Shown here: in pieces, positions 1-61,002 of the stretch
Layout of the letters: every line of letters begins with the position of its first letter
How positions within the stretch are numbered: position 1 is the stretch's first letter
From: a virus
DNA length: 61,002 nucleotides
Strand: one strand, 5' to 3'
Virus record (IMG/VR): IMGVR_UViG_3300011115_000173
Coordinates: 1-61,002 of that record
Notes under the pieces: generated by a model
What the model was told of the DNA's origin: nothing
What the model saw: only the letters and a program-made list of their open reading frames with translations
The model's database searches: none
Position numbers and translations under genes: made by a program

Positions 1-1139
1 CCACTTACTGCTGAAGTTGCGTTGTAGCAAGCACCATAACCACCGCCAGCAGAAGTGACGGTATCAAACACAGAATTTGAACCATTGGTTGCGTTGTAAC
101 CTGTTGACGCACCACCGCCAGCACCACCCGCACCACCAGCCCCCACTGTTACTGTGTATGGGGTAGCTAAACTAAATGCGGATGTGCCAGTTCTAAATCC
201 ACCAGCACCACCACCAGCACCAGCATTTCCCACAGTGGATGCACCACCACCGCCACCGCCACCGCCAACGACCAAATAGTCAACAGACACGCCGCTCGTC
301 AAAGAACCACTTGATGTGAACGTGTGAATGGTGTTTCCACCGCTTGATGTAACTGTTCCACCAGTAAACTTTGGTGAACCAACATAAGAGATGATGACTA
401 CACCTGAGCCGCCAGCGCCTCCGTTTCCGTTTCCCGAACCGCCGCCGCCACCGCCTAAATTTGCAGTTCCGTTTGAGCCAGCAGCAGCACTATTACTACC
501 ATTACCGCCGCCGCCAGAGCCGCCAGTTCCAGCCGTGTAGCTATTATTGCAACCGCCGCCGCCACCACCAGCATAGGTTACAGATGTGCCGCTAATGCTG
601 GAGACAGTACCCGCACCACCATTGCCGCCAACTTGAAAAGCAGCGTTTGCACCAACTGCGGAAGCGCCGCCGCCGCCACCACCTGCTGTGTAAGTTACGG
701 CATCGGTTAATCCAGCACCGCCAGCAAAGCCTTGGCCTGAAGTACCAGCACCACCAGCATTGCCGGAAAGTCCACCAACGCCGCCGCCACCAGAACCGCC
801 AGTGTTACCAACACCAGTGACACCTCCCGATGCGCCGCCACCGCCGCCAGTTGATGTGGCGGTATTGAATACGGAATTTGAACCATTTGAGCCATTTGCA
901 GATGAAGATGTAGAACCTGCGCCCCCAGCGCCAACGGTTACCGTATAAGTAAGCGTAGGGTTAAGAGAACTTGTCCCAGTAAGCAAACCACCAGCACCAC
1001 CTGCCCCTGAAGCATTACCTTGACCACCTCCACCACCCCCGCCAGAAACGACTAAGTAACTAACACTGACAGGCGCTGCACCACCTGTCCACCCGAAGGC
1101 GGCAAGAGCGGCTGCACCAATTTTTGATAAACGAGGCAT
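1..1139 (-). CDS. Glycine-rich tail fibre/adhesin, truncated by window edge
   Basis: The frame is open from an ATG at 1139 (Shine-Dalgarno GAGGA just upstream) to the left edge, at least 379 codons, so the C terminus is missing. The protein is built of modules that start with YLVV followed by runs of six to eight glycines, then AGGAGG-type stretches and serine/threonine-rich loops such as HTFTSSGSL. Glycine-rich domains of this kind occur in phage fibre tips, where polyglycine helices can pack into a rigid receptor-binding sandwich; a role in host recognition is inferred. The last 300 bases are nearly identical to 60526-60826, which encodes a paralogous fibre at the other end of the window. 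Confidence 0.85.
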   Translation of the reverse strand, partial: MPRLSKIGAAALAAFGWTGGAAPVSVSYLVVSGGGGGGGQGNASGAGGAGGLLTGTSSLNPTLTYTVTVGAGGAGSTSSSANGSNGSNSVFNTATSTGGGGGASGGVTGVGNTGGSGGGGVGGLSGNAGGAGTSGQGFAGGAGLTDAVTYTAGGGGGGASAVGANAAFQVGGNGGAGTVSSISGTSVTYAGGGGGGCNNSYTAGTGGSGGGGNGSNSAAAGSNGTANLGGGGGGSGNGNGGAGGSGVVIISYVGSPKFTGGTVTSSGGNTIHTFTSSGSLTSGVSVDYLVVGGGGGGGGASTVGNAGAGGGAGGFRTGTSAFSLATPYTVTVGAGGAGGAGGGASTGYNATNGSNSVFDTVTSAGGGYGACYNATSAVS

Positions 1140-1148
1140 CTTTTATCC

Positions 1149-2339
1149 TCAAGCAAATTTTGTTTGCGATGCCAAGATTGTGAAAGCGGCACTGCCTGTT
1201 TTGATAATCACGTAGGTGTAGCCATCAACAGAGCTTGCGTTGCCGCTTGTCGGGGCTGTGCCGCCCTGCCATTTCGGAGTCACAGAGTTGCCGTCAACGG
1301 TCACTGCTGAGTTGTAGTACGCCGTAGCGCCTTGCGTTGACAAGAATGTCAGCGACAAAGATTCGCCTGTGTTCATCAGAGTGTTTAGGGATATGCCGCT
1401 TGTGCCTCTAAAGTTCAGCGTGAAGTTACCCGTTGCATTGGTCGTGTAGTACAGAACCGCTTGAGTTGATGCGTCAAAGTTAATCGTGCCAGTAGAGGCA
1501 GTTGCAGAAACAGTGATGGTTTCACGAATGGTTGTGGCAAGCTGGTTGGTAATGGCGGGGCTGGTAAGAGTCTTATTGGTAAAAGTCTCTGTACCCGCAA
1601 GCGTTGCTAAAGTTCCCGTAGTGGGGAATGTGACGTTTGTTGTGCTTGTCAGCGTCCGTGTGTACGCAAAGTTGCCAGAACCAGTGACAGTCATTGCCGC
1701 ATTGTTTGCTACGCCAGTACCGCCGTTTGCCGCCCCTAGGGTTCCCGTTACCCCAGTGGTCAATGGCAAACCTGTGACGTTGGTCATTACACCTGATGTG
1801 GGAGTACCAAGCAAAGGCGTAACCAAAGTTGGACTGGTAGCCAGTACATTACTTCCAGAACCTGTATTGGTGACACTGACTATGTTCTTACTTGCGTCGA
1901 GCGCCAGAGCCGTAGAAGCAGTTAGGCCGGACAAGGTTGCTGTGCTTGAAGCAGCCAAAGTGGTGAATGCCCCCGCAGCCGGGGTTGTTGCACCAATGGC
2001 TGGGGGAAAGGCCAACGTATCCGTTGTGACTGTCTTGCCCGCTGGGTAGGTGACGAATACATCTTTTGTGCCCGCTGAAAAACTTAACGCGGAAGGTTGT
2101 GTTGCGGAACTATTTGACAGCACCGTTGTTCGGGCTAAAGTTGTGCCCGAAGAGGTGTATGTACCAATCCCAACTTCCCACTCAGTACCTGTTTGGGCCA
2201 CAATAGCGTAGTAGGTGGTGTTGGCATTACCAACTGCCGCAAAAGACTGAAACCCAGTTGATGCGCCAAGAAGCGTCACTGTTCCAGTACCTGTCGTGGT
2301 AGTAGTTTCTTTTATCCGGTCTGCAACGACGAGCGCCAT
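1149..2339 (-). CDS. Tail fibre/tail appendage protein
   Basis: A 396-residue protein rich in Thr, Gly, Ser and Ala with almost no charged residues, as in beta-structured phage fibres. The N-terminal half (MALVVADRIKETTTTTG, then a segment ending DVFVTYPAGKTV) is a common aquatic-phage tail-fibre N-terminal pattern. The middle has low-complexity GTLA and TGTL repeats, and the C-terminal third looks like a folded beta domain. It lies 9 bases upstream of the glycine-rich fibre in the same orientation, so the two are probably co-transcribed parts of the same appendage. The start is an ATG preceded by GGATAT. The exact position in the virion is inferred. Confidence 0.75.
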   Translation of the reverse strand: MALVVADRIKETTTTTGTGTVTLLGASTGFQSFAAVGNANTTYYAIVAQTGTEWEVGIGTYTSSGTTLARTTVLSNSSATQPSALSFSAGTKDVFVTYPAGKTVTTDTLAFPPAIGATTPAAGAFTTLAASSTATLSGLTASTALALDASKNIVSVTNTGSGSNVLATSPTLVTPLLGTPTSGVMTNVTGLPLTTGVTGTLGAANGGTGVANNAAMTVTGSGNFAYTRTLTSTTNVTFPTTGTLATLAGTETFTNKTLTSPAITNQLATTIRETITVSATASTGTINFDASTQAVLYYTTNATGNFTLNFRGTSGISLNTLMNTGESLSLTFLSTQGATAYYNSAVTVDGNSVTPKWQGGTAPTSGNASSVDGYTYVIIKTGSAAFTILASQTKFA

Positions 2340-2357
2340 ATATATCCTTAGTCTGTC

Positions 2358-2867
2358 TTAAGTGCTTACCAACGTCCAGCTAGAAGATTGAGCGTCGTTA
2401 ACATTTTGCCAGTTTGCGGTCTGACTGTCATCTACCAAAATCCAATAAACGGGAATCACAGTTCCAACTGCACCCGAGGCTTGAACTCCAGACAACGCAA
2501 AAGACTTTGAAAATCCAACCGACCCAACGCCTCCACTTGCCAAATTCCCGGTTATCTCTGCTCCTCTAACAAATGCGACTGTACCTACAAGCCCTGAAGC
2601 TACCACTCCCGTAAGAGCATTCGAAATAGCAGGGGCTACTGTGCCAACCGACCCTATAGCCACATCGCCAGTCGTTACATCCGACTCGTTGTAGATCATC
2701 GTCCCAACAAGACCGGAAGCCGCTACACCTGATAGATCAAGGGACGTATCTCCGCGAGAAACAGTACCAACACTTCCAGACGCGGACACGCCCGTAAGGG
2801 CGACAGCAGTTACGCTTTCACCAAGAGCCGAAAACGGGGCTTGTGAAAATGCGGATATACCAAACAT
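2358..2867 (-). CDS. Repeat-containing structural protein
   Basis: A 169-residue protein with about six repeats of roughly 20 residues ending in a motif close to LTGVxASGxVGTV (for example LSGVAASGLVGTM and LTGVVASGLVGTV). The C terminus holds a short internal duplication, DDSQTANWQNV followed by NDAQSSSWTLV. Such repeats suggest a regular beta structure in a virion surface or tail protein. No enzymatic motif is visible. Its neighbours on both sides are structural genes in the same orientation. The precise function is unknown. Confidence 0.7.
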   Translation of the reverse strand: MFGISAFSQAPFSALGESVTAVALTGVSASGSVGTVSRGDTSLDLSGVAASGLVGTMIYNESDVTTGDVAIGSVGTVAPAISNALTGVVASGLVGTVAFVRGAEITGNLASGGVGSVGFSKSFALSGVQASGAVGTVIPVYWILVDDSQTANWQNVNDAQSSSWTLVST

Positions 2868-2892
2868 GGTCTACGGCTTGCGCCGCCCCCGC

Positions 2893-3384
2893 TTAGGTTG
2901 TTGCCAAGCGAATTAACGCCGCTGCGGTTGTATTTGCAGGCATTGTCAGTAAAAACGTACCCGCCGTAATGGTCTGTGAACCAAACGTATGGACACTGAT
3001 GGCCTTGTTGCTCTGGGTCGAGTTATACAACAACACGGTATCAAACGCCGTAGACAGTGTTACGGTGGTATAGGTGAGTGAAGCTGAAGGAGTCCAGTAA
3101 CCCACACCAGCAGTAGCGGAACTGTTGGTAGAGGTAGGAGCCGTGGCATTCGTTACCGTTACGCCACCAGCACTGTAGCCTGTACCTGAAACTTCACCTG
3201 TTACCGTGTACACAGTGGTAGCGGCATTGATTGTTGCCGATGCCAAGTACAGTGCTGCTTTAAGCGTGTCTGTGGTGGGAGCGGTCAAACTTCCACGACT
3301 AACAATAGTTGATGCACCAAGCTGGTGTTGGCCTAACATCAGTTCACCAAGGAACGATGTACACATTGATTGGGTATTTGCCAC
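2893..3384 (-). CDS. Structural protein, paralogue of the protein at 3598-4044
   Basis: A 163-residue protein beginning at a GTG (AAAGGA eight bases upstream). It shares a pattern with the protein two genes upstream: an N-terminal helix with a QxxH/LGxxQ element, KAALYLASATI versus KIALYTADSNI, a TTVYTVTGEVSGTGYSAGG segment, and LLYNSTQSNKAIS versus LIYNSTQGDKSVA. The two probably arose by tandem duplication. The beta-rich, low-charge composition and position between adaptor and fibre genes indicate a virion or tail component. No catalytic motif is seen. Confidence 0.72.
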   Translation of the reverse strand: MANTQSMCTSFLGELMLGQHQLGASTIVSRGSLTAPTTDTLKAALYLASATINAATTVYTVTGEVSGTGYSAGGVTVTNATAPTSTNSSATAGVGYWTPSASLTYTTVTLSTAFDTVLLYNSTQSNKAISVHTFGSQTITAGTFLLTMPANTTAAALIRLATT

Positions 3385-3394
3385 GGTTTATCCT

Positions 3395-3589
3395 TTAAGC
3401 AAAAGAAGCGGTTTCAGCGCCAGCAAAAATAGGCGCTTTTTTTAAGGTCACATGTGCAGAGCGATGGACAAGTTCTTGACCAAACCAATACTCAACCCAA
3501 GTAGTCAACTCGTTTTCATTATCCACGGTTCCTTCTCGCTTTTCAAGCAGAGAGTCGTCCATATCGCCTTTGGTAGTAGTTACAAGCAT
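3395..3589 (-). CDS. Small hypothetical protein between two paralogous structural genes
   Basis: A 64-residue, acidic-to-neutral protein starting at ATG 3589. It has no recognisable domain. It is packed tightly between the two paralogous structural genes (10-base and 8-base gaps), in the same orientation, which supports it being real. It carries WVEYWFGQELVHRSAHVTL, a segment with aromatic residues that could mediate protein contacts. Function unknown. Confidence 0.6.
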   Translation of the reverse strand: MLVTTTKGDMDDSLLEKREGTVDNENELTTWVEYWFGQELVHRSAHVTLKKAPIFAGAETASFA

Positions 3590-3597
3590 ATTGGCCC

Positions 3598-4044
3598 CTA
3601 TGAAATTCGTACGATTGCGCTAGAAGCGTTGGCAGTTGGAAACACGATCTCAAAAGTAGTGTTGGTCACAGTTTTATCCGCGCCAAAATCCAGCACCGCT
3701 ACCGACTTGTCGCCCTGCGTACTGTTGTAGATCAGAGCGCCGCGAGCCGTAAACGACGAGCTAGCCCAAGACGAATTAGTAAAGCTAACATAGGTAGTGG
3801 GCACGTTCAGGTTATTATCCCCCGAGGTCGGGCTTGTGGAGATGACAAGTGTGTTGCCCCCCGCTGTGTAGCCCGTGCCAACCACCTCATTGCTTGTTGT
3901 ATATACAGTCGTGCCCGGGCCAATATTTGAGTCCGCCGTGTATAGGGCAATCTTGAATGTGTTGGGCGAGGTTGGGCCAAAGTTGTGAACCGCCTGAAGC
4001 AGTTCCACCTTGAAGCTGGTCGTGGATGTCTGGGCTATGGTCAT
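3598..4044 (-). CDS. Structural protein, paralogue of the protein at 2893-3384
   Basis: A 148-residue beta-rich protein. Its ATG overlaps the stop of the upstream adaptor gene (ATGA), so translation is coupled. Shared elements with the gene at 2893-3384 include FKIALYTADSN, TTVYTTSNEVVGTGYTAGG and GALIYNSTQGDKSVAVLDFG. Position directly after an adaptor gene suggests a head-tail or tail component. The assignment rests on context and composition. Confidence 0.72.
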   Translation of the reverse strand: MTIAQTSTTSFKVELLQAVHNFGPTSPNTFKIALYTADSNIGPGTTVYTTSNEVVGTGYTAGGNTLVISTSPTSGDNNLNVPTTYVSFTNSSWASSSFTARGALIYNSTQGDKSVAVLDFGADKTVTNTTFEIVFPTANASSAIVRIS

Positions 4045-4766
4045 GTGTTAACCCGCAGTTTGGTCTGCCCATCACGGTACGCATCCCCGCGCTCAAGCCC
4101 ATCTCCGAGACGTTTAGCCAACGCAACTGCTTCGGCGTACTTGGCGTTGTACAGCGCAACAAGATCGGCTTCACTCTTCATGTACGTCATCGCCTCGACC
4201 AAGCTACCATACAGCAAGACCGTATCAAAGTTGTCGCCCAGCCATGTTTGCCCGCTGGAGGCGACTGTGATCGACTCAGGGTAGTAGTAATAGTGCAACT
4301 CTACGTAGTACGCCGCATCAGGCGTTGGGCCAAGGATGAGTGATAGCTCGTTTGTAATTGCCGAACTGACGATGGTTGGCCCAAACAAAGCGTAATATTT
4401 TGGCACGCCCGTGGAGTTTGGAGTTGGGTACGCCTGACGAATAAAGTTAGCATCTTTGTTGAGCAAATATTCGTACGTACCAGTGTCTAAATTTGCCCCG
4501 GTAACACCTGTCACTAAAGCCAGCGAATACACGGCTAAAAAGTCGTTTGGCAAAGATACATACTTGTTGTTTGCTGTTATTGCCGAGTACTGATTTTTGC
4601 GGATTGCAGGAAACTGCACCGAGTTGTAGATGCGCTGCTCCGCCTGCGTGATAAGCAAGTTGATCTGCGTTGTGCTGGACACGGTAGACCCGTTCGCCAG
4701 ATACGTAGTTGGGAACTGGTTTTCGGTGTAGCTCTGTATAGCTGCTACAAGTTCGGTGTAAGTCAA
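4041..4766 (-). CDS. Head-to-tail adaptor protein
   Basis: A 241-residue protein resembling the adaptor proteins that sit below the portal ring in short-tailed phages. It has an N-terminal helix (TYTELVAAIQSYTENQF), a QAEQRIYNSVQFPAIRK segment, a beta core with YVSLPNDFLAVYSLAL, and a C-terminal helical part (LVALYNAKYAEAVALAKRLGDG). The start appears to be a TTG at 4766; the next in-frame ATG would remove most of the conserved protein. The adaptor connects the portal to the tail nozzle in related phages; its exact partner here is inferred. Confidence 0.75.
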   Translation of the reverse strand: MTYTELVAAIQSYTENQFPTTYLANGSTVSSTTQINLLITQAEQRIYNSVQFPAIRKNQYSAITANNKYVSLPNDFLAVYSLALVTGVTGANLDTGTYEYLLNKDANFIRQAYPTPNSTGVPKYYALFGPTIVSSAITNELSLILGPTPDAAYYVELHYYYYPESITVASSGQTWLGDNFDTVLLYGSLVEAMTYMKSEADLVALYNAKYAEAVALAKRLGDGLERGDAYRDGQTKLRVNT

Positions 4767-4779
4767 GGGTAAACCCTAG

Positions 4780-5028
4780 TTAAGCCATTGGGCCACGGGC
4801 GGTGATGCCCTTGATGGCTGCGCCATTTCCGCGAGTAATGGTACCAGCGGTCTTGGTCGTCTCGTTGCCAGCGGTCTTGCTCAGATTCCCAACGCTGATG
4901 TCCAGCGTATCCGTCTTGCTCAAGTTTGGCATCTTGCCGGGGTTCTCTTCCACCGTCACAGATTTACCGGACATGGTGTGCGGCTTGGCGTATGCAGCGG
5001 CTTGAAGGTTGTTTACTTTGGTCGCCAT
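4780..5028 (-). CDS. Small hypothetical protein of the adaptor cluster
   Basis: An 82-residue protein rich in Lys, Thr, Asn and Gly with no aromatic core and no predicted membrane segment, so it is likely extended or partly disordered. ATG start at 5028, two bases after the stop of the upstream gene. It is the last of a run of small lysine/glycine-rich proteins encoded between the capsid and adaptor genes. Function unknown; a minor virion or assembly role is possible. Confidence 0.55.
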   Translation of the reverse strand: MATKVNNLQAAAYAKPHTMSGKSVTVEENPGKMPNLSKTDTLDISVGNLSKTAGNETTKTAGTITRGNGAAIKGITARGPMA

Positions 5029-5030
5029 AA

Positions 5031-5219
5031 TTAGCCTCGCTTTTGGTTTGCAACTTTAGCCAACCCACGGCCCATACTGAGCATGTCCGCATCGGTCTTG
5101 CCGCCAGAGCCGCCTTTACCGCCTTTTTGAACAGCCAGAGACGGGCCGCTATCACCGAGGTTGCGGCCTTTTGTTTTGCCTTTTGAGGCAATGCCGTTGG
5201 CTGCTGATTTGAATGCCAT
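5031..5219 (-). CDS. Small basic Gly/Lys-rich protein
   Basis: A 62-residue, strongly basic protein with the element KGGKGGSGGKTDADMLSMGRG and an N terminus MAFKSAANGIASKGKTKGR. Low complexity suggests disorder and possible DNA or RNA contact. ATG start at 5219. It is encoded between a zinc-ribbon protein and another small gene of the late operon. No known function. Confidence 0.55.
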   Translation of the reverse strand: MAFKSAANGIASKGKTKGRNLGDSGPSLAVQKGGKGGSGGKTDADMLSMGRGLAKVANQKRG

Positions 5220-5229
5220 GATCGACTCC

Positions 5230-5619
5230 TTATGTCGTTTGAACCGTTACTGTACCAATTATCACGCCTAATGCCAATAGATTTGGCGTTAGAGCATCGT
5301 CAAAAAGCCTAGAGCCGCCAACTGGTGCCCAGCCCCACTGAATATTCCGACTGCCTTCGCCTTGGTAGCCGTTTGCCAAGAGTCCAGAAGCCACATAGCT
5401 TCGGTCTGGTCGCGGGCTACGCACGGCTTGCGGGTCGTCAATTGGGTACATACCCAACAGCAACTGCGGCTGGTCTGGGTCCCAGCATGTCGAGCAAACC
5501 AAAATCTCGCGTATCTTTGTCTTGACAGTCTCTCGGCGCAAATGTGTCAACTTAAACCGAAAGCCACAACGATCACACTCGGCAATTGAGTTCTTACCAG
5601 AGGAAAACCGATTGCCCAC
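5230..5619 (-). CDS. Zinc-ribbon structural/adaptor-associated protein
   Basis: A 129-residue protein with two cysteine pairs, CDRC at residues 15-18 and CSTC at about 42-45, spaced as in a zinc ribbon, followed by an SPRPDRSY turn and a hydrophobic C terminus (LLALGVIIGTVTVQ). It begins at a GTG directly after the TAA of the upstream adaptor gene (TAAGTG), giving coupled translation. Proteins with this ribbon next to adaptor genes are common in aquatic short-tailed phages, but their function is not established. Confidence 0.7.
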   Translation of the reverse strand: MGNRFSSGKNSIAECDRCGFRFKLTHLRRETVKTKIREILVCSTCWDPDQPQLLLGMYPIDDPQAVRSPRPDRSYVASGLLANGYQGEGSRNIQWGWAPVGGSRLFDDALTPNLLALGVIIGTVTVQTT

Positions 5620-6321
5620 TTACGTACCGCTTCCAATGAACATCTGGCGGGGTACGAACCGTACAGCGGCTTTCTCACGATCTTCGTCCGCAGCCAACTG
5701 CCAAGCCTCGTCATACTGCTGCTTGAGCACCATCAGGCGTTCCAGCCCTCCGGGCACCTTCATAGCCAAGTAGTACGCCAGCCCCGCCACCATGCAGGGG
5801 ATAAAGCGGAATGGTACAGCCATCGTGTTCACGCCAGTGCCAGCGTCATCAATGCGTTTCATGCGCCAGTACACGAACGTGTACGTCTGGCTTGCATCGG
5901 GAACAGGCCACACGGTAATTTGGGGAGCGGGCTGAAGGCGTTGAATCCACACCTGAATAGGACGTGCTTGAGCCAGCTTGTTTGGAATCGTGGCGTAGGT
6001 AGAAACGCTGATGCGGGTAATGGTCAGGTCAGCTTGGGTGGCGGAGCTGCCTGCTCCCGTGCGAATAACGTGCTCAAGAAGGTCTACCGTGTCTGCGGGA
6101 AGGGTGTAGGTAGCTGTACCGGGAACCATCGCAATAGACCCCTGCTCAAACGTCCACATGTTGATGCCGCGATTGGCCCAATCCGCAAACAACAGGTTTA
6201 AAGACCGTCTGGCCGTCTTTAGGTCGTATCCGGTACGCATCTCAGACCCGACGCGCTCAAACGCCTCCTCGACCAGTTCTACGAGGTCTAGGTTGAATGT
6301 TGCTGTACCGGAGGTTGCCAT
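5620..6321 (-). CDS. Head-tail connector/adaptor protein
   Basis: A 233-residue protein with an N-terminal helical region (LVELVEEAFERVGSEMRTGYDLKTARRSLNLLFADWANRGINMW) typical of tail adaptor proteins, a TYTLPADTVDLLEHVIRTG strand segment, a central RPIQVWIQRLQPAPQITVWPVPD region and a C-terminal helix ending in FVPRQMF. In related phages this protein forms a ring between the portal and the tail hub. The ATG overlaps the TAA of the upstream gene by one base. The order portal, capsid, adaptors fits the usual late gene order. Confidence 0.75.
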   Translation of the reverse strand: MATSGTATFNLDLVELVEEAFERVGSEMRTGYDLKTARRSLNLLFADWANRGINMWTFEQGSIAMVPGTATYTLPADTVDLLEHVIRTGAGSSATQADLTITRISVSTYATIPNKLAQARPIQVWIQRLQPAPQITVWPVPDASQTYTFVYWRMKRIDDAGTGVNTMAVPFRFIPCMVAGLAYYLAMKVPGGLERLMVLKQQYDEAWQLAADEDREKAAVRFVPRQMFIGSGT

Positions 6322-6554
6322 TATCTAAAACCTGCTGTTTTCTTTGCGATGCGTTTGGGCTGGGCTACAAACTGCTTCCCGGCGGCTTTTCCTGCGCGCT
6401 TGGCTTTGGTCGTCGCAGCGTACTCAGCAGGACTGAGATTCTTGATTGCAGCTTCTGGCAGATATCGTTCACCAGTGACACTAGATTTTTTACCACTTTT
6501 CGTCCTCCATTTTTGGTCGCCCCAGTCCTTGAGGGATTTCTGCGGTGCCTTCAT
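6321..6554 (-). CDS. Small basic DUF5872-like protein
   Basis: I place the start at ATG 6554, one base after the upstream stop (TGA-C-ATG), giving 77 residues; a longer frame to 6602 would overlap the neighbouring gene. The protein has KDWGDQKWRTKSGKKS, then ERYLPEAAIKNLSPAEYAAT and a basic tail KKTAGFR. This YLPEAAIxxLxPxEYAATxxAKR pattern recalls a small domain of unknown function seen in phages and large DNA viruses (DUF5872, from memory). Its role is unknown; the high Lys content suggests nucleic acid contact. Confidence 0.65.
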   Translation of the reverse strand: MKAPQKSLKDWGDQKWRTKSGKKSSVTGERYLPEAAIKNLSPAEYAATTKAKRAGKAAGKQFVAQPKRIAKKTAGFR

Positions 6555-6555
6555 G

Positions 6556-6831
6556 TCAGTCTCGATATCCGCCGCCTGCGGCTTTATATTTTTTGGCAAC
6601 AAGTTGCGCTTTTCTGGCTGACCACTGGCCTGCGCCCGTACCTTGCGTAGCTGCGGACTTCACTTGAGACAAGATACGTTTGCGTAAGTCAGGCTTGGTG
6701 TAGTTTCCCGCAGCGTTGACCTTGCCCCCCGCTTTGAACTGCGTAAAGGCTGTGTCGTCCTTACGGGCAACTTTCTTGCCCTTCGGCATTTTGCCGGGGG
6801 CAATATCACCCATGCCCCGGCTTGCCATCAT
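6556..6831 (-). CDS. Small basic protein with QWSARKAQLVAKKY motif
   Basis: A 91-residue basic protein whose ATG overlaps the previous stop (ATGA). It has an N-terminal GKMPKGKKVARKDDTAF, a GGKVNAAGNYTKPDLRKRIL segment and a C-terminal GQWSARKAQLVAKKYKAAGGGY. The C-terminal element recurs in many aquatic phage small proteins. It is cotranscribed with several other small lysine-rich genes. Function unknown; it could bind packaged DNA or act during assembly. Confidence 0.62.
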   Translation of the reverse strand: MMASRGMGDIAPGKMPKGKKVARKDDTAFTQFKAGGKVNAAGNYTKPDLRKRILSQVKSAATQGTGAGQWSARKAQLVAKKYKAAGGGYRD

Positions 6832-7403
6832 GCGCGTGTCCTTCCGCGCTGGGCAATCCCGTCAGCACGTTTAGAAGCGGAACCGCCACTAGACAGCTTC
6901 AAGACTGTGCCCTTGCCGCCTTTGTGCTCTTGCGCGTCATGCTGTTTAAACGCTTTTAGAATCATGGCCTTGTCTCGCACCTTATCCATTCCTACGGAAC
7001 CGCCAGAAGCCATTTTCTTGACCCTACCACCACGTTTCATGCTCATGTCGCTGACATCTTTATTTTCGTAGTTAATGTTGGTACCGGGCATAACTACTTC
7101 AGACAAAGTAGAAGTACGACGGGGTTTATAGCCGCTCATGAGCGATTCCATACTTGGCGCACCGGGGTCTATGCTGTCCGCAGCTATTTGAGCCGCTCTA
7201 TCGCGTGCTTCGCCCGCTGTTGGGTCAACTTCTTTGCGGCGCGTTAAACCACGTTCTTTGTTTAAAAAATCACGTAGGCTAAGACCAGAGTCTTCTAGTT
7301 CTTTTTTACTAACAATTCGTTGTTTAGCAGGCGCTGCTTTATCGGCAACAAACTTCATTGCCCTAGCGCGTGTAGCGTCATCAATGTTAGGATTTTGAGC
7401 CAT
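6828..7403 (-). CDS. Basic protein with RADGIAQRGxTR tail
   Basis: A 191-residue protein. The N-terminal part is helical and charged; the C-terminal half is glycine/lysine-rich with RVKKMASGGSVGMDKVRDKAM and the terminal element SKRADGIAQRGRTRA. That tail is a recurring signature at the end of small proteins in aquatic phage late clusters. The HDAQEHKGGKG stretch has scattered histidines but no clear metal site. It overlaps the downstream gene by 4 bases. Function unknown, probably virion-associated. Confidence 0.62.
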   Translation of the reverse strand: MAQNPNIDDATRARAMKFVADKAAPAKQRIVSKKELEDSGLSLRDFLNKERGLTRRKEVDPTAGEARDRAAQIAADSIDPGAPSMESLMSGYKPRRTSTLSEVVMPGTNINYENKDVSDMSMKRGGRVKKMASGGSVGMDKVRDKAMILKAFKQHDAQEHKGGKGTVLKLSSGGSASKRADGIAQRGRTRA

Positions 7404-7406
7404 GAT

Positions 7407-7769
7407 TTAGCACTTCCCGCCGTTTTTCATTTTGACCATCGCGCCCTTGGTCTTACCCTTGGTTTCGATGCCGCCACCTTTAGCCATCTTGGTCGCGCCG
7501 CCTTTTTTCATGCCCATCATCTGCTTTTTGTCAGTCGCCATGTCAGCTTTAGAGCCTTCTTGTGCGCCTTTTTTCTTAGCCATCATTGCCATAAAACCAG
7601 CGTTCATTTTGGAAGCCATAGTGTCACCACCTTTTGAAAATTTACGGCCTTTGTCGGCCTTGTTAAAGTCCTGTCCCACGGACTGTGGGATTCCTACTTT
7701 CTTGGCGAACGATGGCGAGTGAGCAATCGCAGCCATGAAATTGTGTTGCTTCTTACTAGTCGATGGCAT
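7407..7769 (-). CDS. Small basic SKKQ-type protein
   Basis: A 120-residue, lysine/methionine/glycine-rich protein. The first 45 residues (MPSTSKKQHNFMAAIAHSPS, then FAKKVGIPQSVGQDF and KADKGRKF) form a short motif found repeatedly in phage late regions. The rest is low complexity with KKGGATKMAKGGGIETKGK and ends GGKC. ATG 7769 lies inside the end of the upstream gene (14-base overlap). A DNA-associated or packaging-related role is a guess from charge only. Confidence 0.62.
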   Translation of the reverse strand: MPSTSKKQHNFMAAIAHSPSFAKKVGIPQSVGQDFNKADKGRKFSKGGDTMASKMNAGFMAMMAKKKGAQEGSKADMATDKKQMMGMKKGGATKMAKGGGIETKGKTKGAMVKMKNGGKC

Positions 7770-7998
7770 GATGCCCTCTCAAGTTGTCAATTTTGCGTTC
7801 TAGTCTGTCAAACCTATCGAGCAACTGCTGCATATCCGCACGGAACTCAGAGCGAGTGATATGGTCACGCGCCACTTCTTCACGAGTACGGTTCAGCAAA
7901 ATACTGAGCCTGTCCAACTCATCAAACCTGCCTTTAAGCAAGAAACCCATAACCGCAACAATTGCGCTCAGGGCTGCGTTCCACAGCATCATTTCCAT
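7756..7998 (-). CDS. Membrane-anchored coiled-coil protein
   Basis: Start at ATG 7998, one base after the upstream stop (TGA-C-ATG); 80 residues. Residues about 4-22 form one hydrophobic segment (LWNAALSAIVAVMGFLLK), followed by a charged heptad-rich helix (FDELDRLSILLNRTREEVAR and DMQQLLDRFDRLERKIDNL). This topology, short N terminus outside and a long coiled coil on the other side, occurs in several phage membrane proteins of unknown role. It is far from the lysis cassette, so I do not call it a holin or spanin. Confidence 0.65.
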   Translation of the reverse strand: MEMMLWNAALSAIVAVMGFLLKGRFDELDRLSILLNRTREEVARDHITRSEFRADMQQLLDRFDRLERKIDNLRGHHAID

Positions 7999-7999
7999 G

Positions 8000-8257
8000 T
8001 CAGCACTTCCATCTTGCCAATGACGCCGCCTTACGGGTAGGCTTACCCTTCTCATCCTTCATCGGCCCCGGCATACCGCTCATACGGGCGCAGAATGAGT
8101 CCTTGCGCTTACCGCCTTGAGGCTGTGGCGCTTTCAGGTTGCTGCCCGTTGCAGCGTTGTATTTGGCACGGCCTTTGGCAGTCAACCCCGCTCCCTTGGA
8201 GACGGGTAGCTTTTCACCGCGCCCAACCGAAAGAACGGGGCTTTTTTTCTTAGCCAT
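8000..8257 (-). CDS. DUF6321-like small basic protein
   Basis: An 85-residue basic protein with GLTAKGRAKYNAATGSNLKA, then KRKDSFCARMSGMPGPMKDE and KGKPTRKAASLARWKC. This series (GSNLKAP, SFCARMSGM, PMKDEKGKPTRKA, RWKC) matches a domain of unknown function that I recall as DUF6321, found widely in phages. ATG at 8257 overlaps the end of the previous gene by 8 bases. Two cysteines and many lysines are conserved; no biochemical role is known. Confidence 0.72.
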   Translation of the reverse strand: MAKKKSPVLSVGRGEKLPVSKGAGLTAKGRAKYNAATGSNLKAPQPQGGKRKDSFCARMSGMPGPMKDEKGKPTRKAASLARWKC

Positions 8258-8756
8258 AGAAAATATTGCAAAAAGCTACGTTAGACAGGTACGCATAAAT
8301 GCCGTTAACAACAAGCACGCCGTCATCAGGAATAAAAGGTGCATTGTTAAATGTGTCCGATGCTGCTACGTCATACGACATCAACCAACGGCTTGCATAG
8401 GCCATTGCAGCGCCAGCAGTGATACTGCCAGAGTTAATGTCCGTAATGGTAAACGTACTTGAGTCGGTTACCGTGACAGGGTAGTTGCCATTGGTAGCCG
8501 TACCACCTGTACCAGCGGCAAAGTCAATGCCAATTACGTCGCCAGTTGTTAACCCATGCGCGGATTGCGTAACTGTTACGGTTGTACCAGAACGTCCATA
8601 AGTTGCCGTAGTTACGGGGGCAGTAGTCGTATCAAATAATGCCACAAACCCAGCAGTAGATGTTCCGGTAAACGAAATGGCTTTTACACGATTACGCCCA
8701 AGAACAAGAAAGCCGCTACCGTTTAGGTGCGCTTGTTTTACAGGTGTCTGATTCAT
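8250..8756 (-). CDS. Structural protein, head or tail decoration type
   Basis: A 168-residue beta-rich protein. I use ATG 8756 because GGAG lies seven bases upstream; a TTG two codons earlier is in frame. It has NRVKAISFTGTSTAGFVALFD, a TVTVTQSAHGLTTGDVIGID motif of the kind common in phage surface proteins, and a C-terminal SNVAFCNIFYG. No enzymatic residues. It follows another structural gene after a small hairpin. It could be a minor virion protein. Confidence 0.7.
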   Translation of the reverse strand: MNQTPVKQAHLNGSGFLVLGRNRVKAISFTGTSTAGFVALFDTTTAPVTTATYGRSGTTVTVTQSAHGLTTGDVIGIDFAAGTGGTATNGNYPVTVTDSSTFTITDINSGSITAGAAMAYASRWLMSYDVAASDTFNNAPFIPDDGVLVVNGIYAYLSNVAFCNIFYG

Positions 8757-8776
8757 AATCAATCTCCTTTTATGCA

Positions 8777-8790
8777 GGGGCCGAAGCCCC
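8777..8790 (-). terminator. UUCG-loop hairpin between structural genes
   Basis: On the minus strand the sequence folds as GGGGC, loop TTCG, GCCCC, in the gap between the stop at 8800 and the next ribosome binding site. The closing C-G pair plus UUCG makes a very stable tetraloop. There is no uridine run after it, so it is more likely a partial terminator, pause or RNA-stabilising hairpin than a full intrinsic terminator. Confidence 0.4.
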
Positions 8791-8799
8791 CGAGATTAA

Positions 8800-9300
8800 T
8801 TAAGCAGACGCTGGGTTAGCAGAGCCGTCTGAATCACGGACAGTGTATGTGACCGACACAACTAGTGAACCAGCAGTTGCATCAGCCGTAGCCGCTGTAA
8901 ACGTACCGTAGATGATTGCATCAGTTGTTCCTACGTTGTTGGTCTTAGACGCAACAGTAGCCGCAGCAATCGTTGCAGGAGAGACTTGCACCACTGCTGT
9001 TCCAGTGTTCAGCGTAGTCATATAAAAGTTGGCTGTTCCAGAGGTTCCAATAACAACGCCGCAATTACTAGCGCCAGTTAAAGCAGTAATTACGTAGATA
9101 TCAAAACGCATAATTTGTGCGCCAGCAGGCAAAGTAAACATCTGCACTGCGGTAGGGGATGCCAAGATAGTGGCTGTGGCTACGGTATACGATTGAGAAA
9201 CAATCGTTGCACCCATATTGCGGATTGTGCCAGCGGTGGTGCCCGTAGTGTTTTTTACAGTGCCAAGCAGCCAAGGGCCGAGGTGAGTTGCGAATCCCAT
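8800..9300 (-). CDS. Structural protein near the capsid gene
   Basis: A 166-residue protein rich in Thr, Ala, Gly and Val. It has MGFATHLGPWLLGTVKNTTG at the N terminus, a central MRFDIYVITALTGASNCGVV strand region and a terminal VSVTYTVRDSDGSANPASA. Composition and position right after the capsid gene suggest a head decoration or fibre protein. ATG 9300 is preceded by GGAAATC. It is the first gene after a terminator and promoter pair, so it probably opens its own transcript. Confidence 0.7.
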   Translation of the reverse strand: MGFATHLGPWLLGTVKNTTGTTAGTIRNMGATIVSQSYTVATATILASPTAVQMFTLPAGAQIMRFDIYVITALTGASNCGVVIGTSGTANFYMTTLNTGTAVVQVSPATIAAATVASKTNNVGTTDAIIYGTFTAATADATAGSLVVSVTYTVRDSDGSANPASA

Positions 9301-9389
9301 GATGATTTCCTTACATACAAGTGAAGTGCATCAATCGGTATGTCGTTTGCCGGGACAATTTGATGCACCGGAAACCCCGGATTAAAAGC

Positions 9390-9418
9390 AATATAGCACA
9401 GACAAACAAGAAGTGCAA
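9390..9418 (-). promoter_or_regulatory. Sigma70-like promoter for the genes after the capsid
   Basis: Read on the minus strand, TTGCAC (9418-9413) and TATATT (9395-9390) are separated by exactly 17 bases. This resembles TTGACA-17-TATAAT. It lies just downstream of the capsid terminator and about 90 bases before the start of the next gene, the expected place for a fresh late promoter. Confidence 0.6.
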
Positions 9419-9426
9419 CGGAAAAT

Positions 9427-9453
9427 AAAAAGGGAGCCGAAGCTCCCTTTTTT
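9427..9453 (-). terminator. Intrinsic terminator after the major capsid gene
   Basis: On the minus strand the stem is AAAAAGGGAGC, loop TTCG, GCTCCCTTTTT, followed by ATTTTC. It is an 11-base-pair stem with a CUUCGG-type tetraloop and a U-rich 3' side, 34 bases after the capsid stop codon. The A-tract on the other flank means it could also act on plus-strand transcripts. Confidence 0.85.
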
Positions 9454-9486
9454 GTAGCAAGCTAGCTAGGCTAGCTGCGGATTCGA

Positions 9487-10419
9487 TTAAGACGAACCAG
9501 AGCTGCCCCACATTCCGAGCGGATCCGACCAGCCAAAGCTGTAGCGCTCACGAGACTTGTAACGGACGTTTCCAGTGTCGAAATCCCCGTCCATCGAGTT
9601 GTTCAATGGGGTACGCTCGAAGTGCTTCAGGCCGTTTGGCACGTCCGTGCAGAGGAACCAAGCGTTCGTGTCTGTCAAGAAGTGGTTAACGCAATAACCT
9701 TCTGGAATCGAACCGTTGTTCTTGATTGCGTTGATATCGTTGTCGGTAGTACCAACACGCAGGCTGGTTTCCAACAGACGGGTAGCAACGAATTGCAGAG
9801 CAGGCGGAACAATCATCTTGCGTGGCTTGGCGGCGATCAGCAGACCGCGCTCATCAACCCATGCAGCGATTTGAATCACAGCATTTTCCAGTGAGGTTTC
9901 GTTCAAGTCAACGCCAGTCGCTGGGCTGTTGTAGTTAACGCCGCCATTGACGAGTGGGTGACCCACACGAGAGCTGGAAGAATTAACGCCAAACAACGAT
10001 ACACCGTCACCGCCGAGGTAAGAACCGCTAAAGCCGTTGTTCACGACAGAAGCTGCTTTAACCTGCTTGGTGTAGGCCATAGCGCGTGCCAGACCTTTGG
10101 TGTAACGAGCCGACAGACTGTCGTACAGGTTATCTTCGACTGCCTCTTCGGTAATCGAGAAGCCCAAAGCGATGGTCTCGTGGCTGTAACGTGCAGTGAA
10201 GGCTTCCTGCGCATTGTCATAAGCAATGGCTTGGCCCTCGTTCTTCACTGGTGCAGCACCGAAGCCGGACAGCTTGGTTTCTTCTTCAAACGAGCGTTCC
10301 GATTTCTCGGTCTCGTAGATTTCCTTGTGCTCTTCGCCGTAACGTGCGTACTCCAGACCAAACAAAGCGTTCAGACCGGGGAGCAGTTCTTTAAGTAGTT
10401 GTGCGCGTGAAATAGCCAT
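9487..10419 (-). CDS. Major capsid protein
   Basis: A 310-residue protein matching HK97-fold phage capsid proteins in length and layout. The N terminus (SRAQLLKELLPGLNALFGLEY) is followed by an extended acidic E-loop-like segment (EIYETEKSERSFEEETKLSG), then SHETIALGFSITEEAVEDNLY, a P-domain-like helix (YTKGLARAMAYTKQVKAASV), and the sequence RKMIVPPALQFVATRLLETS. No N-terminal protease cleavage site is evident. A strong SD (AGGAG) precedes ATG 10419, and a strong terminator follows the stop, as expected for the most abundant virion protein. Scaffold and portal genes lie upstream. Confidence 0.85.
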   Translation of the reverse strand: MAISRAQLLKELLPGLNALFGLEYARYGEEHKEIYETEKSERSFEEETKLSGFGAAPVKNEGQAIAYDNAQEAFTARYSHETIALGFSITEEAVEDNLYDSLSARYTKGLARAMAYTKQVKAASVVNNGFSGSYLGGDGVSLFGVNSSSSRVGHPLVNGGVNYNSPATGVDLNETSLENAVIQIAAWVDERGLLIAAKPRKMIVPPALQFVATRLLETSLRVGTTDNDINAIKNNGSIPEGYCVNHFLTDTNAWFLCTDVPNGLKHFERTPLNNSMDGDFDTGNVRYKSRERYSFGWSDPLGMWGSSGSS

Positions 10420-10431
10420 GATTTAGCTCCT

Positions 10432-11067
10432 TTACAGACCAACAGCGTTGCTGTAAGAGTGGTATCCGGGGTTAAACTTCACCAGAATGTCAGTATATGC
10501 GTCACCCGCAACCGAGAAGCCCTGCATGTTAGGAAAACCAATAACGCGGAAAGCGCCAGTGGTTGTCTGTGCTGTGGCACTTACAGAAGTGGTTGAGTTG
10601 CCAGTGGTAGTACTACCTGTAGAGGTAGATTGCGCAGCACTCAAAATTACGTTAGCGCCCAAAGCAGCAAAAGTCAAACTGCCATCGGCTTGCACTTGGA
10701 AAACAGCGCGGTCATCATCAATGACGTATGCAGTAATCGCCGTGCCAGTAGGAGCAGCGTAGTTGGCGGGGTAGTACTGAGCGTAGATTACCTGACCTTG
10801 TGCATTCACGTACGAGCAACCAACAAAAACGCCAACTACACCAGTGTTAGCCGTACCAGTGGGGAAACCATTGGTTGTAGCATCAGCACCAGTCGCGGTA
10901 GCGATTTGCAAATAGCCTGTCGAAGCTACGTAGACCAACGAACCATTGAAAATGTTCGTGTTGTAACCAGCAGGGTTAATGGGAAACTGACGCGTGCTGC
11001 CCGAATAGGGTAGACCGCCCAGCTCATTTACGGCTTTAAAGCCATAGGGTGAAGCAGTTGATGCCAT
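10432..11067 (-). CDS. Head-associated structural protein
   Basis: A 211-residue low-charge protein starting MASTASPYGFKAVNELGGLP with YSGSTRQFPI next. That N-terminal pattern (SPYGF, LGG, SGSTRQ) is frequent in proteins encoded directly before capsid genes of marine and freshwater short-tailed phages. The rest is Thr/Ser/Gly/Ala-rich with a YVIDDDRAVFQVQADGSL strand. A decoration or minor head protein is the likely role; this is inferred from position and composition. Confidence 0.7.
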   Translation of the reverse strand: MASTASPYGFKAVNELGGLPYSGSTRQFPINPAGYNTNIFNGSLVYVASTGYLQIATATGADATTNGFPTGTANTGVVGVFVGCSYVNAQGQVIYAQYYPANYAAPTGTAITAYVIDDDRAVFQVQADGSLTFAALGANVILSAAQSTSTGSTTTGNSTTSVSATAQTTTGAFRVIGFPNMQGFSVAGDAYTDILVKFNPGYHSYSNAVGL

Positions 11068-11078
11068 AAGGCACTCCT

Positions 11079-11531
11079 TTATTTAGAACCTGAACCAAAT
11101 CCTTGTCCGCGACTGGCTGTTGACTTGCGGTCAGCAAACAGAGGCATCCGAGGGTCATTATTTCGCATGAAGTGATTGTCCACTGAGTCCATCTGGTTCT
11201 GCGCTTGCAGGTTGTAGTACTCGTCACGGGACTGTGCGCGTTCGGCAGACATCTTGCAAAGCATGAGGCCACCAATCTCGACATTTCCGGTCTTTTCACT
11301 ACCTGCCAGCATCAGTTCTGGATGGTCTACTGCCTTTACAGGCTCCCAGCCTTCGCGCATCTTGCGAGACACGTTGGTCGGGTTTGCCTCGCCCAGCAAA
11401 TGGGTCATCACCCAACGATACACATAACCCGGCTCAGGAGTCGGGTCCGGTAACGCCGATGGTGGCACATACACAGAACGAGCAGTTTTGTCGCGTGATA
11501 CCAGATCACGAGGGGTGCGATTTTCAGCCAT
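11079..11531 (-). CDS. Conserved hypothetical protein of the head module
   Basis: I take ATG 11531 (MAENRTPRDL) as start since GGAG lies upstream; the frame extends 11 codons further without a ribosome binding site. The 150-residue protein is charged and mainly helical, with GYVYRWVMTHLLGEANPTNV, SRKMREGWEPVKAVDHPEL and a KMSAERAQSRDEYYNLQAQ helix. Its start overlaps the scaffold stop by 8 bases. Proteins of this type sit between scaffold and capsid genes in many aquatic phages; function unknown. Confidence 0.68.
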   Translation of the reverse strand: MAENRTPRDLVSRDKTARSVYVPPSALPDPTPEPGYVYRWVMTHLLGEANPTNVSRKMREGWEPVKAVDHPELMLAGSEKTGNVEIGGLMLCKMSAERAQSRDEYYNLQAQNQMDSVDNHFMRNNDPRMPLFADRKSTASRGQGFGSGSK

Positions 11532-12465
11532 TATTTTTCTCCAATTTTGCAACTTCAACAGCATATTGCTGCGGGGTTAATCCGTACTTTTTTGCCAACG
11601 CAATTTGCGTGGGGGTGAGTTGAATTTTTTTTGCGCCCGAAGAACGCGCTGCGGGAGCAACAACCGAGGTTGGCCGTTTTGGAGAGTCTGATGACTTCCG
11701 ATCTTCTGTTTCCCCAAAAACTTCAGGGAACTTAGACTTCACGCGTGCGTCAATGCGCTCGTAGTATTCGTCACTTCGCGGGTCAACCCCGTTATTGACT
11801 AGATTTTGGTGCAGCCCTAGTGCAAAGCTGGTAACTTCTTCAAACCCGTTTGACCCGAACCACTGGTTTTTTGCTTGCCAGCGCAAGGTTTTTTCGTCAG
11901 GTTGCACCTGTTGGGGTGCCGGTTGCCTCGTTTGTACATCATATTCTTCCGTCTGTAAAGGGGGTGGACGAAAGTTTTTTGCTGCCGCAATCTTCATTTT
12001 TGCTTCTGTCAGCGCTTCTTGGGCAGCAATAATGCCGTCCGTGTCAAACGACTCCTGCGCTACCTTGTAATCACGGCGGGCTTTGTCCAGCTCGGCTTCC
12101 GCAGCACTCTCAGCCATCTTGTTGTACTGCTGCGTGCCCGTGTCCACATACTGCTTGAGCCTTGTATTCTCGTTCTGCATGTGTTGAGCGATGCGCTCCA
12201 GCTCTTGCTTTTCACGCTGTATGGCTTCTTTAGCCCTGCGCTCGTCGTGGCGGGCGTGTGTCAACTCCTTGATACGCTCTTGAGCACCCTTGGTGTAGGT
12301 CTCAATTTCGGCATCGGTGGGGTCAAGTACTTCCCGGTCTAACGGCTTGCGCCCTCGGTCTCGTTCGGGGGTGTCATCGACAATCTCAATTTCGATCTCG
12401 TCGTCTTGTTGGTTGACTACAACAGTGGTTTCCTGTTCGTCGGGGAATTTGTATGCGTCTGCCAT
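11524..12465 (-). CDS. Scaffolding protein
   Basis: A 313-residue, highly charged and helical protein encoded between portal and capsid genes, the classical scaffold position. The N-terminal 45 residues are very acidic (QQDDEIEIEIVDDTPERD), residues about 60-180 form long coiled coils (ARHDERRAKEAIQREKQELE; LDKARRDYKVAQESF), a proline/glutamine linker follows, and the C terminus is basic with a short helix (LTPTQIALAKKYGLTPQQYA). Scaffolds use a basic C-terminal helix to bind capsid subunits; the same use here is inferred. Confidence 0.78.
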   Translation of the reverse strand: MADAYKFPDEQETTVVVNQQDDEIEIEIVDDTPERDRGRKPLDREVLDPTDAEIETYTKGAQERIKELTHARHDERRAKEAIQREKQELERIAQHMQNENTRLKQYVDTGTQQYNKMAESAAEAELDKARRDYKVAQESFDTDGIIAAQEALTEAKMKIAAAKNFRPPPLQTEEYDVQTRQPAPQQVQPDEKTLRWQAKNQWFGSNGFEEVTSFALGLHQNLVNNGVDPRSDEYYERIDARVKSKFPEVFGETEDRKSSDSPKRPTSVVAPAARSSGAKKIQLTPTQIALAKKYGLTPQQYAVEVAKLEKNNG

Positions 12466-12476
12466 TTAAAGCTCCT

Positions 12477-12911
12477 TTAAGCGCGGGTTAACCCACGGGG
12501 GTCTTGGACAACTGCGTCCACCTGATCGTCATTTATCAAACGGAATTCTTTTCCGTAGATTTTGAAGCGCGTACCTGAATACGTACGCACGAGCACAAAG
12601 TCACCTGCCTTGCACCACGGACCTGCCGGGAACTTGGTGGTGTCGCTGTACGCGTCTGGGCCTACTTTTAAGACAAACAGCACCGTGGTGGCGTGTTCTT
12701 CTTGCCGCATGAACTGTCCGGCTTTAACAATAGACGAGTTCTCAAACGTCTCTACAACGTCAGGCACAGCGCACAGGATTTTCCAGCCCGATGGGTCGGG
12801 TAGCTGGCGTGCTTTTTCGTCGTCGGTGGGAGGGTCTACTTCTGGGGCTTCGGCTAAATGAGCCGTTTCGGGCAGCACGAAGCTGTTGGGTTCAAGGCTA
12901 AGTTCACTCAT
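12477..12911 (-). CDS. GroES-like (Cpn10-type) phage protein
   Basis: Start at ATG 12911, overlapping the upstream stop by 8 bases and preceded by GGAAG; 144 residues. After a short disordered N terminus comes PSGWKILCAVPDVVETFENS, an SIVKAG turn, TTVLFVLKVGPDAYS, GPWCKAGDFVLVRTYSGTRF and KEFRLINDDQVDAVVQDPRG. This order (VL.V.. in the first strand, V..VGPGA-like turn, GD.V.., and a late E..I...D...) matches the beta-barrel of GroES co-chaperonins. T4 gp31 shows that phages use such proteins to fold capsid subunits with host GroEL. Function here is inferred from fold and location in the head operon. Confidence 0.68.
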   Translation of the reverse strand: MSELSLEPNSFVLPETAHLAEAPEVDPPTDDEKARQLPDPSGWKILCAVPDVVETFENSSIVKAGQFMRQEEHATTVLFVLKVGPDAYSDTTKFPAGPWCKAGDFVLVRTYSGTRFKIYGKEFRLINDDQVDAVVQDPRGLTRA

Positions 12912-13098
12912 CTGATTCTTCCACTTTCTTAGCAAGGTCGAGTAAGTAACGCTCTGCGATAGCCAGACCTTGGATGATTCCGCAGAGTTTTTGGTATTGA
13001 TCGAACGACCGACAGGCTCCCCCAGCGAGGTCGTCTGTGTAGTTGTTCATATCGGTGCGTATTTGTTCGCGCAATACGCGTGCGAAGTCTTGAATCAT
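12904..13098 (-). CDS. Small helical protein between portal and GroES-like genes
   Basis: A 64-residue protein, mostly helical: MIQDFARVLREQIRTDMNNY and IIQGLAIAERYLLDLAKKVE. ATG 13098 lies ten bases after the portal stop, and its end overlaps the next start. This size and pattern recur directly after portal genes in related phages. It has no recognised domain; an assembly helper is possible. Confidence 0.62.
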   Translation of the reverse strand: MIQDFARVLREQIRTDMNNYTDDLAGGACRSFDQYQKLCGIIQGLAIAERYLLDLAKKVEESDE

Positions 13099-13107
13099 TT
13101 AATTAAC

Positions 13108-15573
13108 TTACCCTTTCGGTGGTTGGTTTTTCATTCCCGCCTGTTGGCGGCTTCTTGCGATATCGATGCCCATGCGAACACCGTCTCGTTCTTGGCTGGC
13201 TTGCAGTGTCTTGTCGGCTTGCGTGGCCTGCTGGCCCGCCTTAAACCCATCAAGCTGCATCTTGCCTTCCAGCGCTTGTTTCTTCAGCTCCAGCTCATCC
13301 GCCTTAGTGGCGGCATCAATCTGAAGTTTCTTTTCCTTGAGGTCAACTTCGCGTTCCTTGATCTTCATGTCCTGCTGCTGGAGCTGGATAACTGGGTCTT
13401 GGGCTTGCTGCTGCGCCTGCTGCTGCGCCGCTTGGGCTTGGCTCTGCTGGAGAACCTGCGCCGCCGCCTGCGCCATCATTCCCGACAACGCCAACTCAAT
13501 CTGCGGCGGGAGCTTCTCGTCTTCGGGCGGCAACGGCATACCCAACTGCTGCTCAATCTTCTGGCGGTAGCCAAAGCCAACGTGCTCAGCAATGTGCGCC
13601 ATCATCGCGCCCTGAAGCATCTGCGCCTTGGGGTTTTGTCCCACCAACTGCATGATGATGGGGTCTTGCATTGCAGCCATGTGTACTTTGATGTGCGACT
13701 CGTGGTCTTGGTACATGAACGCCTTGACAGGTGCGCCCTTGAGAATCTCCATGTTCTCCGTCACTGGGTCGCGTGGCTTCTGGTCGTCCGGCAGGGGCAC
13801 CAGCTTGTCTGCATTCTTAATACCCAGTACCTCAAGCATCTGGCGGTGCAGGTACGGCTGGTCGTAAATGGTCGGAGACATCTGCGCCATCTGGATGACG
13901 GCTTGGTACTGCACCACACGCTGGCTCATGGTGGCCGCGTTGGGGTCCGATACAGGAATAATGTCAACGTGGTTGTAGTCCTCGGCCTTGGCTCTACGTC
14001 CGCCTTTTTCTGGCTCGTAGTCGTAGTCTGGGTCGGTGTAGTCGCGTATCAAGCCCGCCAACAGGCGTAGCTCTTGTTTGAAGCTGTAGTGCAGTCGTGC
14101 CTGAACTGCGGACATCACTTTAAGCTGGCGCTCCAGCAGGGCCAGTGTGGTGCCTACGGGCGCGTTAGCCGACATGTCGGCTATCTTCATATCCGCAGTA
14201 GCCGCGAACCTGCGGCCCTCTTCAACGATGGTTCCTAACAGACCCGCCAAGACCTGACTTGGCTCTTTATACGGCAGGGGCAGAATACTGTCGCGCAGCG
14301 TGCCCGAGCCAATGTCTACATCCCGGAACTCGCCGGGGGCAATCGGAGTGTCATCACCCTTAATCCGAAGTCCCCGAGACTTGAGACCTCCGGGGAGGTT
14401 GGACAGGGTGCCCGCATCGACGAGTTGTCGCATGATGCTGGTGGCTGACTTGGCGTAGCCGCCGATGAGGTGGAACAGCCCAAAGCCGTAAGCCCCAAAG
14501 CCGGGGATGTATTGGTAGTGTACGAAGTGCTGGCGCTTGAGGTGTAAATCATCACTCTCAAGCCAGTTGCGTCGAATGGACAAGACATCATTAGTTCCTT
14601 TAATTAGGGTTACTACGTAGGGAAGCGCAATGCCCGTAACTTCCCCGGCTTCATCCTTATCCTCATATCCCGGCAGGTCCAGCTCTACGTGGCACTCCAT
14701 CAGGATATAGCGATCATCGTTCAAATCACTGAAGCCCGTCTCTTTGTCCTTGGCCTTCTCAATGTTGGTCTGCTCCCGGCTCGGGTCACCCAGCTCGATA
14801 TCGCGATAAAAGCCCGCTTGCTGGAGCTTGACGATCTCGTTCTTGGTCTTACGCATGACGTGCGTCACGCGGTAGCACGTATCCAAGTCAGTCGTGCCGT
14901 ACGGCAAGATGATGTCCTCGGCGGGCACAAACATGGACACCTGCCGACCCAGTGAGGGGTCGTAGTACACCTTCTTGAATGCCGAACCCGTGGCAGGCAG
15001 TGACCACAACATGCGTTCATGCTCGGGGCGGAACTCGCGCATCACGTCCGTCAGCTCGTAGTTCATGTCCGACTCAACCCGCTGCGCAGCTTGCTGCTTC
15101 TCAGGGGTCTCTTTACCAAGAATCTTGGTGCGCACCGGGCCTGCGGCTGGGAACGTCTCGGTGATCGTCTCACTCTGAAACCGCACAACGGCTTCGGTAA
15201 TCATGGGGTGGAACACGCCAGACGCTCCGTTCCACGGCTCCGTGCGCTCTTCAATCTGCAAGCCCAGTAGTTTCAAGCCCTCGGTGTAGGCTTTCTCCCA
15301 GTCCTTGCGGGAGTTCCTGTCGTTCTCAATGTCCCCAGCAAGGTCGCCAGCCATCGTCTCTATGGCGCTTGCGTCCATGTCGTCGGCCAGATTGGCATCA
15401 AAGTCGTCTTTAGCGTCGGCTTCAACCTTGGCAAGCTCCAGCTCAAAGCCCGGACCGTGGATGCTGACCCCTTCTGGGTCTACGATCTCAATCTCAATGC
15501 CCTGCTCATCTGCTGCATAGTCGTCTATGCCTTGGGGCTGTTGGTAGAGTGCTTTGTCGATGTTCGTTGCCAT
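13108..15573 (-). CDS. Portal protein
   Basis: An 821-residue protein directly after the large terminase, in the size range of the larger short-tail-phage portals. The N terminus is acidic and probably flexible; the core includes RKDWEKAYTEGLKLLGLQIE, PWNGASGVFHPMITEAVVRF, VSMFVPAEDIILPYGTTDL, a HYQYIPGFGAYGFGLFHLIG stretch and SATSIMRQLVDAGTLSNLPG. The C-terminal 150 residues are glutamine-rich helices (QQSQAQAAQQQAQQQAQDP; LKEKKLQIDAATKADELELK) like the barrel region of P22-type portals. It forms the dodecameric DNA gate to which terminase and the adaptors bind. Confidence 0.88.
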   Translation of the reverse strand: MATNIDKALYQQPQGIDDYAADEQGIEIEIVDPEGVSIHGPGFELELAKVEADAKDDFDANLADDMDASAIETMAGDLAGDIENDRNSRKDWEKAYTEGLKLLGLQIEERTEPWNGASGVFHPMITEAVVRFQSETITETFPAAGPVRTKILGKETPEKQQAAQRVESDMNYELTDVMREFRPEHERMLWSLPATGSAFKKVYYDPSLGRQVSMFVPAEDIILPYGTTDLDTCYRVTHVMRKTKNEIVKLQQAGFYRDIELGDPSREQTNIEKAKDKETGFSDLNDDRYILMECHVELDLPGYEDKDEAGEVTGIALPYVVTLIKGTNDVLSIRRNWLESDDLHLKRQHFVHYQYIPGFGAYGFGLFHLIGGYAKSATSIMRQLVDAGTLSNLPGGLKSRGLRIKGDDTPIAPGEFRDVDIGSGTLRDSILPLPYKEPSQVLAGLLGTIVEEGRRFAATADMKIADMSANAPVGTTLALLERQLKVMSAVQARLHYSFKQELRLLAGLIRDYTDPDYDYEPEKGGRRAKAEDYNHVDIIPVSDPNAATMSQRVVQYQAVIQMAQMSPTIYDQPYLHRQMLEVLGIKNADKLVPLPDDQKPRDPVTENMEILKGAPVKAFMYQDHESHIKVHMAAMQDPIIMQLVGQNPKAQMLQGAMMAHIAEHVGFGYRQKIEQQLGMPLPPEDEKLPPQIELALSGMMAQAAAQVLQQSQAQAAQQQAQQQAQDPVIQLQQQDMKIKEREVDLKEKKLQIDAATKADELELKKQALEGKMQLDGFKAGQQATQADKTLQASQERDGVRMGIDIARSRQQAGMKNQPPKG

Positions 15574-15581
15574 GTTGTTCC

Positions 15582-17117
15582 TTAGTAGTAGGCCGCTTTG
15601 CGTCCTCTGTAAATCCTATCGTCTTTCTCGTCGGTATCCAGCGAGATAAACCCACCTTGCCTGAAGCGTAGCAGCGCCTGACTGGTTGTGTCCACGTAGT
15701 CGTCGTTCTCGCCTACCGGGAACGCCGCTACTTCTTCAATGACTTCTCGCGCCCAGCGGGTATCCGGTGCCCAGACAATACCGGACGTGAACAGGTCTGC
15801 AATCGCGTTGACCCGCACCATCTTATCGTTTCCCCGGCTCGGTGTAAATTCTTGTACGGGGATGCCCATCGCCCGTAGCTCTTGGATGAGCGGACCCCCA
15901 GCGGCCTTTTTCTCCACAATAAACGCGTCTGGGTCCCACTCTTTCCAGTGCTTGAAGGCGATCACCTTCAGCTCGGGGAACGCCATCCGGTCTTTAAACG
16001 CGTCCAGCAGCATGAGCTGCGGGGCATTGTTTTCTTCTTCGTTGTACCAAACGCCCCAAGTCGTGCAGGCCGAATAGTCGGAGGTGCTCTTGGTCTCGTG
16101 CGCCGTGTCCCAGCTCTGGATGATGTACTCACAAGGCGGCGGGTCGTCGTGGAGCCAGATGCGCCAACTCTTTCGGCTGATGATGGCCGAAACGTCCGAG
16201 GTCGGCTGCTGCATGTACTGCGCGTTCCAATACCTCGGGTCCATCGACGACTTGGCGGACTTCAAAGACTCCAGAGGCCACTGCTCGGGCCAAAGTGACT
16301 TCTCGTTTTCCGTGCCTTCGTTGAGGATGGCAGGCAGCTCCACGATCTCCCAGCGCGGTGAGTCGGGGTTCTTGACTTGGTAGTCGATCAGCCGCCCGGT
16401 CAGGTCGAGCGGCCCCCAGCGGGTCATCACAACAATAATGGCACCGTTGGGCATCAAGCGCTGGAGCGGGCCTGTCTGGAACCACGACCAAGCCGTGTCA
16501 AACGCTAGACGACTGTTGGCTTTAACGTCTTGTTCTGAGTGGGGGTCGTCGATCATGAACAGGTCAGCGCCCCGGCCTGCCAAGGCTCCACCCACACCAG
16601 CGGCGTAATACTGACCACCGTCAGCCGTTGACCACTTGCCGGAGGCTTTCTGGTCTTGCGCGAGTTTGGTTCCGGGGAACACGGCGTTGTAGTCCTCGTC
16701 CTCCAGCATGTTCCTGACCCGGCGACCAAAGTCTTCCGACAAGGACGCGGTGTGCGTGCCCATGATAATTTTCTTATTAGGGTAATTACCTAGGAAGAAT
16801 GCCGGGAACAAATAACTGCTGAACTCGGACTTACCCATCCTCGGCGCGATATTAATAATGACGCGTTTCTTTTTGCCGTCGATCACGTCTTGGAAAATCT
16901 TGGACAGCTTGCGATGATGGGGGCCAACCTTGAAGCCGGGGTAAACGCGCCGAGCAAAGTCGATCATGTTGGTACGCGAGTTCTTAAGCGACATCCTGCG
17001 ATCGCGCTCTTCCAGCATCTCCATCAGCTCAAGCTTGTTCTTGACCGTCATCGTCGGCAACGCAGCGCGTATGGCCGCGATCTCTTCTGCCTTCAGGTTG
17101 AGTGCGTCAAGCTTCAT
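15582..17117 (-). CDS. terL: Terminase large subunit
   Basis: A 511-residue packaging ATPase-nuclease. Walker A is APRMGKS at residues 91-97 and Walker B LFMIDDPH at 186-193, with a coupling-type MTRWGPLDL motif at 231-239. The C-terminal RNase H-like nuclease has acidic residues D337 (IIQSWDTAH), D347, E402 (FIVEKKAAG) and D473/D476 (NDDYVDTTS). It cuts concatemeric DNA and drives it through the portal. Its ATG lies inside the end of the small-subunit gene (11-base overlap). The family resembles the terminases of headful-packaging phages, consistent with a circularly permuted map, but I cannot prove the packaging type. Confidence 0.93.
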   Translation of the reverse strand: MKLDALNLKAEEIAAIRAALPTMTVKNKLELMEMLEERDRRMSLKNSRTNMIDFARRVYPGFKVGPHHRKLSKIFQDVIDGKKKRVIINIAPRMGKSEFSSYLFPAFFLGNYPNKKIIMGTHTASLSEDFGRRVRNMLEDEDYNAVFPGTKLAQDQKASGKWSTADGGQYYAAGVGGALAGRGADLFMIDDPHSEQDVKANSRLAFDTAWSWFQTGPLQRLMPNGAIIVVMTRWGPLDLTGRLIDYQVKNPDSPRWEIVELPAILNEGTENEKSLWPEQWPLESLKSAKSSMDPRYWNAQYMQQPTSDVSAIISRKSWRIWLHDDPPPCEYIIQSWDTAHETKSTSDYSACTTWGVWYNEEENNAPQLMLLDAFKDRMAFPELKVIAFKHWKEWDPDAFIVEKKAAGGPLIQELRAMGIPVQEFTPSRGNDKMVRVNAIADLFTSGIVWAPDTRWAREVIEEVAAFPVGENDDYVDTTSQALLRFRQGGFISLDTDEKDDRIYRGRKAAYY

Positions 17118-17814
17118 CGGCTTCTGATGTTAGTGAGTGCTCACTCTGTTTTAACGGTTCTACGTCCGTTATGTCGGGTTTGATCTCGCCGGAAGTTGCC
17201 TCTACATCGACCACGTTGAGCAGCGTGTCGAGCTTGTCTTGGAGCTTCTTGTCGATCTCGGCGTCGGTCATGTCCGTTTTGGTGACCGATACGCGGTCCG
17301 TGAACAGCGCCACTTCCGTGACCCGGCCCAGCATCTCGATGGCCTTGAGCCGAATCCGAGCGTCTGGGTGGTTGGTCTCCTCAATGATTTTGGCGACCGC
17401 CATTCCGCGCATCTGTTTGGCCTGCTCGACGAATTCCCAGTCATAGGCTGACAGCATGGTGACGAGGTGACGCACTGACTCAGGGGTCTTAAGCAGCGTC
17501 AACTGCGTTTTGGTGTCGTTGGGTGCCGTGTTGTTAGTTAACGCAGCGAAGACGGTACGTGCGGCCTTGGCTTCGGCTTCCTGAAGAATCTTGTTGTCGT
17601 CGTCAACACCAAGCTGCTCTAACCACTTCGTTGTATTGACCTGTGCGTTCAGCGTTTGCTCGGGCGTGGCTTTATCCAGACCGGAAACGTCTTTGCCTGT
17701 GGCCTCTACCACCGGGGGTTCAAAAGAAATCAGATGCTCAAACATGCGCGTAGTACCTTGCGGACTCGGAGCCTGTAATGTACACTGCTTTTTAGGTAGT
17801 GTCTGTGTTTTCAC
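17107..17814 (-). CDS. Probable terminase small subunit
   Basis: I choose GTG 17814 as start because GGAGGAGAA lies nine bases upstream; a longer ATG frame to 17871 has no ribosome binding site and would run through a hairpin. The 235-residue protein has an internal segment IIEETNHPDARIRLKAIEML followed by GRVTEVALFTDRVSV, typical of small terminase proteins that recognise the packaging site. A coiled-coil-like part (DAEIDKKLQDKLDTLLNVV) and an acidic tail follow. It is the first gene of the late operon, directly before the large subunit. Confidence 0.72.
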   Translation of the reverse strand: MKTQTLPKKQCTLQAPSPQGTTRMFEHLISFEPPVVEATGKDVSGLDKATPEQTLNAQVNTTKWLEQLGVDDDNKILQEAEAKAARTVFAALTNNTAPNDTKTQLTLLKTPESVRHLVTMLSAYDWEFVEQAKQMRGMAVAKIIEETNHPDARIRLKAIEMLGRVTEVALFTDRVSVTKTDMTDAEIDKKLQDKLDTLLNVVDVEATSGEIKPDITDVEPLKQSEHSLTSEADEA

Positions 17815-17852
17815 AGTCGTTGCTTCTCCTCCGATGGCTGAAAATCCATCTT

Positions 17853-17877
17853 TGCCCGGTTCGCCGGGCATTTTTTT
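17853..17877 (+). terminator. Plus-strand intrinsic terminator in the late leader
   Basis: TGCCCGG, loop TTCG, CCGGGCA, then seven T. The T-run is on the plus strand only, so it stops plus-strand transcripts, yet no plus-strand gene lies to its left. It may block antisense transcription from the late region into the early region, or its RNA hairpin may act in the late leader. Confidence 0.65.
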
Positions 17878-17886
17878 GTGTGTATT

Positions 17887-17902
17887 TGTCTACTGTTAGA
17901 CA
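17887..17902. promoter_or_regulatory. TGTCYA-N4-TRGACA dyad, copy 1
   Basis: TGTCTA-CTGT-TAGACA, a perfect palindrome with six-base arms. Read on the minus strand it is preceded by TTGCAAAAA and followed by AATACA, the same surroundings as copy 3 at 35494. It probably binds a dimeric regulator near the late promoter. Confidence 0.5.
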
Positions 17903-18208
17903 GAATTTAGCTTAATTTTTGCAAAATTTTGTGGGGTATGGGCTAATTTTTGGGTGCCGGGGGGTGTTTCTGTAGGTGCTTTGTTTGCAATTTAAGGCTA
18001 ATTTGGGTGTGATTTATGGATGATTAGACAAAAATTGAGATGATGGGAGGGGAATAGTGTTCATGTGGGACGGCCCTAGCTTGCCCTGTATTGCTTGGTG
18101 GGGGGCGGGTGGGGTTCGCCATACCCGTTTACGCCCCTATAGGCGCGCGAATTTACCCCATTCTTACAATAGAGTTAGCGGTTAGGGGGTTCCTAGCCGC
18201 ATAACCAA

Positions 18209-18225
18209 CGGGTCACAGTGACCCG
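18209..18225. repeat. GGGTCAC palindrome, copy 1
   Basis: CGGGTCAC-A-GTGACCCG, perfect eight-base arms, located 19 bases before the first early gene, so it lies in its 5' leader or promoter-proximal region. It is the only copy that precedes a gene without following another one. Confidence 0.7.
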
Positions 18226-18244
18226 AACCTAAGAGGTAATTCAA

Positions 18245-18625
18245 ATGTCAACAGGAAACAAAGCACTGGCTTTCCAAACCCTCAACACCTTTGCAGATAG
18301 CAGGGTCGCACTCATCAGGGGGATGCGGGATGCGGGGTACACGTTGGAGACGGCACGCGGTGTCGTCATCGAATGGGCTTGCGGCAAGGTAGGTTCTGGC
18401 ATCAAGGGGTTCAAGGTCAACGAGGAGACGGGCAAGGTGTCGCTCATTACGAGCCATGCCAAGTACGAGAAAGCCAAGACCACGGTGCGCGACACCATGC
18501 TGATGCTGGCGGGGACAACCCGCCGCCAGTCCAGTAGCAAGGAGATTGACCTTGTTGCCGAGGCTCTCAAGGCATACGGCAAGCTCAATGCCGCGCAGAA
18601 GCGCAAGTTCTTGGCTTCTGTTTGA
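18245..18625 (+). CDS. First early protein, unknown function
   Basis: A 126-residue protein, the first gene of the early operon (AGAGG nine bases before ATG). It is basic and alpha-helical with no known motif: FADSRVALIRGMRDAGYTLE, ARGVVIEWACGKVGSGI, and a C-terminal DLVAEALKAYGKLNAAQKRK. First early genes of lytic phages often act against host transcription or defence, but nothing here identifies such a role. Palindromes stand on both sides of the gene. Confidence 0.72.
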   Translation: MSTGNKALAFQTLNTFADSRVALIRGMRDAGYTLETARGVVIEWACGKVGSGIKGFKVNEETGKVSLITSHAKYEKAKTTVRDTMLMLAGTTRRQSSSKEIDLVAEALKAYGKLNAAQKRKFLASV

Positions 18626-18631
18626 TTCTTT

Positions 18632-18648
18632 CGGGTCACGGTGACCCG
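18632..18648. repeat. GGGTCAC palindrome, copy 2
   Basis: CGGGTCAC-G-GTGACCCG, seven bases after the stop codon of the first early gene and followed by TTTTCTG. As RNA it would form a GC-rich hairpin with a short T-run and could act as a partial terminator or a mRNA 3' end. Confidence 0.7.
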
Positions 18649-18700
18649 TTTTCTGTCCGCCGCCCTGCCAATCGGGTTGGGGCGGTATTCTTTTCTTTGT

Positions 18701-18717
18701 CTAGTCACTGTGACCCG
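18701..18717. repeat. GGGTCAC palindrome, copy 3 (degenerate)
   Basis: CTAGTCAC-T-GTGACCCG: the left arm has lost two outer bases but the GTCAC-N-GTGAC core is intact. It is followed by the GAAAACGG sequence seen after copies 5 and 6, upstream of the next early gene. Confidence 0.55.
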
Positions 18718-18815
18718 AAAACGGTTCTACCCTGAAGCACAGCACGCTGTGCTTTGGAGTGCGACCAGCACGACCGCACCGGACGGTATCCGGAATCCTT
18801 AATGGAGATAGCAAT

Positions 18816-19154
18816 ATGTTCAAACTCAACCTGTTTACCCGGCTAACCCACCGCTACGCGGACGGCTGGCGACACCTCGACGACGAGGAATTTACTGGCA
18901 CGGTCAAGGTGCTGGGCATCACACACGAGACCGAGGACGGGGGCTACGATGACGGCGGGACTGCCCGCTTCCGGGTGGTTGCGCCCTCGGCGCTCAAGGG
19001 AGCAGACCTGTCCCAGTCCATACGCCAGACGCTCAGCGGCAGTGGATGCCGTCATGAGTACGACTGCTGCGGCTGCGCCTCGACACGGGCTAGCGTCAAG
19101 CGTGTCAGCCCCAGAGAGTACGCCGTCAAAGTTTCCATCAGCTACAACTACTAG
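18816..19154 (+). CDS. Early protein, cysteine-containing, unknown function
   Basis: Start at ATG 18816 with GGAGATAG upstream; 112 residues. The leader holds a hairpin AAGCACAG-CACG-CTGTGCTT at 18735-18754. The protein has an acidic N-terminal half (HLDDEEFTGTVKVLGITHET) and a cysteine group CRHEYDCCGCAST near the C terminus (four Cys and one His), which could bind zinc, then VKRVSPREYAVKVSISYNY, probably a beta strand pair. No family recognised. Confidence 0.65.
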   Translation: MFKLNLFTRLTHRYADGWRHLDDEEFTGTVKVLGITHETEDGGYDDGGTARFRVVAPSALKGADLSQSIRQTLSGSGCRHEYDCCGCASTRASVKRVSPREYAVKVSISYNY

Positions 19155-19164
19155 GAGAAATGAA

Positions 19165-19386
19165 ATGAGAAAAGCAACCCGGACAATCGTCCACGTAGGC
19201 ACTATCCAAACCCCGTCAGGGGCATGGAATCTGTACGACCAGTACCCCACCAGCAGGCGCGACTTCAAGATAACCTCGGCGGTTCCTGTGGGCAAGCCCA
19301 CGCAGGGTATCGCCTTCACTTGTGACCTCGCCTTCGAGCGCTGGCTGGCTGAGCGCATGACCCCGACTCAACGGGTGTTGTTCTGA
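19165..19386 (+). CDS. Small early protein, unknown function
   Basis: A 73-residue protein starting at ATG 19165 after AGGAGAAATGAA. Sequence features: basic N terminus (MRKATRTIVHVG), a central SGAWNLYDQYPTSRRDFKIT, and a C-terminal helix LAFERWLAERMTPTQRVLF. It follows the cysteine-containing gene by 10 bases, and its stop is followed by a palindrome and the large non-coding region. No known domain. Confidence 0.62.
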   Translation: MRKATRTIVHVGTIQTPSGAWNLYDQYPTSRRDFKITSAVPVGKPTQGIAFTCDLAFERWLAERMTPTQRVLF

Positions 19387-19390
19387 AATT

Positions 19391-19407
19391 CGGGTCACGG
19401 TGACCCG
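19391..19407. repeat. GGGTCAC palindrome, copy 4
   Basis: CGGGTCAC-G-GTGACCCG, four bases after the stop at 19386. It has the same central base as copy 2, which also directly follows a stop codon. Confidence 0.7.
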
Positions 19408-19438
19408 CTTGCAGCGCGGAACAACCGAAATGCAAACG

Positions 19439-19504
19439 TGGTATATCAGTCGGGCAAGAAGTGTTGTATAAAAACCACTGTCCGGGGTGTCCACTGATAT
19501 ACCA
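19439..19504. repeat. 12-base inverted repeat around tandem TGTCC
   Basis: TGGTATATCAGT at 19439-19450 pairs with ACTGATATACCA at 19493-19504. Two TGTCC pentamers, nine bases apart, lie inside next to the right arm. The TGnTATA pattern also resembles an extended -10 element, so promoter activity in either direction is possible. Confidence 0.6.
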
Positions 19505-19521
19505 GATTCATTTTCAAATAC

Positions 19522-19743
19522 GGACACGCGCAACCCGCATGGATGCTAACGTCTGGGGGTTTAGTGTCCGTACTACTACTAAATATTTTTATTATTATAT
19601 ATAGTATAGAGAGTGTATATATTTTTTCTTCCGCGCTTGTTTTCTTTCTTGCTTTTAAGCTTTGGCTAGCTCCTTCTGTATGGCGAACAGTACTTCGGAC
19701 ACAAACTTCGAAAAGCTAGTATCCATGCGGGTTGCGCGTGTCC
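19522..19743. repeat. Long inverted repeat, 23-base perfect core
   Basis: The left core starts GGACACGCGC and ends CATGGAT (19522-19544); the right core (19721-19743) is its exact reverse complement. Similarity goes on inward (CTA, GTTT, GTGTCCG, TACT in both arms) and outward (TGTCCA, ATACCA, ATTC in both arms). The 176 bases between the cores include the AT-rich segment. Confidence 0.8.
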
Positions 19744-19823
19744 AAAAACGGGAATAGAATTGGTATTTAAATGGACAGTTCAAAAAAGCTGGACACTTTC
19801 GTAACCCAACTCTGGTATATAGC

Positions 19824-20663
19824 ATGAAATACCCCAAAAGCTTCTACAGTATGTCGGTCGCTGCCATGCGCAGCTACCTCATAAAACGCAACGTGCCCCC
19901 CGAGCTTATCGATGGGCTAATCACCGAAGAGCAGACCAGACGCGATGAGACGCGCCCCTTGCGCAAGAAGCGTGAGCAGCACATCAGGCTATGGCATCAG
20001 ATAATCGACCCGGCTGTGGCCGAGCTACGCAACGTGCAGCATATGCTGCGACTACCCCTGCTGTACCCTACACCTGAACGCACCGCTGCGCTCGAAGCCT
20101 ATGCCAAGGTGCTCGAACTGCTCATCGACAAGCTCAAGCAGAACGTGGACAAGATAAAGCGCAGCGATGCCGATACCGCTGACGACCTCCTGACCCCTAG
20201 CAGGCAGGCTAGCAAACCCACACGGGCATTCCCACACGGCAAGCCCAACGGGGGAACGCATTGGGTGGACTACGTGCCGCCCAACATCGTCCGGGAGATA
20301 AACGCCCTGTTCGACTCGATTCCCCGAGTAAAGGGGGTCAAGCGCAAGTACCCCTTCCTTGTCGTACTTGACCGAGCCACCAGCGCTAAACGTAGGCAAG
20401 CCCTGACCGAGCGTACACAAAACGAGCTGACCCACGTCGAGCGTCTCCTCGCGGTCGAGCTTGCCGATGCTAGGTTGACCGACACCCATGTGTTCAAGCA
20501 GCAGGAGATAGCTGACCTGCGCATCCAGATAAGCAAGATGCAGTACGCCCTGCACATCATCAGCCTGCTGCCCCCGAACGCCTTCATACCCCCGACATGG
20601 CACGGGGTGATGACCCCACGCACAGCACCGGGCGAGTTCCCTATCAACAAAGGGTCACAGTGA
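19824..20663 (+). CDS. Helical early protein, unknown function
   Basis: A 279-residue, charged, helix-rich protein beginning right after the candidate origin; no ribosome binding site is visible before ATG 19824 (TGGTATATAGCATG). Residues 40-115 look like a coiled coil (RKKREQHIRLWHQIIDPAVA; KVLELLIDKLKQNVDKIKR), then a basic linker, then HVERLLAVELADARLTDTHV. The C terminus FPINKGSQ reads into the palindrome, which supplies the TGA. It might act at the adjacent site, but no DNA-binding motif is evident. Confidence 0.65.
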   Translation: MKYPKSFYSMSVAAMRSYLIKRNVPPELIDGLITEEQTRRDETRPLRKKREQHIRLWHQIIDPAVAELRNVQHMLRLPLLYPTPERTAALEAYAKVLELLIDKLKQNVDKIKRSDADTADDLLTPSRQASKPTRAFPHGKPNGGTHWVDYVPPNIVREINALFDSIPRVKGVKRKYPFLVVLDRATSAKRRQALTERTQNELTHVERLLAVELADARLTDTHVFKQQEIADLRIQISKMQYALHIISLLPPNAFIPPTWHGVMTPRTAPGEFPINKGSQ

Positions 20664-20667
20664 CCCG
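20651..20667. repeat. GGGTCAC palindrome, copy 5 (contains a stop codon)
   Basis: AGGGTCAC-A-GTGACCCG; the TGA within the right arm ends the preceding gene. From 20652 a 67-base block, running through the leader hairpin to GGAGA, is identical to that at 21847. Confidence 0.7.
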
Positions 20668-20682
20668 AAACCAAAACGGTCA

Positions 20683-20717
20683 GCAGCCTGCCGTCTCAGG
20701 CTGCACATTAATTGGAG
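20683..20717 (+). promoter_or_regulatory. Repeated leader hairpin plus SD, copy A
   Basis: GCAGCCTG (20683-20690), loop CCGTCT, CAGGCTGC (20697-20704), then ACATTAATTGGAG with ATG at 20725. The eight-base-pair hairpin ends ten bases before the SD of the next gene, a place where it can influence ribosome loading. Confidence 0.75.
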
Positions 20718-20724
20718 AAGAGAA

Positions 20725-20976
20725 ATGACCAAAGAGAAACTTATCAACCGCGTTCTAGCGCAAATGCAGCGCGACATAGACGCACAAGACTGGACGGCAA
20801 TCGAGGGGCTGCTTGCCCACACACCGGAGCAGCACCTGCAAGGGTTTCTGTCTGAGTTCGAACAAGAGCGCGAGGACACGCCGCGCTCCACCTACATGTC
20901 AGCGAGGGAGTCAGCCATCGATGAGCAAGCCGCTGAGTATGACGATATGTTTGACGAACAAGGAGACGAGAAATGA
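20725..20976 (+). CDS. Small acidic early protein
   Basis: An 83-residue, acidic protein under the copy-A leader. Mostly helical (LINRVLAQMQRDIDAQDWTA; EHLQGFLSEF-like region) with an acidic C terminus AAEYDDMFDEQGDEK. This type, short with an EYDDMFDE-like tail, recurs in aquatic phage early regions without known function. ATG of the next gene overlaps its stop. Confidence 0.62.
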   Translation: MTKEKLINRVLAQMQRDIDAQDWTAIEGLLAHTPEQHLQGFLSEFEQEREDTPRSTYMSARESAIDEQAAEYDDMFDEQGDEK

Positions 20977-21173
20977 AGTTTGCTTACATCCCCAAGGGGG
21001 ACTACCGCATCGGGCAGGTCTTGCAAGTACACGGCAAGCCCATGCGTGTCGAGAGCTTTTCATATACAGGCAAGAATTTTAGAGCGACAACACTTGAGGG
21101 AGCGCCGGACTTCGAGCGCATCGTCTGTATCTGCACTGATGAACAACCAATCGAGGAGAAGAGAAATGACTGA
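20973..21173 (+). CDS. Small early protein, unknown function
   Basis: A 66-residue protein overlapping its upstream neighbour by 4 bases (ATGA). It has a likely small beta fold: FAYIPKGDYRIGQVLQVHGK, PMRVESFSYTGKNFRATTLE, ERIVCICTDEQP. No catalytic motif. Downstream gene overlaps by 8 bases. Confidence 0.58.
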   Translation: MKFAYIPKGDYRIGQVLQVHGKPMRVESFSYTGKNFRATTLEGAPDFERIVCICTDEQPIEEKRND

Positions 21174-21252
21174 CTTTGAGTTTTACTTCTTGATGATTGT
21201 CATCAAGGTATGTGCGCTTGCTGCGCTGGTCGTCCCGTATTACTTTAACTAA
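21166..21252 (+). CDS. 28-residue single-pass membrane peptide
   Basis: A short frame with a good GAGGAG site seven bases before ATG 21166. The product has acidic residues first (MTDFEF), then one hydrophobic segment YFLMIVIKVCALAALVVPYY. It fits one membrane span with nothing else. It is one of several such micro-proteins in the early operon; role unknown. Confidence 0.55.
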   Translation: MTDFEFYFLMIVIKVCALAALVVPYYFN

Positions 21253-21263
21253 GGAGAAGAGAG

Positions 21264-21584
21264 ATGCAAGTTTATTCTGTGCTGGAAGACCACCTGTGTG
21301 ACGACCACTACTACAAGGCAAGCCCCCACACTGTCGCCATCTACGCAACCAAAAAAGCCGCGCAGCTTGCCGTAGCTAGGTACAAGAGGGAATGCAAACG
21401 CAAGCTTGAGAAAAGCGAAGAAGAAAACACGCGCACCATTGACGGGGTAGTGTACCGCTCGATGGACTTGGAGTACGTGAAGTGCAACACATACAGGTAT
21501 GTGCCCAAGGATAAGTACGACTACAGCGCGATGTGGGAACGCTACCCCGAGCGCTGGATTAAAGAAGACGCAGTGATTGAATAA
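21264..21584 (+). CDS. Early protein, unknown function
   Basis: A 106-residue protein starting at ATG 21264 after GGAGAAGAG. It has a strand MQVYSVLEDHLCDDHYYKAS, a basic helix KKAAQLAVARYKRECKRKLE, and a tyrosine-rich C-terminal half (YRSMDLEYVKCNTYRYVPKD). No known domain. It is cotranscribed with small genes on both sides. Confidence 0.62.
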   Translation: MQVYSVLEDHLCDDHYYKASPHTVAIYATKKAAQLAVARYKRECKRKLEKSEEENTRTIDGVVYRSMDLEYVKCNTYRYVPKDKYDYSAMWERYPERWIKEDAVIE

Positions 21585-21599
21585 CCAAAGGAGAACGAC

Positions 21600-21842
21600 A
21601 TGGCACAAATGAAATTTTCAAACGGCGCTTGGCACTTGAGCGATGACTGGTCTATCGAGGACGTGCGTAACGTCATCGACTGCGACAACATCGAGGACGC
21701 AGAAGACTTCACGGACGAGGACTGCGTGAGGGTACTTGAGCTGGTGGTCGATGCGTTCGATGCCAACATCGGCGTTAACTGGGAGGTCATCGGCGCAGCC
21801 GTTGACATGGTGGTTCAAGACAAACAAAGGGCGCTGAAATAA
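21600..21842 (+). CDS. Small acidic early protein
   Basis: An 80-residue, strongly acidic protein (DDWSIEDVRNVIDCDNIEDA then EDFTDEDCVRVLELVVDAF). High negative charge with a helical pattern could mimic DNA, as some phage inhibitors do, but no specific resemblance is seen. SD GGAG lies nine bases upstream. Its stop is followed by palindrome copy 6. Confidence 0.6.
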   Translation: MAQMKFSNGAWHLSDDWSIEDVRNVIDCDNIEDAEDFTDEDCVRVLELVVDAFDANIGVNWEVIGAAVDMVVQDKQRALK

Positions 21843-21845
21843 AAC

Positions 21846-21862
21846 CGGGTCACAGTGACCCG
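21846..21862. repeat. GGGTCAC palindrome, copy 6
   Basis: CGGGTCAC-A-GTGACCCG, four bases after the stop at 21842. It opens the second copy of the 67-base block that includes leader hairpin B. Confidence 0.72.
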
Positions 21863-21877
21863 AAACCAAAACGGTCA

Positions 21878-21912
21878 GCAGCCTGCCGTCTCAGGCTGCA
21901 CATTAATTGGAG
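21878..21912 (+). promoter_or_regulatory. Repeated leader hairpin plus SD, copy B
   Basis: GCAGCCTG (21878-21885), CCGTCT, CAGGCTGC (21892-21899), ACATTAATTGGAG, then ATG at 21920. Identical to copy A in hairpin and spacer. Confidence 0.75.
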
Positions 21913-21919
21913 ATACAAC

Positions 21920-22312
21920 ATGAACATAGGCACATCAGAAAAAGCCATCAACTTCTGCCGAGCAGCAGAAATAGTCTGGCACACTCGCATCTGGCATCAA
22001 AACCTACAGCGCAAGCACAACCTGCACCCCGCAGTCGAGTACGCCTTCAGTCTCGCTGACCCGCAGGACTGGCAGCGCTTGCTGCTGGAGTGGCCTCACG
22101 TAGCGGAGACGGATGAAACCCGCGCGGCCTACACACGGGACGAGCGGGCAGGCGTGGACGACAAGCAGACGCTGACCAGTCTGGGCAAGTACATCAAGCG
22201 GCACTGGCCGGATATGCCTGACCACATCATCCGGGACATGGTTGCCAAGTACGGCACGGCATCTAGCTTTCGCATCGAGCACACCACCGAGGCCATCGTC
22301 AGGGCGGTGTAG
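21920..22312 (+). CDS. Early protein, unknown function
   Basis: A 130-residue protein under leader copy B. It is mostly helical: AINFCRAAEIVWHTRIWHQN, VEYAFSLADPQDWQRLLLEW, a charged DETRAAYTRDERAGVDDKQT linker and KYIKRHWPDMPDHIIRDMVA. No catalytic motif or metal site is seen. The gene at 22331 follows after 18 bases. Confidence 0.62.
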   Translation: MNIGTSEKAINFCRAAEIVWHTRIWHQNLQRKHNLHPAVEYAFSLADPQDWQRLLLEWPHVAETDETRAAYTRDERAGVDDKQTLTSLGKYIKRHWPDMPDHIIRDMVAKYGTASSFRIEHTTEAIVRAV

Positions 22313-22330
22313 GAGGGGCCATCGTCTTGC

Positions 22331-23374
22331 ATGAAGTTCGTTGACGATGATGGTAACGAAGACTACATCGATGAGCTGGGGCATCACCCCTATGAGACAT
22401 ACGCTCCGAAGTATGGCTGGCACATTGCCACACGTATCATGCACAACAGTATCGTGGGCAGGGCGCTACTCATGCAGCGCAACAATGATGCAAGCAAACC
22501 CAAGTACTTCGTGCGTACCTACAGACATCGCGATGGCGAGACGTACTCGCAGCCCGATGACGAGCTGATTCAGTGGCTCATCGGGCAGGGGTATGAGTAC
22601 CAATGCTCTTGGCTGGGTGAGCGGCTGGCGCTCCTGTCCAGCAATCACAGAAACGCGGAGTTCATTGCCCCGTACATCGACGGTGGTGCGCAGGAGGTGG
22701 ACATTGACCATGGCTACCTCAACCCATCAGACCAGCAGCGCACCAAGTGCCTCGTCATCACAAACAGCGGCGAGTATCGATGCTGCAACACGGACGGTAC
22801 GCCGGACGAGAACAACAGTTGCGCCTGTGCAGATTGCGGTAGACGTGTACATGAGGACGACACACGCCACATCGGCTACCACTCGGACAGGATGGTGGGT
22901 GACTGCTGCATCGATGCCTACACATATGTCACTGGGCGCAGGAGCAGTGAATACTACATCTCCGACGACAATGCTGTGGAGGTGGACGGCAAATACTACG
23001 ACGAAGAGTATCTTGAGGATAACGGCATCGTGACGCTGCACGATGGGAAGTATGCGCTGGCTGACAACTCGGTGTATGTCGAGAGCAAGTCAGATTTCTA
23101 CCTACTTGATGACTGCGTGTGCCTACCCGATGGCGAGTACGAGGTAGCCGAGGACTGCGTGGAGCTGCACGATGGTAACTGGGCGCTGATTGATGACTGC
23201 GTGGAGCTAGCCAACGGTTGGTGGGTGCTGGAGGAGGATGCGTGGGAGTGTGCCGGGTCAGGCAAGTGGTATCTCAAGGACGAGGAGCTGGCGGTGCTCG
23301 TCAACGGTGAGCTTTACCACGCGGCCTATGCTCCCAAAAATACAATTGAAGTAACCAAGGAAGTATCATGCTAA
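22331..23374 (+). CDS. Cysteine-rich protein with acidic DDCVEL repeats
   Basis: A 347-residue acidic protein. Residues about 144-195 hold a cysteine cluster (RCCN, SCACADCGRRVHED, GDCCIDAY) that looks like a zinc site. Residues about 205-330 are a repeat array of roughly 16-20 residues per unit, with DDCVCLPDGEYEV, EDCVELHDGNWAL, DDCVELANGWWVL and a final EDAWECAGSGKWYL. Each unit reads like a beta hairpin, so the array may form a solenoid. I do not recognise the family's function. The SD is weak (GGAGGGG twelve bases upstream). Its end overlaps the peptidase gene by 7 bases. Confidence 0.72.
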   Translation: MKFVDDDGNEDYIDELGHHPYETYAPKYGWHIATRIMHNSIVGRALLMQRNNDASKPKYFVRTYRHRDGETYSQPDDELIQWLIGQGYEYQCSWLGERLALLSSNHRNAEFIAPYIDGGAQEVDIDHGYLNPSDQQRTKCLVITNSGEYRCCNTDGTPDENNSCACADCGRRVHEDDTRHIGYHSDRMVGDCCIDAYTYVTGRRSSEYYISDDNAVEVDGKYYDEEYLEDNGIVTLHDGKYALADNSVYVESKSDFYLLDDCVCLPDGEYEVAEDCVELHDGNWALIDDCVELANGWWVLEEDAWECAGSGKWYLKDEELAVLVNGELYHAAYAPKNTIEVTKEVSC

Positions 23375-24495
23375 ACAAGAAGACGATTCTCTACAAGACG
23401 CTGGCGCGTGCGCTCTCCATGAAGCGGCCACACGCAACGGCATCGACACGGGCATTCACGGACTGGCTGCATACGCACCTGCCCCGTCTCCCACACATTG
23501 CGGTCAGCTATGACGCGGTGGGTAACCTGCACGTTGATGCAAGGCAAGACCTGCTCAGCCGCACGCTGTTCGTAGCGCACGTTGACACGGTGCATCGGGA
23601 GGAGGGGTCAAACCGTTTCAGGAAGACGCGGGGTATGTGGTATGCCGATGGTGCGCCCCTTGGCGCTGATGATGGTGCGGGATGCGCATTACTTATGCAC
23701 TTGATTCATGCGCAAGTGCCGGGGTATTACATCTTCACGCAGGGCGAGGAGAAGGGGGGTATCGGTGCCAAGTACCTTGCCGACCATAGCAAGGAGCTGC
23801 TGGCTCAGTTCGACCGTGCCATTGCGTTCGACAGGCGGGGCATCGACAGCATCATCACGCATCAGGGCTGGGGTAGGTGCTGCTCGGATGACTTCGCTGC
23901 TGCGCTGTCCGACACGATGTGCGCTGACGAGGTGCTGATGTATCTGGGCGATGACACCGGGGTGTACACCGACACTGCCGAGTTTGTTGACATCATCCCC
24001 GAATGCACGAACATCAGCGTGGGCTACGACCACGAGCACTCAGACCGCGAGACGCTGGACTTGCACCACTTCAAAGCGCTGGCTGCTGCGGTGGTACGCA
24101 TCAAGTGGGACGAGCTGCCTACGGTACGTGACCCGGCTGTTGTGGAAGCGCCCAAGCACATCGACTGGCTCGGTGCGTACAAGACGCAGGCCAGCCCATT
24201 GTCAACCAAGTGGGACGGTGTGTGGGTCGATGATGAAGACGATGAGTACGATGCCACTACCCACAGCCTCATGGTGATGGACTGCATTGACGATGCGCTG
24301 CGCGGTATGTACCACGACTTGCTTGCGATGATTGCCCACACAGCGTACCCAGAAGACCCGGAGTTTGCGCTGCGGTTCTTGAACAAGCGGCTGCTGACTG
24401 ACGAGGTGCTTGAGAAAGCGCTGGACGACTGCGCTGTTTACGATGCCGATACTGTGCTGCTGTCCCTGTTCGATGCAGCGCACTGCGAGGTCTGA
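23368..24495 (+). CDS. M20/M28-like zinc aminopeptidase
   Basis: A 375-residue protein with the metal-ligand pattern of co-catalytic zinc exopeptidases: H71-V-D73 in LFVAHVDTVH, bridging D101 in PLGADDGAG, E127-E128 in QGEEKGGIGA, D155 in AFDRRG, and a late histidine (H222 or H224) in VGYDHEHSDRETL. The preceding YDAVGNLHVDA and TDTAEFVDIIPECTNISVGY fit the family (peptidase T or M28/M42 type). Such enzymes trim peptides in the cytoplasm. All ligands are present, so it should be active. The C-terminal 130 residues are an acidic extension. It is unusual in an early phage operon. Confidence 0.82.
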   Translation: MLNKKTILYKTLARALSMKRPHATASTRAFTDWLHTHLPRLPHIAVSYDAVGNLHVDARQDLLSRTLFVAHVDTVHREEGSNRFRKTRGMWYADGAPLGADDGAGCALLMHLIHAQVPGYYIFTQGEEKGGIGAKYLADHSKELLAQFDRAIAFDRRGIDSIITHQGWGRCCSDDFAAALSDTMCADEVLMYLGDDTGVYTDTAEFVDIIPECTNISVGYDHEHSDRETLDLHHFKALAAAVVRIKWDELPTVRDPAVVEAPKHIDWLGAYKTQASPLSTKWDGVWVDDEDDEYDATTHSLMVMDCIDDALRGMYHDLLAMIAHTAYPEDPEFALRFLNKRLLTDEVLEKALDDCAVYDADTVLLSLFDAAHCEV

Positions 24496-24513
24496 CTTTG
24501 GATATCGGTATTC

Positions 24514-24565
24514 ACCGTTGGAAACGGTTTGCAGCCTGCCGTCTCAGGCTGCGCATTAATTGGAG
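24514..24565 (+). promoter_or_regulatory. Repeated leader hairpin plus SD, copy C
   Basis: A small hairpin ACCGTT-GGA-AACGGT (24514-24528) precedes GCAGCCTG (24531-24538), CCGTCT, CAGGCTGC (24545-24552), GCATTAATTGGAG and ATG 24573. One base differs from copies A and B after the stem (G for A). Confidence 0.72.
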
Positions 24566-24572
24566 AAACAAC

Positions 24573-24839
24573 ATGACTATTAAATTGAGAAAAGCAAAAG
24601 AGACCGCAATCAACCCAGACCACATGCCGAAGGACACACACTTCTACGCAGCCAGCGTAGCGGACTGGGCGACAACGAACGATACGCGTGACTTGCGTGC
24701 GCTCATCAAGCTGATGGAGAAGTTCGGCTACTCATACAACTTGTGGCTCGTGCCCCTGCCGTTTAACGCGGACTACGACATCAAGATGTACCAGCCCCAA
24801 GTTAAAGGGGTGCAGTGGCTGGGTTACTACAAGGTATAG
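24573..24839 (+). CDS. Small early protein, unknown function
   Basis: An 88-residue protein starting at ATG 24573 directly under leader copy C (the frame is open further upstream, but through the hairpin). It carries a basic N terminus (MTIKLRKAKETAINPDHMPK), a helix (DTRDLRALIKLMEKFGYSYN) and an aromatic C terminus (MYQPQVKGVQWLGYYKV). No known domain. Confidence 0.65.
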   Translation: MTIKLRKAKETAINPDHMPKDTHFYAASVADWATTNDTRDLRALIKLMEKFGYSYNLWLVPLPFNADYDIKMYQPQVKGVQWLGYYKV

Positions 24840-24852
24840 AGGTTATCGGTTT

Positions 24853-24887
24853 GCAGCCTGCCGTCTCAGGCTGCGCATTAATTGGAG
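24853..24887 (+). promoter_or_regulatory. Repeated leader hairpin plus SD, copy D
   Basis: GCAGCCTG (24853-24860), CCGTCT, CAGGCTGC (24867-24874), GCATTAATTGGAG, ATG 24894. It follows the stop of the previous gene by 13 bases, so this leader also fills the whole gap. Confidence 0.75.
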
Positions 24888-24893
24888 AAGTAA

Positions 24894-25292
24894 ATGAAAA
24901 CAGTAACGATAGGCTTTATGCGCGAGGACGGGGACATTCAAGTCCTTGCCACGCTGAACAACAACGACGACACCACAGACGAGGTGCATTTCAGACTGTT
25001 TGTTGCGGTCGTCAAATCAAATTGGCAGCGGCTCTCAGGAGAGAACGTCGAAGTGTTCGAGCGCCAAGATGCGCCGGACTATGTAACACCAGAAGGAGAA
25101 AGCAAAGTGAACGATATGAACGAAGACCAAACGCTCAAGGTAGCGCTCTTGATGGAGAGGGTAGGCGGCAGCTTCGCTGCGTCGATAGCTAAAGCATGGA
25201 TAGTGGGGGACAGCAGCAACAAACGACGGGTGTATGCCGCGTTCCCGGAACTGTTCGAGAAGTATGCGGCGTGGGTAAAGGAGGAGATTTGA
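24894..25292 (+). CDS. Early protein, possibly with an internal second start
   Basis: A 132-residue protein. The first 65 residues form a beta-like part (KTVTIGFMREDGDIQVLATL; VHFRLFVAVVKSNWQRLSG); the last 60 are helical (TLKVALLMERVGGSFAASIA then FPELFEKYAAWVKEEI), a pattern seen on its own in phage proteins. A strong SD (AAGGAGA) precedes an in-frame GTG at 25107, so the C-terminal 61 residues may also be made separately. Function unknown. Confidence 0.65.
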   Translation: MKTVTIGFMREDGDIQVLATLNNNDDTTDEVHFRLFVAVVKSNWQRLSGENVEVFERQDAPDYVTPEGESKVNDMNEDQTLKVALLMERVGGSFAASIAKAWIVGDSSNKRRVYAAFPELFEKYAAWVKEEI

Positions 25293-25293
25293 A

Positions 25294-25521
25294 ATGACTA
25301 TGCTCACACAACCAAACCAAATCGCACTGTTCCGCTTGATGACACTACGCGGTATGCTTTCTCTGGAGGTCAGAGGCATGACCCGCAGGGGTCGTTCGGC
25401 GTACGCCATCATCAACTCCTTGTTGGAGCTGAAGGATAAGAAAGCATGGGCGATGGTTCATCCATCGTTCGTCACATGGGCTCGCGAGAACCAGTACATG
25501 TTTGCTGGCCTCAAGGGATAA
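25294..25521 (+). CDS. Small basic early protein
   Basis: A 75-residue basic protein starting one base after the previous stop. It is helical: NQIALFRLMTLRGMLSLEVR, RRGRSAYAIINSLLELKDKK and a WARENQYMFAGLKG end. The family is common in aquatic phages next to the gene upstream; role unknown. Confidence 0.62.
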   Translation: MTMLTQPNQIALFRLMTLRGMLSLEVRGMTRRGRSAYAIINSLLELKDKKAWAMVHPSFVTWARENQYMFAGLKG

Positions 25522-25546
25522 ACCGACAATTTAAAGGATTAAAACC

Positions 25547-25747
25547 ATGACTTACGATAAATTAATTACTTATTACGCTAATCAACGCACGCGCTTGCTG
25601 CGCGAATTACTGAGTCAAGATTACGGCAAATACCGCATCACGCGAAACAACGAAATTTACGTTTACGGAAAAATGCCGGGCAGTATTGTGATCGGCTGGC
25701 GGTTGCTGGGCACGCGCCGGGAAGTTGAAAACAATTATCAACTTTAA
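25547..25747 (+). CDS. Small basic protein, unknown function
   Basis: A 66-residue basic protein (ANQRTRLLRELLSQDYGKYR; NNEIYVYGKMPGSIVIGWRL). AAAGGA lies 10 bases before ATG. Local base use is more AT-rich than in the neighbours, which may reflect separate acquisition. No known domain. Confidence 0.58.
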   Translation: MTYDKLITYYANQRTRLLRELLSQDYGKYRITRNNEIYVYGKMPGSIVIGWRLLGTRREVENNYQL

Positions 25748-25755
25748 GTACTAAC

Positions 25756-25893
25756 ATGAGCAACAAGCACAGCTCGTACACCCCGGCAGAACGAGCTGGT
25801 GACCATGCGTTTGCGTACGACAGCAAAGACGTAGGGCGCAAGTTCTGGCTTGAGGTCGTGCAGATAATCCGCAAAACAGAGAAAGGAAACTGA
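25756..25893 (+). CDS. 45-residue hypothetical protein
   Basis: A short frame from ATG 25756 to TGA 25893: MSNKHSSYTPAERAGDHAFA followed by YDSKDVGRKFWLEVVQIIRK. No good SD is visible before it (TTTAAG), so support rests on tight packing: its stop touches the SD-containing start of the next gene (TGAAATGAAA). Function unknown. Confidence 0.5.
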   Translation: MSNKHSSYTPAERAGDHAFAYDSKDVGRKFWLEVVQIIRKTEKGN

Positions 25894-25894
25894 A

Positions 25895-26068
25895 ATGAAA
25901 ACGTACCAAGTAGAACTCAAGCGCGTCAGCTACGTGACCATGACCGTGGAGGCAGAGACCGAGGACGCAGCCGAGGATGCGGCGTGGGACGAACTTGCAT
26001 CAGACGGGAGCTGGAACGACAGCAATGCAAGTTGGACAGTAGAAAGTATTGAGGAGGATTCAAAATGA
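25895..26068 (+). CDS. 57-residue acidic protein
   Basis: From ATG 25895 (SD AAAGGAAA) to TGA 26068. The product starts with MKTYQVELKRVSYVTMTVEA and continues as an acidic helix with alternating Ala, Glu and Asp, then SNASWTVESIEEDSK. This small beta-alpha-beta pattern with an acidic middle is common in phages and unassigned. Its stop overlaps the next start (ATGA). Confidence 0.62.
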   Translation: MKTYQVELKRVSYVTMTVEAETEDAAEDAAWDELASDGSWNDSNASWTVESIEEDSK

Positions 26069-26247
26069 ACGCACTTGACTACTGCCAACACGAGGGGCAA
26101 TACGCATGGTGGGAACACGATGCGCAAGGCATACCGCTATGCAAGGTGTGTGAGCTATGTGCTGCGCACAAGCTCAGCAAGTATCGGCCCGAGATTCTTG
26201 AGGGCTACGACCAGAGCGATGTAGATGAACCAATCGAGGAGAACTGA
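26065..26247 (+). CDS. Small cysteine/histidine zinc-binding protein
   Basis: A 60-residue protein with C7, H9, C26, C29 and C32 (CQHEG near the start, PLCKVCELCAAHK later), a likely zinc site, and a conserved C-terminal YRPEILEGYDQSDVDEPIEE. This pattern occurs in many phages. GAGGAGG nine bases upstream is the SD. Possible protein or nucleic acid contact role; no assay is known to me. Confidence 0.65.
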   Translation: MNALDYCQHEGQYAWWEHDAQGIPLCKVCELCAAHKLSKYRPEILEGYDQSDVDEPIEEN

Positions 26248-26248
26248 A

Positions 26249-26341
26249 ATGAAACTGAAACCAGTAGAAGTTGTCGAGCGGGTAGTGCTGCTGCTTGCCA
26301 TGATTGTCGTAGCGCTTGACCTCTTAGTGTGGAGGCCGTGA
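26249..26341 (+). CDS. 30-residue single-pass membrane peptide
   Basis: ATG 26249 after GAGGAG. The product has a charged start (MKLKPVEVVERV) and a hydrophobic run VLLLAMIVVALDLLVW ending RP. Its TGA overlaps the next ATG by one base (TGATG). Likely an inner-membrane micro-protein; role unknown. Confidence 0.55.
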   Translation: MKLKPVEVVERVVLLLAMIVVALDLLVWRP

Positions 26342-26574
26342 TGGATATCAACACCAAGCAAGGCATGGCTGCGGCCAAGGCATGGACGGAGCAGCTACTC
26401 AGTACGCTCAACGATGGGGGGACGTGGGCAGTGCCCCGGTCTGGCACCATCATTCGTTTCGACAAGGCGAACAAGAAGGCGCTGGTTATCCACCAGATGT
26501 CCCCGGACATATCCATAGAGCGCGTGCTGGAGGCTATGGGGTGGGAAATTACTTACAAAGATAGTGAGCACTAA
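26341..26574 (+). CDS. Small early protein, unknown function
   Basis: A 77-residue protein starting at ATG 26341, coupled to the previous stop. It has a helix (KQGMAAAKAWTEQLLSTLND), a strand region (TWAVPRSGTIIRFDKANKKA) and MSPDISIERVLEAMGWEI. The pattern recurs in phages, often as a neighbour of the small zinc-binding protein. Function unknown; it ends just before the control region at 26577. Confidence 0.6.
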   Translation: MDINTKQGMAAAKAWTEQLLSTLNDGGTWAVPRSGTIIRFDKANKKALVIHQMSPDISIERVLEAMGWEITYKDSEH

Positions 26575-26576
26575 CC

Positions 26577-26592
26577 TGTCTAATGGTGGACA
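26577..26592. promoter_or_regulatory. TGTCYA-N4-TRGACA dyad, copy 2
   Basis: TGTCTA-ATGG-TGGACA (one mismatch in the dyad) followed by ATAAGTGCC and a TATAAA box at 26602-26607. If that box is a -10, the dyad covers the -35 region, a usual place for a regulator to bind. Confidence 0.5.
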
Positions 26593-26615
26593 ATAAGTGC
26601 CTATAAATGTGATAC

Positions 26616-26630
26616 GGGAACGGTGTTCCC
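26616..26630 (+). promoter_or_regulatory. Leader hairpin before the gene at 26655
   Basis: GGGAAC-GGT-GTTCCC, a perfect six-base-pair hairpin, followed 12 bases later by AAGGAGAAAGCA and ATG 26655. The layout (hairpin, AT-rich spacer, SD) is like the four repeated leaders, but the sequence is different. Confidence 0.5.
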
Positions 26631-26654
26631 TATCAACAAAACAAGGAGAAAGCA

Positions 26655-26876
26655 ATGACTATGTTCAATGAGTTCAAACGAATGTTCAAGACCCCTACGC
26701 CTATGCAGATGGCAGTGGCAGAGCTTGCCGATGTTGAGCTGGAGCTGCTCAAGGCAGAGACCTACGTGGAGTACGCCAACAGCATCGTGATGTACAACAC
26801 TGCCCGAGCCAAGCGCCTGCGTGCCTACATCGACGCACAGAACCGCACACAGGAGCAACAGCATGACGACCTATGA
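26655..26876 (+). CDS. Small helical protein, unknown function
   Basis: A 73-residue protein, first gene of a new small-gene run. Helical heptad pattern (MAVAELADVELELLKAETYV; YANSIVMYNTARAKRLRAYI), probably a coiled coil of two helices. Overlaps the next gene by 14 bases. Confidence 0.6.
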   Translation: MTMFNEFKRMFKTPTPMQMAVAELADVELELLKAETYVEYANSIVMYNTARAKRLRAYIDAQNRTQEQQHDDL

Positions 26877-27171
26877 GTGGGACTGCGAGCTGCATACCGA
26901 GGGTGAGTTAAAGGATAGTGAGGTGCTATCGCACAGCTACCTCACCGACTACAGGCGCGTCAAGGAATTCATCGACGCAGCGGTGCCAGACGAGGGCTGC
27001 GAGTTTGTGGCTGTGCTTGTTCGGACTGACGACGACAACAAAGCGTGGGCTTACGTTCAGGACGGGCAGCTACCCAAGTTTTTTCTTGACGCATACAACA
27101 GCGAGTACCGCAAGGTGCCGAAGAAGTTTCACGCCGAGGTAGCCAGAGTTGAAGGAGAAAAGAAGTGCTGA
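26863..27171 (+). CDS. Small early protein, unknown function
   Basis: A 102-residue protein starting at ATG 26863 after AGGAGCAACAGC. It has an acidic N-terminal half (MTTYEWDCELHTEGELKDSE), a strand EFVAVLVRTDDDNKAWAYV and a basic C terminus. No recognised domain; fits the pattern of non-essential early genes. Confidence 0.6.
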   Translation: MTTYEWDCELHTEGELKDSEVLSHSYLTDYRRVKEFIDAAVPDEGCEFVAVLVRTDDDNKAWAYVQDGQLPKFFLDAYNSEYRKVPKKFHAEVARVEGEKKC

Positions 27172-27275
27172 TGCAAATCATTGACCTTACGTTTTTATTT
27201 TTTGCACTGTCGGGGCTGGCGTTTTGGATAGCGTTGGTATGCCTTTGTGTTTATATGTGGAGGAATGAACCATGA
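27165..27275 (+). CDS. 36-residue single-pass membrane peptide
   Basis: GTG 27165 is chosen since AGGAG ends seven bases upstream; ATG 27171 is the alternative. The product is almost all hydrophobic (IIDLTFLFFALSGLAFWIA, then LVCLCVYMW) and ends RNEP. The stop overlaps the next start (ATGA). It may be a micro-protein of the inner membrane. Confidence 0.52.
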   Translation: MLMQIIDLTFLFFALSGLAFWIALVCLCVYMWRNEP

Positions 27276-27613
27276 ACAAAGAAATCAAAGAACAATGGAT
27301 TGCCGCACTGACAAGCGGTAAGTACAAGCAAGGCATAGGTCAGCTACGCAGTGGCAACAAGTTTTGCTGTCTTGGGGTGCTGTGCAATTTACACGCGCAA
27401 GCGCATCCAGAGATTGCTGAGAAACAAACAAGACCGGGAAAGTACATGGGCGAAGACTCTTTCTTGCCAAATGAGGTTATGGAGTGGGCGGGATTAGATA
27501 GTGATGATGGTGGATATGTTGTGTGCGATGAGAACGTGACATTATTGGCTGAAAGAAACGATGACGGTTTTTCATTCCGCAAGATTGCCAAAATTATTGG
27601 GGAGAAGTTTTGA
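27272..27613 (+). CDS. Conserved phage protein with FCCLGVLCNL motif
   Basis: A 113-residue protein of a family found in many phages: WIAALTSGKYKQGIGQLRSG, NKFCCLGVLCNLHAQ, LPNEVMEWAGLDSDDGGYVV and the end RKIAKIIGEKF. Cys33, Cys34 and Cys39 are part of the conserved core. The biochemical role is unknown. Coupled to both neighbours by short overlaps. Confidence 0.68.
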   Translation: MNKEIKEQWIAALTSGKYKQGIGQLRSGNKFCCLGVLCNLHAQAHPEIAEKQTRPGKYMGEDSFLPNEVMEWAGLDSDDGGYVVCDENVTLLAERNDDGFSFRKIAKIIGEKF

Positions 27614-27822
27614 TGACACACACAGAAGACATTATCCGCATGGCGCGTGAGGCTGGCATTCAAGATGCACATTCCCGCGACCCCCACACAGGTGTTATGG
27701 CGCAACTTCAACGCTTTGCCGCCCTTGTTGCAGCGGACGAGCGCGAGGCTTGTGCGAAGCTGGCAGACCTTGCAGAGCCGTATCAGACGGCTGATTTAAT
27801 CCGAGCAAGGGGGCAAGCATGA
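27613..27822 (+). CDS. Small protein with EREACAKLAD motif
   Basis: A 69-residue helical protein starting at ATG 27613, which shares bases with the previous stop (TGATG). It has DIIRMAREAGIQDAHSRDP and RFAALVAADEREACAKLADL. The EREACAK helix is widespread in small phage proteins of Betaproteobacteria and relatives; no function is known. Its stop overlaps the next start. Confidence 0.62.
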   Translation: MTHTEDIIRMAREAGIQDAHSRDPHTGVMAQLQRFAALVAADEREACAKLADLAEPYQTADLIRARGQA

Positions 27823-27983
27823 ACAAGGAACGGAGCGCATATCTACACATCATCACTTTGCCATTTGTTATTTCAGCGGCATTTGAATTTTTACCTGCGT
27901 GGCTGTATTGGCCTATTGCTGTGATTTGCGGCATTGCGTGGTTCGGTGCTTTTGTAAATTTGTCAGAGGTAAACCATGACTAA
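27819..27983 (+). CDS. 54-residue two-span membrane protein
   Basis: ATG 27819 follows AAGGGGG. After MNKERSAYL come two hydrophobic segments, HIITLPFVISAAFEFLPAWL and YWPIAVICGIAWFGAFVNL, linked by a short turn. It overlaps the next gene by 8 bases. A small inner-membrane protein of unknown role. Confidence 0.55.
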   Translation: MNKERSAYLHIITLPFVISAAFEFLPAWLYWPIAVICGIAWFGAFVNLSEVNHD

Positions 27984-28155
27984 AGACGAAGCATTGAAGC
28001 AAGCTGTTTATGGGCTGGAAAGAATACTGGGCACGTTTGAAAAAAACGGCAAAGTTGTAATGTCGTCAATGATTCGCAATGAGTTGTTTGCAGAAATAAG
28101 TTTGCTTTTGAAGAAAGCTAAAAAAGCCTTGGCACAGCCAAAGGAGAACATATGA
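27976..28155 (+). CDS. 59-residue helical protein
   Basis: ATG 27976, with AGAGGT upstream, to TGA 28155. Sequence: KDEALKQAVYGLERILGTFE, SMIRNELFAEISLLLKKAKK and a final ALAQPKENI. The end ALAQPKE resembles IKEALAQPVQEP in the next protein, so the two may share origin. The SD of the next gene lies in its last codons. Confidence 0.58.
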   Translation: MTKDEALKQAVYGLERILGTFEKNGKVVMSSMIRNELFAEISLLLKKAKKALAQPKENI

Positions 28156-28460
28156 CTAAAGAAGTATTGGAGCTGGCGCTTGAGGCGTTGGAAGTTTACT
28201 GGGGCAAGGCAGAACATCGTCGTACCAAAGAAGATGAAAGCAAAGCGGTAGAAGCCATTACCGCTATCAAAGAAGCCTTGGCACAGCCAGTGCAGGAGCC
28301 TGTGGCGATGAAGTTCAAAATCTACCTGCCCGTGAAGCATCAAATCAACCACGCAAACTTGCCTTGGGTGTATGACCAAGACCGTTCAACTGGAAGTGTT
28401 GCAAGCATGTGGGTTACGCCTGTGGCAACACTTCCACCACAACACAAGGAGACAAAATGA
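28152..28460 (+). CDS. Phage protein with ALEALE...EALAQP motif
   Basis: A 102-residue protein. The N-terminal helix EVLELALEALEVYWGKAEHR and AITAIKEALAQPVQEPVA belong to a recurrent phage family in which variable C-terminal domains follow the QEPVA linker. Here the tail is YLPVKHQINHANLPWVYDQD. No activity known. It overlaps neighbours at both ends by four bases. Confidence 0.62.
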   Translation: MTKEVLELALEALEVYWGKAEHRRTKEDESKAVEAITAIKEALAQPVQEPVAMKFKIYLPVKHQINHANLPWVYDQDRSTGSVASMWVTPVATLPPQHKETK

Positions 28461-28537
28461 CATGGGGTCAGACTGTCGCGTTCGTATTGTTCTTATATGT
28501 TTTCTTTATTGCTTTGACGGAGGGCTTTGATGACTAA
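28457..28537 (+). CDS. 26-residue membrane peptide
   Basis: ATG 28457 after AAGGAGACAA. The product is MTWGQTVAFVLFLYVFFIAL followed by TEGFDD: one membrane span with an acidic tail. Overlaps the previous stop (ATGA) and the next start by 8 bases. Confidence 0.5.
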   Translation: MTWGQTVAFVLFLYVFFIALTEGFDD

Positions 28538-28700
28538 GAAGGGAGACAACGCTGACTTGCTGTGCCAAGACTGCTATGTCCCATTGTTCCGATGGTTCTT
28601 GTCGCGTGTGGATTGGGTGAGGATACTCAAGACGCAAGGCGACGAACCGCTACGGAAAGAAATACAAACCGCAAAAAGTGAAAGGGTCACAAATGATTGA
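28530..28700 (+). CDS. 56-residue hypothetical protein
   Basis: ATG 28530, SD GGAGGG six bases before it, stop at 28700. Sequence MTKKGDNADLLCQDCYVPLF then RWFLSRVDWVRILKTQGDEP. One CxxC pair (CQDC) but no second pair, so a metal site would need a dimer. Function unknown. Confidence 0.52.
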   Translation: MTKKGDNADLLCQDCYVPLFRWFLSRVDWVRILKTQGDEPLRKEIQTAKSERVTND

Positions 28701-28788
28701 AGTATCTATATCGGAGATTGTTCTGTTCGCATGGGCATCACCTGACATTTGGAATGACCCTGTGTATATAAAGAAGGAGAACAAATGA
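28693..28788 (+). CDS. 31-residue hypothetical peptide
   Basis: ATG 28693 with a weak SD (AAAGGG). The product is MIEVSISEIVLFAWASPDIW then NDPVYIKKENK; its last codons form the SD of the next gene and its stop overlaps the next ATG. It may act mainly as a coupling frame. Confidence 0.42.
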   Translation: MIEVSISEIVLFAWASPDIWNDPVYIKKENK

Positions 28789-29051
28789 CCTACGAAGAAT
28801 TTTTAAAATTTGTGCCGCGCAAGTGTATGTACGAAACCATCTATGAAGATAGTAATGGGCATACGCTTCTTGTGATTAAGCTGCTTGATGCCTACGGTAT
28901 GGTGAACAAAGCCCAGCGCGAATGGGTAGGGCTGACGGAGGAGGATAAATCCGCCATCTTGCAACATAAGTGGTGGAACTTTGAAGATGAGTTTGACCTA
29001 GACGGATTACTGAAATTGGTTGAACAACGGTTGAGGAGCAAGAACACATGA
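28785..29051 (+). CDS. WVGLTEE-type protein, copy 1
   Basis: An 88-residue acidic helical protein with REWVGLTEEDKSAILQHKWW, LLKLVEQRLRSKNT at the end. The WVGLTEE module is common in aquatic phage early genes. Its last codons (AGGAGCAAGAACACATGA) hold the SD of the next gene. Related by duplication to the next gene. Confidence 0.6.
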   Translation: MTYEEFLKFVPRKCMYETIYEDSNGHTLLVIKLLDAYGMVNKAQREWVGLTEEDKSAILQHKWWNFEDEFDLDGLLKLVEQRLRSKNT

Positions 29052-29299
29052 ACTGGGACGAATACAACATCTTATTCCACAAGTGCAACCTAAACCTTGT
29101 GGCGTTTAAACGGCTGATGGACTGCGACCAAGAAGTGTTAAAGCTGGTGAACGCCGCAATAGAAACAAAGCGCCCGTGGGTAGGGCTGACGGAGGAGGAA
29201 TTAAAACCGTTGTGTGACGAATGGCGAGTTGTCTACGGCGGGTGGACCGAGGACTTTGCAAAAGCCATCGAAGAAAAATTAAGGAGTAAGAACACATGA
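29048..29299 (+). CDS. WVGLTEE-type protein, copy 2
   Basis: An 83-residue protein with KRPWVGLTEEELKPLCDEWR, and AKAIEEKLRSKNT at the end, parallel to the previous gene. The N-terminal half (YNILFHKCNLNLVAFKRLMD) differs. The C-terminal codons again contain the SD (AAGGAGTAAGAACACATGA) for the next gene. Function unknown. Confidence 0.6.
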   Translation: MNWDEYNILFHKCNLNLVAFKRLMDCDQEVLKLVNAAIETKRPWVGLTEEELKPLCDEWRVVYGGWTEDFAKAIEEKLRSKNT

Positions 29300-29538
29300 C
29301 TGATAAGAAACCACCAAACGTCTTTGATTGGCGGCGTACACCGAAAGACAGCATTGTGAGAGCAATAAGCGAAACAGCGCAGCGCAGCGCCAGCGCTACA
29401 AAAGTTGTTGAGAGGCACCGCGCCAAGGACCCAAACTACGGCAAGATTTCAAAGCTATCGAAGCCCCATGAGGGGGGCTTACTTCAACCAAGGCCGTTCA
29501 CGGTATACAGCAAAGTAAAAACGACGAAAGGAAGTTGA
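29296..29538 (+). CDS. Small basic protein, unknown function
   Basis: An 80-residue basic protein (PPNVFDWRRTPKDSIVRAIS; SATKVVERHRAKDPNYGKIS). It looks partly disordered. It overlaps the previous gene by 4 bases and ends two bases before the DUF3310 gene. Confidence 0.55.
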   Translation: MTDKKPPNVFDWRRTPKDSIVRAISETAQRSASATKVVERHRAKDPNYGKISKLSKPHEGGLLQPRPFTVYSKVKTTKGS

Positions 29539-29539
29539 G

Positions 29540-29755
29540 ATGAATGCGGACGAAAGACAGGTCAGCGGCAACCACTACAAGGACATGCCCATCCAGCCTT
29601 GGGCAATCATGGAAGCCGTAATGACGCACGAGGAGTTCCTTGGATTTCTCAAGGGCAACATAATCAAATACAGTCTGAGAGCTGGACGCAAGGACGGCAG
29701 CGATGACGCAGGCAAGGCGCTGCACTACATGCAGAAACTGAAAGAGGTGATGTGA
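29540..29755 (+). CDS. DUF3310-family protein
   Basis: A 71-residue protein with the family signature QVSGNHYKDMPIQPWAIMEA, FLKGNIIKYSLRAGRKDG and a final KALHYMQKLKEV. DUF3310 proteins are widespread in phages and sometimes annotated as nucleotide kinases without firm proof. Complete length for the family. SD GGAAG. Confidence 0.8.
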   Translation: MNADERQVSGNHYKDMPIQPWAIMEAVMTHEEFLGFLKGNIIKYSLRAGRKDGSDDAGKALHYMQKLKEVM

Positions 29756-30123
29756 TGACATCCGCTCGTATGGAACGTGCGTTAATACTGGCGGACAAGT
29801 GCTGGGAAAAAGCAAACAACATTGCGCCGGAGTTTGTGGAGCGCTATCTTGAATTGTGTGAAGAGCTGCTGACCACAAAACCGCTCGTTCAGGGGGATGA
29901 GTTTAGAGAGTACTGCAATCATGGCAAGCTGTATCGAGACAGCAAGCTGCACCCCAACGTGTGGGTGTCAGGCGTGCGGGCGCTCAAAGCGCTTGGTTGG
30001 ATTGAACCCATAGCGAAGGTGCTGCCAACACAGGCGCACAATCACATGCCGTCCGTTACGCTGTGGCGCAGCGCCGTTTTTTACGAAGAAGTTAAAGGAA
30101 CACACCATGCCCCAGACACCTGA
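29755..30123 (+). CDS. Early protein, unknown function
   Basis: A 122-residue protein starting at ATG 29755 (a GTG one codon upstream is also possible), overlapping the previous stop by one base. It has helices MERALILADKCWEKANNIAP and VERYLELCEELLTTKPLV, then a wHTH-like VWVSGVRALKALGWIEPIAK and LWRSAVFYEEV. Possible DNA-binding winged helix, uncertain. The last 17 bases overlap the nuclease gene. Confidence 0.58.
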   Translation: MTSARMERALILADKCWEKANNIAPEFVERYLELCEELLTTKPLVQGDEFREYCNHGKLYRDSKLHPNVWVSGVRALKALGWIEPIAKVLPTQAHNHMPSVTLWRSAVFYEEVKGTHHAPDT

Positions 30124-30400
30124 AGGTAAAGTCAAGGCAGCAGTACGTAAGCTGCTGGTCGAGTACGGTATCTACTACTTCAGCCCCGCAGCGAATGGCT
30201 TCGGGCGTGCGGGTATACCGGACATCATCTGCTGCGTTCAGGGCAGGTTCTTAGCCATCGAGTGCAAGGCAGGAAAGGGAACAACAACCGCACTGCAAGA
30301 CCGTGAGTTAGCGGCGATACGCACCGCTGGCGGCATGGCGATGGTGGTGAACGAAAACAACTTATTGGAACTAAAGGAGAAACTGCAATGGATGATATGA
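30107..30400 (+). CDS. VRR-NUC domain nuclease
   Basis: A 97-residue single-domain PD-(D/E)XK nuclease. Catalytic elements: E6 near the start, GIPDI with D39, IECKAG with E52 and K54, and Q64 in LQDRELA. The intact VRR-NUC core of about 90 residues fills the whole protein. Stand-alone phage VRR-NUC proteins cut branched or structured DNA in vitro; role in recombination or repair of phage DNA is inferred from family. It opens the replication module. Confidence 0.83.
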   Translation: MPQTPEGKVKAAVRKLLVEYGIYYFSPAANGFGRAGIPDIICCVQGRFLAIECKAGKGTTTALQDRELAAIRTAGGMAMVVNENNLLELKEKLQWMI

Positions 30401-30666
30401 CAGATGCGCACGTAATGAGAGCGCTTGAAGATATAAACGAGGAAGCGCGCGAGTACCTCAAGCTGCTGCTAAGCCGCGTCATGCGCTGCTTCGTAGACCC
30501 CGAATATAGGGCGGTGATGATATTTAGAAGACCCGGAGAAGAAATGTCGTCAGTCTGTACAGCCAACTGCGACGAGGCAACCGCTGCTGACGTACTCAGT
30601 CAGGCATACAACACGATGATATTCATGTCCACAGCAGACGCACCACCCAAGGAGAACTTTAATTGA
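30388..30666 (+). CDS. Small protein before DNA polymerase
   Basis: A 92-residue protein: DAHVMRALEDINEEAREYLK, LLLSRVMRCFVDPEYRAVM, EEMSSVCTANCDEATAADVL. Helical, no motif known. It overlaps the nuclease by 13 bases and the polymerase by 4, so all three are translated together. Confidence 0.6.
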   Translation: MDDMTDAHVMRALEDINEEAREYLKLLLSRVMRCFVDPEYRAVMIFRRPGEEMSSVCTANCDEATAADVLSQAYNTMIFMSTADAPPKENFN

Positions 30667-32633
30667 CCGCACCCTACGACCAGATAGTAACCATCGACTT
30701 TGAAACGGTCTGGTACCGCAAGACAGGCTACTCGCTTTCTATGATGACAACAGAGGAGTACATACGCCATGATGACTTTCACGCTTTTGGAGCGTGTACC
30801 CATTTATTTGGAAGCGATGAACCAACTGAGTGGGTACGAGGACACGACCTACATAAACACCTTCAGCAGTACGATTGGGGACGAACCGCCATCCTTGCAC
30901 ATAACGCACAGTTCGACGTATCAATACTCGAATGGGTCTACGGAGTACGACCCGCCTTTATCTTCGACACCTTATCAATGGCGCGGGCTTTACGCGGCGT
31001 GGAGGTTGGCAATAGTCTCGCCAGACTTGCAGCAGATTTTGGTCTTCCCGCTAAAGGGACAGCCGTATACAGTACAGAGGGACTCAATACACTTTCCCCT
31101 GCGCTTGAAGCCGAACTCGCTGAATACTGCAAACACGACGTATATCTCTGCGAACAAATTTTTCAACGCCTTGTTGAAGGATATCCGGCGAAAGAGTTAC
31201 GGCTAATCGACATGACGCTCAAGATGTACACACGCCCTGTGCTGGAGCTGGACAGCGCCATGTTGGTCGATGCCATACACACCGAGAAAGAAGCCCGCGA
31301 AGCGCTACTCACAAGGCTCAACGTGGACGAGGCGGTGCTTGCATCGAACCCAAAGTTTGCTGCCACACTGGAGGCGCTCGGTGTACCCGCTCCGCGCAAG
31401 ACGAGTAAGACGACAGGCAAGAGCACCCTTGCACTGGCAAAGAGCGATGCGATGTTCCAAGCCCTGCTCAACGGGGAGAACGAAGACGTAGCGCTTTTGT
31501 GCGAGGCGCGGCTGAAGGTCAAGTCAACAACCGAGCGTACACGGGCACAACGCTTTCTGGACATCAGCAAGCGCGGGGCGCTCCCGGTTCCTCTGAGCTA
31601 CTACGGAGCCAGCACGGGTAGGTGGACAGCCAGCAAGGGCAGCGCCATCAACATGCAGAACCTAAAGCGCGGCTCGTTCCTGCGCAAGTCAATCATGGCT
31701 CCGGCTGGGCACCAGCTTGTTGTAGGTGACCTGTCTCAGATTGAGCCACGGGTGTTAGCGTGGCTGGCGGACTACGAAGAGATGCTTGACATCTTCCGCG
31801 CAGGAAGTGACCCCTATGCTGCTTTCGGTGCTCAGATGTTTGACATCCCCGGCTTGACCAAGGAGAGCCACCCAGACCTTCGCCAGTCGGCAAAGTCGGC
31901 GCTGCTGGGCTGCGGGTATGGCCTAGGCTGGGCTTCGTTTGCATCGCAGCTAACAACAGGGTTTCTGGGTGCGCCGCCTGTGCGTTACAGCGGCTCGTTT
32001 GCGCGGCAACTGGGCGTTACCAAGAAAGGGGCGATTACATTCTTGAAGTGGCTGGACACAGAAGCCAAGCTACGGAACATCCCGCACACATGCAGCATAG
32101 ACGAGTTGGTTCTCCACTGTCTCGCTGCTAAGGCCATCATCGACAAGTACCGCCGAGCCGCTGCGCCAGTGGTAGCGCTGTGGGAACTGTTTGGGAACTT
32201 GATTCAGCACAGCCTGTACGAAGGCAACGAGTACACCCACAAGTGCGTGACCTTCAAGAAGGGTGAGATTGTGCTGCCCTCGGGTATGAGCCTGCTGTAC
32301 CCCGACCTTACGCCGGGGAAAGACGAGCAGGGAAGATTGCAGTGGACATACGGCGCAGATAAGACTAAACTGTATGCAGGAAAAATAACCAACAATGTCA
32401 CGCAGGGCGTAGCGAGATGCGTGATGACTGATGGGATGCTCAGAACCGCGAAGAGGTACTTCGTGGCTGGAACCGTGCATGACGAGCAACTTGTCGTTGT
32501 GCCGGATGAGGAGGTTGCTGACGCTAAGACTTGGGTCTTGGCGCAGATGACTATGGAGCCGAAGTATATGCCGGGCATACCTTTGGCTGCGGACGGCGGC
32601 GCACACAGGCGCTATGGATTGGCAAAGAACTAA
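30663..32633 (+). CDS. Family A DNA polymerase with 3'-5' exonuclease
   Basis: A 656-residue replicative polymerase. It starts at TTG 30663 (SD GGAGAAC; overlaps the previous stop as TTGA); the first in-frame ATG would delete the exonuclease site. Exonuclease: D12-F-E14 (TIDFET), N81-D85 (AHNAQFD), Y155-D159 (YCKHD). Polymerase: motif A VGDLSQIEPRVLAWL near residue 356, motif B RQSAKSALLGCGYGLG near 405-420, motif C VHDEQ near 606. There is no 5' nuclease domain. All catalytic residues are present, so it should copy phage DNA with proofreading. Confidence 0.92.
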   Translation: MTAPYDQIVTIDFETVWYRKTGYSLSMMTTEEYIRHDDFHAFGACTHLFGSDEPTEWVRGHDLHKHLQQYDWGRTAILAHNAQFDVSILEWVYGVRPAFIFDTLSMARALRGVEVGNSLARLAADFGLPAKGTAVYSTEGLNTLSPALEAELAEYCKHDVYLCEQIFQRLVEGYPAKELRLIDMTLKMYTRPVLELDSAMLVDAIHTEKEAREALLTRLNVDEAVLASNPKFAATLEALGVPAPRKTSKTTGKSTLALAKSDAMFQALLNGENEDVALLCEARLKVKSTTERTRAQRFLDISKRGALPVPLSYYGASTGRWTASKGSAINMQNLKRGSFLRKSIMAPAGHQLVVGDLSQIEPRVLAWLADYEEMLDIFRAGSDPYAAFGAQMFDIPGLTKESHPDLRQSAKSALLGCGYGLGWASFASQLTTGFLGAPPVRYSGSFARQLGVTKKGAITFLKWLDTEAKLRNIPHTCSIDELVLHCLAAKAIIDKYRRAAAPVVALWELFGNLIQHSLYEGNEYTHKCVTFKKGEIVLPSGMSLLYPDLTPGKDEQGRLQWTYGADKTKLYAGKITNNVTQGVARCVMTDGMLRTAKRYFVAGTVHDEQLVVVPDEEVADAKTWVLAQMTMEPKYMPGIPLAADGGAHRRYGLAKN

Positions 32634-32642
32634 GGAGAAGTG

Positions 32643-32969
32643 ATGGAAAAGAAAGCAGTAAGACATCCGATACCGCGCAGGATGCGCATCGGCAAGAAAA
32701 TGTACTCAGTTGAGATTGTGGAGGCCATGCTTGAGAAGCGCCGTAAGGGCACCATCAACTACACGGCGCAGACAATCAGGCTGGGGCAGCGCAGCAACGT
32801 GACGAACAAGGCGTTCCAACCAGAGCAATTGCAGGAGACTTTCTGGCACGAAGTTATCCACGGCATCCTGTACGACATGGGACGCAGCACACTGAACCGG
32901 GACGAGCGCTTCGTCAGCGAGTTCGCATACCGACTGACCAAGGCAATTAACTCAGCGAGGTTTGAATGA
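32643..32969 (+). CDS. Small HExxH metalloprotein
   Basis: A 108-residue basic protein starting at ATG 32643 (GGAGAAG upstream). It has the zinc peptidase motif WHEVIHGIL (H69, E70, H73) and E93 in RFVSEFAYRL as a likely third ligand. The length fits minimal gluzincin-like domains that occur in phages next to polymerase genes. Substrate unknown; the position in the replication module suggests processing of a replication or host protein, but it could be inactive. Confidence 0.7.
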   Translation: MEKKAVRHPIPRRMRIGKKMYSVEIVEAMLEKRRKGTINYTAQTIRLGQRSNVTNKAFQPEQLQETFWHEVIHGILYDMGRSTLNRDERFVSEFAYRLTKAINSARFE

Positions 32970-33637
32970 CCACCAAGAAAGTAACGTGGAGCCACAGCTC
33001 CCTCAAAGACTACGAAGGCTGTGCTCGGCGTTACCACGAGGTCAAGATTCTCAAGAAGTACCCCTTCGTTGAGACCGATGCAACGCGCTACGGAACGATA
33101 CTACACAAGGCCGCTGAAGACTACGTGGCTGACGGTACGCCGATTCCCCCAGAGTTCGCGTTCGTCACGGCTACGCTGGATGCGCTGATTGCCAAGCCGG
33201 GGCGCAAGATAGCCGAGCTTCAGATGGCGCTGACTCAAGACTTGAACGTGTGCGATTGGAAGTCTAAGGACGCATGGGCGCGGGGTATTGCCGACTTGCT
33301 CATCATCGACGACGAGAACATGACAGCGTGGGTGGTGGACTACAAGACGGGCAACGACAAGTACCCAGACCGTGACCAGCTACGTCTCATGTCTTTGATG
33401 GTGTTCAAGCACTTCCCGCACATACGCAAGGTTAACTCTGCGCTGCTGTTCGTGGTCAAGAACTCGATGGTCAAGCACAGCATGACGGTTGACGAAGCCG
33501 ATGCTGAGTGGTGGCGCTATCGGGAGCGAGTCGCTAAGATTGAGGCGTCGGTAGCGAACGACATATGGAACCCTACACGTACCCCGCTCTGCGGCTGGTG
33601 CAGCGTAGTGGATTGTGAATTTAACACTAAGAGGTAA
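32966..33637 (+). CDS. Cas4/RecB-like PD-(D/E)XK exonuclease
   Basis: A 223-residue nuclease. It begins with the RecB-type box WSHSSLKDYEGCARRYH, then H47 (TILHKAAE), D110 (GIADLLIID), D125-Y-K127 (VVDYKTG) and Q138 (RDQLRLMSL). C19 together with C209, C212 and C217 (CGWCSVVDC) gives four cysteines placed as in Fe-S containing Cas4/AddB-type nucleases. Likely a DNA end-resection enzyme in phage recombination or host DNA breakdown. No CRISPR array is present here. Confidence 0.85.
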   Translation: MTTKKVTWSHSSLKDYEGCARRYHEVKILKKYPFVETDATRYGTILHKAAEDYVADGTPIPPEFAFVTATLDALIAKPGRKIAELQMALTQDLNVCDWKSKDAWARGIADLLIIDDENMTAWVVDYKTGNDKYPDRDQLRLMSLMVFKHFPHIRKVNSALLFVVKNSMVKHSMTVDEADAEWWRYRERVAKIEASVANDIWNPTRTPLCGWCSVVDCEFNTKR

Positions 33638-33640
33638 ATC

Positions 33641-33886
33641 ATGGCACAACCAAGCAGCAAACGCGATTACAAAAAAGAGTACGCCGAGTATCACGGCCAA
33701 CCCAAACAAGTCGCCAACCGTGCGGAGCGCGTCAAAGCGCGGCGCATCATGGAGAAAACGGGCGAGGCAACTAAGGGGGATGGCAAAGATGTTGACCACA
33801 TCAAGCCCCTCAAGAGCGGCGGCACTTCGGCAAAGAGCAACCTGCGAATGCAGAGCATTGCAAAGAACCGCGCCAGCTCAAAATAA
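33641..33886 (+). CDS. HNH-type small protein
   Basis: An 81-residue basic protein with KDVDHIKPLKSGGTSAKSNL and RMQSIAKNRAS: D52-H53, N67 and N76 fit the beta-beta-alpha HNH core. The final histidine of a canonical HNH is replaced by the NR of a short variant, common in phages. It could nick DNA or act with the neighbouring nuclease and helicase. Start at ATG three bases after the previous stop with AAGAGGTAAATC as SD. Confidence 0.72.
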   Translation: MAQPSSKRDYKKEYAEYHGQPKQVANRAERVKARRIMEKTGEATKGDGKDVDHIKPLKSGGTSAKSNLRMQSIAKNRASSK

Positions 33887-33898
33887 TATGGAGACGTA

Positions 33899-35461
33899 AT
33901 GGAAATCATTGAAAACAAGGCACTACTTTTAAGAACGCGCAGTCCAGATAAATACAAGGTTATTCCGAGAAGCAAGATAGTCGAAGAGCATGAAGATGGG
34001 TCAAGTTCAGTAGCAGTTTTCTGGGGGTTGGATGAGGTCAGGGTACTCAAGAACTTAGGTGTCAAGAACATACCCTCGCCCATTACGCGCAACTACACAT
34101 GGCCCGGACGTTACAAGCCGATGGCGCACCAGATTGAAACGGCATCGTTCCTGACGCTGCACCGCAAGGCGTTTGTGTTCAGCGAACCCGGCACAGGCAA
34201 GACGCTCAGTGCGCTGTGGGCAGCAGACTACTTGATGCAGCGCGGTGAGGTGCGGCGTGTTCTCGTACTGTGCCCACTGTCCATCATGCAGTCGGCGTGG
34301 ATGGGCGACATCAGCAACAGCGTTATCCATCGTTCAGCCATCGTTGCCCACCATCCGCAAGCATCGCGGCGCATCGAGATGATTCAGAAGAACTACGAGA
34401 TTGTCATCACCAACTACGAGGGTCTGAACCTTATTGCCAGCGAAGTGGTTGCCAACGGGAAGTTTGATTTGGTTATCGTGGACGAGGCGAACTCTTACAA
34501 GACCGTGAGCACCAAGCGCTGGAAGTCCCTATCAACAGTTATCAAGCCCCAGACGTTTTTGTGGATGATGACCGGAACCCCGGCATCGCAGTCTCCAGTG
34601 GACGCATACGGGCTGGCTAAGCTGGTGAACCCAGAGGGCGTGCCAAAGTTCTTTACCGCATGGCGCGACAAGGTGATGAACAAAATCACTACGTTCAAGT
34701 GGGCACCGAAGACCGAGGCCAAGCAGTTGGTACACACGGCGCTGCAACCCGCAATCAGGTTCACAAAAGCCCAGTGCCTAGACCTACCGCCAGTCGTCAC
34801 CATCACGCGAGAAGTGGCGCTGACACCGCAGCAAGCCAAGTACTACAACCAGCTCAAAGACCAGATGATGATTTATGCGGCAGGCGAGACAATCAGCGCG
34901 GTCAATGCCGCAGCTAGCGTGTCCAAGCTGCTTCAGATAAGTTGCGGTAACGCATACACCGATGACCACGAAGTCGTTGAGTTCGACGCATCACCAAGGC
35001 TCAGCGTGCTGGAAGAAATACTTGAAGAGACAGACCGCAAGGTTTTAATCTTCGCTTTGTTCCGCTCCAGCATCGACCTGATACACACGCACTTGCTCAA
35101 AAAGGGAATCAGCGCGGAGTGTATTCACGGCGGCGTTACGCCCCCAAAGCGTTCAGATATTATTCGGCGCTTTCAAAACGAAGCAGACCCCAGAGTGCTG
35201 GTGATGCAGCCACAAGCTTCGGCACACGGGATTACCCTAACTGCTGCGGACACGGTTGTGTTCTACGGACCATTGATGTCTGTTGAGCAGTATGTGCAGT
35301 GCATAGCACGAGCTGACAGGAAGGGTCAGGACTCAGACAAGGTGACCGTCATCCACATCGAGGGTAGCCCCATCGAGAAAAGGATGTTCAAAGCCTTGCA
35401 AACGAATGTGAGTAGTCACTCACTTTTGACTGAGATGTTCAACATGGAAATAAAAAAGTAA
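33899..35461 (+). CDS. SNF2-type superfamily 2 helicase/translocase
   Basis: A 520-residue protein. A short N-terminal domain is followed by the Q-like MAHQIETASFL, Walker A EPGTGKT (GTGKT at 98-102), the Ib-like VLVLCPLSIMQ, motif II VDEAN (195-199), motif III MMTGTPAS, and a C-terminal RecA-like domain with ILIFALFRSS-like KVLIFALFRSS, GITLTAADTVVFYG and QCIARADRKGQD (motif VI). This is the SNF2/Rad54-like arrangement found in many phages, where it may remodel protein-DNA complexes or assist recombination. All motifs appear intact. Confidence 0.88.
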   Translation: MEIIENKALLLRTRSPDKYKVIPRSKIVEEHEDGSSSVAVFWGLDEVRVLKNLGVKNIPSPITRNYTWPGRYKPMAHQIETASFLTLHRKAFVFSEPGTGKTLSALWAADYLMQRGEVRRVLVLCPLSIMQSAWMGDISNSVIHRSAIVAHHPQASRRIEMIQKNYEIVITNYEGLNLIASEVVANGKFDLVIVDEANSYKTVSTKRWKSLSTVIKPQTFLWMMTGTPASQSPVDAYGLAKLVNPEGVPKFFTAWRDKVMNKITTFKWAPKTEAKQLVHTALQPAIRFTKAQCLDLPPVVTITREVALTPQQAKYYNQLKDQMMIYAAGETISAVNAAASVSKLLQISCGNAYTDDHEVVEFDASPRLSVLEEILEETDRKVLIFALFRSSIDLIHTHLLKKGISAECIHGGVTPPKRSDIIRRFQNEADPRVLVMQPQASAHGITLTAADTVVFYGPLMSVEQYVQCIARADRKGQDSDKVTVIHIEGSPIEKRMFKALQTNVSSHSLLTEMFNMEIKK

Positions 35462-35493
35462 AGGAGTTGCAAAAACAGAATTCGCATGTAAAC

Positions 35494-35509
35494 TGTCCAA
35501 CCTTAGACA
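35494..35509. promoter_or_regulatory. TGTCYA-N4-TRGACA dyad, copy 3
   Basis: TGTCCA-ACCT-TAGACA (one mismatch) followed by AATAATACAGGAGAAG and ATG 35529. Upstream, TTGCAA (35467-35472) and TAAACT (35489-35494) with 16-base spacing could be a promoter whose start lies under the dyad. Confidence 0.5.
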
Positions 35510-35528
35510 AATAATACAGGAGAAGTTA

Positions 35529-35933
35529 ATGACCACAGAAGTTATCCCCCTCGACAAGTTAGCGAAGGTCTATCGAAAGATTCGCAGCGAAATCGAAACG
35601 CTGACCAGAGAGTACGACACGCAAGTGGAGTTGCTCAAGGCCACGCAAACCGACATCAAGCACGCAATGAAAGACCAGATGCAAGCGCTTGGTGTCACCT
35701 CAGTCAACACGCCGCAAGGCACAGTTGTCTTGTCGATCAAAACACGCTACTCAACATCGGACTGGGATTCGTTCAAGACCTTTGTGATGCAGCATGAAGC
35801 GCTCGACCTTTTTGAGAAACGAATTGCCCAATCCAACATGAAGCAGTTTCTCGAAGAAAACCCCGGCGTTCTGCCGCCCGGACTTAACTCCAATGCAGAG
35901 TTCGATATCAGTGTAAGAAAACCATCCAACTAA
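35529..35933 (+). CDS. Coiled-coil protein paired with the SSB-like gene
   Basis: A 134-residue protein: an N-terminal long helix (LAKVYRKIRSEIETLTREYD; LLKATQTDIKHAMKDQMQAL) followed by a small beta part (VNTPQGTVVLSIKTRYSTSD) and an end FDISVRKPSN. The build resembles phage Gam/Gp157-like proteins of recombination modules, but the match is loose. It lies 12 bases before the ssDNA-binding protein gene and under its own control region. Confidence 0.68.
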   Translation: MTTEVIPLDKLAKVYRKIRSEIETLTREYDTQVELLKATQTDIKHAMKDQMQALGVTSVNTPQGTVVLSIKTRYSTSDWDSFKTFVMQHEALDLFEKRIAQSNMKQFLEENPGVLPPGLNSNAEFDISVRKPSN

Positions 35934-35944
35934 GGAAAACCAAA

Positions 35945-36931
35945 ATGAGTAACGTAGCTCTTTTCAACCCCGCTAATGTCCCCGCCTTTGCACGCAAAGC
36001 TGAGATGTCGGATATCGCCAAAGCCCTTGCAGGCGGTGGTGCTGGTGCCAGCGGTCACCGTGTTTCAATCAAAGGCGGCGTGTTCCGTCTGGTTGCTGGT
36101 GGCAAAGAAGTCGCCGCGATTGACGAGCGCTTTCTTGATGTTGTCATCGTCAAAGCCGCACCGAAGATTGCCCGTGTGTTCTACGCAGCCAAGTACGACA
36201 AAGACGCGTCTGCCGCAGCGCCTGATTGCCAATCCAATGATGGTGACAAGCCTGACCCAAGCAGCAAGAACAAGCAGTCCGAGACGTGCGCCAGTTGCCC
36301 GAACAACGTAGCGGGTTCTGGTCAGGGTAATAGCCGTGCCTGCCGTTACCAGCAGCGCTTGGCTGTGACTTTAGCCAACGATATCGAAGGCAATGTGATG
36401 CAGTTGACTTTGCCAGCACAGTCTATCTTCGGCAGGGAAGAAGGCGACAACCGTCCGCTGCAAGCGTACGCTCGTTGGTTGGTTGCACAAGGCGTTGACC
36501 CCAGCACCGTGGTGACCCGCATGAAGTTCGACACTGCCAGCGAGTCGCCCAAGTTGTTCTTCAAAGCAATGCGCTGGTTGACCGATGACGAGTTTGCTGA
36601 AGCCACCGCACAGGGCAGCACCGAAGCCGCCAAGAAGGCCATCACGTCTGACTCAGGCAGCATGGACATGGGTAAGCCAGCAGACGCGCTCAAGGGCGCA
36701 GCACCTAAAGCCAAGGCCAAGCCAATGGGTGACCTCATGAATGAGGAAGACGCACCTGCGTACGAACCCATCGCGGCAAAAGCAAAAGCCAAGGCCAAGC
36801 CAGCCCCTGTGGTCGAGGAAGACGAAGAAGCGGAAGAGCCAGTCGTCAAGAAGGCACCAGCGGCAAAGCCAACGGCTGTACCCGGCAAGAAGGCGCTGGC
36901 TGATGTCGTCGCTGACTGGGATGACGAGTAA
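35945..36931 (+). CDS. Probable ssDNA-binding protein
   Basis: A 328-residue protein. The N-terminal 230 residues hold a conserved core (RVSIKGGVFRLVAGGKEVAA, DVVIVKAAPKIARVFYAAKY) and a four-cysteine region (APDCQSNDGD, ETCASCPNN, RACRYQQ) that may bind zinc as in T4 gp32. A Lys/Ala linker and a very acidic tip (VADWDDE) follow, the typical SSB C-terminal tail used to contact replication partners. High expression is suggested by its own upstream region. The role is inferred from this architecture and its position in the replication module. Confidence 0.75.
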   Translation: MSNVALFNPANVPAFARKAEMSDIAKALAGGGAGASGHRVSIKGGVFRLVAGGKEVAAIDERFLDVVIVKAAPKIARVFYAAKYDKDASAAAPDCQSNDGDKPDPSSKNKQSETCASCPNNVAGSGQGNSRACRYQQRLAVTLANDIEGNVMQLTLPAQSIFGREEGDNRPLQAYARWLVAQGVDPSTVVTRMKFDTASESPKLFFKAMRWLTDDEFAEATAQGSTEAAKKAITSDSGSMDMGKPADALKGAAPKAKAKPMGDLMNEEDAPAYEPIAAKAKAKAKPAPVVEEDEEAEEPVVKKAPAAKPTAVPGKKALADVVADWDDE

Positions 36932-37066
36932 TTAAGTAAGTTTCGCTGGGCCGCAGGCAGCGGTCGCATTGCATGGGTCGGCGGTAATTTCTCGTCGTTA
37001 GACATGACACACAAATCCATGACTGCGTTTCCTGCCCTGCGTGTCCCAGCGCCCTTTAAGACCACT

Positions 37067-37345
37067 ATGGCTTACTCACAAAAAACAATCGACATGGTTA
37101 TGCGGGCACCAAAGACTCCGGGCAATCAGCTCGGACGTTGGGCGGTGCATCACAACTTTTCTGTTGTTCGCATTTCCAAGGCGCTTGGCGTAACCCGCCA
37201 AACCGCATACAACTGGTTCGCTGGTGGAGACATCTTCGCCGCGTACGAGCACCGTGTAGAAACGATGCTCAAGTACCTTCAAAATTCACGTTCTGCCGAT
37301 GAGGCATGGGGAAAAATATGCAAGCATTACGGCCTTCAGCCTTGA
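37067..37345 (+). CDS. Helix-turn-helix protein
   Basis: I place the start at ATG 37067 (MAYSQKTIDMVMRAPKTPGN), where similarity to known small HTH proteins begins; ATG 37004 or 37019 would add up to 21 residues and none has a clear SD. The HTH is VVRISKALGVTRQTAYNWF, followed by FAAYEHRVETMLKYLQ. It could regulate phage promoters, for example through the TGTCYA dyads, but this is not shown by the sequence. Confidence 0.7.
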   Translation: MAYSQKTIDMVMRAPKTPGNQLGRWAVHHNFSVVRISKALGVTRQTAYNWFAGGDIFAAYEHRVETMLKYLQNSRSADEAWGKICKHYGLQP

Positions 37346-37500
37346 GCAACCGCGAACTGCTCTTGGCTTGCGACAACGCATGGACTTCGGCGGGTCTGCC
37401 CCTTGACCTCCAGTTTGAGTTGTACTCACGCTTTCGCAACCTCGCTCCTGTAGACGCGCACCCACAACGCGACGAAAAGCAACTCGACCTTTTCATGTAA
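37318..37500 (+). CDS. Small protein coupled to the HTH gene
   Basis: A 60-residue protein starting at ATG 37318 (GGGGA upstream), overlapping the HTH gene by 28 bases in another frame. Sequence: MQALRPSALSNRELLLACDN, PLDLQFELYSRFRNLAPVD and a C terminus KQLDLFM. The final QLDLFM resembles a clamp-binding peptide (QLxLF), so it might bind the host beta sliding clamp; this is an inference from the motif. Confidence 0.6.
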   Translation: MQALRPSALSNRELLLACDNAWTSAGLPLDLQFELYSRFRNLAPVDAHPQRDEKQLDLFM

Positions 37501-37513
37501 CCCCAAGGACTCT

Positions 37514-40447
37514 ATGAACCCGCTTGAATTCCTTGCGGTTATTCTGCCGTCCCCGGCATCTGGGGTTTACTGTGCGGCGGAACTAAGCACAAAAAAGAAG
37601 GAGCATCTGTATGTTGAAAACATGGAGGACATTTACCCTGCCGTAGACGGCTGGGTTGAAGCTAAGCAGGACGCTTACTTCGCTTTGGCTACGTTTAAAA
37701 GCGTAGGCAAACGCACTGCGGAGAACGCCGCCTGCATGAAAGCCTTGTTCATTGACATGGACGGCTACGCTTCCAAGAAGCAAGCAGCACTGGCGCTCGG
37801 TGCGTTCCTTGCCGATACTGGCTTGGACGCGCTGGGTGCTCCGTGGATTGTGGCCTCCGGCGGGGGTCTGCACTCCTACTGGCCTCTCACCGAGGACACG
37901 GACGTGGCGGTGTGGAAGTCTACCGCCGAGAACTTCAAGCGCCTGTGTAAGCAGCAAAAGCTGAACATCGACATGACGGTGACAGCAGACGCAGCGCGGG
38001 TACTGCGGATTCCCGGTACGTACAACTTCAAGAAAAACAAAGACGGCTCGTGGAAGTACGGTGAACCCAAGCAGGTAACGCTCCTGACAGAAGGGGACAC
38101 ATTCGACTTCGACACCATCAGTCATGCCATCGCAGCCAAGCTGACCACAATCGCTCCAGTAGCGGCAACGTCTGCGTTGAATCTGCCGGGTAAGCGCCCA
38201 GATGCAGCGCCTGTAGTGCCGACCACGATGGCTGTGTCCAAGCTGTTCGAGAACAGCACGACCAAGTTTGGCACGATCTTCTTGAAGACCAAGAAGGGGG
38301 TCGGCTGCGCCCAGCTCAAGCATTTTGTTGAGAACGCTGAAGACGATGGCATGGAGCCGCTGTGGCGGGGCTGGCTGAGTATTGCGCAGAAGTGTACGGA
38401 CGGGGAGAAGGCAAGCGTTTGGCTAAGCGGGCTGCATCCCTACGACGAGAACCGGATGCGCGAGAAGCAGGCGCAGATTAAAGGCCCGTACCCGTGCGTC
38501 AAGTTTGAGAGCGAGAACCCCGGCGTGTGCGGCGACTGTCCGCACTTCGGCAAGATAACCAACCCACTGGCACTGGGGCGGGAGATTGCAGTCGAGACCG
38601 CTGAGAAAGAAATCGAAATCATTGTGCCTTCGGACAGTCCCAGCATCGCCCCCGAAGTTAAGAAGCTGCTGCGCCCAACCCCTCCGCGTGGGTTTGGTTA
38701 CGGTAGCAAGGGCGGTGTATTTTCAGAAAAATCTATGGAGGATGCAGAGGGCAAAACAACGAAGAAACAAGTCATGTTGTTGCCTTACGATTTGTTTGTC
38801 GTGGATATTTTGAACAGCAACGGTGACCACACGGTTTACATGTTGGCATTGCGTCCAGAAGGTCCGGCAACAGTCACTATCCCGCAAAGAGCGGTAGTTA
38901 GTAAAGACGAGACAGTCAAAGCGCTGGCTCAACAAAACATCATCGCCGCTTTCGGCGCTGGTAACGATAAAAACCTTTTTGAATATGTTAGGGCATGTGT
39001 GGAACAAGCAAGTACAGGCAAGGCAGCCGTTAAAGTGCCATCAAACTACGGCTGGCAAGAAGACGATACGTTCGTCTTTGCTGGCAAAATCTATAGCAAG
39101 ACAGGAGCGCCAGTCTCCGTACCTATGGCCGGGTTGGAAAACCTTGTGGCTAATACCAAGCCAACAGGAACCATCGAGGCATGGCGTGCGTTTGTCAACC
39201 TCCTCATCCACAAGAAGATGTACGCTCACTTGGCGGTCTTGCTTGCCGGGGCTGGAGCACCGCTGATGCGCTTTACAGGCATCTACGGCATGACGTACCA
39301 CTGCGGCTCCACTGAGTCAGGCACAGGCAAGACGCTGGCGCTTGAGGCAGCAGCCTCGGTATGGGGTCACCCTACGCACTACCGCACAGGTAAGGGCACA
39401 TCGCCTGTAGCCATGCAGCAGCGCCTCGGCCTGCTCAACAGCAACCCGCTGATTACAGACGAGATAACCAGCAAGAACCGCAACAACTTCGAATGGTTCC
39501 CTGAGTTTCTGCTGGACATGACCGAAGGCCGGGGCAAGGAGCGCATGGAGTCCGGCTCCAACAAAGAGCGCCTGAACCTGTCTACGTGGATGACCGTTGC
39601 CATCATGTCGTCTAACACCCACGCTGTTGATATGCTGACCGGGGGACGCACCCACTCGTCCGAGGGCGAGATGCGCCGCTTGCTGGAGTTCATCATGGAC
39701 CAGCCGCTGACGTGGGAGCCGCATGAGATTGAGATCGTTAAGTCGTTGCAGCACAACTACGCTGTTGCTGGGCACATGCTGGTCGAGTACATGGCTAAGA
39801 ACGTGGACTTGCTCAAGACGCTGGTGCCTGAGATTGTGGCGAACATGTACAAGGAGTTCAACGCGACCAATGATGAGCGCTTCTGGATGGCTGGGTTGGC
39901 TGAGCTGGTCGGCGCAGGGGTGCTTATGTCCAACGCCCACGCCGGGGTTATTGACATCCCGATGGGCAAGATTATCGAGTTCCTGCACGGCATCGTCACA
40001 GGTATGCGCAACAACATCAAGGGCAACGCTCGTAGTGCCGAAGACGTACTGAACGCATACACCCGTGAGCACTACGGTCACTTCATTGTTATCCGCCACA
40101 TTGAGGGCAACCGGGTGCTGGCTGAGCTGGGCAACGGCAAAGAGATCGATGACTCCACCACTAGGTCGCGTATCATGGGGCGCATTGAGCACGGCGCAAC
40201 GCCGGGGTACATCGACTACTTCATTGAGCAGAGTATGCTCAAGGCGTGCTGCGCCAACATGAGCTTTGGCTACACGGACTTCAAGCGCCAGCTTGGGGAG
40301 CTGTTCAAGGTGTCTGAGATAACCAAGAAGGACATGACGGCTAAGACCCGTGGCCCTCAGATGCGCGTGTCCGTGCTGAAGATTTCACGCCTTATCACCG
40401 AGAAGGACAATGAGCTACTCAATTCGGTTCCCGTGGGACAAGACTGA
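37514..40447 (+). CDS. Primase-helicase fusion
   Basis: A 977-residue protein. The N-terminal archaeo-eukaryotic primase domain has ALFIDMDGY (D81, D83), SGGGLHSYWPL (115-125) and MTVTADAARVLRIPGTYNFK. A CVKF...GVCGDCPHFGK cysteine group near 325-345 may bind zinc. The C-terminal ATPase has Walker A ESGTGKTLAL near 600 and a Walker B-like LITDEITSKN, with a DUF927-like region. It would make primers and unwind the fork; with the polymerase it forms the core of replication. The protein appears complete. Confidence 0.87.
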   Translation: MNPLEFLAVILPSPASGVYCAAELSTKKKEHLYVENMEDIYPAVDGWVEAKQDAYFALATFKSVGKRTAENAACMKALFIDMDGYASKKQAALALGAFLADTGLDALGAPWIVASGGGLHSYWPLTEDTDVAVWKSTAENFKRLCKQQKLNIDMTVTADAARVLRIPGTYNFKKNKDGSWKYGEPKQVTLLTEGDTFDFDTISHAIAAKLTTIAPVAATSALNLPGKRPDAAPVVPTTMAVSKLFENSTTKFGTIFLKTKKGVGCAQLKHFVENAEDDGMEPLWRGWLSIAQKCTDGEKASVWLSGLHPYDENRMREKQAQIKGPYPCVKFESENPGVCGDCPHFGKITNPLALGREIAVETAEKEIEIIVPSDSPSIAPEVKKLLRPTPPRGFGYGSKGGVFSEKSMEDAEGKTTKKQVMLLPYDLFVVDILNSNGDHTVYMLALRPEGPATVTIPQRAVVSKDETVKALAQQNIIAAFGAGNDKNLFEYVRACVEQASTGKAAVKVPSNYGWQEDDTFVFAGKIYSKTGAPVSVPMAGLENLVANTKPTGTIEAWRAFVNLLIHKKMYAHLAVLLAGAGAPLMRFTGIYGMTYHCGSTESGTGKTLALEAAASVWGHPTHYRTGKGTSPVAMQQRLGLLNSNPLITDEITSKNRNNFEWFPEFLLDMTEGRGKERMESGSNKERLNLSTWMTVAIMSSNTHAVDMLTGGRTHSSEGEMRRLLEFIMDQPLTWEPHEIEIVKSLQHNYAVAGHMLVEYMAKNVDLLKTLVPEIVANMYKEFNATNDERFWMAGLAELVGAGVLMSNAHAGVIDIPMGKIIEFLHGIVTGMRNNIKGNARSAEDVLNAYTREHYGHFIVIRHIEGNRVLAELGNGKEIDDSTTRSRIMGRIEHGATPGYIDYFIEQSMLKACCANMSFGYTDFKRQLGELFKVSEITKKDMTAKTRGPQMRVSVLKISRLITEKDNELLNSVPVGQD

Positions 40448-40595
40448 ACGGGGGCAGGGGTTTTTTGTCCCCTGCCTCGACACGCAAGCCGTGCGCATCA
40501 AGGGCTTGAACGTTGCTTTGAGATACCGGGATGCCCGCGCTATTGCGGGCATCCGTAACGGCCTCATCGGGGTGTGGTTCTATCGGCTAGGCTAA
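40410..40595 (+). CDS. Small conserved protein at the end of the early operon
   Basis: A 61-residue basic protein overlapping the primase-helicase end by 38 bases. Sequence: MSYSIRFPWDKTERGQGFFV, PCLDTQAVRIKGLNVALRYR, ARAIAGIRNGLIGVWFYRLG. The GQGFFxPCL and GIRNGLxGVWFYR elements recur in phage genomes, supporting a real gene. A 10-base-pair hairpin lies in its 3' part. Its last 32 bases overlap, tail to tail, the end of the giant minus-strand gene. Confidence 0.65.
   Translation: MSYSIRFPWDKTERGQGFFVPCLDTQAVRIKGLNVALRYRDARAIAGIRNGLIGVWFYRLG
40529..40554. other. 10-base-pair hairpin at the convergent operon ends
   Basis: GGATGCCCGC, loop GCTATT, GCGGGCATCC, perfect. It is symmetric, lies within the last early gene and near the end of the late transcript, and has no U-run. 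It could stop or stabilise both convergent RNAs at their 3' ends. Confidence 0.5.
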
Positions 40596-43500
40596 GGAAC
40601 TGCCTAGCGTAGGCCACCTTCATTTTGTCTAGACGCTCAAGCGCCGCGTCTTTCTGAGCAGTGGTAAGCTTAGGTGCGCTCCTTATCGCTCGTTCTTGCT
40701 TAGCCATCTCTCCCAGCGCCTTCTGCACTGACCCCGAGGTGGACACAAGCGCCAACTGGTTTGAATACTCCTGCACAAACGCCGCAGCTTCGGCACGCTT
40801 GCCTTCTTCAACCAACTTGTTGTACGACCCCTTAACCTGCTGAATTTCCTGCATCTTGTCGTAGGCCGAATCCAACGTGCCGCGCCCTTCTACTGGCTGG
40901 AACAAACCGCCGATGAACGGCATCTTGCTCGGCTTCGTGGAAGGCTTCTCAACGGCAGTCGTTTCCGTATTGAGCAGCGGGTTGGCAAGCTGCACCAGCG
41001 CAATTCCAAGACCTCCGGTATAGCCCCGAATTAGGTAGTCGATCTTGATGGGGCTGACACCCACAGCGCCAGTTACGGAGCCTAGGAGTTTTGCCACCTC
41101 AGTGCTGTTTTCGCGGTAGCGGTCTTTAGCCAGCGTCTGCTTCTCGCGCTCGGACTCGATGTCGCCACCAAAGAACGACTTGCCCAGCACCACTTCGGTC
41201 AGCGGCTTGATGGCCTGCGGCAAAGCAAACGGGTTGGACTGCCCCAGCAGCTTACCCATACCCTTGACGACCTCGCCCGCTTTTTCGTCGCCAGCAGCGA
41301 GGTTGTACACGGCTTCAGGCAATGACTTGAACAAGTATCCCAATTCAAACGGGATGGGTACGCGCAGTGGCTCTGAAACGCCGGGAACGTATACAAACCA
41401 ATTGCTGTAGCGCTCTTCTGGCTTGGCGCGTTTGTACGCCTCGTCGTCTTGCATTGCCGCAGCGTAGGCCATCGTACCGATTGCCAGCAGCATACCGCGC
41501 TGAAAGAGTTTCTCGCGTATTTGTAGCTGTTCGTTGTGCGTCATGTCGCCCTTGAAGGCGCGGTACAACACATCCAGACCCTGAATCTGCGCGTTAAAGA
41601 ACGGAATCATCGTGGACAGCATCTGGATGCTGGGCGACAAACCGCGACGGCTGAAGTTCATTGACTCGACTGAGCGCAGCAGCGCCTGCTGGTGGCTCAT
41701 GCCCTTGGCTATGGAGTCCTTGTAGATCGTAGCGCGGGTTGCCGTATCGCCTTGCAGCGCAAACGCATCGGCCTTAGCCAAGAGTTTTGACCAGCCGGAC
41801 TTGCCTGAAGTAATCTCGCGCAGCACCTTGCTCATGTCGCGCTCATCGCCAGTAAAGACGTTGCTGCTTACCGCGCCTGACTCCATCAGGGTGCGCTCGG
41901 TTTCGCTGCGGCCTGCAACCATCGTTGCCAGCTCTTTGAACGAACTCAGCACCGGGATAGCGTCCGTCCCAGTTGTCAGCCACGCATTGAGCGGGTCACG
42001 GATAGTCTGGCGTATAGCGTATGGCGGCGCACGGGTCACAAACTTCCGCAAGATATCAGCAGGCATACCCAGCAGCTTGACCACCGCAGGAATGGTTGTC
42101 TTGATACCTTCCATACCCTCAACAATGTACTTGGCGGGGATGCCATACATATCGGTGTCGATTACAACGTGCATGTCCACGCCGTTTTGCTTGAAGCGCA
42201 CGGTGTTTGGGCTAGCAGGGCCGGGGCCGTTTGCAATACGGCTAGCAATGCCAATCTTGCGCAGCATGAACGCGGTTTCCTTGACGCTTTGATTGCGCAG
42301 ACCCAAGTTGGTCAGCATAAACGTGTTCTGCACCATGCTGGCAAAGATCGGCATGATCTCTTTGTTGTCGCCCACAAGCTGCTGAAGCTGCGGCTCGTCC
42401 TTGATGTTGCCGATACGCACTGGGCGCTCTTTGTCAATCATTAACTGGACTTCGCCGTTGGCGTTCACGCGGTAGTACGGCACGTACGTGATGGCTTTCA
42501 GCTCGGCTGCTTTGGTGGCAGTCAGCTCCCCGGTCTGCACAAGGAAGTCCATCTGCCCCGCGTTAATCTTTTGGTAGATCGCCATTGCTTCCTTGATGGC
42601 TTCTTTCTGTTTGGGGTTTGCATCAAGATGCGCTAGTGCGCGTTCGTATTTAGCTTTGGCAGCGGCGGGGTCAGAGTAGTTCAACTTTGCCCAGTCAACC
42701 TGTTTGGCACGCTCTCCGGAGGTAATAATCGTCAGCAACCCTTCAGCTTCGGAGTCACTGGCAAACCCGCCCTTGTTCAGCGCTTCTGCCATTTGCATGG
42801 CGTTCGCACCCTTGGTGCTTTGGTAGGTGTGCTCAATACCTCTGTCCGTCTTGGTCGTGACCAGCGACACGGAGCCGTTGGTAAGAAACTGAGTAGCAAG
42901 CTGACTGCGGTGCTCACCAAAACGAAGCAAGTATTCTGCGTTACCCGCCTCAACATCTGTCAGCACACCCTTACTCATGCCAACTTTGAAAGCTTCGGAC
43001 ACCGCAGCAAACTTGTCAACGAGCTGCATACGTCCGGCAAGCCCAAGCACATTGCCAAAAAACTTATCAACAGCGGACGGCTCGGGCGTTGCGTCAAACT
43101 CGCCGGGGGTGCGGCGTGATGTAAAGGAGAAGCGCCCTTTGCCTTCGTCTTTTACGCCATACGCTTTCGGTGCGTAAACTGGCACCTCCGGCGCTTCAAC
43201 CAGCGCTTGCACAGGTGCAACATCACCGATACGGTTCGGCGCAATCAGCTTTGATTCGGGGTACGCTACATCGGCCTCAACAAAATGCAGCGGGTTGTCT
43301 GCGTCGTACGGTTTACCGTCCGACATGATGGCGCGGTAGTCTAGTTTTTCTGACTCAGCAGGAGCAATGTAGTCGAGCGGGTTTGCCTTCATGTCTTCTA
43401 ATCGGGCTTTACCAATGCGGTCAGCATCTTCGGGGGTACGGTCTTTCTGCTTGATTTCAATACCAAACTGCGCGGCAAACTCCCGCATCGAGTTGCTTCC

Positions 43501-46500
43501 GTCTTCAAGGGCCGCAATATCTTTCTGAGCCAGTACATGCGCCACAGGCGTTTCAACCGTTCCGTTCTCAATGTAGCGGTACGAAGGGGGAACGAACAGC
43601 GCGTCGATGGCGGTGATTGCCGACCCCAGCATGGTGTCCGTTTTTTCCACGCCCAGCATACGCATGATGATGCTTTTAAACCCGGCAAAAGCGTCAGACA
43701 GTTTCCACGGCTTTTTACGCAACTGCTCTTGCAAGTTTCTGTTCGACATGACCTCGGCCACGAACTCGGACAAGCTGCTTTTGGCATTAACGCTGGTGAT
43801 GCGGGGATCTGCTTTAGCCGCAGCATGGAGCATCTTTAGTTCGCGTATAGCAACGCGTTGCATCTCCGAAAGCATACTCGGGTCTATCTCGTACATCTGA
43901 ATGACACGCTCTGTGCCTGCGTGTGTGCCTTCATGCAGCAAAACTTCCTGAGACAAGCCGCCATTTTGGTTTAACGAAACCATGCGGCTGGTAGCCATGC
44001 CCAGCACTTCCTTGCCGTTTTTATCCGTCAGGCCGGGGACAATCTCAGAATTAGTTTTGTCAAGCAATATAGCCAAGCGCTGAGCTACTGCACGGTTAAG
44101 CGTGGATGTACCTTTGTCGCTTGCCATGTCCTGCAACGCCGCACCAATGTCGTTTTCTTGGAGCGACATAACTTGAGTTGGCGTGAGGTCAGGGCTTTCA
44201 ACTTCCACGCCACGGGCAAAGCTGGGTTCTTCGGGTATTTTTCCAGCAGTGCTTTGGTTTACTACATCTTCAACCGCCGATTCTGCGGCTAAAGCAGCCT
44301 GTTCTGCGGCGGCTTCTTTTCTACGTTGCGGCCCGGTTTTGCTGTTCTCAATAGCCGTTTGAAGTTCTAGCTCAGCCGCGTAAAGGGCGTTGTCCGCAGC
44401 ATCCGAGCGTTGCAAAGCTGCATCGGAATCAGCCGCTTTGGCTTTGCCTACAGCAAGCGCAGCTTGTTTAGCAGTTTCTTGTGCGTCGGCTACCTTCTTA
44501 CGCAGTGCGTCTAAAGAAACTACATTGGCGCTGCGCTGCGCTTGCAGGCCTGTTATTGGGCGTACTTGTCCGGCCTGCAATACTTTGCCTTGTCCAACAC
44601 CGATTTTGCGCACCACGGGGCCAATCTTGCGTGCAGGTAAGCGCTCCGACCCCACCACATCTTCGTCCGGCGCAGCCTCAATACGCCCTTTAGCAACTGG
44701 AGCGCGTTCTATACCGCGTTTAGTATCCCGTCTAGCCTCAAGTGAGGCAAGTTCCCGTTTGTATTTGCGTACGGCGCGTTCGCGGGATTCGCGCAATTTG
44801 GCCGACTGGCCTTTTTCGTTCTGAAGCAGGTCTTCGTTCTTGGCAATGTTCTGCTGTACCTTCGGTATCCGGGCATTAATAGTCTCAAAAATGGGGTTCG
44901 GCAGCGCTTCGCCTTCGGCGTTGTACTGCACGTCGTTAGCAAACTGCTGCTCAATCTCCGCAGCGCGGGTCAACAGCTTGGTTTTTTTGCCTTGGGCATC
45001 TACCTGTTCGGCTTTGATCTGGGCAACTTCGGTTTCAACACGCGGAAGAGTGGCAACCAATGCAGCGCGTTCTTCGCGCAAACGGTCTAACACGATCTTT
45101 TCGGACTGCCGCTCAAGTTTGTTTTTGAACCCTTTGCCTTTGCTGAACACCTTCTTTGCGCTGGCGGCAATCTGCACATCAAGCGCGGCGATCTCTGCTT
45201 GAACACGCTCTGCACGCGCCTGCGTGTTGGCTATCATCTCGTCAGCGCCGTCAATCACGGCATCAAGCTCAAGCACGCGTTCAGGAACTGCGTTCACCAC
45301 ATCCAGCAGTTTGCGGCGTTTCTCAAACGAGACACGCTCGGCAGGGAGTGCTTGTAGCGCTTCAATTTGCGTCTGCTCGGTATTGCGTTCTGCGTTGTCC
45401 CGTGCTTCGCGGTCTGCCTTTGTTTCGTTTTTTGGCGCACCAAGGCGTGTCTGCGCTGGCATCTTGGGTGTTAAGCGTGCAGCTTCGGCAAGCTGGAAGG
45501 CGCGTTCAGCGCTGGCTAAACGCATTTCTGACGCGAGTTGTTTTTCTAAATCCGTAGCCGCTTTCATAATGTCAACAAAATTAGCCACATCTTCTTTTGC
45601 AGCTACGTTGACGTTCGTCCTGTTCATCTCTGCCAACAGCGCTTTTTCAGTAGCCGTAACGTCTGCCAGAGCAGTTTCTGCCTTAGACACAAGGTCGCGT
45701 GCAGCCAACATATCTTGACCAGCAGCCCTCAGTTCGGCTTTGTTGGCAGGCTTACGCTGCTGTTGTTTGAAGGCCAAGTCCAGAGTCAGTTTGGCGTTAA
45801 GCATCCGCGACACCAGCTCGTCCATCTGGTTTGCTTCTTCTTGCAACTGCATCTGGAAGTTCAAGTCTTTGTCCAAAAAGGCAACGACCCGGCTTTGCGT
45901 CTGGTTCAAAGCAAACGATGCCCGCCACTGGCGCGTAGCGTCTACAATTTTTTGTTGTGCAACAACTACTTTTTTGTCTTTACTAAAGTCTTCAAGTACG
46001 CTGGCCCAGTTTTTACCTGCCGTCTTGTCTGCGCCGCCGGGGAACATATCAGACTTTAATTTATTAAGCAGGAAATCCAGTTCTTTCTTAGCGTCCAATA
46101 CCTTTCGGATTGCGGCCATCTCACCTTTTTGAAACTCCGTGGTGTTAGCGGCAATAGCTTTGGTGATGTCTTCCGAGGTTTTTACGGAGAAGTTAAACGC
46201 TGTTTCTGCTTGTATAAATTCTTGCTGGTATGCTGTCAGCTCGGCATCCATCCTATCTTGGACGGCTTTTAAATTAGCTTCTGCTTCACTCAACATTTCT
46301 TGTGCCAAACGTAGCTGGGCGCTGCGTGCCGTACGTTCTGCCGAAGACATCTCTCTGAGCGAAACAGCGTCTGCTGCCTTACGGGTTTGCAGTGCTTGAT
46401 ATTGAGCGCCAAGATTTTCAATGCGTGTTGTTAACGCATCGGCTTGAGCGCGGAACGCATCTGCACGTTTTTGAAACGGAGCCAAACGCTGAAGCAGGCG

Positions 46501-49500
46501 CGAGATTGTCGGCATACCCAAACCAACCGAGGAACGCATTTGTTGCAGTGCATCGCTGGCAAGCCACTTGTCGAACGCAGCAGGGGTGTCAAAAATATAC
46601 CCTTGCAGTTCTTTATCCGAAGCAAACAACTCTTGTTGTTGTGCAGTGGTGACTTTTGTACCCCCACCAAAAAACCTTTCCCGTGTTTCAATCTGCGTTT
46701 CAGACCGTTTAGCGCGTTCAATCGTGGCTAACTCAGCTTTGATATCTGACGTAAGCTCTGCCGATGGTGCAACACGGGCGTTGATACGTGCAGCATACGC
46801 TGCGGCCATGCTGCGGCGCTCGGGGTTAATGTTGAACATTTGGAGGTTGTCGGCAATAGCCTCCAGTACCTCTCGCTGATTAGCGGGGATGTCGCCACGC
46901 GCAAAGGCTCTGTCCAGTTCAGCCCGCAGAGTCTTCTCGGTATCTTGAGCAACCGACAGCTTGCGCTCAACGGTTGTTTGGTTGGTGGCAACAGCCTTGT
47001 TCTTCAGTTCGTTCAAGCCTTCTTTGATTGACTGGCTGGCAGCGTACTGCTTGGCAAACGTCTGCCGTCCCGGAGCGCGAGATTCAACGGTAGGAAAGCC
47101 TCTACCCTCAACAGGCGATGCAGAGAACGAGCCGTCTTTGTTTTGCGCGGGTAAGAACAGGTCTTTGTCTTTTTGACTCAGGTTACGCGTGTCACCAAAG
47201 CGCGACACAAGGTCGTACAGCAGTTGGTTAGCCTGTGCCCGGATAACGCTGGCTTCTTCTTCGGACACAGCAACGCCGCGTGTAGCCTCAATGTCAGTAA
47301 TTAAATTGTCTACGACAGCAGCACGCGCCGTTTCCAGTTCGTCGGCTTTCGCCAAACCCTTGTTGTACTTAGACACAATCGAAACCATGTCAGCGTAGGC
47401 TTGGGCGCGTGCATCAGCAGCATCTTGTTGTTGAGATACCCGTACAGGTTGTCTTGCGCGTGCAAAGTCCCCTTGTCTCTGTGCCGTAGTGCCCGCAAAC
47501 TTGTCTTCGCCTTTTTCGCTCGGAGCCAGATCATCCAGTTGTTTTTGCGCACGGTTTGCTGCGGCCTTGTTGCCTGTTTCACGGGCAATCTGAATCTCCG
47601 CTTGCAGCTCAGCGCGAGACGCCGTGGGCGCAGCCCGCTTTTCACCTGACTGGATACCGCTGTTTGTCTCTTGCCCAAACAACAAGCCTTGCTCGGACAC
47701 TGTTGCAGATTTGCCCATCTGCGCTTGCTTTTCCATCCTCGCAATGTCTTGCTCCGTAAAGCCGTCTTGGCGCATACGGTCGAGCATTTCTTGGTCGCTC
47801 AGGTAATCGGCGTAGGGTTGCTCTAGCAAGGAAGTCTGCTGTTCTTGTAAGTCCCCCTGCGGTTCGTACGTGCGCTTATTGAACTGCGCGGTTGTTTCCG
47901 ACTTGTTTTTAAACCTTGCCAGAGGGATTTCTTGCTGTCTTGACGTAAGCCCCTCCGCTTTTAGTTCAAGCAGCTGTTGGGCGTATTTACGAATCTGGTC
48001 GGAATCGCCTTCTTTTTTAGCAATTTTAAGATGGCGGGTAATACGTGCCAACTTGTCCGCACTAGATTTTGGCGTAGCAGCGGCAGCTTTAATAGCGTCA
48101 GCCAATGCAGCGCGAGTTTTATCCTGTCGGTCAAGTAACTTAATAAGCTCTTCTGGGTCCGATGTCTGTGCAAGTTGTACCTGCTGATCTTCGTCAAGTT
48201 GCTGGAGCTGGCGTACCTGCTGCGCGTAATCAACAGGCGCTTCTGTAGTCGGTTCAGCCGTTGGTGGTGCGGTTGTGCCCGCAGGTTCAAAACCGGGAAG
48301 CTGTGCTTGGTAGCCGGGGATTTGCGTAACTTGAATCTGTTTGATCGCGGGGGCAAGCCTGTTGTACTCCGCGCCCAGTCGTGAAAGTTCGGGCGCTAAG
48401 TCTTGAAGCTGCTGGTTAAGCTCGGCGTTAAACGCTTTGTCCGCTGTCGCGGTGGGCGAGTCTTTAGTTATCTTGCGCTTCTGGGCAATCAAATCCGCTT
48501 TGGCCTTCTCGGCTGCGGCATAGTCATCTGCAATCTTAAGCGCGTACTCTGGCGTGTTCCTAGCGGCTTGGTCTGCGGCTGCTTGTTCTGCTGCTTGTTT
48601 AGCGGCAATCTGCCTGTCTTCCGTAGCTACCGTGGACCTTGCTCCCATACGCTCATGCACGCCCAAGCCCCCACCAAGCGGAGAAGCCAGCACCATGTTC
48701 AGCGCTGTGGCACGGTAGCTCTTGAACGCATCGTCGTCCGCCAGAGGCTTGCCAACGGCTGCACGGTCAACTACGTCCTGCAAAATCTCGGTTGGCAACT
48801 CGCCCAAGGCAAACCCGCCCGTACCACGGGCGATTGTTTCAAGCGTGCCACGACCCGCTACCTTGCGGGCTTCGTCAATAAGTTCTTTTCGCGCTGCGGC
48901 GGCTGCGGCATCGGCGGTCTCTTCAGCTACTTTTTTACCGATTGCGTTTTTAAAGACGCTTGGCATGGCAATCTTGGTGCCCACCAAATTGAATGCTGCG
49001 TTAACTGCGGCATACGGGGCAAGTTCCAAAGCGCTGACATCCGGCTTTTCGCCTGCTTCTTTTTGTGTTTGGATTTTTTCTTGGGCTTGCCCACCCAACG
49101 CTTGAATGGCGTTGACTAGAAACGGAACGGCGTATTGACCAACTTGGGCACCAGCAACAGCACCGGCGGGGCCAGCCAAAGCGCCCAGCGCACCGCCACC
49201 AAGACGGCCAGCCGCAGCCAAACCAAACTCTTGCCCGATGGACGGTACGAGGCTAGCCATAGCCGATGGCACTTGACGGATCGCTTCGCCAGCAGCGCCG
49301 AGGTACTCACCTTGGTTAAACTTATCAAACACCTTTTCGGGTTCAAAACCCGACTTGTATTTTTTCTGGAGTTCTTCTTGGCGGGTCAAGCCTGCTTGTG
49401 CCGCTTGAGTGGCATCCCCTGTCAAGGCCGCTATACCTGTGCGGCCAATATTCAGCAGGTTGGAACCCGCCCCCATGACATCGGCCATCAAGCCTTCTTT

Positions 49501-49629
49501 GGGGGCAGCGGTAGTGGCTTGAAATAAATCGGGAAACTTGACTCTAGCCTTTGCCATTGCCTCGTCGTAGGACATATCGTCAGCAACTTTAAGCGATGAG
49601 CCGTCCGGCAAAGGTAGGTATTTAGCCAT
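40564..49629 (-). CDS. 3021-residue internal virion protein with protease and LPD38 regions
   Basis: A very large protein. Start MAKYLPLPDGSSLKVADDMS is typical of ejected proteins; residues about 60-230 are Gly/Ala-rich and partly hydrophobic, about 330-1700 are long charged coiled coils. A zinc peptidase site lies at H1899-E1900-H1903 (LLHEGTHAGT) with E1955 or E1959 (SEFVAEVM) as third ligand. From about 2500 the pattern RDPLNAWLTTG, ALQGDTATRATIY, FSRRGLSP and MIPFFNAQIQGLD matches the LPD38 domain of phage polyvalent proteins. It probably leaves the capsid with DNA and acts in the host envelope or cytoplasm. I see no RNA polymerase motifs. Confidence 0.85.
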   Translation of the reverse strand: MAKYLPLPDGSSLKVADDMSYDEAMAKARVKFPDLFQATTAAPKEGLMADVMGAGSNLLNIGRTGIAALTGDATQAAQAGLTRQEELQKKYKSGFEPEKVFDKFNQGEYLGAAGEAIRQVPSAMASLVPSIGQEFGLAAAGRLGGGALGALAGPAGAVAGAQVGQYAVPFLVNAIQALGGQAQEKIQTQKEAGEKPDVSALELAPYAAVNAAFNLVGTKIAMPSVFKNAIGKKVAEETADAAAAAARKELIDEARKVAGRGTLETIARGTGGFALGELPTEILQDVVDRAAVGKPLADDDAFKSYRATALNMVLASPLGGGLGVHERMGARSTVATEDRQIAAKQAAEQAAADQAARNTPEYALKIADDYAAAEKAKADLIAQKRKITKDSPTATADKAFNAELNQQLQDLAPELSRLGAEYNRLAPAIKQIQVTQIPGYQAQLPGFEPAGTTAPPTAEPTTEAPVDYAQQVRQLQQLDEDQQVQLAQTSDPEELIKLLDRQDKTRAALADAIKAAAATPKSSADKLARITRHLKIAKKEGDSDQIRKYAQQLLELKAEGLTSRQQEIPLARFKNKSETTAQFNKRTYEPQGDLQEQQTSLLEQPYADYLSDQEMLDRMRQDGFTEQDIARMEKQAQMGKSATVSEQGLLFGQETNSGIQSGEKRAAPTASRAELQAEIQIARETGNKAAANRAQKQLDDLAPSEKGEDKFAGTTAQRQGDFARARQPVRVSQQQDAADARAQAYADMVSIVSKYNKGLAKADELETARAAVVDNLITDIEATRGVAVSEEEASVIRAQANQLLYDLVSRFGDTRNLSQKDKDLFLPAQNKDGSFSASPVEGRGFPTVESRAPGRQTFAKQYAASQSIKEGLNELKNKAVATNQTTVERKLSVAQDTEKTLRAELDRAFARGDIPANQREVLEAIADNLQMFNINPERRSMAAAYAARINARVAPSAELTSDIKAELATIERAKRSETQIETRERFFGGGTKVTTAQQQELFASDKELQGYIFDTPAAFDKWLASDALQQMRSSVGLGMPTISRLLQRLAPFQKRADAFRAQADALTTRIENLGAQYQALQTRKAADAVSLREMSSAERTARSAQLRLAQEMLSEAEANLKAVQDRMDAELTAYQQEFIQAETAFNFSVKTSEDITKAIAANTTEFQKGEMAAIRKVLDAKKELDFLLNKLKSDMFPGGADKTAGKNWASVLEDFSKDKKVVVAQQKIVDATRQWRASFALNQTQSRVVAFLDKDLNFQMQLQEEANQMDELVSRMLNAKLTLDLAFKQQQRKPANKAELRAAGQDMLAARDLVSKAETALADVTATEKALLAEMNRTNVNVAAKEDVANFVDIMKAATDLEKQLASEMRLASAERAFQLAEAARLTPKMPAQTRLGAPKNETKADREARDNAERNTEQTQIEALQALPAERVSFEKRRKLLDVVNAVPERVLELDAVIDGADEMIANTQARAERVQAEIAALDVQIAASAKKVFSKGKGFKNKLERQSEKIVLDRLREERAALVATLPRVETEVAQIKAEQVDAQGKKTKLLTRAAEIEQQFANDVQYNAEGEALPNPIFETINARIPKVQQNIAKNEDLLQNEKGQSAKLRESRERAVRKYKRELASLEARRDTKRGIERAPVAKGRIEAAPDEDVVGSERLPARKIGPVVRKIGVGQGKVLQAGQVRPITGLQAQRSANVVSLDALRKKVADAQETAKQAALAVGKAKAADSDAALQRSDAADNALYAAELELQTAIENSKTGPQRRKEAAAEQAALAAESAVEDVVNQSTAGKIPEEPSFARGVEVESPDLTPTQVMSLQENDIGAALQDMASDKGTSTLNRAVAQRLAILLDKTNSEIVPGLTDKNGKEVLGMATSRMVSLNQNGGLSQEVLLHEGTHAGTERVIQMYEIDPSMLSEMQRVAIRELKMLHAAAKADPRITSVNAKSSLSEFVAEVMSNRNLQEQLRKKPWKLSDAFAGFKSIIMRMLGVEKTDTMLGSAITAIDALFVPPSYRYIENGTVETPVAHVLAQKDIAALEDGSNSMREFAAQFGIEIKQKDRTPEDADRIGKARLEDMKANPLDYIAPAESEKLDYRAIMSDGKPYDADNPLHFVEADVAYPESKLIAPNRIGDVAPVQALVEAPEVPVYAPKAYGVKDEGKGRFSFTSRRTPGEFDATPEPSAVDKFFGNVLGLAGRMQLVDKFAAVSEAFKVGMSKGVLTDVEAGNAEYLLRFGEHRSQLATQFLTNGSVSLVTTKTDRGIEHTYQSTKGANAMQMAEALNKGGFASDSEAEGLLTIITSGERAKQVDWAKLNYSDPAAAKAKYERALAHLDANPKQKEAIKEAMAIYQKINAGQMDFLVQTGELTATKAAELKAITYVPYYRVNANGEVQLMIDKERPVRIGNIKDEPQLQQLVGDNKEIMPIFASMVQNTFMLTNLGLRNQSVKETAFMLRKIGIASRIANGPGPASPNTVRFKQNGVDMHVVIDTDMYGIPAKYIVEGMEGIKTTIPAVVKLLGMPADILRKFVTRAPPYAIRQTIRDPLNAWLTTGTDAIPVLSSFKELATMVAGRSETERTLMESGAVSSNVFTGDERDMSKVLREITSGKSGWSKLLAKADAFALQGDTATRATIYKDSIAKGMSHQQALLRSVESMNFSRRGLSPSIQMLSTMIPFFNAQIQGLDVLYRAFKGDMTHNEQLQIREKLFQRGMLLAIGTMAYAAAMQDDEAYKRAKPEERYSNWFVYVPGVSEPLRVPIPFELGYLFKSLPEAVYNLAAGDEKAGEVVKGMGKLLGQSNPFALPQAIKPLTEVVLGKSFFGGDIESEREKQTLAKDRYRENSTEVAKLLGSVTGAVGVSPIKIDYLIRGYTGGLGIALVQLANPLLNTETTAVEKPSTKPSKMPFIGGLFQPVEGRGTLDSAYDKMQEIQQVKGSYNKLVEEGKRAEAAAFVQEYSNQLALVSTSGSVQKALGEMAKQERAIRSAPKLTTAQKDAALERLDKMKVAYARQFLSLADRTTPR

Positions 49630-49712
49630 ATCAATCGAATTGTTAGACCGTTGTGTGTGCGACTCTCCGGTAGGTCAGTTCCGGGAAGACGTATTTTATT
49701 TTCGCACGATTA

Positions 49713-51359
49713 CTAATCTTCGTCTAGCGAGCGTACCGCACCACTTTCAGGGGCTTTGTTGAACCCTATTCCCGCCGCATAAGAAGACAGGAACGGGTTG
49801 TTTTGCAGCGCGGCACGTAAAGCGTTGTTGTAAAGCGCCGTCTTCTTATTTGGGTCTTGTTCCAGCGCGTAATTAGGGTTTTTGCTTAGATCGGCCATGA
49901 CTTTGGTTTGTAAAGTGATGTAGTCTTTGCGTACTTTGTCTTGCCCACCATATTGCTGCGCCAGCATTTTATTGCGTTCCATTCCCGGACCCGCCGCAAT
50001 TCGTGCTGCTTCCAATGTGGTCGCCAATTTTTTATCTAACTCGGCGGATGCAATTTTAGTAGCCACGGACGTACGGAAATCAGCGTCGCTCACGCCTGTT
50101 GCGGCTACCACTCCGGCACGAAGTTCGCGTTGTCCGTCCAGTACAGTTTTGCGCAAATCCTTTTCTTCGGCACGTATGGCGCTCTTGTTCATGGATTCTT
50201 GATTTTGGCGCAACTCTTCCATACGGTCACGCGCATCGTCCAGTTTTTCCTGTGCTGATTTGATTTTGTCAATACCTGCGGCGTACTGTTTAACGCCTAT
50301 GCCCGCGCCTTGTGCAATAGCAGCTAATCCGGGACCGCGTGCCTGCATCATTGCCAGACCCGCTTCAAGAAAAGCCAAGCCTGTATTGGTATCTTTGGAC
50401 TTCTCTATTTCGCCTTCGCGTTTGTTAATACGTCCTTCTTGGCCTTTGCGCATTACGGCCATATCAGCCGCTTGGTCTGCTTTAAGCGCTGCAATGCCTT
50501 CTTTTACGCCTTGCTCTGCTTTTTCGTTAATTGCTCTGGTATCTGCGGCGTAAGGGTCAACAACAGTCCCCCGTTTTTTCCGCATGCCTTCTAACTGTGC
50601 CAAGTAGTCTTGTGCTGTTTGGTCTGCTGGTGTTGCTGCAACGGGCGCACGAGGAGCTGACGCACGAGGGGCAGCAGGAGCAGGAGCCTGCGTGCCCGTT
50701 GAGCCTTGCCCCGGGTAGTTGCCTCGGTCCGCATTAGAACTTGCAACACCTGTAGAAACAGCAGGGGCAGGAGAGGTAACTGGAGGCGTGGAGGGTGCCG
50801 AGAATGAGGTATTACCAGTTGGCCCGCCAAAATATGGAGCCTGTGAGTTTGCTTGCTGGTATGCAGCTTCGGCCAGTTCGCGTTCTTGGCGTGCTTGTTC
50901 CATCGCGGCTTGTAGTCCTGCGTAGGATTCTGGTTGTTGCCGACGATATGCAAGACCGCCGCTTGGCCCCCGCAAAGTATCTTGAATGATTCGTTCTTTG
51001 GTTCTAGCCAAATCCAACTCTGCGCCTACATCTCCACGCACCAAAGACGGGCCTTCCCCTGCAAAAGCCACAATGCCACCCTCGGCCATACCCTGCATGT
51101 TGGGCGCTGGGAGTGCGCCGATACCTACATCCTCGGGCATGGGGGATGTCATCGCGGCAATGTCTTGGTCAACTACTTTTGGCGGTGGGGTCATGTCTTG
51201 TTGACCCTGTGCGCTTGTGCGTAATACTTTGCGGCGGTTGGACTCAGCCAGTGCCAGCGACACCGTGTACGGGTCGTTCTTGTGCATCTGCGCGTACTGC
51301 TGTAGCGCTTGGTCAGGCATCCGGGCCAGTTGCGACGTAATTTGATTGACGTTAATCAT
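49713..51359 (-). CDS. Internal virion protein
   Basis: A 548-residue protein. N-terminal helices (QLARMPDQALQQYAQMHKND) are followed by MQGMAEGGIVAFAGEG, a recurrent element in injection proteins of aquatic phages, then helices, a Pro/Ala/Ser-rich linker (about residues 180-260), and a long charged coiled-coil C-terminal half (KSAQEKLDDARDRMEELRQN). It lies before the giant protein gene and is likely packaged with it. No enzymatic motif is visible. Confidence 0.7.
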   Translation of the reverse strand: MINVNQITSQLARMPDQALQQYAQMHKNDPYTVSLALAESNRRKVLRTSAQGQQDMTPPPKVVDQDIAAMTSPMPEDVGIGALPAPNMQGMAEGGIVAFAGEGPSLVRGDVGAELDLARTKERIIQDTLRGPSGGLAYRRQQPESYAGLQAAMEQARQERELAEAAYQQANSQAPYFGGPTGNTSFSAPSTPPVTSPAPAVSTGVASSNADRGNYPGQGSTGTQAPAPAAPRASAPRAPVAATPADQTAQDYLAQLEGMRKKRGTVVDPYAADTRAINEKAEQGVKEGIAALKADQAADMAVMRKGQEGRINKREGEIEKSKDTNTGLAFLEAGLAMMQARGPGLAAIAQGAGIGVKQYAAGIDKIKSAQEKLDDARDRMEELRQNQESMNKSAIRAEEKDLRKTVLDGQRELRAGVVAATGVSDADFRTSVATKIASAELDKKLATTLEAARIAAGPGMERNKMLAQQYGGQDKVRKDYITLQTKVMADLSKNPNYALEQDPNKKTALYNNALRAALQNNPFLSSYAAGIGFNKAPESGAVRSLDED

Positions 51360-51368
51360 GGTTTACCC

Positions 51369-52409
51369 TTATGCCATCTTTGAGAGCGCCAACTCAGCCA
51401 GACCAGCAGGGCGTTGTTTCTTTGCTTTGACCTTGCCGCCTTTTGCCATGCTCCCAAGTTTTGACAGGCCGAGTGCTGCCGTACCCAAACCCGCTGCCGT
51501 AGCCAGCCCCGTTGGCGGTGCTGTGTACAGTGTTTGTGCCGTGCCCGATGGCGTGCCGCGCAAGAGGTTGGACTGGAACTCCAGTTGTTGATAGGGAGCA
51601 CGTTTCTGGTCGAGGAAGTCTTGGTACTGCTGGCTCAAGACCGTTTGGTCGCGTTGCTGTTGTGTAGTGCCCGTGAGTTGTTGCAGCTTATTGACATCCA
51701 TCCCTTGCTGGAAGCCTTGGTTCGCACCTGTGAGGGCGGTCTGCAAGCCCTGAAGCCCCAAGCCAGCGCCGTATTGTTTTGATTGTTCCCCGAGCTGCTG
51801 CTCTGTATTGAACTGAGTCTGTCCACGGGTGTATGCGTCCTGCAACCCACGAGCTTGAATGTCGCCTTGTTGTGTGGCTAAGTTCCGCGCTGCTTCTGCA
51901 TCGGTGATGGCTTGACGGCTACCGCCAAACGCCCCGGCCTTAACTGCTTGCGCTCCGCGCTGTGTGCCAGCAATATCGGCTTGACGCTGCGCTTCGCGTT
52001 GCTGTATGTTTACCACGTTCTGCATGTACGGGTCCATGTACTGCTGCGAAGTTTGCGCGTTGAACTGCCCCGGATTGTATGGGTCGTACGAGGTATTCAG
52101 CGCCTGTTGAGTGGCATCGCCCGTGGCAGCAGATGGCCCCATAGCCCCCGCTGCCTGAAACGCTTGCTGTTGCAAGGGGGTGAACTGCGCTGTGCGCTCT
52201 CCGGTGTAAGCTTGATACGGTGCCGAAGCCAACGCCGACCCTTTGCCCAGAACATCTTGCGCGTAGGGAATAGCCCAGTCTGGCAAGTCCTGCGTCTGCG
52301 TCATGCTTGTGGCGGCAGGGGCGGGAGCTGGAGCGGGGCTACCACCGTCCATTGGATACAGCCTGCGGTTGTCGCGGGAATACCCACTGTATTTAGTGCC
52401 AATAATCAT
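51369..52409 (-). CDS. Internal virion/DNA ejection protein
   Basis: A 346-residue glutamine- and alanine-rich protein: PYAQDVLGKGSALASAPYQA, FTPLQQQAFQAAGAM, NVVNIQQREAQRQADIAGTQ, and a C terminus with GLATAAGLGTAALGLSKLGS and MAKGGKVKAKKQR. This build (long amphipathic helices, hydrophobic end) fits proteins that form an ejection channel in podoviruses. ATG overlaps the previous stop. Confidence 0.72.
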   Translation of the reverse strand: MIIGTKYSGYSRDNRRLYPMDGGSPAPAPAPAATSMTQTQDLPDWAIPYAQDVLGKGSALASAPYQAYTGERTAQFTPLQQQAFQAAGAMGPSAATGDATQQALNTSYDPYNPGQFNAQTSQQYMDPYMQNVVNIQQREAQRQADIAGTQRGAQAVKAGAFGGSRQAITDAEAARNLATQQGDIQARGLQDAYTRGQTQFNTEQQLGEQSKQYGAGLGLQGLQTALTGANQGFQQGMDVNKLQQLTGTTQQQRDQTVLSQQYQDFLDQKRAPYQQLEFQSNLLRGTPSGTAQTLYTAPPTGLATAAGLGTAALGLSKLGSMAKGGKVKAKKQRPAGLAELALSKMA

Positions 52410-52813
52410 AGTTCAATCCTCATTACTTTGTGGGTATTAGTCATACCCATTTTCTCGTACATTGGCACTAAATTGTCTTGACACCAGCACTGTGCCTTGG
52501 TAGCTCCGTGTAGCCGCATCCACTGCATCGCGGACTCAAATACGTGCTTGCGAACAATACTCTTACCGCCCATCAGGTGCGCGTGGGCAATGCGGTGCAT
52601 GGGTAAATCTTGAAAGCTAATGGTAACCGCGCCTGTGATGCCTTCTTCTGGTTCTTCCCAAACCAACAAATAGTACGCTCCCGTGCGAATGCCGTACTCC
52701 ACTTGCTCAATGGTTATTGCACTGGGGTCAAGATCAATGGCTTTTTGCAGCAACGGCGCTGCCAGCGGCCAGATAGAAGGCATAAGGTTGGGCGATACGT
52801 GGTGCAGTGGCAT
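52406..52813 (-). CDS. GNAT-like virion protein
   Basis: A 135-residue protein with the pattern of GNAT acetyltransferases as found in podovirus internal-protein clusters (compare T7 gp13 position): YYLLVWEEPEEGITGAVTIS strands, a GGKSIVRKHVFESAMQWM helix, GATKAQCWCQDNLVPMYEKM with the NLVPMYEKMGM end typical of GNAT. The acetyl-CoA loop is poorly kept, so activity is doubtful. It overlaps its neighbour by 4 bases. Confidence 0.68.
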   Translation of the reverse strand: MPLHHVSPNLMPSIWPLAAPLLQKAIDLDPSAITIEQVEYGIRTGAYYLLVWEEPEEGITGAVTISFQDLPMHRIAHAHLMGGKSIVRKHVFESAMQWMRLHGATKAQCWCQDNLVPMYEKMGMTNTHKVMRIEL

Positions 52814-52815
52814 GG

Positions 52816-54150
52816 TCAGGCGGGGAGGAGGTTGGCGGCTTTGCTGTTCGTTGCTACTTTGTCTTTGCCCATAGACTTCTTCCGGGCATTCTGGACGCGG
52901 GCTATCATTGCGTAGAGCTGTTTAGCGCCTGCTTCGGTTGAGCCATTGCCAAGTTCAGAGACAATCCGCGAGGGCACCACAAACTCACCATCGGCAAGGC
53001 GGGCAGGTTGTTTGCCTCCAATATCGGCAGGAATGCTGTCAGATACGCCATCACCGGGGCCGCGCAGCAACTGACCACCATCCGAGTAACCACCCAGCGT
53101 GCTGATACCGCCGCTGGCGTACGAGGAGTTCATAGGCATGTCGGATGTCATACCGCCCGCCGCTGCTGTGCGTGTAAACGTGGGGTTGAAGTATGTGCGC
53201 TGTCCAGACTCTGCTCCGGTGTATCCAGCCTGCGGATTAGCAACGCGCCCCGGATTGTAGGTGTATTCATAAGGGCGCAGTTTGTTCGCGGCAGGCAGAG
53301 CGCTTCCAGCGCTTGAATCCATGCTGCTCATCAATAAAGGAGCAGCGGCAGCACCGCCGTATTTAAGTAGGCCAGACAAACCGCCAACACCTGTTTCCTC
53401 TACGCCTTTTGACGCGGCTTTGCCTAAGAACTTATTGAAAAAGGACGGTTCTGGTGTGGGGGCTACAGCAACGGGGGCTGGGGGGGTTACGGGCGCTGTT
53501 ACCGTGGTTGGCACCATCGCCCCCGCTTGTGTAGGGGGAATTGCGTTTGCAAGTTGACCGCCAGCGGCGGGGTTGCCTACGTGCCCCATTGCATCGTAAA
53601 AAGAAGGTGAAGCCGAACTTGTAGCCACGCCGGGATACACGTTCATACCTGCATCTAAAGCGCTGGGTGCAAGGGTTTGCGCGGCCCCGATAGTTCCCGT
53701 TGGCATGACCCCCATACCCGCATCCAAAGCACTCATTCCCGCTCCGGCTCCAGCCCCCGCCGCACCAGCACCCATCACCCCGCCAGCCAGTCCGGCTCCG
53801 CCGTATGCGCCCAAGCCAGCCATCAGACCTTTGGAAAGACTGCCTGTAGCTAAACCTGTGACTGCGCCCGTACCCAACCCAATGAGGGCGGCGTTACTCA
53901 TACCCGCAATCAAAGGAGTTGCAGCGCCGCCAGTTGCAGCCATCAAACCAGCGCCCACCACCATCGGCAGGATGCTAGACAGGAAGCCCGCTTCGGGTAA
54001 ACCCGTATCTGGATTGATCGTGAGGGAGCCGCCATGTGCTTTGGCAAGCGCCTGCAAGCCCGCAACTTCTTGTGGGGCCATGTGCATTAACTGTGTGTCT
54101 GGCCCCCTGCCGCGAGAGGCGAGATGCTGTGCAGCAATTTGTAAGCTCAT
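52816..54150 (-). CDS. Glycine/alanine-rich internal virion protein
   Basis: A 444-residue protein starting MSLQIAAQHLASRGRGPDTQ, then an APQEVAGLQALAKAHGGSLT helix and NPDTGLPEAGFLSSI. Residues about 60-150 are Gly/Ala/Leu-rich and hydrophobic, as in membrane-active peptides. The C terminus has SDGGQLLRGPGDGVSDSIPA and ARLADGEFVVPSRIVSELGN, a set of elements shared by this protein family in aquatic phages. Likely ejected with DNA; the conserved C-terminal block is of unknown use. Confidence 0.72.
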   Translation of the reverse strand: MSLQIAAQHLASRGRGPDTQLMHMAPQEVAGLQALAKAHGGSLTINPDTGLPEAGFLSSILPMVVGAGLMAATGGAATPLIAGMSNAALIGLGTGAVTGLATGSLSKGLMAGLGAYGGAGLAGGVMGAGAAGAGAGAGMSALDAGMGVMPTGTIGAAQTLAPSALDAGMNVYPGVATSSASPSFYDAMGHVGNPAAGGQLANAIPPTQAGAMVPTTVTAPVTPPAPVAVAPTPEPSFFNKFLGKAASKGVEETGVGGLSGLLKYGGAAAAPLLMSSMDSSAGSALPAANKLRPYEYTYNPGRVANPQAGYTGAESGQRTYFNPTFTRTAAAGGMTSDMPMNSSYASGGISTLGGYSDGGQLLRGPGDGVSDSIPADIGGKQPARLADGEFVVPSRIVSELGNGSTEAGAKQLYAMIARVQNARKKSMGKDKVATNSKAANLLPA

Positions 54151-54184
54151 AGTTGCCTCTGAAATGGGGGTTGAGTCGAGTTTA

Positions 54185-54496
54185 TCATGGGGCTACCTTT
54201 AGCACAAACGTAGTTGTGTCATAGTAAACGTCTCCGGTCTTGAGCTTGCCCGCCGCTTGGTCTACCTGTGTTGGAAGACTAATACGCAGAGTCCCGGCGG
54301 TAGTTCCCGGCTGGCTAAAGCTAAGCGCAGTGGTAATTTTACCAGCGACATCTTGTGTAGAGGCCAGTATGGAACCGGGGTTGTCCAGTTGATTGAAATA
54401 CAGGCGCAAATTACTGAGCAACGCCTCCATATACTGTTGGTCGTACTCAGGCGTAGGACTGGCTAAACGTGGAGCACGAATTAACGGATTGCTCAT
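54185..54496 (-). CDS. Small tail/virion-associated protein
   Basis: A 103-residue protein: MSNPLIRAPRLASPTPEYDQ, QYMEALLSNLRLYFNQLDNP and a beta C terminus (TGDVYYDTTTFVLKVAP). The helix plus QLDNPG element is common next to gp10-like hub genes. Its ATG overlaps the end of the homing endonuclease gene, suggesting that the latter was inserted between this gene and the hub. Confidence 0.65.
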   Translation of the reverse strand: MSNPLIRAPRLASPTPEYDQQYMEALLSNLRLYFNQLDNPGSILASTQDVAGKITTALSFSQPGTTAGTLRISLPTQVDQAAGKLKTGDVYYDTTTFVLKVAP

Positions 54497-55122
54497 GCAA
54501 CTCCCCAGTGAATTCGTTCTAGCTCTTTACGTGCAGCGGCGGCTTCTTCCACAGTGTTGCAAGCCGAGGAATAAAACTTTTTTTTCTTTGCTGTAATTTC
54601 AGCGTACCACTTCTTATAGCGCATGTGTACTCCTGTGTGGCCGGACGTGCTATTTTCGCGGACACGGACGTTTCTTGCTTGTGTCGGCAACAAAGCCCAG
54701 CGGCAGTTTTCAGGGGAGTAGTGCCCGTAGGGGTCTATGCGATCAAGCGTTTCTGTGCCGGACGGCTCCCCCATATCGCGCTCAAATTGTAAGTAGTCAC
54801 CCCACTGAGGACACACTTTTATGCCAACGGCCCCATAGCGTTTATAGTCTTTGTCTAAAGGATTGTTGCACCGCCGCTGCATTCCCCGCCACGTATTGTA
54901 GGAAGATTTGTTCCAGCCACCGTGTTTGGTGATTTTTTCCCTCAAATAACAGCCGCATGAAACAGAGTTCCCTGTTACCAAATCACCGGAAGTACGCACG
55001 GCCACATTGCCGCAATCACAAACGCACCTCCATAAAACCTTTTTTAGCGCATTACGTCCCGCCTCTTCCGCCACCAAAAGACGACCAAAACGCTGTCCAG
55101 CGCGATCAATAAACTTTGGCAT
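54493..55122 (-). mobile_element. Free-standing homing endonuclease (HNH-like + AP2)
   Basis: Start ATG 55122, with AGGAGG five bases upstream; 209 residues. N-terminal part RFGRLLVAEE with cysteines C33, C35, C37, C56 and C58 (WRCVCDCGN; VSCGCYL), a central nuclease-type motif LDRIDPYGHYSPENCRWA (127-144), and a C-terminal AP2 DNA-binding domain (SGHTGVHMRYKKWYAEITA). Homing enzymes with this set cut intron- or insert-less alleles and spread their own gene. It is placed between two late tail genes, a usual insertion place, with its own SD and an ATGA overlap downstream. Confidence 0.83.
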
Positions 55123-55170
55123 AAGCCCTCCTAAAAGAGCTTTTATTATACACTGTAATCGGTTCATAAG

Positions 55171-57102
55171 TCAACGTCTGCCGTCAGGCCGGAAGTCAAT
55201 GGACGGCACGCCAAGCTGCCACTGCACACCAAGCCCATCAGAGCTGACTTTAAACGCCATCTGCCTACCACGGACTCGCGTATAGACGATCTCCGTAAAC
55301 TGCTGCACTGCATAGTTCCGCTGCCCTTGATAGTTCTGCGTGCTGGCAACCGTAGGCGTATTTGCCGAGTTGTAATTAGCGCCCGGATTCTGTCGTGGAC
55401 GCATAGTGAAGGTCACCGACGGGTTATTGACGTACGAGCCGTCAAACGTAATATCTGGAACCATCCGCCAGACAAACCCGTAGTTGTGCCCGTCACCAAT
55501 ATTAAAGTCAGCAGACTGTATATACGAAGTAATGGCCGAAGGTGGGTTGGTCGTGCCGTCATCCACGCCAGTCTCGTGATACACAAGCTGGTTTCCATAG
55601 GTGGTTGCCATAGGCTGAGAACGCAGGGGACTGTCCATCCAAGCAGTACGGGCTAAAGTCCCGTAAGACCAGACTTTCTCTAAGTAGTTGTACACCACAT
55701 AGCTGTCAACTGTCGTTGAGCTAGCTGAGCAGTAGTACCACCAAATCTCGTTGTATCCCTCGTTCGTACCAGAAAAAACCTGAAACGACTGAGACAGATT
55801 AATATTGCCAAAAATATACTGACGAAGGGGGCAATATAGGGTTTCTACTTGCCCGGAATACAGGTAGAACTTGTCCACGCCCATCCAATAAACAGCGTTG
55901 CTAGCCGTAGACGCTGCATTTGGACTAATAATAGATATGTTGTCGGCAAGCAGTTGAAAACCCCACACGTACGGGGGGCCAAGATATTGCATGGAATAGA
56001 TCGTCGCGTCTGTCCACACCAGAATCTCCTGCCGGGTTTGCATAGCAGAAACAATCTGGGAACCGTGGCTGAGTGTATAGCTGCCTGCTTGATTAGTGAC
56101 AGCCGGGGTCCATTGCGTGTAGTCTTCTTGATCTGACCAGCGTATCAGCATCGGGCTTTGTACGGCGGAGCCGTAGTCATTTACACCAAAGCCAACTACA
56201 AAACGTGAGGCATCCGACACCATGACAAAATTACAAATGTCTGGGGTATCCCCAGCGGTAAGTAAAGTGCCCCGGTCAAAAATATTTGGGTTGGCGTTAA
56301 CTGTCCAGTAGTACAGTCCACCACCACGGGGGTTAAAGATCAAATCCTGCCCGTAATTAGACTGACTCCACAGGCGAAGTTGCGTGCCAAGTCCCAAACC
56401 CGAAGAAGCGGGCGAACCCCAGCCTATGCTTGTATATCCCGTGGTAATACCGCCCCAACCACCAGCACCCCAGCCCACGCTGTTCGTGTAAATATCAGAG
56501 CCGGTTGTAATTTGGTACGTACCCACAGTAGCACTACCACCATTGCCGACATCAGAAGCGTTTGCTGCAACGGTAGAGGTGACGGTGTAGACGTTATTGC
56601 TAATGACAGTCACTACTTGGTACTCTTTATTAAGCACAACCGCCGTAATTACTCCACCAAGCGTGACTGCGCCACTATACGTGACAAAGTCCCCCGCTCG
56701 CGCTCCGTGCGCGGCGTCCGTAACCGTCAAGGTGGTCGACCCGTTGGTAGCTGCAAAAGTTACATCACCAGCAGCGGTGGTAGTGCGGATAGGGGTTACA
56801 TCGTAGAAATAACCGCCACCGCTGTTCTGTATATAGAACTTCAGGTTTGTGCCAACGCCCAGCAAGTTGTAGTTAGACAACGTAATCCAGTTCCACAGAG
56901 AGCGGCAAACACCCCAGAACGAACCTGCAGGGGGTGTTAGCGTAGAAGTGGTTGTGCCCGTATCAGCAACCCAGCCGCCAATCTTCTCTGGATAGCCTGA
57001 ACGAAAACGAACTTTATCCATCTCAAAGTACGTGCCCTCATTAGCAAGCGTAGTTGATTCCCGATTTATACCGGGACGAAGTTGGAGTTTTTGTAAAGGC
57101 AC
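55171..57102 (-). CDS. P22 gp10-like tail hub / DNA stabilisation protein
   Basis: A 643-residue protein with repeated beta elements: LRPGINRESTTLANEGTYFE, MDKVRFRSGYPEKIGGW, SNYNLLGVGTNLKFYIQ, then YWMGVDKFYLYSGQVETLYC, PLRQYIFGNINLSQSFQVF, EIWWYYCSASSTTVDSYVVY, and VWSYGTLARTAWMD. These fit the packaged-DNA stabilisation protein family (beta-propeller hub of short tails). It starts at GTG 57102. It closes the head and carries the fibres in P22-like phages. Confidence 0.85.
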   Translation of the reverse strand: MPLQKLQLRPGINRESTTLANEGTYFEMDKVRFRSGYPEKIGGWVADTGTTTSTLTPPAGSFWGVCRSLWNWITLSNYNLLGVGTNLKFYIQNSGGGYFYDVTPIRTTTAAGDVTFAATNGSTTLTVTDAAHGARAGDFVTYSGAVTLGGVITAVVLNKEYQVVTVISNNVYTVTSTVAANASDVGNGGSATVGTYQITTGSDIYTNSVGWGAGGWGGITTGYTSIGWGSPASSGLGLGTQLRLWSQSNYGQDLIFNPRGGGLYYWTVNANPNIFDRGTLLTAGDTPDICNFVMVSDASRFVVGFGVNDYGSAVQSPMLIRWSDQEDYTQWTPAVTNQAGSYTLSHGSQIVSAMQTRQEILVWTDATIYSMQYLGPPYVWGFQLLADNISIISPNAASTASNAVYWMGVDKFYLYSGQVETLYCPLRQYIFGNINLSQSFQVFSGTNEGYNEIWWYYCSASSTTVDSYVVYNYLEKVWSYGTLARTAWMDSPLRSQPMATTYGNQLVYHETGVDDGTTNPPSAITSYIQSADFNIGDGHNYGFVWRMVPDITFDGSYVNNPSVTFTMRPRQNPGANYNSANTPTVASTQNYQGQRNYAVQQFTEIVYTRVRGRQMAFKVSSDGLGVQWQLGVPSIDFRPDGRR

Positions 57103-57105
57103 TTT

Positions 57106-57447
57106 TTACCCCACGTTACGCTCGAAATGAGGGCAATCTACGAGCGATTTAAAATTTCCACCCCAGCGGTTCTTGGAGTGCAAAGACTCCCAATAAGCGC
57201 CAAGTGGAGCAAGCGTTTCTTTGTTCCAGATTATCTGCCCATCTTTGAAGAAGTTCAAGTCAATAGCGCATCGTTTTAGGTGGATTGAATTTAAAGTCTT
57301 TGAGCGCCCTGTTTTGACGTAGATAGCCTGCTGTTCAGGGGTACGGGCAAGTTCACCCCCAGTGACCATGAATCCTTGCTCAGTAGCGTATTGAATCAGC
57401 TTGCAGGCATCCAGTAGGAATGCGGCTTGTTCTTGGGAAAGACTCAT
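57106..57447 (-). CDS. M15-family endolysin (L-Ala-D-Glu peptidase type)
   Basis: Start ATG 57447 with GAGGAG upstream, overlapping the holin-candidate stop (ATGA); 113 residues. Zinc ligands H56, D63 and H107 lie in NSIHLKRCAIDLNF and DCPHFER, with GELARTPEQQAIYV and LGAYWESLHSKNRWGG as further family elements. M15_4 peptidases cleave peptide crosslinks of peptidoglycan. No signal peptide, so export needs a holin. Length is normal for the single-domain type. Confidence 0.88.
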   Translation of the reverse strand: MSLSQEQAAFLLDACKLIQYATEQGFMVTGGELARTPEQQAIYVKTGRSKTLNSIHLKRCAIDLNFFKDGQIIWNKETLAPLGAYWESLHSKNRWGGNFKSLVDCPHFERNVG

Positions 57448-57956
57448 TTTTTGCTCCTCATGTCTGCCAATTTCTCTACCGTTCGGCCTCCAAAATAAGC
57501 GAGGAAGATGATTTGCCCCCACTGCCCCAGCAAATTCACATAGCTCTCTTGAGCGTTAAACCCGAAGGCCGACATCATGGTGAACAAGAAGAACGCCACA
57601 AAGATGGCAATCAGAGCCAGAGGTCGGATGTTTTTGGAAAGCCAAGAGTCAGAAGACATATCCGCTTTCCAGCGGTCAGTTATGTTGTTGTTTTCACTGG
57701 CTTGGGCGGCAAGCAGTGCTTTCAGTTCTTCTTGCTCAAGACGGGCTTTTTCAATACCCAACTCCAGTAGGCGTTCTTCATGGTCAAACTGAAGTTGGCG
57801 CAGCTTCGCAATTTCTTCCGAGTTTGGGTTGTCAGAAATCTTTACGCCGATGGCGTTTTCAACAACCTCTTTGCCTTTGGCTTGAATGGCGGAAGACAAA
57901 AGACCTAAGCCGCTTTCAGCTAGCGTACCCAGCAGTGCCCCAATGATTGGAATCAT
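57444..57956 (-). CDS. Holin candidate, membrane protein
   Basis: Start ATG 57956 (AAGGA upstream, four bases after the previous stop region); 170 residues. N-terminal hydrophobic/amphipathic part (MIPIIGALLGTLAESGLGLL), a central coiled coil (IAKLRQLQFDHEERLLELGI), then two membrane segments, PLALIAIFVAFFLFTMMSAF and LLGQWGQIIFLAYFGGRTV. Its stop overlaps the endolysin start, the classical holin-endolysin pairing. Family members are annotated as holin-like; direct proof is lacking. Confidence 0.72.
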   Translation of the reverse strand: MIPIIGALLGTLAESGLGLLSSAIQAKGKEVVENAIGVKISDNPNSEEIAKLRQLQFDHEERLLELGIEKARLEQEELKALLAAQASENNNITDRWKADMSSDSWLSKNIRPLALIAIFVAFFLFTMMSAFGFNAQESYVNLLGQWGQIIFLAYFGGRTVEKLADMRSKK

Positions 57957-57957
57957 G

Positions 57958-58440
57958 TTATCGTCCTTTAAAATCAACAAATTGAACAGTCGCCCATGCA
58001 ACAAGGATGACCACCAAACCGCCCAGCGCAACCATTAAAATTAAATTTATTGCTTCACTGACTTCCTTGGACCGCTTGGCTCTAGCCAACGCTTCTTGTT
58101 TTTCTTCGGCCTTGCGCCGAGCGACAATGTTATTACGTTCCAACATAATGGCTTGCCAAACATCTGCGTCCCCGGACATGATTAAGTATTCTTTAAGCTC
58201 GTTCTCAGCGTCCTGAAGTTGTTTGGCATGAAGAACAGTCTCAAATGCCTGCGCGGTGTCCGACTTTCCAAACGTACTCTTTTTTGGATTGACCGCTGCT
58301 TTAGCTACTACATCTTTGCACTCAAAAAACTTTGTCAGGTCACCAGTTATTGCGTGGATATCCTTGCCCATCTTGATAGCGGCTTGAATACCTTTTATCG
58401 CAACTTGCGCCGTAGCAAACGCTGTTACCGGATCAATCAC
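57958..58440 (-). CDS. Helical protein with C-terminal membrane anchor, lysis-linked
   Basis: I use GTG 58440 (SD GGGAGAAA); 160 residues. N-terminal helical region (DPVTAFATAQVAIKGIQAAI), a long charged middle (QLQDAENELKEYLIMSGDAD; KAEEKQEALARAKRSKEVSE), and a C-terminal span LILMVALGGLVVILVAWATV. It precedes the holin candidate. A spanin-like or tail-associated role is possible, though classical inner spanins have an N-terminal anchor. Confidence 0.65.
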   Translation of the reverse strand: MIDPVTAFATAQVAIKGIQAAIKMGKDIHAITGDLTKFFECKDVVAKAAVNPKKSTFGKSDTAQAFETVLHAKQLQDAENELKEYLIMSGDADVWQAIMLERNNIVARRKAEEKQEALARAKRSKEVSEAINLILMVALGGLVVILVAWATVQFVDFKGR

Positions 58441-58577
58441 TTGTCTTTCTCCCGCCACTGTACACACCAGACATACGGATTAAAAGGATACTTCTCGCTC
58501 CACACCCACGCCCACTGCACGCACACATACACGGGGGCTTGTATGGTTGGCAATTGCGCGAGTAGAACCTCGATCAT
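58437..58577 (-). CDS. 46-residue Trp/Tyr-rich protein
   Basis: ATG 58577 follows directly after the stop of the fibre gene, and its stop overlaps the next GTG (GTGA). The product reads MIEVLLAQLPTIQAPVYVCV, then QWAWVWSEKYPFNPYVWCV and QWREKDK. The frame fills the gap fully. Rich in aromatic residues, without known domain. Confidence 0.5.
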   Translation of the reverse strand: MIEVLLAQLPTIQAPVYVCVQWAWVWSEKYPFNPYVWCVQWREKDK

Positions 58578-59585
58578 TTACACAGTCCGTTTCCACATAT
58601 ACACAGTGATGTACGGCTGGTAGTTAGCGTTTGTGCCCGAAGAGCCAGCGGAGTTTATGCTGATTCCAGTAACAGCCGAGTCTGTAAAAGCAACTGACGA
58701 ACCCCTAACCCCAGCGCCATTCAAATTGAAGGTATTGGGTGCTGCGTCACTTATATAATTTACACCGTGTACGTGTCCGGGGTCTGTAACTGTGTGCGTG
58801 TGGCTAACAGTAATTGCATTCGCAGAGCCGCCTGTTTCTTCAGCCGTGTCAAACAAGGCATTGCTAGAGTCAAAGCCCACAGGCACGCGCCCAGCGCCGA
58901 ATGCTACCCAAGTGCCAAAGCCAAACAGTGTTCCGGGGTTGGTTGCGTTGGTCGCGTTGATGTAGATTGAACCAACTGGGTACATAGCCGCTTGTACAAA
59001 TGCAGTGGTAGCAAGCTGCGTCGTGTTAGTCCCGAAAGAAGCAGTAGGCGCAGCCGGAACTCCTGTAAACGTAGGGCTGGCGCTCAAAACCGTGCTGCCC
59101 GTGCCCGTGGAAGTAGTTACGCCCGTGCCACCGTTAACCACCGGAAGCACCCCGGAGAAGCTACCAGCGTCAGTAGTTCGGAAGTTGGTTCCGTCACTGA
59201 ACACCGCCACTTTGCCCCCTGTGGTTACCGCGACCCCTGTGCCCGCTGCGGTTGTATTGCCCTGTACCGTAGAGTTGTAGATAGTCGCTGTATAAGCAGT
59301 GGTGTTGTAGATGATGTATGTCTTCTCCTGCGGGGGAGCGTAGACGGCAAAGTTGGCCGAGGTTGTGGTGCTCAGTGCAATGACGGCGTTTCGCGCTTGG
59401 TCAGCAGCACCGTCCAGCGCAGTAAAAGCTTGGTTAGCCGAGGTAACGGACACAGCCACGTATCCAGCAATAGCCGACTCAATCAGCGTACCAAGGTTGG
59501 TGTTAGTCGTGTTGTTCCACGTTCCGGCTTGTTCGCCAGCGCCAATCAGTTCAATCCGTAGCGAGGGGGAGTATGTGCTTGCCAT
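58578..59585 (-). CDS. Tail fibre with collar-type receptor-binding tip
   Basis: A 335-residue protein. The N-terminal half (YSPSLRIELIGAGEQAGTWN, ALDGAADQARNAVIALST) is a tail-attachment pattern; VLPVVNGGTGVTTSTGTGS and SASPTFTGVPAAPTASFGTN are repeats of phage fibre shafts. The C-terminal 140 residues (AAMYPVGSIYINATNATNPG, GRVPVGFDSSN, SHTHTVTDPGHVHG, YQPYITVYMWKRTV) form a collar/baseplate tip domain with His-x-His iron-binding-like motifs, as in T4 gp12 and gp37 tips. Likely a host receptor-binding fibre. Confidence 0.83.
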   Translation of the reverse strand: MASTYSPSLRIELIGAGEQAGTWNNTTNTNLGTLIESAIAGYVAVSVTSANQAFTALDGAADQARNAVIALSTTTSANFAVYAPPQEKTYIIYNTTAYTATIYNSTVQGNTTAAGTGVAVTTGGKVAVFSDGTNFRTTDAGSFSGVLPVVNGGTGVTTSTGTGSTVLSASPTFTGVPAAPTASFGTNTTQLATTAFVQAAMYPVGSIYINATNATNPGTLFGFGTWVAFGAGRVPVGFDSSNALFDTAEETGGSANAITVSHTHTVTDPGHVHGVNYISDAAPNTFNLNGAGVRGSSVAFTDSAVTGISINSAGSSGTNANYQPYITVYMWKRTV

Positions 59586-59611
59586 GAGTGTCCTTTAGGT
59601 ATTGTTTCATG

Positions 59612-59956
59612 TCAGTTAGTAATCTCAAGCCAAGACAATGTGGCTTCATCCCATGTGTACAAGCCACCATCTGTAGGCATTGGCGTTGGGGCAGACCAGA
59701 GGCAAGTGTCATCGCTCATAGTCCATGACGGGAATGGCTGTGGCGGGATGAACGCATCGCGGCTCACATCGTAGGTATAGCCCACGCCAGCGTAGTTCTT
59801 ACGCAGTGGAGTGCCGCCGTTGGCATGAACGCCACCGTGCGTGTTGTATGAGGTCTGCACCCAACCGTGACCGAAAATGCCTGAGTCGATAACGTCTTGT
59901 TCCGCAACAATAACATTAACAACTACCCCATTTTCTACTTTTGCAAAATGACTCAT
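59612..59956 (-). CDS. Small tail-associated protein
   Basis: A 114-residue protein: MSHFAKVENGVVVNVIVAEQ, WVQTSYNTHGGVHANGGTPL, RKNYAGVGYTYDVSRDAFIP, PSWTMSDDTCLWSAPTPMPT and YTWDEATLSWLEI. It is a conserved family found near fibre genes of cyanophages and other aquatic phages, without known activity. Possibly a fibre chaperone or a virion part. Confidence 0.78.
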   Translation of the reverse strand: MSHFAKVENGVVVNVIVAEQDVIDSGIFGHGWVQTSYNTHGGVHANGGTPLRKNYAGVGYTYDVSRDAFIPPQPFPSWTMSDDTCLWSAPTPMPTDGGLYTWDEATLSWLEITN

Positions 59957-59965
59957 ATGTTTTCC

Positions 59966-60916
59966 TTAAAAAGTGATTGAGCCCGATGAAGTCCATTGAT
60001 ATACACGGTAGCCGCCAGCTACGGTGATTGTTGGAGAGCCTGTGGTTGATGTTGCGGCGGCATAGGTGTCTGCGTAGCGAATAATGACAACACCAGAACC
60101 ACCAGCACCGCCGATAAAGTTTGCGGTTGTGTTGTTTGCTCCGTCAGTATTACCAGCACCGCCACCACCTGTGTTGGCAGTGCCAGCGTTGCCGGGATTT
60201 GCTGAACTTGCAGTCCCACCGCCGCCTGCGCCGCCTGTCCCGTTAGAGCCGCCTGAAGATGGTCGCCCAGCCCCAGCACCGCCACCAGCGTAGGTAACGC
60301 TTGAGCCAGAGATGCTGGACGCTGTTCCAGCACCACCATTGCCGCCACTTACATTAGTTGCGTTGCCACCAACTGCACCAGCACCGCCACCACCAGAACC
60401 TCCATCATCAAGAGATGTTCCAGCATTATTTCCTTGGCTTGGTGATGTGGATGGGGTATTTCCAGCACCACCTGAGTTTGCCGCAAGAGAACCACCACCA
60501 CTTCCACCACTCCCACCAGCACGACCACTTACTACTGAAGTTGCGTTGTAGCAAGCACCATAACCACCGCCAGCAGAAGTGACGGTATCAAACACAGAAC
60601 TAGAACCTTGCGTTGCGTTGTAACCTGTTGACGCACCACCGCCGGCACCGCCTGCGCCACCCGCACCAATTGTTAATGTGTAGGGAACGCTTCCTAATAC
60701 GGCTAAAGAATTTGCTGTGCGATAACCGCCTGCGCCACCACCAGCACCAGCATTTCCCACAGTGGATGCACCACCACCGCCACCGCCACCGCCAACGACC
60801 AAATAGTCAACGGCAGTCGGGCCGGAATACGGCGTTGCCCTACCCGAAAAAAGAGCAGCAATATTGCCAAGACCAATGGCAACACCATTCCGAATAGGAA
60901 TGCCAAAATAGTTCAT
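59966..60916 (-). CDS. Glycine-rich tail fibre/adhesin, full-length copy
   Basis: Start ATG 60916, overlapping the stop of the upstream fragment (ATGA); 316 residues. MNYFGIPIRNGVAIGLGNIA is followed by VDYLVVGGGGGGGGAS, then glycine-rich blocks with SVTYAGGGAGAGRPSSGG and, at the C terminus, GVVIIRYADTY, SPTITVAGGYRVYQWTSSGS. The C-terminal VVIIRY and GGYRVY elements are typical ends of this fibre family. It is a complete example of what is truncated at the left edge and may help adhesion specificity. Confidence 0.8.
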   Translation of the reverse strand: MNYFGIPIRNGVAIGLGNIAALFSGRATPYSGPTAVDYLVVGGGGGGGGASTVGNAGAGGGAGGYRTANSLAVLGSVPYTLTIGAGGAGGAGGGASTGYNATQGSSSVFDTVTSAGGGYGACYNATSVVSGRAGGSGGSGGGSLAANSGGAGNTPSTSPSQGNNAGTSLDDGGSGGGGAGAVGGNATNVSGGNGGAGTASSISGSSVTYAGGGAGAGRPSSGGSNGTGGAGGGGTASSANPGNAGTANTGGGGAGNTDGANNTTANFIGGAGGSGVVIIRYADTYAAATSTTGSPTITVAGGYRVYQWTSSGSITF

Positions 60917-61002
60917 TGTGTGTTCATTGGTTTGGCGTAAACCGTGCCGCCCGTAGACACCTGAATCGCGCTTACGCGCCAAGGTGCGCCAGTACCTTGT
61001 GG
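60913..61002 (-). CDS. C-terminal fragment of a structural protein
   Basis: The frame enters from the right edge and ends at TGA 60915-60913: PQGTGAPWRVSAIQVSTGGT then VYAKPMNTQ. It overlaps the next ATG. The gene is incomplete. It does not join in frame with the truncated left-edge gene when the ends are put together, so either bases are missing at the junction or the window is part of a longer molecule. Confidence 0.5.
   Translation of the reverse strand, partial: PQGTGAPWRVSAIQVSTGGTVYAKPMNTQ

What the first reader, a model, noticed from the sequence alone, without database searches (positions are those of the whole stretch)
40564..49629. 3021-residue ejected protein carrying a HEGTH protease site and an LPD38-like end
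The gene takes up about 15% of the genome. The zincin site at 1899-1903 lies between a coiled-coil region and the LPD38-type region, a layout of polyvalent proteins that enter the cell with DNA. A protease in such a position could cut envelope or defence proteins at entry or cleave itself to free domains. The domain order appears little studied.
Basis: partly seen in the sequence, partly recalled or inferred. Interest (0 to 1): 0.52.

Follow-up and report, generated by a model that had tools for sequence, protein, structure and literature searches.

The report
Giant phage entry protein with protease
This is a giant protein that a bacterial virus very probably carries in its particle and pushes into the cell with its DNA, and it bears a protease-like domain that also occurs in the giant entry proteins of two other groups of short-tailed phages, so an unexplained protein-cutting step may be common in how such phages enter cells.

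Summary
The 3,021-residue ORF is real (minus strand), HEGTH lies at 1899-1903 as its only HExxH, and Pfam LPD38 lies at 2729-2906 (E 3e-35). HEGTH sits in a conserved domain with zincin topology: the presumed third ligand, E1955, is invariant in 31 of 31 aligned relatives, and the AlphaFold2 model matches solved zincins. The same domain occurs in N4-like virion RNA polymerases (known since 2017) and, apparently unreported, in the tetrameric ejection protein of podophage PhiM1 and most phiKMV-like relatives sampled, where the PhiM1 paper calls it endolysin-like. LPD38 is part of a larger, roughly 835-residue C-terminal module; relatives keep that module while the middle, zincin included, comes and goes. 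The protein and three neighbouring putative ejection proteins contain no cysteine; 52 complete relatives hold 12 Cys in 137,293 residues, against 1.08% in other ORFs of their loci. I read it as the largest ejection protein (T7 gp16 position) of a podovirus-like phage. Packaging, zinc binding, proteolysis and target are inferred; a host or envelope target, or triggered self-cleavage, fits better than maturation in the capsid. The protein is a new member of a known class; the shared ejection-protein zincin is the new part.

The parts
40564..49629 (-). Gene of the 3,021-residue giant ejection/polyvalent protein (P0001)
   Evidence: Open frame, ATG start; 0 Cys in 3,021 aa
48055..49629 (-). N-terminal module, residues 1-525; residues 1-350 recur most often; Gly/Ala-rich hydrophobic stretches near 123-216
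   Evidence: blastp to relatives, e.g. L010 56% over 1-525; hydropathy scan
44260..48054 (-). Variable central region, residues 526-1790, Ala/charge-rich; replaced in most relatives, kept at 28-32% in L046, L069, L070
   Evidence: no RNA polymerase relationship by hhalign
43585..44172 (-). Zincin-like domain, residues 1820-2015
   Evidence: AF2 model blocks pLDDT mostly 76-88; VIA Z 8.0 to PhiM1 tetrameric ejection protein, 6.8 to N4 vRNAP C1; HMM, hhalign and PHROG matches
43921..43935 (-). HEGTH motif, residues 1899-1903
43765..43767 (-). E1955, presumed third zinc ligand (in SEFVAE)
   Evidence: Invariant in 31 of 31 relatives, lies in a later helix of the model (130-139)
43075..43584 (-). 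Linker, residues 2016-2185, mostly low model confidence
   Evidence: AF2 pLDDT mostly under 50 for model residues 193-365
40567..43074 (-). C-terminal module, residues 2186-3021; the constant part of the family
   Evidence: Matches in all 80 IMG/VR loci; AF2 of 2186-2925 mean pLDDT 80.9, pTM 0.82
40912..41445 (-). Pfam LPD38 (PF18857), residues 2729-2906
   Evidence: E 3e-35
49713..51359 (-). Neighbouring Cys-free protein, 548 aa, putative ejection protein
   Evidence: Position and 0 Cys; no Pfam family above cut-off
51369..52409 (-). Neighbouring Cys-free protein, 346 aa, PHROG 'DNA ejection protein'
   Evidence: phrog_4287 E 5.8e-13; 39% to a gene in the same place in phage DSL-LC04
52816..54150 (-). 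Neighbouring Cys-free protein, 444 aa, similar at both ends to a DSL-LC04 protein annotated as tail tape measure

Best explanation
The gene encodes the largest ejection protein (the T7 gp16 position) of a podovirus-like phage. It has an N-terminal module with hydrophobic, possibly membrane-active stretches, an exchangeable central part, a zincin metallopeptidase domain, a flexible linker and a large mostly helical C-terminal module of which LPD38 is a part. It is packaged in the head with its neighbours, pushed out through the tail as a loosely folded chain (hence no cysteine), and refolds in the envelope or cytoplasm. There the zincin becomes a working zinc endopeptidase and cuts one or a few proteins at entry, either a host envelope or defence protein or its own linkers. 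Shown here: the domain layout, the zincin homology to N4 vRNAP and PhiM1/phiKMV-like ejection proteins, modularity, cysteine depletion. Inferred: packaging, ejection, zinc binding, catalysis, timing and target.
For: Zincin: HExxH plus invariant Glu; helix, three strands, HExxH helix, Glu helix in the model; VIA Z 8.5 to a solved metallopeptidase catalytic domain, 8.0 to PhiM1 ejection protein 8vb2 residues 289-492, 6.8 to N4 vRNAP 2124-2350, 6.6 to PPEP-3. Homology: HMM of 31 window-family zincins finds 14 of 17 vRNAPs at E<=1e-3, 11 of 11 PhiM1-type ejection proteins and 4 of 5 distant ones, none of the reversed proteins; hhalign 99.3% and 97.8% against 0.3-12.8% for control domains; PHROG 'virion RNA polymerase' positions 2072-2250 matched by the window zincin (9.2e-9) and 7 of 7 relatives. 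Ejection: 0 Cys in P0001 and three neighbours, 4,359 aa; 12 Cys per 137,293 aa in 52 relatives against 1,522 per 140,838 in other ORFs; same depletion in PhiM1 ejectosome proteins. After ejection rather than before: the N4 preprint reports no degradation of full-length recombinant vRNAP, and the solved PhiM1 protein holds the zincin and the regions after it.
Against: No virion proteomics exists for this phage. No protease activity is reported, in the passages read, for this zincin type in any ejection protein. About half of complete relatives lack HExxH (32 of 60), one of them 88% identical in the C-terminal module (L010), so the protease is dispensable at the family level. The window contig is an IMG/VR record whose completeness is not given. 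Against the PDB, Foldseek gave nothing at E<=1e-3 for either model, and VIA Z 6.8-8.5 lies near the tool's stated background.
Confidence: 0.6

Rival explanations
1. Triggered self-processing: the zincin cleaves the giant protein itself, for instance in the 170-residue linker after the domain, to free the N-terminal and central parts from the C-terminal module once inside the cell.
For: Low-confidence linker directly after the zincin; modular cargo upstream of the zincin; proposed for polyvalent proteins by Iyer et al. 2017, with phage P1 DdrB as a processed case (PMC5512222 passages).
Against: Recombinant N4 vRNAP with the same zincin showed no degradation, and Iyer et al. state that it is packaged unprocessed. 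In some relatives the zincin is absent yet the linked layout remains.
Confidence: 0.3
2. Structural or regulatory zincin: the domain is kept as a folded spacer or docking part of the ejection machine and does not act as a protease.
For: In PhiM1 the equivalent domain lies folded inside the hub (PMC11440229 passages); in N4 the C1 domain contacts the polymerase.
Against: HExxH goes together with an invariant distant Glu across relatives as low as about 35% identity, which a pure spacer would not need.
Confidence: 0.15
3. Prepackaging or in-capsid maturation protease acting on other virion proteins.
For: Phage P1 DdrB is processed before packaging (PMC5512222 passage).
Against: N4 vRNAP is reported packaged unprocessed; zincin-free relatives keep cysteine-free neighbouring genes of the same kind without it.
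Confidence: 0.08
4. Chance HExxH in a helical region; no zincin.
For: The protein is mostly helical and long.
Against: Expected 0.004 by composition; third Glu conserved; fold and profile matches.
Confidence: 0.02

Closest known systems
Coliphage N4 and Schitoviridae virion RNA polymerase (gp50)
   Same: Giant, cysteine-free, ejected; HExxH domain (C1) followed by a very large helical C-terminal part; zincin homologous by HMM, hhalign and PHROG; membrane-active N-terminus in N4.
   Different: No RNA polymerase domain detected in the window protein; the C-terminal modules are not detectably related by sequence.
PhiM1 tetrameric ejection protein gp48 (PDB 8vb2) and phiKMV-like 'internal virion protein with endolysin domain' (phrog_342)
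   Same: Homologous zincin with one HExxH 860-915 residues from the C-end; cysteine-free or nearly so; ejectosome component; weak fold match of the LPD38 module to residues 551-909 (Z 5.8).
   Different: About 1,230-1,340 aa; no LPD38 by Pfam; no sequence match of the C-terminal module.
Polyvalent proteins with MPTase and LPD domains (Iyer et al. 2017)
   Same: Large multidomain phage protein with zincin MPTase and LPD38, next to late genes.
   Different: No other known enzyme domain was found by Pfam; here the layout is defined in one phage group and tied to ejection proteins with solved structures.
LF/PPEP-type metallopeptidase catalytic domains (M34; family label recalled)
   Same: Nearest solved folds (VIA Z 8.5 and 6.6).
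   Different: No Pfam peptidase family matches; different context and no secretion or toxin features seen.

Membership tests
LPD38 (PF18857) | Pfam gathering score over the full profile | tested here: met
   122.5 bits against 27, profile 1-189 of 189
Zincin-like metallopeptidase (MPTase of polyvalent proteins) | HExxH | tested here: met
   Residues 1899-1903
Zincin-like metallopeptidase (MPTase of polyvalent proteins) | Glu in the second C-terminal helix as third ligand | tested here: met
   E1955 invariant in 31 of 31, in helix 130-139 of the model; coordinates not available for a distance check
Zincin-like metallopeptidase (MPTase of polyvalent proteins) | N-terminal helix, three-stranded sheet, two C-terminal helices | tested here: met
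   Model helices 5-14 and 20-32, strands 37-41, 54-56 and 60-64, helices 71-92, 99-117 and 130-139
Zincin-like metallopeptidase (MPTase of polyvalent proteins) | Zinc binding and peptide cleavage | not testable with these tools
   Needs biochemistry
Polyvalent protein (Iyer et al. 2017) | Large multidomain protein encoded beside virion genes | tested here: met
   3,021 aa; DNA ejection protein and virion structural protein genes beside it, portal and terminase elsewhere in the window
Polyvalent protein (Iyer et al. 2017) | Transferred with the DNA | not testable with these tools
   Indirect support only: cysteine depletion
N4-like virion RNA polymerase | T7-like RNA polymerase domain | tested here: not met
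   No Pfam match; hhalign 0.1% for the central region against vRNAP polymerase domains
N4-like virion RNA polymerase | Zincin domain before a large C-terminal part | tested here: met
Tetrameric ejection protein (T7 gp16 / PhiM1 gp48) | PhiM1-type zincin-like domain | tested here: met
   VIA Z 8.0; HMM 11 of 11 and 4 of 5
Tetrameric ejection protein (T7 gp16 / PhiM1 gp48) | Hub fold in the C-terminal part | tested here: inconclusive
   VIA Z 5.8, next best 3.4, 186 aligned, rmsd 6.6; no sequence support
Tetrameric ejection protein (T7 gp16 / PhiM1 gp48) | Four-fold assembly in the virion | not testable with these tools
   Needs cryo-EM
LF/PPEP-type metallopeptidase family | Sequence membership of a curated peptidase family | tested here: not met
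   LPD38 was the only Pfam match at E<=1

The most novel reading that the evidence does not exclude
One homologous zincin protease is built into the largest, T7 gp16-position ejection protein of three podophage lineages (Schitoviridae, PhiM1/phiKMV-like Autographiviridae, and the LPD38 giants of this phage group), joined each time to a different or very diverged C-terminal hub. It marks a common proteolytic step of podophage entry that, as far as I could find, nobody has assayed. The domain of PhiM1 gp48 now called endolysin-like is that protease.
Probability: 0.5. Interest if true: 0.75.

Novelty: new member of a known kind. Interest (0 to 1): 0.55.

Why it matters
Podophage entry is modelled with channel proteins, peptidoglycan hydrolases and, in N4, a polymerase. 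A protease shared by otherwise unrelated ejection proteins would be a further activity, with an unknown substrate in the envelope or cytoplasm. Solved structures (8vb2 and the N4 vRNAP entries) and laboratory phages make it testable at once by one active-site mutation. The PhiM1 reassignment would also correct a domain name and the 'endolysin domain' label that phiKMV-like records carry. The cysteine depletion, known for N4 vRNAP, extends to these giants and their neighbours and could serve as a cheap marker of ejected proteins.

Tried and rejected
Homology of the LPD38 module to the N4 vRNAP C2 domain: a suggestive 91-column hhalign alignment had only 2.2% probability, HMMs in both directions found nothing, and VIA on the better model did not list N4 vRNAP (absence there proves nothing). 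Not claimed.

LPD38 module equals PhiM1 hub: 8vb2 is the top VIA row at Z 5.8 against 3.4 for the next, but rmsd is 6.6 over 186 residues, there is no sequence support and Foldseek listed no PDB hit at E<=1e-3. Kept as a lead.

Central region as a hidden RNA polymerase: no match. Domains of the exchangeable parts in 8 relatives: no Pfam match above its cut-off. PHROG and NCBIfam scans of the whole protein gave no credible domain; the zincin reached PHROG significance only when scanned alone. A scan of IMG/VR with the Pag-Yong1 C-terminal part found no relative.

Reports in print: searches and term searches inside PMC5512222, PMC11440229, PMC8954989 and PMC12633501 showed no zincin in PhiM1- or phiKMV-type ejection proteins. 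The library omits most subscription journals, the figures and supplements of Iyer et al. were not seen, and PDB entries 23sg and 9sfn (related chains) were not read about.

Rows dropped: pYD6-A vRNAP (L099) was left out of the vRNAP zincin profile because its HExxH lies elsewhere; near-copies were left out of the tree; truncated or duplicate giants were left out of the cysteine count, 52 kept of 80. Five of the 17 vRNAPs were chosen because they had matched the zincin; the other 12 were not, and at least 10 of those 12 were found by the HMM at E<=1e-5. Two non-reversed 'decoys' of 3,216 reached E<=1e-3 with the zincin HMM: one is the window's own piece L003, the other a fragment of a second polyvalent protein family (L181). 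With the vRNAP zincin HMM nine decoys scored: L003 and eight small solo HExxH ORFs.

Full report
Observation. The ORF at 40564-49629 lies on the minus strand and encodes 3,021 residues from an ATG. HEGTH is at 1899-1903, the only HExxH, against about 0.004 expected from composition. Pfam finds LPD38 (PF18857) at 2729-2906 with E 3e-35 and nothing else at E<=1. The gene is 14.9% of the window, which is an IMG/VR virus record of unstated completeness.

Setting. The next genes upstream on the same strand are a 548-aa protein, a 346-aa protein matching PHROG 'DNA ejection protein' (5.8e-13), a short acetyltransferase-like ORF, and a 444-aa protein; further on comes a virion structural protein (phrog_3287), and portal and large terminase matches lie elsewhere in the window. 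The terminase is closest to phage DSL-LC04 and to pelagiphages HTVC027P and HTVC023P (46-52%). DSL-LC04 has a 1,068-aa 'DNA transfer protein' in the place of the giant gene, followed by relatives of the 346-aa, 444-aa and 643-aa window proteins in the same order.

A modular family. A scan with the last 689 residues fetched 80 IMG/VR loci. All 80 carry the C-terminal module, whole or in part. In P0001 coordinates it runs from about 2155-2185 to the end, far longer than the Pfam domain. Many also share residues 1 to about 350. The parts between vary: L010 is 88% identical over the C-terminal module yet has 811 other residues and no HExxH where P0001 has its centre and zincin. HExxH occurs in 35 of the 80, or 28 of 60 complete ORFs, most often about 970-1,000 residues before the C-end; in six complete or nearly complete ORFs it lies about 1,700-1,850 before the end, with extra sequence between. 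Tblastn with the C-terminal 1,332 residues matched 164 of 50,697 phage records, the rows listed being matched only over the C-terminal module.

The zincin. In 31 aligned family zincins, the set chosen for HExxH, E1955 and E1959 are invariant and F1956 is present in 30. AlphaFold2 on residues 1824-3021 with 42 relatives gave mean pLDDT 66; the zincin part is mostly 76-88, with the fold order helix, helix, three strands, HExxH helix, helix, Glu helix. That is the topology Iyer et al. describe for polyvalent-protein metallopeptidases (PMC5512222, passages). VIA-align over Foldseek's top PDB chains matched this part to lethal factor's catalytic domain (Z 8.5), the PhiM1 ejectosome chain 8vb2_A residues 289-492 (Z 8.0), N4 vRNAP 9pnr residues 2124-2350 (Z 6.8, 162 aligned) and PPEP-3 (Z 6.6). 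These Z values are near the tool's stated background, so they need the sequence evidence below.

Homology to N4 vRNAP. Tblastn with residues 1830-2060 gave only weak hits (E 5e-3 to 7) in 38 phage records, nearly all of them N4-like phages with the match in the vRNAP gene. In 17 of 17 vRNAP stretches fetched there is an HExxH in the C-terminal part. Profile comparison of window-family and vRNAP zincins gave 99.3%, against 12.8%, 0.3% and 0.3% for the vRNAP C2, polymerase and N-terminal parts (E-values from single comparisons are not calibrated to a database). The family HMM found 14 of 17 vRNAPs at E<=1e-3 and no reversed protein; the reverse HMM found 26 of the 80 giants. PHROG 2206, 'virion RNA polymerase', was matched at its positions 2072-2250 by the window zincin (9.2e-9) and, from position 2054 on, by 7 of 7 relatives tested. 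That vRNAPs carry a zincin is published (PMC5512222, PMC8472413, PMC12633501; passages).

Homology to podophage tetrameric ejection proteins. 8vb2_A is the PhiM1 tetrameric ejection protein gp48, matching the gene fetched here over all 1,263 residues. It has one HExxH, at 385. The family HMM found 11 of 11 PhiM1-type proteins (1.5e-13 to 3.2e-9) and 4 of 5 distant ones: Vibrio M3 6.9e-19, phikF77 2.8e-14, Proteus RS1pmA 9.8e-11, Klebsiella SU503 7.5e-9. The fifth, Acinetobacter F70-K44, has no HExxH. hhalign gave 97.8%, with controls under 1%. The phikF77 protein also matches PHROG 2206 at 6e-17. The PhiM1 paper calls residues 268-528 endolysin/exotransglycosidase-like (PMC11440229, passages); Pfam finds no such domain in six of these proteins. 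A tree of 53 zincins places vRNAPs together (85/71) with the phikF77 protein beside them (82/82), nine ejection proteins together (97/92) and 23 giants together (91/74); four other giants are placed loosely. I found no report of this zincin in PhiM1- or phiKMV-type proteins in the searches listed under Tried and rejected.

The C-terminal module. A second model, residues 2186-2925 with 63 relatives, has mean pLDDT 80.9 and pTM 0.82. Foldseek found no PDB match at E<=1e-3. The best VIA row was again 8vb2_A, residues 551-909, Z 5.8, with the next at 3.4. Two models thus point to one chain in the same order, zincin then hub, but sequence comparison gives no support and I hold this only as a lead. 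There is no detectable sequence relation to N4 C2.

Cysteine. P0001 and the 548-, 346- and 444-aa neighbours hold no cysteine in 4,359 residues; the four DSL-LC04 proteins in the same place hold none. In 52 complete giants there are 12 Cys in 137,293 residues, 44 having none, against 1,522 in 140,838 residues of other ORFs in those loci. PhiM1's three ejectosome proteins have none. Lack of cysteine in N4-like vRNAP, and its link to passage through tail and periplasm, is published (PMC3715699, PMC3915230, PMC2784036; passages). Its extension to LPD38 giants and their neighbours is what I add.

Mechanism. Homology to two ejection proteins known to be packaged, the gene neighbourhood and the cysteine depletion make ejection likely. 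The N4 preprint reports no degradation of full-length recombinant vRNAP, Iyer et al. state that vRNAP is packaged unprocessed, and the PhiM1 chain in the virion holds the zincin and the region after it. So a protease that acts once the protein has refolded in the cell, on a host or envelope protein or on its own linker, fits best. No result here identifies the substrate, and the absence of HExxH from half the family shows that the step is not essential in all these phages.

Verdict. The finding is real, and its interpretation is right in kind and untested in mechanism. As a protein it is a new member of a known class. The wider point, one zincin shared by the largest ejection proteins of three podophage groups, is the part worth testing.

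Noticed in passing
L182:12198-15989 (PhiM1 gp48 gene), residues 268-528: The domain published as endolysin/exotransglycosidase-like carries HExxH and matches the zincin family, not any Pfam endolysin.
   Followed up: yes
L041, L049, L050, L051, L052, L058, L067, L081: Separate small ORFs of 101-103 aa with ETFWHEL/MTHA-type HExxH, scoring weakly with the vRNAP zincin HMM; perhaps solo zincins of the same phages.
   Followed up: no
L107-L181 (relatives of Aeromonas phage phiARM81mr): A second family of LPD38-ended giants, also nearly free of cysteine; 21 of 75 have an HExxH, 20 of these of a different type (HEWWHALD-like), so a different zincin lies upstream of the same kind of C-terminal module.
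   Followed up: partly
window 52406-52813: A 135-aa ORF with weak acetyltransferase matches, with 2 Cys, sits between the cysteine-free ejection-type genes.
   Followed up: no
L011, L020, L025, L027, L028, L030: These relatives have about 600-750 extra residues between zincin and C-terminal module, and 1-3 Cys, unlike most of the family; Pfam found nothing in the L011 insert.
   Followed up: partly
L103 (Planktothrix phage Pag-Yong1): Its 'large polyvalent protein' has two HExxH motifs, one about 1,055 residues from the C-end as in this family; the zincin is very diverged.
   Followed up: no
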